A model generated the notes under the pieces. That model was not told the DNA's origin and did not search any database. It saw only the letters and a program-made list of their open reading frames with translations. A DNA stretch of 11,671 nucleotides, taken from positions 1-11,671 of the forward strand of contig JAAOZZ010000169.1 in assembly GCA_012274175.1 (NCBI GenBank), read 5' to 3'. Source of the DNA: Betaproteobacteria bacterium (lineage in GTDB: Bacteria; Pseudomonadota; Gammaproteobacteria; Burkholderiales; Usitatibacteraceae). A program made the position numbers and the translations under genes. Positions 1 through 11,671 of the stretch are shown in pieces. Every line of letters starts with the position of its first letter. The first letter of the stretch is position 1.

Positions 1-947
1 AGGAAGAAGCTCGCGGTGACCAGGTCGAGGGCGAGGCGGGCGAGGTCGTTCGAGATCGTCTCGGCCACGCGCTCGTTCAGCCCGACCCGGGCGGCGATTT
101 CCCCGGGGGAGCGCTGCGCGTAGAAGGCCATCGGCAGGGTGAGCGCGTGGGCGAGGAAGCCCCGAGCGGAGGCGCGAACCGCGCGCCCGAAAGTGTGGGT
201 GACGAGGCGCGCCTGGGCGAGGAGCAGCACGGAGCGCGCGGCTGCCGCCGCCAGCAGGCCCACGATGAGGGGCCCCGCCACGCCGCCGATGCGCGCCACC
301 AGCACCTGGTCGACGAAGCGGCCCAGCAGCCACGGCAGGAGGAGCCCGGGGACCACGAGCGCGAGCCCCAGCGTGAAGGCGAGCGCGATCGCGGGATGGA
401 AGCCGCGCAGGTAGCGCGCGAGGGAACGCGCCGCGGAGGGTGCCGCGCCGCCGCGGCGAAATTCGGGACCCGGCTCGAAGGTGAGCGCCACGCCGGTGAA
501 GGACCGGTCGAACTGGGCGATATCGACGCTGCGCCGGCCCCGCGCCGGGTCGTTGAGCCACACCCGGGCGCCGCGGATGCCCTCGAGCACCACGAAGTGG
601 TTGAAGTTCACGAACACGATGGCGGGCAGCGGAAGTGCCGCCAGCTCGCGCGGCTCCTTGCGGAATCCGCGCGCGACCATGCCGCGGCCGCGCGCGGCGC
701 GCAACAGCCCTCCCGCCTTGCTGCCGTCGCGGCTCACCCCGCATTCGATGCGCATCTGCTCGAGGGGCACGTGCAGGCCGTGGTAGGCGAACACCATCGC
801 GAGCGCGGCCGCGCCGCATTCCACCGCCTCCAGCTGCAGGATGACGGGCGTGCGGTGCAGGCGCGTTTCCGGCAGCGGCGCGCGCGCCGACTCCGGCCCG
901 GGGGCCGAGGCGGCCTCTTCGCCGCTCAGCGCACCAGCAGCAGCCAT
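1..947 (-). CDS. NHLP/NHLM-type bacteriocin exporter, C39 peptidase-ABC transporter (3' part outside window)
   Basis: The 315 visible codons are the N-terminal part of a peptidase-containing ABC exporter, which cleaves a double-glycine-type leader from a precursor peptide and pumps the product across the inner membrane. Residues about 34-160 form a C39 peptidase: Gln38 (oxyanion hole) and Cys44 in QLEAVECGAAAL, His117 in NFNHFVVLEG, and Asp133 in LNDP, so the catalytic set looks complete. Phrases such as GVSRDGSKA and QFDRSFTGVALTFEPGPEF are typical of the NHLM subfamily rather than of colicin V exporters. From about residue 186 the membrane domain begins with hydrophobic segments at roughly 186-206 and 222-245, then PMAFYAQRSPGEIAARV, as in ABC exporter domains. 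The ATPase domain lies beyond the left edge. The ATG at 945-947 has no clear ribosome site and overlaps the upstream 58-codon gene by 22 nt, suggesting translational coupling. Residues 1-27 are a low-complexity extension. Family assignment is from remembered family patterns, not a search. Confidence 0.88.
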   Translation of the reverse strand, partial: MAAAGALSGEEAASAPGPESARAPLPETRLHRTPVILQLEAVECGAAALAMVFAYHGLHVPLEQMRIECGVSRDGSKAGGLLRAARGRGMVARGFRKEPRELAALPLPAIVFVNFNHFVVLEGIRGARVWLNDPARGRRSVDIAQFDRSFTGVALTFEPGPEFRRGGAAPSAARSLARYLRGFHPAIALAFTLGLALVVPGLLLPWLLGRFVDQVLVARIGGVAGPLIVGLLAAAAARSVLLLAQARLVTHTFGRAVRASARGFLAHALTLPMAFYAQRSPGEIAARVGLNERVAETISNDLARLALDLVTASFF

Positions 948-1102
948 GCGGCGAACGCGCCCACGCCGGCGAGCAGCGCGGCGAGGGTCGCGAGCAGGGG
1001 AAGGGGATAGGGCGGCATGCCCACGCGCTCGTCGATGCGCTCGGGTGAGGCGAGGCGGTCGAGCGCCGCCTTGCGGAAGATCGCGGAGTCGTCGACCGGC
1101 AT
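926..1102 (-). CDS. 58-aa single-TM protein resembling the N-terminus of an NHLM HlyD-type secretion protein
   Basis: This short gene encodes a cytosolic segment FRKAALDRLASPERIDE (residues 9-25) followed by one hydrophobic helix (about 33-56) and then stops. The F-R-K-x-A-L-x-R-L-x-S-P-E-x-x-D pattern is the hallmark start of the HlyD-like membrane fusion proteins of NHLM bacteriocin systems, which normally continue for several hundred residues with a periplasmic hairpin and lipoyl domains. Here nothing follows the helix: the exporter begins 22 nt before the TGA in another frame, so no full-length adaptor can be restored by one frameshift. It sits 4 nt after the upstream gene's stop, and the operon order (CNB protein, adaptor, C39-ABC) is the expected one. 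It could be a deletion remnant or a functional minimal membrane subunit. The ATG at 1100-1102 is chosen for its proximity to the upstream stop and because the family motif follows; the ribosome site is weak. The reading frame is clear, the function is inferred. Confidence 0.7.
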   Translation of the reverse strand: MPVDDSAIFRKAALDRLASPERIDERVGMPPYPLPLLATLAALLAGVGAFAAWLLLVR

Positions 1103-1106
1103 GGGG

Positions 1107-1631
1107 TCAGCCCGCGAGGCGCCTGAGCATCCGGTCGAAGCGCGCGCCCGCGAGATGCACCGTGTCGAGCAATTCCTCGTTGAGCTCGTCGCGCGCATGG
1201 GGATCCTCGGCGCCCGCGCCGTAGCCCAGGCGTCCCGTGGTCTGGCGCATGCGGTCGGCGAGGAAGACGCACAGCGCGCGGTAGAAGCGCGAGGCGAATC
1301 CCAGGTCGGCGGCGAGCCGGTCGCGCAGCACCGCGTCGGGGATGCGCAGCAGCGTCGATTCCTTCGTCACTTCCACCGACACGGTGGTGGGCGCCGGATC
1401 GACGAGCGACATCTCGCCCACGATCTCGCCCGATTCGAGGGTGCGCAGGATCTCGCCGGAGCGCGTGCGGATCGCGAGCTGGCCGTCGAGCACGAAGTAC
1501 ACGAACTCCACGCGCGCGGCGAGCGCGATCAGCACCATTCCCGGGTCGGCGTGCACGCGCTCGCCGGCGCCGGCGAGCCACTCCACGTCGCCGTCGGAGA
1601 GCACGCTGAAGATGAAAAGGACCTTGCGCAC
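1107..1631 (-). CDS. Stand-alone cyclic-nucleotide-binding-fold (CNB/CRP-like) protein, first gene of export operon
   Basis: The 174-residue product is essentially one cNMP-binding beta-roll (about residues 3-125) with a helical tail and no helix-turn-helix, so it is not a CRP-type transcription factor. Visible family features are GDVEWLAGAGERVHADPGMVLI, the turn YFVLDGQLAI, and the phosphate-binding-cassette region GEIVGEMSLVD (68-78). The arginine that contacts the cyclic phosphate in CRP-like cassettes is not present: the sequence after the cassette helix is APTTVSVEV. Ligand binding may therefore be altered or lost. Single-domain proteins of this type commonly accompany bacteriocin-type export genes, and here it is 4 nt upstream of the reduced secretion protein. 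Translation is taken to start at GTG 1629-1631, with GGGGAGGGG ending five bases upstream; a longer open frame up to 1754 exists but its extension does not look like protein of this family. Probable role is cytosolic regulation or assembly of the exporter, which is inference. Confidence 0.82.
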   Translation of the reverse strand: MRKVLFIFSVLSDGDVEWLAGAGERVHADPGMVLIALAARVEFVYFVLDGQLAIRTRSGEILRTLESGEIVGEMSLVDPAPTTVSVEVTKESTLLRIPDAVLRDRLAADLGFASRFYRALCVFLADRMRQTTGRLGYGAGAEDPHARDELNEELLDTVHLAGARFDRMLRRLAG

Positions 1632-1784
1632 GGCGCCCCTCCCCGAGGCCGATGAATTGGCCAGAGTGTACCGAAGCCCGCGCCGGGAGGCCCTATGCCG
1701 GCCTTCCAGGGCGGCATTCCGTCCCCAGGGAGATGCGGGACCGCGAATAGTCACTACGTGCCCCCTTTGTGCCGCCTGGGGCGG

Positions 1785-1796
1785 GGATGCGCATCC
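1785..1796. repeat. 12-bp perfect palindrome upstream of the pilin promoter
   Basis: GGATGCGCATCC reads the same on both strands. It lies about 110-125 bp before the predicted pilin start site, in the zone where enhancer-binding proteins for sigma-54 promoters bind. It is not a PilR site I recognise, and a 12-bp palindrome can arise by chance in GC-rich DNA. Confidence 0.3.
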
Positions 1797-1882
1797 GGCC
1801 GGAAGCGCGCGGCGCGCCGGCTGTTCCCTCCAACACCTTGTATAGGCACACGCATTCGACCATATGGCCCGTGGCTTCGGCC

Positions 1883-1898
1883 GGGCACGTTAGTTGCG
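1883..1898 (+). promoter_or_regulatory. Sigma-54 (-24/-12) promoter of the pilin gene
   Basis: GGGCACGTTAGTTGCG matches the sigma-54 consensus TGGCACG-N4-TTGCW at all but the first and last positions. The invariant GG (1884-1885) and GC (1896-1897) are separated by exactly 10 nt, as required. The predicted start is near 1909, giving a leader of about 45 nt before the pilin ATG. Sigma-54 control through the PilS/PilR two-component system is the known mode for pilA genes in many proteobacteria, so position and gene identity support each other. PilR itself is not in the window. Confidence 0.8.
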
Positions 1899-1952
1899 TT
1901 CACCTCGGGGCAAACCGGATCCTCCCATGCCGTACCTACCCAAAGGAATCTC

Positions 1953-2393
1953 ATGAAGCAGTCCCAGAAGGGCTTCACCCTGATCGAACTGATGATCGTG
2001 GTCGCGATCATCGGCATCCTGGCCGCCATCGCCATCCCCGCGTACCAGGACTACCTCAACCGTTCGAAGATGACCGAAGTGCTGGCCGCGGTGAGCGCGT
2101 GCAAGACGGGCGTTTCGGAAGCCGCGGCCGCCAAGAACGTGCTGCCCGCCGACATCACCGCTGCGGGCTGCTCGAACACCCCCACGCAGTACATGTCGAA
2201 CATGGATGTCGCCGCCGGCGTGATCAGCGCCACGGTGAACAACATCGCCGACCAGACGGGCAAGATCGTGAAGATGTCGCCCTCCAAGACCGCCATGCCG
2301 ACGTTCACGGCCGCGGGCGACGGCGACTCGATCGTGGGCTGGCAGTGTTCCTACGACGGCCTCGCCAAGTACGTTCCGGCGACCTGCCGCTAA
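1953..2393 (+). CDS. pilA: Major type IV pilin (PilA-type prepilin)
   Basis: The 146-residue product is a type IVa prepilin. A 7-residue leader MKQSQKG is followed by the cleavage and methylation site at Phe8, Glu12 (mature position 5), and the hydrophobic assembly helix [20 protein letters not shown]. The prepilin peptidase PilD would remove the leader; the mature subunit polymerises at the inner membrane into surface pili used for adhesion, twitching and DNA uptake. The globular part has four cysteines, Cys50, Cys73, Cys132 and Cys145. The last two bracket a C-terminal disulfide loop ([17 protein letters not shown]), and Cys50-Cys73 probably forms a second bridge. Length is typical. ATG 1953 is set by AAAGGAA at 1942-1948 and by the conserved leader; the open frame extends further upstream to 1695 without pilin sequence. 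The gene is monocistronic, with a sigma-54 promoter before it and a terminator after it. A secondary pilin rather than the major one cannot be ruled out. Confidence 0.95.
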
Positions 2394-2419
2394 GCACCGC
2401 CCGCAAGGGCGCAGCGACG

Positions 2420-2446
2420 AAGGGGGCGAGCGATCGCTCCCTTTTT
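2420..2446 (+). terminator. Intrinsic terminator after the pilin gene
   Basis: A GC-rich stem (GAGC pairing with GCTC around a GATC loop, extended outward past one bulged C by G-C and G-T pairs) is followed by TTTTT at 2442-2446. It starts 27 nt after the pilin stop. On the opposite strand it lies just downstream of the tRNA, but there it lacks a T-tract after the stem. Confidence 0.78.
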
Positions 2447-2464
2447 CATTTGTTGCCGCGAGCG

Positions 2465-2551
2465 TGGTGCCGGGAGAGGGAATCGAACCCTCATGGTGTC
2501 GCCACCGCGGGATTTTGAGTCCCGTGCGTCTACCAATTCCGCCATCCCGGC
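2465..2551 (-). tRNA. tRNA-Leu, anticodon CAA
   Basis: The 87-nt gene folds as a class II tRNA. The acceptor stem is GCCGGGA pairing with TCCCGGC, with discriminator A and a genome-encoded CCA (2465-2467). The D arm contains TTGGTAGACGC. The anticodon stem CGGGA/TCCCG encloses loop CTCAAAA with anticodon CAA at 2515-2517. A long variable arm (GGTGGCGACACC) and the T arm with GGTTCGATTCC complete the leucine-type cloverleaf. It decodes UUG. A TATAAT box on the minus strand at 2569-2574 gives a leader of about 11 nt before the mature 5' end. Confidence 0.97.
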
Positions 2552-2568
2552 TCCGGGTGCGAGTCGAA

Positions 2569-2576
2569 ATTATAAT
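2569..2576. promoter_or_regulatory. Palindromic -10 element shared by tRNA-Leu and queA
   Basis: ATTATAAT is its own reverse complement, so a perfect TATAAT hexamer is present on both strands: 2571-2576 on plus, facing queA, and 2569-2574 on minus, facing the tRNA. It is the only AT-rich stretch between the two divergent genes. The minus-strand start would fall near 2562. The plus-strand start would fall near 2583, on the queA ATG itself. Neither direction has a good TTGACA at 17 nt, so strength is uncertain. Confidence 0.55.
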
Positions 2577-2582
2577 CGAGGG

Positions 2583-3604
2583 ATGCACCTGGCCGACTTC
2601 GACTACGAGCTGCCTCCCGAGCTCATCGCGCAGCATCCCCCCGCCGAGCGCTCCGCGAGCCGCCTGCTGCGGCTGGACGGAGTCACCGGCGCCATCGAGG
2701 ACCGCGCCTTCCGCGAGCTCGCCGACTTCGTGGCTCCCGGCGACCTGCTGGTGTTCAACGACACGAAGGTGATCAAGGCGCGCCTGCATGGACGCAAGGC
2801 GAGCGGCGGCGCGGTGGAGATCCTCGTCGAGCGCATCCTCGACGCTTCGCGGGCGCTCGCCCACGTGCGCGCGAGCAAGCCGCCGCGGCCCGGCGGGCAG
2901 ATCGTGCTCGAGCGCGGCGGGTGGCCGAGGTGCTGGAGCGGCGCGGCGAGCTCTACGAGCTCCTGTTCCTCGACGGCCCCGTGCTCGACGTGCTCGATGC
3001 GTGGGGCGAGGTCCCGCTGCCGCCCTACATCACCCACGCCGCCGATGCCGAGGACGAGCGGCGCTACCAGACGGTGTACGCGCGCTCGCCCGGGGCGGTC
3101 GCCGCCCCCACGGCAGGGCTGCACTTCGACATGGACATGCTCGATGCGCTGCGCGCGAAAGGCGTGGCACTCGCGACCCTCACGCTGCACGTGGGAGCGG
3201 GCACCTTCCAGCCGGTGCGCGTGGAAGACGTCTCGGCGCACGTGATGCATTCCGAGTGGTACGGCATCCCCGAGACGACCGTGCAGGCGATCGCGAAGGC
3301 GCGCTCGGCGAAGGGCCGCGTGATGGCGGTGGGGACCACGACCTTGCGGGCGCTCGAATCGGCGGCCGCGGCGGGACCCCTCGCGGCGGGAAGCGCCGAG
3401 ACGCAGCTCTTCATCCTGCCCGGCTACCGCTTCCGGGTGGTCGACCGGCTGCTCACCAATTTCCACCTTCCGCGCTCCACGCTCCTCATGCTCGTGAGCG
3501 CATTCGCCGGCACGGAAAACATCCGCCGCGCCTACGCCCACGGGGTGGCCGAGCGCTACCGCTTCTTCAGCTACGGCGACGCGATGCTGCTCGAGCGCGC
3601 GTAG
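2583..3604 (+). pseudogene. queA: queA, S-adenosylmethionine:tRNA ribosyltransferase-isomerase, interrupted by a -1 frameshift
   Basis: QueA transfers and isomerises the ribose of S-adenosylmethionine onto 7-aminomethyl-7-deazaguanine at tRNA position 34, making epoxyqueuosine. The first 112 codons (2583-2918) give [35 protein letters not shown] and [11 protein letters not shown], all strongly QueA-like. The match then moves to the -1 frame, which runs from about 2921 to the TAG at 3602-3604 with [59 protein letters not shown] and [15 protein letters not shown]. Restoring one base in the GGG run at 2919-2921 would give an uninterrupted protein of about 340 residues, normal for the family. Without it, the start frame ends at 3245 with unrelated sequence. 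No catalytic block appears lost, so this is either a recent mutation or a sequencing or assembly error. The ATG has no normally spaced ribosome site. The usual partner tgt does not follow. Confidence 0.9.
2919..2921 (+). other. Frameshift site in queA (one base missing in a G run)
   Basis: Before this point QueA similarity is in the frame of ATG 2583; after it, similarity is in the frame beginning at 2921 ([16 protein letters not shown]). Adding one G to the GGG run reads E-R-G-G-V-A-E-V across the junction. Exact placement within the run is ambiguous by one or two bases. Confidence 0.8.
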
Positions 3605-3625
3605 CGGAACGCCGGAAAATTCCGC
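3604..3625 (+). terminator. Possible hairpin after queA, without T-tract
   Basis: GCGGAA (3604-3609) pairs with TTCCGC (3620-3625) around a 10-nt loop immediately after the queA stop. There is no run of T afterwards, so intrinsic termination is doubtful. The rest of the 92-nt gap to the next gene shows only that gene's ribosome site. Confidence 0.25.
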
Positions 3626-3696
3626 CTGGAGGCCGCCGATTATCCGGCTGCGGGCCGCACCCCTGCGGTGGTCCCATGGCGGCAAGGGAGAAGGAC

Positions 3697-4374
3697 ATGA
3701 TCCGAAGCCGCCTGCTGCTGCTGGCCTTCGCGGGCTGCGTTCGATTCGCCGCGGCCGATCCGGGCGACTTCCGCATGCTGGTCGATGACACGCAGGCGCC
3801 GCGGCCGGAATACTCGGCGCTGCAGGGATTCGTGATGCTCGGGGAGGGTGCGGCCCACAAGCGCGCCGTGGGCTCCGTGGGACGCGCGTTTTCCCTGAGC
3901 AGCGGTCCCGACAACACGGTCTGGGGGGTGGTGACGGAGGCGATCAACTTTCCCTCCGCGAGTGGCAGCGTGGTGGGAACGGAATCGGCGGTGGTGAACA
4001 TGTCGCCCGACAACGAAGGCGAGCTGCGCGGGATCGATGTGGTGTTCAAGGACCGCATGGACTCGGCCATCGACGACCCCGTGCCGGTGGTCGGACGCAA
4101 CCGCTACAACGAAAGGAGCGCGGCGCTCTACGTGTCCAGCCAGCCGCGCAGCGGCGCCGGTGAATACGCCGGCTGGCAGGCGGGCATCAAGTTCGCGCCC
4201 GCCTCCCTCGACCGCTCGGCTTCGGTGCCCTACGCGGCGGCGATCGACGTCTCGGAAGCCCGGGTGCAGGCGCCGCTCTACCTCCTCGTGTGGCGCTGCG
4301 GCCAGGTGAAGTGCGGCCTGAAACCCACCGATGACGGTGCCACGATCGTGGTCGACATCGAATACGCGCGTTAG
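3697..4374 (+). CDS. Exported protein of unknown function, 225 aa
   Basis: The product starts with a signal peptide: Arg at 3 and 5, hydrophobic LLLLAFAGCVRF, then AAA|DP with probable cleavage after residue 20. FAGC at 11-14 loosely resembles a lipobox, so lipoprotein processing at Cys14 is a weaker alternative. The mature part (about 205 residues) is glycine-, serine- and valine-rich without a transmembrane helix. Its central section (AVGSVGRAFSLSSGPDNTVWG through NFPSASGSVVGTESAVVNM) looks like beta-rich sequence and faintly recalls phage tail or receptor-binding proteins; I do not consider that a family assignment. Two cysteines near the end (WRCGQVKCGL) could form a disulfide, consistent with export. 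The ATG at 3697 is chosen because GGGAGAAGG ends two bases before it; an in-frame ATG at 3676 is less well placed. It lies 92 nt after queA on the same strand and converges on the DUF2917 gene. Function unknown. Confidence 0.8.
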   Translation: MIRSRLLLLAFAGCVRFAAADPGDFRMLVDDTQAPRPEYSALQGFVMLGEGAAHKRAVGSVGRAFSLSSGPDNTVWGVVTEAINFPSASGSVVGTESAVVNMSPDNEGELRGIDVVFKDRMDSAIDDPVPVVGRNRYNERSAALYVSSQPRSGAGEYAGWQAGIKFAPASLDRSASVPYAAAIDVSEARVQAPLYLLVWRCGQVKCGLKPTDDGATIVVDIEYAR

Positions 4375-4432
4375 CGCCGGGCTCGCCGGCCGGCGCGGGC
4401 GGCCCGGGCATCTCCCCCCGCCGGGGCGCAAA

Positions 4433-4768
4433 TCAGTAGTAGCGCGTGAGCATGCGCTCCCCGAACGTGAAGACGTGCTCCTCGGGAGGATGGTCCGGGG
4501 CGCGCTCGACCGTGGACGGATCGTTCGCCGCCGCGCAGCCTTCGCGAATCGAGATCCATGCCGTCTGCAGCGCCTGCACCACGGTGCGGCCGCGGCTTTC
4601 CACCAGCAGGGTATCCCCGGGACCGACGATGTGGTCGGCGCGGCTGCCCTCCTCGGTGACCCAGACCGTGCCGGTGCGCGCGCGGATGCACGCGCCCCTC
4701 GCGTCGTCGAGGGAGAGGACTTCCCCGGTCTCGAGGGTGAGCATCGGAGCCTTCAGGTTGAGTTCCAT
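4433..4768 (-). CDS. DUF2917 domain-containing protein
   Basis: This 111-residue, probably cytosolic protein has the small beta-rich DUF2917 core over about residues 9-75: LETGEVLSLDDARGACIRARTG, then TVWVTEEGSRADHIVGPGDTLLV and a short hydrophobic end VVQALQTAWISI. The tail from 78 to 111 is less conserved, with Pro and Glu and a final RYY. The biochemical role of the family is not known to me. The ATG at 4766-4768 is preceded by AAGGA six bases upstream; a longer open frame reaching 4915 runs back through the intergenic region and is rejected. The gene is divergent from a LysR regulator, an arrangement I recall as common for DUF2917 genes in Burkholderiales, so the regulator probably controls it. 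Confidence 0.82.
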   Translation of the reverse strand: MELNLKAPMLTLETGEVLSLDDARGACIRARTGTVWVTEEGSRADHIVGPGDTLLVESRGRTVVQALQTAWISIREGCAAANDPSTVERAPDHPPEEHVFTFGERMLTRYY

Positions 4769-4833
4769 GACGTGTCCTTTCGGGGCGGCTGCGCCGGGTG
4801 CCACAGCCGCGGTAGTTGCTGGATGCTTCCAGC

Positions 4834-4846
4834 GCATGCAAAATGC
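4834..4846. repeat. Inverted repeat, candidate LysR-regulator site 1
   Basis: GCATGCAAAATGC contains GCAT and ATGC arms around five bases. It sits in the 158-nt divergent gap between the DUF2917 gene and lysR, downstream of the predicted minus-strand promoter. It shares the hexamer GCATGC with the repeat at 4910-4923, and the two hexamers are exactly 78 bp apart. Confidence 0.35.
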
Positions 4847-4862
4847 CTTTCCCAGGGACCCG

Positions 4863-4891
4863 AGTATTTCCTCCATGAAGGATTGCGGCAA
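4863..4891 (-). promoter_or_regulatory. Candidate sigma-70 promoter for the DUF2917 gene
   Basis: On the minus strand TTGCCG (4886-4891) and AATACT (4863-4868) are separated by 17 nt, each matching the consensus at four of six positions. Transcription would begin near 4856 and give a leader of about 88 nt. The repeat at 4910-4923 lies just upstream of the -35, where a LysR activator would bind. Confidence 0.35.
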
Positions 4892-4909
4892 ACGAATTCG
4901 GCGCATTGT

Positions 4910-4923
4910 CTGCATGCGTGCAG
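4910..4923. repeat. Inverted repeat, candidate LysR-regulator site 2
   Basis: CTGCATGCGTGCAG is a perfect 5-bp inverted repeat (CTGCA, four bases, TGCAG). It ends three bases before the lysR ATG at 4927 and lies upstream of the putative DUF2917 promoter. Binding here could both activate the divergent gene and block translation or transcription of lysR, as is usual for autoregulated LysR genes. Assignment is by position and symmetry only. Confidence 0.4.
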
Positions 4924-4926
4924 GGA

Positions 4927-5892
4927 ATGCTTAATCGCCCCCGCGCGCTGCCTCCGCTCGACCTGCTGCGGGGCTTCGAGGCGGCGGCGCGCCACCTGAG
5001 CTTCACCCGGGCGGCCGCGGAGCTCTACCTCACCCAGTCGGCGGTGAGCCGCCAGATCCAGGCGCTCGAGGACTTCGTGGGCGTCGCACTCTTCGAGCGC
5101 CGCCACAAGGCCCTCGGCCTCACCGAGGCGGGCCAGGCGTACTACCGCGTCGTGGCCCCGATGCTCCACGGCCTGCGCGAGGCCACGCGGCGGCTGCGCG
5201 AGTCGCGCACCGGCCACGTGCTCACGGTGACCACCACGATCTCGTTCGCGTCGCTGTGGCTCGTGGCGCGGCTCGCGCGCTGGCGCAAGGCGCACCCGGA
5301 CGTGGACGTGCGCATCAGCGCGAGCCACGAAGTGGTGGACATGGAACGCGACGGCATCGACCTCGCCATCCGCGACTGCCCGCTCGACCGCGCGCCGCCG
5401 GGCTCCGTGTACCTCGTGGGCGAGCACATCGCGGCGGTGTGCAGCCCGGGGTATGCGCGGCAGGCGCGCGCCGAGCGCCGTCCCCTGGCCCGTCCCGAGG
5501 ACTTGCGCCACCACGTGCTGTTGAACCTGCACGATCCCACCGGGCGCCTGCCGTGGCTCTCCTGGGCAGCGTGGCTGGAAGCGGCGGGCGTCGAGGAGCT
5601 CTCGCCCGCGGGCAGCCTTACCTTCGACCAGTACGACCAGGTGCTGCAGGCGGCGCTGCACGGGCAGGGGATCGCCCTGGGGCGCATGACGCTCGCGCGC
5701 CAGCACATCCGCGGCAAGCGCCTCGTGGCGCTCTTCGGGCGCCAGCAGCAGCTCGCGCGCGGCTTCCACGCGGTGTTCGCGGCCGGAGCGCGGGAGCGCC
5801 CCGAGGTGCGCGCGTTCGTCGAATGGCTGCGGGAGGAAATCCGCCGCGAGCCGGAAGCGGGTCCCGCGCCGCGCCGAGGCGAGAAGCCCTAG
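4927..5892 (+). CDS. LysR-family transcriptional regulator, GcvA-like
   Basis: The 321-residue product has a winged helix-turn-helix at about residues 9-67 (LRGFEAAARHLSFTRAAAEL, TQSAVSRQIQALEDFVGVALFERRHKALGLTEAG), a linker helix, and a two-lobed effector-binding domain from about 95 to 305 (VLTVTTTISFASLWLVARLARW, VRISASHEVVDMERDGIDLAIR, LVGEHIAAVCSPGYA). Length and the LPPLDLLRGFEAAARHLSF start place it with the GcvA-like group. It probably controls the divergent DUF2917 gene and itself. The ATG at 4927 is favoured by the conserved N-terminus, though its ribosome site is poor (GGGA immediately before it); GTG 4918 and TTG 4906 are in-frame alternatives. The effector cannot be deduced. Its TAG overlaps the convergent downstream gene's stop. 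Confidence 0.93.
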   Translation: MLNRPRALPPLDLLRGFEAAARHLSFTRAAAELYLTQSAVSRQIQALEDFVGVALFERRHKALGLTEAGQAYYRVVAPMLHGLREATRRLRESRTGHVLTVTTTISFASLWLVARLARWRKAHPDVDVRISASHEVVDMERDGIDLAIRDCPLDRAPPGSVYLVGEHIAAVCSPGYARQARAERRPLARPEDLRHHVLLNLHDPTGRLPWLSWAAWLEAAGVEELSPAGSLTFDQYDQVLQAALHGQGIALGRMTLARQHIRGKRLVALFGRQQQLARGFHAVFAAGARERPEVRAFVEWLREEIRREPEAGPAPRRGEKP

Positions 5893-8093
5893 GCGGCCGA
5901 TTCGAGCCGGCGCAGGTACCACGCCCGCGCGAGCGCTTCCGGCTGCGGCTCGCTGAAGAGGAAGCCCTGCATCTCGTCGCAGCCGTGGGCGCGCAGGAAT
6001 TCGAGCTGCGCGGCCGTCTCCACGCCCTCGGCCACGACCTTGAGCCCCAGGCTGCGGCCGAGGTTGATGATCGCGAGCGTGATCGCCATGTCCTCGGGCG
6101 AGCTGGAAGCATCCGAGAGGAAGGCGCGGTCGATCTTCAGCGCGTCGATGGGAAAGCGGCGCAGGTACGCGAGGCTCGAGTAGCCGGTGCCGAAGTCGTC
6201 CACCGACAGGCGCACGCCGTAGCGCTCGAGCTGGCGCAGCGTGCGGATCGTGTCCTCGGGATCCTGCATCAGCAGCGACTCGGTAAGCTCGAGCTCGAGC
6301 AGCCCCGGGTCGATGCCGGTCTCGGCGAGGAGGCGGGCCACGAGGACGTCGAGGCCGGGCCGGCGGAACTGCCGCGCCGAGATGTTGACCGAGATGGCGT
6401 TGGCGCCCATGCCGAGCGCGTGCCAGTCGCGGATCTGCGCGCAGGCGGTCGCGAGCACCCATTCGCCCACGGCCACGATGAGGTCGGTGTCCTCCAGGAT
6501 CGGCACGAACTCCGAAGGGGACAGCACGCCGTACTCCGGATGCCGCCAGCGCAGCAGTGCTTCGAATCCGGTGACCTCCCCGGTGCCCACGGCGATGCGC
6601 GGCTGGTAATGCAGCACGAACTCCCGGCGCTCGAGCGCCCCGCGCAGCGCGGTCTCGATCTTGAGCCGCCGCACGGCGCGCTCGTGCATCTCGCGCAGGA
6701 AGAACTGGAAGTTGTTGCGCCCGCGCTCCTTGGCGCGGTACATCGCGATGTCGGCGTTCTGGATCAGGGCCGCGGGGCTGGTGCCGTCCCCGGGATGGAT
6801 CGCGATGCCGATGCTCGCCGTGCAGTACACGCGCTGGCCCTCCAGGTCGAAGGCGCGGTGCAGCTCCTCGAGCACGGTGCGCGCATGGTTGGCCACCGCG
6901 TCGGTCCTTTCCACGTCGGTGAGGACGATCACGAACTCGTCGCTGCTGATGCGCGCCACGGTGTCCGCCTCCCGGGTGCAGCGCATGAGCCGCGCGGCCG
7001 CCTCCTTGAGGATGCGGTCGCCGAACTCGTGGCCGAAGGTGTCGTTCAGGGCCTTGAAGCGGTCCAGGTCCACGAAGAGCACCGCGACCATGCTCGCCTT
7101 GCGCTCGGCGTGGGCGAGCGCCTGGCCGAGGCGGTCGTAGAGCAGCGGGCGGCTCGGCAGCCCGGTGAGGGCGTCGCGAGTGGAGAAATAGCGCGAGCGC
7201 GCCTGGAGCTTGAGCTTCAGGTACCGGTTCCACAGCACGAGCAGCAGCGACAGGGCGAGGAGCGCGGCGGGCACTGTGGCGAGCGCGTAGAGCACGCGCA
7301 CGTCCAGCGGCGAGCGCAGCGCCCGGCCGGCCCAGCGGGCCTCGATGCGATCCAGCTCCTCGCGCCCGATGCCGTCGAAGCCGCGCTGCACGGCTTCGCG
7401 CAGCTTCCCGTTGCCGCGGCGCACCGCCCAGTGCAGCGCGGCCGTGTACAGGGGAGGGGTCTCGCGGAAGGCGTCCGCAAGCCCGTCGCGATAGAGGAAG
7501 TAGCTCGCCACGGGAGCGTCCATGCAGAAGACGCCCACCTCGTCCTGGCCCGCGGCCCGCACCAGCGCCTCGGAATCCGCGTAGGTGCGCAGCTTGCGCG
7601 CGCCCCGCTCCCGCAGCCACTCGGCGCAGGCGCTGCCGTCCTTGACGCCCACGGGGAGGTCGCGCACATCGGCGGCGCCGCGGATCCCGCCCAGCGAGCG
7701 GCGGAAGTAAAGCCGCGCCTGCATCGGCGCCTGGCCGCGGGAGAACTCGAACAGGGACGAGCGCTGCGGGGTGAGCACCAGGCCGTCGATCACGTCGGCG
7801 CCGCCGTCGAGCACGCTGCGCTGCGCGCCGGTCCATTCCATTCCCCGCACTTCCACCGCGATCCCGGTCTTGCGGGACCACAGCGCCCATTTGTCCATGA
7901 CGATGCCCTGCAGGCGCCCGTCGTCGTCGCGGAAGAGGTAGGGCGGATAGTGGTCGTCGGTCACGACCACGAGGCGTGCGGGGGGCGCGGGCGCGGCGGC
8001 GTGGGCCGGCCCGGCCGTCCATGCACACGCCAAGGCGAGCGCCAGCGCGAAACGCGCGATGCCCGCCGCGACGGTCGCCAGGGCGCTTTTCAC
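5889..8093 (-). CDS. Periplasmic-sensor GGDEF-EAL protein, probable c-di-GMP phosphodiesterase with degenerate GGDEF
   Basis: The 734-residue protein has a signal peptide (1-33), a periplasmic solute-binding-type sensor (about 40-255; VTDDHYPPYLFRDDDGRLQGI, ADVIDGL), one transmembrane helix (about 268-288), a GGDEF domain (about 300-460) and an EAL domain (about 475-725). In the GGDEF domain the signature is RISSDEF (SSDEF at 383-387), so the substrate loop glycines are replaced. The inhibitory-site motif RxxD is kept (READ, 374-377, five residues upstream). The EAL domain shows EALLRW (511-516), NIS, ELTES, DDFGTGYSSL (632-641), KIDRAF, EGVET (689-693) and QGFLF, the usual catalytic and metal-binding set. 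It therefore probably hydrolyses c-di-GMP in response to a small periplasmic ligand, with the GGDEF domain regulatory. The GTG at 8091-8093 overlaps the preceding stop by four bases (GTGA), so it is the last gene of the chemoreceptor operon. Confidence 0.94.
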   Translation of the reverse strand: MKSALATVAAGIARFALALALACAWTAGPAHAAAPAPPARLVVVTDDHYPPYLFRDDDGRLQGIVMDKWALWSRKTGIAVEVRGMEWTGAQRSVLDGGADVIDGLVLTPQRSSLFEFSRGQAPMQARLYFRRSLGGIRGAADVRDLPVGVKDGSACAEWLRERGARKLRTYADSEALVRAAGQDEVGVFCMDAPVASYFLYRDGLADAFRETPPLYTAALHWAVRRGNGKLREAVQRGFDGIGREELDRIEARWAGRALRSPLDVRVLYALATVPAALLALSLLLVLWNRYLKLKLQARSRYFSTRDALTGLPSRPLLYDRLGQALAHAERKASMVAVLFVDLDRFKALNDTFGHEFGDRILKEAAARLMRCTREADTVARISSDEFVIVLTDVERTDAVANHARTVLEELHRAFDLEGQRVYCTASIGIAIHPGDGTSPAALIQNADIAMYRAKERGRNNFQFFLREMHERAVRRLKIETALRGALERREFVLHYQPRIAVGTGEVTGFEALLRWRHPEYGVLSPSEFVPILEDTDLIVAVGEWVLATACAQIRDWHALGMGANAISVNISARQFRRPGLDVLVARLLAETGIDPGLLELELTESLLMQDPEDTIRTLRQLERYGVRLSVDDFGTGYSSLAYLRRFPIDALKIDRAFLSDASSSPEDMAITLAIINLGRSLGLKVVAEGVETAAQLEFLRAHGCDEMQGFLFSEPQPEALARAWYLRRLESAA

Positions 8094-8311
8094 GGCCGCG
8101 CGCGCTCGTCGAAGGAGCTCAGCGCGTCGCGCACCTTCTCCAGCCGGCGCTGCGCGCGGGCGAGGAGCTGCTCGGCGAGCCGGCCTTCCGTGGAGGCGGA
8201 CTCGGTCTCGCGCACCAGCTCGCGCGCCCGCTCGATGTCCGACTCGGTGGACTCGAGCGCGAGCGCGATGCCAAGCGCCAGCTCCGCGCTGATGGGAGCG
8301 TTCACGATCAC
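8090..8311 (-). CDS. Small helical protein of unknown function between cheW and the EAL gene, 73 aa
   Basis: The product is predominantly charged and helical: roughly residues 8-38 (ISAELALGIALALESTESDI onward) and 43-70 (RLAEQLLARAQRRLEKVRDA) read as two amphipathic helices with heptad-like leucines, suggesting a helical hairpin or coiled-coil partner. There is no signal peptide or clear membrane helix. GTG 8309-8311 overlaps the CheW stop (GTGA), and its own TGA overlaps the GTG of the downstream gene in the same way, so translation of all three is probably coupled. A second in-frame GTG at 8305 is possible. I do not recognise the family; the context suggests a component of the receptor-CheW-phosphodiesterase module. 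Confidence 0.72.
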   Translation of the reverse strand: MIVNAPISAELALGIALALESTESDIERARELVRETESASTEGRLAEQLLARAQRRLEKVRDALSSFDERARP

Positions 8312-8772
8312 GCGGCTTGCGCGGGAGCCATGCCGGAGCTCGCCATCACGCGGGCGATGTCCAGCACGATCAGCATGCGGCCGTCGACCGGGGCGAGGCC
8401 GAAGATGAAACCTTCCTCGATCACGCCCTGCATCGAGGGCGCCGGGCGGATCTCCTCGGGGGCGAGGGCCACCACGTCGGACACCGCGTCGACCACGATG
8501 CCCACCGGACAGCCGGAGAGGTCGAGGACGATCATGACGCCGTGGTTCTCGCCGGGCGCGAAGCCGAAGCGCAGCCGCAGGTCCGCGATCGGCACGATGG
8601 CGCCCCGCAGGTTGATCACGCCTTTCACGAACGCGGGCGCGGAAGCGATCCGGGTGACCGCCTCGTGGGCGCGGATCTCGCGCACCTGCAGGATGTCGAT
8701 CGCGTATTCCTCCTGGCCGAGCCGGAAGGACAGGAACTCGCTGCGCGCTATGCGGGTGTCGGTGCGGGACAT
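8308..8772 (-). CDS. cheW: CheW chemotaxis coupling protein
   Basis: CheW is the cytosolic adaptor that links chemoreceptor tips to the kinase CheA. The 154-residue product is a single CheW domain (about residues 10-145) with FLSFRLGQEEYAIDILQVREI, the strongly conserved INLRGAIVPIADLRLRFG (53-70), then IVLDLSGCPVGIVVDAVSDVV and FIFGLAPVDGRMLIVLDI. Size is normal. The ATG at 8770-8772 is one base after the stop of the upstream chemoreceptor gene, so both are translated from one message. No cheA, cheY, cheR or cheB gene is in the window, so the pair probably feeds a core pathway encoded elsewhere. A receptor with its own CheW often marks a dedicated accessory signalling unit. Confidence 0.96.
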   Translation of the reverse strand: MSRTDTRIARSEFLSFRLGQEEYAIDILQVREIRAHEAVTRIASAPAFVKGVINLRGAIVPIADLRLRFGFAPGENHGVMIVLDLSGCPVGIVVDAVSDVVALAPEEIRPAPSMQGVIEEGFIFGLAPVDGRMLIVLDIARVMASSGMAPAQAA

Positions 8773-8773
8773 G

Positions 8774-10486
8774 TCAGAACTCCTTCCATTCCTCGACGCC
8801 CGCCGCGGGGGCGAGCGCCCGGGGCCGCATCGGGGCGAGGCGCGGCGGCGCCTCGCGCGCGGCCAGCGCGGGAGCACGTGCAGGGCGCTCCGCGAGCGCG
8901 AGAGGCGCTGCGGCGCGGTCGCCCAGCTTGAAAACGGAGACGGCGTCGGCCATCTCGATGGCCAGGCGCCGGAGCGACTCGGATGCGGCGGTGGATTCCT
9001 CCACCAGGGCCGCGTTCTGCTGGGTGGCCTTGTCGAGCTCGCCCACCGCCTGGTTCGCCTGCGCAATGCCGGAGCTTTGCTCGCTGGTCGCGGTCGCGAT
9101 CTCGCCGATCAACTGCGAGACGCGGCTCACACTCGCCACGATCTCCTCCATGGTGCGGCCCGCGCCGTCGGCGAGCTTCGCCCCGGAGTTCACCTGCTCC
9201 ACGGAATCCGTGATGAGGGACTTGATCTCCCGGGCGGCCTCGGCGGAGCGCTGCGCGAGGCTGCGCACCTCGCCCGCGACCACCGCGAACCCGCGCCCCT
9301 GCTCGCCGGCCCGCGCGGCTTCCACCGCGGCGTTGAGGGCGAGGATGTTGGTCTGGAACGCGATCGAATCGATGACTCCGATGATGTCGGCGATCTTGCG
9401 CGAGCTGGCCTGGATGCCTTCCATGGTCTTCACCACCTCGCCCACGGCGTCGCCGCCGCGGCGCGCGACTTCCGCCGCGCCCGCCGCCACCAGGTTGGCC
9501 TGGCCCGCGTTCTGGGCGTTCTGGTTCACCGTCGCGGTCATCTCCTCGATGGAGGCGGCGGTCTCCTCGAGGCTGGAGGCCTGCTCCTCGGTGCGCGCGG
9601 AAAGGTCGGTGTTGCCCGCGGCGATCTGGGTGGAGGCGGTGCTCACGGTCTGCGCGGAATCCCGCACCCGTCCCACGACGCCCGCGAGCGAATCGTTCAT
9701 GTCGCGCAGGGAGCGCAGGAGCTGCCCCAGCTCGTCGTCGCGGCCCGGGTCGATGGAGGCCGTCAGGTCGCCCGAGGCGACCGTGCGGGCGATCTCGGTG
9801 GCGCGCTGGAGCCGGCGCGTGATGGAGGCGATCGTGAGCCAGCCGGCGATCGCGCTCACCACGGCGGCCACGATCGCGAGCAGGGTGAGGCCCGCCACCA
9901 GGGTCGTCTTCTCCGCCGCCGCCGCGCGGGAAGCGTCCCGGGCGAGGCTCTCGGCCTGCTTGTGCACGACGGCCACGATGTCGTCGATGTGGTCGGTGGC
10001 GGCGCGGTCGATCCCGCGCACGGCGCCGTCCACTTCGAAGGTGCTCGCCGGATCCGGGATGCGGTAGGCCTTGAAGGCCTCCTCGTACTTGCGGTCGAGC
10101 TCGTCGTGCTCCGCGATCGCCTGGTCGGCGAGCGTGGTCGCGAGGCCCACGCCCTGGGCCTGGGCGTCGAAGGTGGCGAGCTCCTCCTTCACGATCGCCG
10201 AGCGGTCGCGGAAAGCCTTGAGGTACTTGTCGTGGAGCTGGGGATCGTGGCCGCGCAGCAGGAGGTCCTTCCATTCCTGGACCTGCTTCTTGAAGTCGAC
10301 TTGCGCCCGGCGCGAAAGATCGCTCGCCGCGGCGAGCCGGCCCTCGAGCTCGAGGCTCGCCTCGAGCTGGGCGCTCTGCCGGGAGATCGCGTACCAGGCA
10401 TAACCCGCGCTCACGAACAGCAGCGCGTTCACGAAGACGAGGAGCCCGGCGAGGCGAGCCCGGACCGACAGGTGACCGAACGACAT
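8774..10486 (-). CDS. Methyl-accepting chemotaxis protein with C-terminal W-x-x-F tether
   Basis: The 570-residue inner-membrane chemoreceptor has TM1 at about 12-33, a helical periplasmic sensor (34-190; contains QVQEWKDLLLRGHDPQLHDK), TM2 at about 194-217, HAMP (about 217-270) and a long cytoplasmic signalling hairpin (about 280-515). The tip IAFQTNILALNAAVEAAR (375-392) is canonical for CheA/CheW contact, and E/Q-rich segments such as TEEQASSLEETAASIEE (299-315) are probable methylation regions. A Pro/Ala-rich linker from 525 leads to the last residues EEWKEF. That ending fits the W-x-x-F tether that recruits CheR or CheB to receptors such as Tar. The sensor's four-helix-type fold gives no ligand. 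GGAGGG seven bases before ATG 10484-10486 sets the start. It leads the operon MCP, cheW, 73-aa protein, GGDEF-EAL. The 118-nt upstream gap shows no convincing sigma-28 promoter. Confidence 0.95.
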   Translation of the reverse strand: MSFGHLSVRARLAGLLVFVNALLFVSAGYAWYAISRQSAQLEASLELEGRLAAASDLSRRAQVDFKKQVQEWKDLLLRGHDPQLHDKYLKAFRDRSAIVKEELATFDAQAQGVGLATTLADQAIAEHDELDRKYEEAFKAYRIPDPASTFEVDGAVRGIDRAATDHIDDIVAVVHKQAESLARDASRAAAAEKTTLVAGLTLLAIVAAVVSAIAGWLTIASITRRLQRATEIARTVASGDLTASIDPGRDDELGQLLRSLRDMNDSLAGVVGRVRDSAQTVSTASTQIAAGNTDLSARTEEQASSLEETAASIEEMTATVNQNAQNAGQANLVAAGAAEVARRGGDAVGEVVKTMEGIQASSRKIADIIGVIDSIAFQTNILALNAAVEAARAGEQGRGFAVVAGEVRSLAQRSAEAAREIKSLITDSVEQVNSGAKLADGAGRTMEEIVASVSRVSQLIGEIATATSEQSSGIAQANQAVGELDKATQQNAALVEESTAASESLRRLAIEMADAVSVFKLGDRAAAPLALAERPARAPALAAREAPPRLAPMRPRALAPAAGVEEWKEF

Positions 10487-10589
10487 GGTGTGCCCTCCAC
10501 TGGAGAAGTGGCGGCACGATAGGGCAAGGAGCGGGCCGCGCCTATCCGCTCGAAGGCCCGGGGGTGCGCAAGTCGCCCGGCCCGAACGG

Positions 10590-10610
10590 CCCAGGCCTTT
10601 CGGCCTAGGG
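10590..10610 (-). terminator. Hairpin spanning the response-regulator stop codon
   Basis: CCCAGGCC and GGCCTAGGG pair around a TTTC loop (GAAA on the transcript strand) with one bulged base, and include the TAG of the regulator gene. A second GC-rich repeat (GGCC/GGCC around GTTC on minus) follows closely. There is no T-tract, so this could be a 3'-end stabilising structure or a weak terminator between the regulator and the chemoreceptor operon. Confidence 0.35.
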
Positions 10611-11258
10611 CTTGATGCCGAGCTTCGCGGCGGCGATCACCGCCTGCACGCGCGTGGTGACGTCGAGCGCCTTGAACACCGCCGCGACATGGTTCTTCAC
10701 CGTGCCCTCGGCGAGGTTCAGCTCGCGGCAGATCAGCTTGTTGGATTTGCCCGCGAGCAGCAGCGCCAGCACGTCGGCCTGGCGCGGCGTGAGGCCGAGG
10801 GCGGCTGCGCCGCCGGCCCCGGCCGCAGGCGTCTGCGTCGAGGGCGCCGCCGCGGCCCCCATCGCTTCCCGCGGGATGTATGTGCCTCCGGAGAGCACGA
10901 GGCGCAGCGCGTTCAGGATCACCGCGCGGGGGGACGACTTGGGAATGAAGCCGAGGGCCCCATGGCCGAGGGCCTCGCGCACGACCGCCGGGTCGTCGTC
11001 GCCGGACATGACGACGATCGGCAGGCCGGGGCTCGACTGCTGCAATCTCGAGAGGGCATCGAAGCCGCGCACGTCCGGCAGCCGCAGGTCGACGAGGGCG
11101 AGGTCGAGGTCGGGATGGGCCGCCGCGAGCTCGAGCGCGCCGGCGAGGCTCGCCGCCTCCAGCACCGTCGCCGTTTCGCCCGGGCCCGCGAGCTCCGCCA
11201 GCACCGGGCGCACGCCGTCGCGCACGAGGTGGTGGTCGTCGACCAGGAGGATCTTCAT
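10605..11258 (-). CDS. NarL/FixJ-family response regulator (REC-LuxR HTH)
   Basis: The 217-residue protein has a receiver domain (about 1-120) with acidic pair Asp7-Asp8, phosphoacceptor Asp57 in LALVDLRLPD, Ser85 in VVMSGDDD and Lys107 in FIPKSS. An alanine/proline-rich linker (about 132-152) follows. The LuxR-type DNA-binding domain (about 153-215) contains LTPRQADVLALLLAGKSNKLI and LAEGTVKNHVAAVFKALDV. All phosphorylation residues are in place, so it should be activated by a partner kinase and bind DNA as a dimer. Its ATG overlaps the stop of the upstream gene as ATGA, and that gene is probably its cognate hybrid kinase. A GGAGGAG stretch lies upstream. Target genes are unknown; the chemoreceptor operon 118 nt downstream is one candidate. 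Confidence 0.95.
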   Translation of the reverse strand: MKILLVDDHHLVRDGVRPVLAELAGPGETATVLEAASLAGALELAAAHPDLDLALVDLRLPDVRGFDALSRLQQSSPGLPIVVMSGDDDPAVVREALGHGALGFIPKSSPRAVILNALRLVLSGGTYIPREAMGAAAAPSTQTPAAGAGGAAALGLTPRQADVLALLLAGKSNKLICRELNLAEGTVKNHVAAVFKALDVTTRVQAVIAAAKLGIKP

Positions 11259-11671
11259 GCCCGCAACTCCTCCGCCGGGGATGGGATGTGCGCTTCCGAT
11301 GCCCCGCGGCGCTCGCGATGCAGAGCGCCCAGCAGCGCGCGCAATCGCGCGGGGCGCAGGGGCTTGTGCAGGAACGGCAGGCCGGCCGCCTGGGCGTCCC
11401 TGAGCACCTTTGGGGCGATGTCGCCGGAGACCAGGATGCCGGCGGCCCCGGGATAGCGCTCCCGCAGCCGGCCGATGATCTCGATGCCGGTCTCGGCGCC
11501 GGGCAGGCGATAGTCGGCGAGGACCACGTCCGGCGCCCCGTCGAGCGTGGCGAGCAGCCGGTCCAGCTCCGCGCCCGAAGCGGCCGCATGCACCCGGCAG
11601 CGCCAGCCTTCGAGCAGCAGCACCGTGGCTTCGCGAATCACGCGATCGTCCTCGACCACGAGCACGCGGCA
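11255..11671 (-). CDS. Receiver domain, probable C-terminus of a hybrid sensor histidine kinase (5' part outside window)
   Basis: The 138 visible residues form a complete receiver domain: VLVVEDDRVIREAT with acidic Asp8-Asp9, phosphoacceptor Asp53 in VVLADYRLPG, Ser82 in LVSGDIAPK and Lys103 in FLHKPLRPARL (numbering from the first codon in the window). The frame continues open past the right edge (C-R before V-L-V-V-E-D-D). The ADYRLP and HKPLRPARLRALL patterns are typical of receivers at the end of hybrid kinases, where they serve as phosphate relay or sink. A free-standing regulator starting at GTG 11663-11665 is the alternative, but it would lack the usual residues before the first strand. 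The stop overlaps the following regulator start by four bases, so kinase and regulator are co-translated. Confidence 0.85.
   Translation of the reverse strand, partial: CRVLVVEDDRVIREATVLLLEGWRCRVHAAASGAELDRLLATLDGAPDVVLADYRLPGAETGIEIIGRLRERYPGAAGILVSGDIAPKVLRDAQAAGLPFLHKPLRPARLRALLGALHRERRGASEAHIPSPAEELRA

Follow-up and report, generated by a model that had tools for sequence, protein, structure and literature searches.

Membrane fusion proteins are usually regarded as a bridge to the outer membrane. What, then, is a gene of 58 codons doing where such an adaptor would be expected, directly in front of a C39 peptidase-ABC exporter gene? The window analysed here is a complete contig (C264) of 11,671 bp, in a 3.14-Mb genome that is 80.6% complete and divided into 479 contigs. 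Its left end carries, in order of transcription, a gene for a cyclic-nucleotide-binding (CNB) protein, the short gene and the first part of the exporter gene ABC1 (Table 1). The CNB gene ends at 1107; 4 nt further on begins the short gene, whose product is MPVDDSAIFRKAALDRLASPERIDERVGMPPYPLPLLATLAALLAGVGAFAAWLLLVR (ATG at 1102, stop at 926–928); this upstream spacing and the 22-nt downstream overlap are as the initial annotation had given them. An AlphaFold2 model of the short protein (mean pLDDT 83) contains helices at residues 3–17, 20–27 and 34–57, the last with a block pLDDT of 91–99 and a hydropathy of up to 2.2. The CNB protein matches PF00027 and the later part of the TIGR03896 model (positions 139–317; 119.4 bits, cut-off of 161.05 not reached). 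The ABC1 part matches Peptidase_C39 (Pfam) and positions 1–284 of 710 of TIGR03796; its 334.9 bits lie below the cut-off of 853.3 because the gene is cut by the contig end. We take C44, H117 and D133 of this protein to be the candidate C39 catalytic triad. Elsewhere in the window, the split of queA is either an assembly indel or a real frameshift, and a Pfam match at 1955–2393 was set aside as out of frame.

Table 1 Features of the window, with the evidence for each.
Feature	Position	Strand	Evidence or remark
C39 peptidase-ABC exporter (NHLM ABC1), first 315 codons, cut by contig end	3..947	minus	TIGR03796, Peptidase_C39
ABC1 H117 and D133, candidate rest of triad	597–599 and 549–551	minus	positions checked
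ABC1 C44, candidate C39 catalytic Cys	816..818	minus	position checked
Short adaptor gene, 58 aa + stop	926..1102	minus	short copies in 15/28 family genomes
Overlap of short gene with ABC1 frame, 22 nt	926..947	.	ABC1 frame starts at 947
Predicted membrane helix, residues 34–57 of short protein	932..1003	minus	AlphaFold2 model, hydropathy
Residues 9–24 of short protein, FRKAALDRLASPERID, motif common with full NHLM HlyD, predicted to lie on the cytoplasmic side	1031..1078	minus	13-protein alignment and 9 full HlyDs
CNB protein, 174–176 aa, of a kind found with bacteriocin-type transport	1107..1637	minus	TIGR03896, PF00027
Type IV pilin-like protein, upstream of tRNA-Leu	1953..2393	plus	N-terminal motif only
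tRNA-Leu	2465..2551	minus	
queA (queuosine synthesis), split between two frames near 2921–2930	2583..3604	plus	PF02547 positions 2–104 in first frame, 108–322 in second
SBP_bac_3, GGDEF and EAL domains in one protein	5889..8093	minus	

The short gene is a genuine gene and not an error. The family, comprising Usitatibacter and its kin, was examined in 28 genomes. A tblastn search of loci fetched with TIGR03796 showed that relatives, too, have the short gene between CNB and ABC1. A profile (A1) built from 13 short proteins, the window's included, matches in 15 of the 28 genomes, with a short copy in each. The 13 proteins read out are 54–59 residues long, and two further ones (G018 and G021) have 55 and 58 residues from ATG. 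At all 13 loci the ABC1 frame, with candidate start codons, overlaps the short gene by 4–22 nt. In a set of 5.8 billion proteins, profile A1 finds 790 clusters at E ≤ 0.01 among 7,986 scored, and the best 120 of the 790 all have 54–59 residues. Eleven columns are invariant in the 13 proteins, including R10, A13, L14, R16, L17, S19, P20 and D24. With codons in the ABC1 overlap left out, pN is below pS in 78 of 78 gene pairs, and the median dN/dS of 0.445 (76 pairs with finite dS) denotes moderate rather than strong constraint. That a full HlyD gene was here cut short by a mistake in assembly or sequencing can practically be dismissed: small errors may exist in this contig, given the queA frame break near 2921–2930, but other genomes, among them three assembled as one contig, have this short gene in the same position. 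The initial annotation had already argued from the spacing against a simple sequencing error, and with the short gene conserved across family genomes we rejected assembly error as its cause.

Profile comparison identifies the 58-residue protein, at the level of sequence, as a reduced NHLM HlyD adaptor in which the N-terminal motif and membrane helix are kept and the periplasmic part is lost. The 58 residues alone have no Pfam or NCBIfam match at E ≤ 1, and they do not reach the 156.2-bit cut-off of TIGR03794 (NHLP bacteriocin system secretion protein), the model that recognizes full NHLM HlyD adaptors. Because the TIGR03794 alignment begins only at residue 10–21 in five full HlyDs, a short match is easily missed. 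By hhalign, the 13-homologue profile matches nine full NHLM HlyDs over columns 1–53 with a probability of 98 and an E value of 2.2e-13; five of these nine were scanned, and all five (422–481 aa) exceed the TIGR03794 cut-off. Profile A1 also matches long frames in whole genomes, with E values down to 4e-12. Short and full proteins have in common the motif FRK.AL.RL(A/S)SPE.LD, a following helix with a Trp at its end and a position directly before ABC1. They differ in that the short proteins (54–59 aa) stop where the periplasmic part of the full HlyDs begins, whereas the full proteins continue. These results bear out the initial annotation, which had likened the N-terminus to the start of NHLM HlyDs, had staked that likeness on residues 9–25, where the shared motif lies, and had noted that the protein ends right after the helix.

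Beyond the family, profile A1 matches 8 of 369 genomes sampled across the class (the window's own and seven others with frames of 423–523 aa) and 9 of 398 sampled across the phylum (the window's own, seven with long frames and one with stops inside). The long frames of the phylum-wide sample span 422–570 aa, with one of 247 aa (L221) that continues beyond the helix with further sequence resembling full HlyDs. The match with two stops inside (G1001, E 9e-4) was judged to be due to chance. Neither sample held a convincing short copy outside the family. An alternative reading makes the short ORF a relic of a lost HlyD, kept for translational coupling to ABC1 while its protein is functionless. The overlap seen at all 13 loci and the moderate dN/dS would suit such a relic; the eleven invariant columns, the depression of pN in every pair and the identity of the conserved motif with that of full HlyDs all speak against it, and we consider it quite improbable.

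Is the reduction peculiar to this genome? In a tree of 29 ABC1 proteins, one branch with 100/100 support separates the 14 short-group rows among exporters with full HlyDs. The tree is rooted by midpoint only and leaves out the fragment L177; of its columns the window occupies 40% and L175 18%, and L020 and L173 drew a long-branch warning. This topology indicates one reduction common to a single exporter clade rather than the local deletion, fusing the anchor to the exporter gene, that the initial annotation had offered as one option. All 15 short-group ABC1s have the C39 Cys motif. The His and Asp motifs, located with an eye-guided pattern after a first pattern had missed Asp in most of the group and His in L045, are present in all 14 that are long enough; the remaining one, L177, is cut. 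All 11 of sufficient length also carry Walker A, signature and Walker B motifs. Among relatives, the full ABC1 of L036 scores 908.5 bits against TIGR03796, and that of G020 scores 852.5, just under the cut-off.

The second ABC gene (ABC2), which lies outside the window, follows ABC1 in relatives. In L036 its best-scoring family is TIGR03797 (673.4 bits, cut-off 709.4). The order CNB–HlyD–ABC1–ABC2 is canonical in loci such as L166, L169 and L170, and in the canonical loci L050 and L134 CNB comes after ABC2. Short-group ABC2 proteins have 714–719 aa in six of nine uncut gene calls, the other three being called shorter, versus 866–993 aa for six canonical frames (L051 and L134, whose frames ran on upstream, were left out of this count), so that ABC2 seems to be reduced too. 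Canonical ABC2 frames (L166:9939-12803, L167:2600-5506 and L169:12290-15199) have an N-terminus longer by about 150–280 residues than the ABC2 of the short system. The NHLM three-gene exporter consists of TIGR03794, TIGR03796 and TIGR03797 in the available part of its description (PMC2887384). Relative to that account, the short system is alike in its C39-ABC, second ABC and CNB neighbour, and differs in its reduced adaptor, shorter ABC2 and a leader that is not recognized as NHLP. Apart from the exporter genes, no gene cluster recurs in the neighbourhood of more than half of the compared loci.

We looked in relatives for what lies past the left edge of the window, where the initial annotation had suggested seeking a full HlyD. 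No full NHLM HlyD is found there; ABC2 stands in that place, followed by a convergent gene for a double-Gly peptide of 77–79 residues. Such a 77–79-codon gene follows ABC2 in 8 of 8 loci reaching beyond ABC2, and the pair recurs in G001, G016, G018 and G019; in all 12 genomes with a strong match the peptide gene is convergent and adjoins ABC2. In three of these (G016, G018 and G019), the peptide–ABC2 pair and the short gene are on different contigs. Among public proteins, a short protein (P0026, AB7P08_00670) and a peptide (P0138, AB7P08_00685), linked by sharing a longest contig of 535,165 bp, are about three genes apart by their numbering. Strong peptide matches (E ≤ 1e-15) occur in 12 of the 28 family genomes, every one with the short gene, and in none of the 13 family genomes without it (Fisher p 1.5e-5, uncorrected for relatedness). 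Weak matches (E 1e-5 to 0.01) occur in six of those 13 (G008, G017, G023, G024, G025 and G027); the ones that were read out are signal-type proteins, that of G008 lying inside a 788-aa frame. Three genomes have the short gene and no peptide (G000, the window's own, G020 and G021), and there the contigs end in ABC1 or ABC2. As the window contig ends inside ABC1 and a peptide search of its own genome gave no match, the substrate is read from relatives, in which it is most likely the linked double-Gly peptide. Of 399 genomes of the order, six have a match to the peptide profile (E ≤ 0.001); in five, all family members, the match spans the full length, and in G194 it covers positions 3–36, mostly leader.

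The leader of the peptide ends in ELSDQQLDxVSGG, and two repeats such as VVKLEKITVTAKRE stand behind the double Gly; copies with three boxes also exist (P0122 and P0136). Three mature peptides that we computed have 52–57 residues, no Cys, two box repeats and a short tail. The NHLP leader model TIGR03793 gives 14.2 and 16.2 bits against a cut-off of 50.9 and leaves the third peptide unmatched. The CTB family bacteriocin model NF038167 gives 19.3, 21.9 and 19.9 bits and its 32-bit cut-off is not reached; the peptide is like that family in the leader region with its double Gly (19–22 bits) and differs by a core of TonB-box-like repeats. A regular-expression screen of 14 canonical loci yielded no ORF with double Gly and TonB-like boxes and two GG-like ORFs without boxes; as the screen recovered only 9 of 12 known peptide loci, the negative result is a weak one.

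The predicted mature peptide begins with two repeats that resemble the TonB boxes of receptors in the same genomes. From 61 receptor matches tallied in G002–G004 we fetched the N-termini of 30 (for example, QKVEKIEVTGSN and KLETITVTASP; several have no clear box) and derived a receptor-only motif. Against it, 7 of 12 repeats, taken from the peptides of six of the twelve genomes, score above 8 and the remaining five score 3.7–7.7. Only 1 of 54,443 background windows exceeds 8, scoring 8.2, and it falls in a receptor gene, a 750-aa frame of L037 overlapping a Plug match. Of 12,000 cores obtained by shuffling, 1% score 5.9 or more, with a maximum of 11.5, so single weak repeats are no proof; the pairing of the repeats and their position right behind the double Gly provide the stronger argument for TonB boxes. 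In TonB-dependent receptors, a short box lies near the mature N-terminus, according to the available portion of PMC11658791. The peptide is alike in its box (KLEKITVTA, receptors KVEKIEVTG) and differs from the receptors described there in having two or three boxes, a GG leader and neither plug nor barrel.

Similar cores are found behind a different N-terminus. In one genus of the family (g2), 11 of 13 genomes lack the short gene, and strong matches (E ≤ 1e-10) to small signal-type proteins, whose profile was built from such g2 genomes, occur in 9 of the 28 family genomes, all g2. These proteins have a hydrophobic N-terminus that we judged by eye to be signal-like, and 10 of the 11 read out have tandem TonB boxes (L106, L107, L108, L110, L111, L114, L116, L117, L119 and L122), with one box in L121. 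One genome (G019) has both the GG-leader peptide and signal-type proteins, three of the latter within about 4 kb. The signal-type profile finds 1007 homologues at E ≤ 0.01 among 5732 candidates, and no gene cluster near signal-type peptides is common to more than two of eight loci. Tandem boxes behind a signal-like N-terminus, as in g2, would be the expected arrangement for a core with a periplasmic place of action.

An exporter with a truncated adaptor might instead borrow a full-length HlyD and a TolC whose genes lie elsewhere in the genome, and so secrete the peptide to the outside, where its TonB boxes would aid entry into neighbours in the manner of a small bacteriocin. A secreted bacteriocin, too, could have a double-Gly leader joined to a TonB box. 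In the available part of PMC12511343, microcin V leaves by a C39-ABC, an adaptor and TolC, and group B colicins have a TonB box of their own. Class II microcin export as set out there (CvaB, CvaA and TolC) is like the short system in that a C39-ABC handles the precursor, and differs by using a full membrane fusion protein and TolC. Candidates for borrowing exist, with HlyD-model matches at E ≤ 0.001 in 27 of the 27 genomes searched with TIGR03794, as in the window's own genome, where one adjoins a C39-type ABC of its own (G000:C113). However, 12 of 14 control genomes match likewise, and only 5 of the 27 (G001, G014, G121, G185 and G194) hold an NHLM HlyD above cut-off. No match reaches the cut-off in the window's own genome or in the one-contig genomes G002, G003 and G004, all of which carry the short gene; the best scores in these three one-contig genomes are 63.9, 49.3 and 58.8 bits. 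The best such HlyDs in G000, G002, G003 and G004 are far under the NHLM cut-off and beside another ABC gene, and similar HlyDs also exist in family members that lack the short gene, such as G006 and G008. The make-up of the three computed mature peptides and the lack of a neighbour cluster in more than half of the loci further weigh against secretion, which we regard as unlikely. Other adaptors of the HlyD type, the borrowing raised by the initial annotation, might still act in trans. Two genomes (G001 and G014) carry the short system together with a full NHLM HlyD above cut-off elsewhere, and in G001 an NHLM system with full HlyD and one with the short adaptor (L047 and L048) lend themselves to comparison within a single genome.

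On balance we favour, with some reserve, a hairpin-less NHLM exporter that places a TonB-box peptide in the periplasm. In this proposal the CNB protein, the 58-residue protein, ABC1 with its C39 peptidase and ABC2 would form an exporter unable alone to bridge to the outer membrane, the anchor docking on the ABC pair through its cytoplasmic motif. ABC1, which has the C39 motifs, would cut after the double Gly, and a peptide of about 50–57 residues, whose two TonB boxes (three in some homologues) begin close to the N-terminus, would be set free in the periplasm, there being no hairpin to reach a duct in the outer membrane. Periplasm-only export, one option of the initial annotation, is the one favoured by the relatives, the destination itself being a prediction from the missing hairpin. 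Once there, the boxes might bind TonB as a decoy or as a regulator of TonB-dependent receptors; free TonB-box peptides can inhibit TonB-dependent uptake. More tentatively, and with less confidence than in the proposal just given, we suggest that the exporter could put a tandem TonB-box decoy into the producer's own periplasm, throttling TonB or redistributing it among receptors, while the sister genus could deliver a similar core with a Sec-like N-terminus.

A lasting anchor-only adaptor departs from prior knowledge of such adaptors. The conserved short form sets the portion that may assist the ABC pair apart from the bridging portion and provides a naturally occurring minimal subunit with which to test that division. 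The TonB-box peptide linked to it gives a means of testing the destination and suggests a further level of control over TonB-dependent uptake, one that did not appear in our literature search. If the proposal is true, these bacteria would make their own regulator of TonB traffic and export it by a peptide-exporter architecture that has kept only the anchor of its adaptor.
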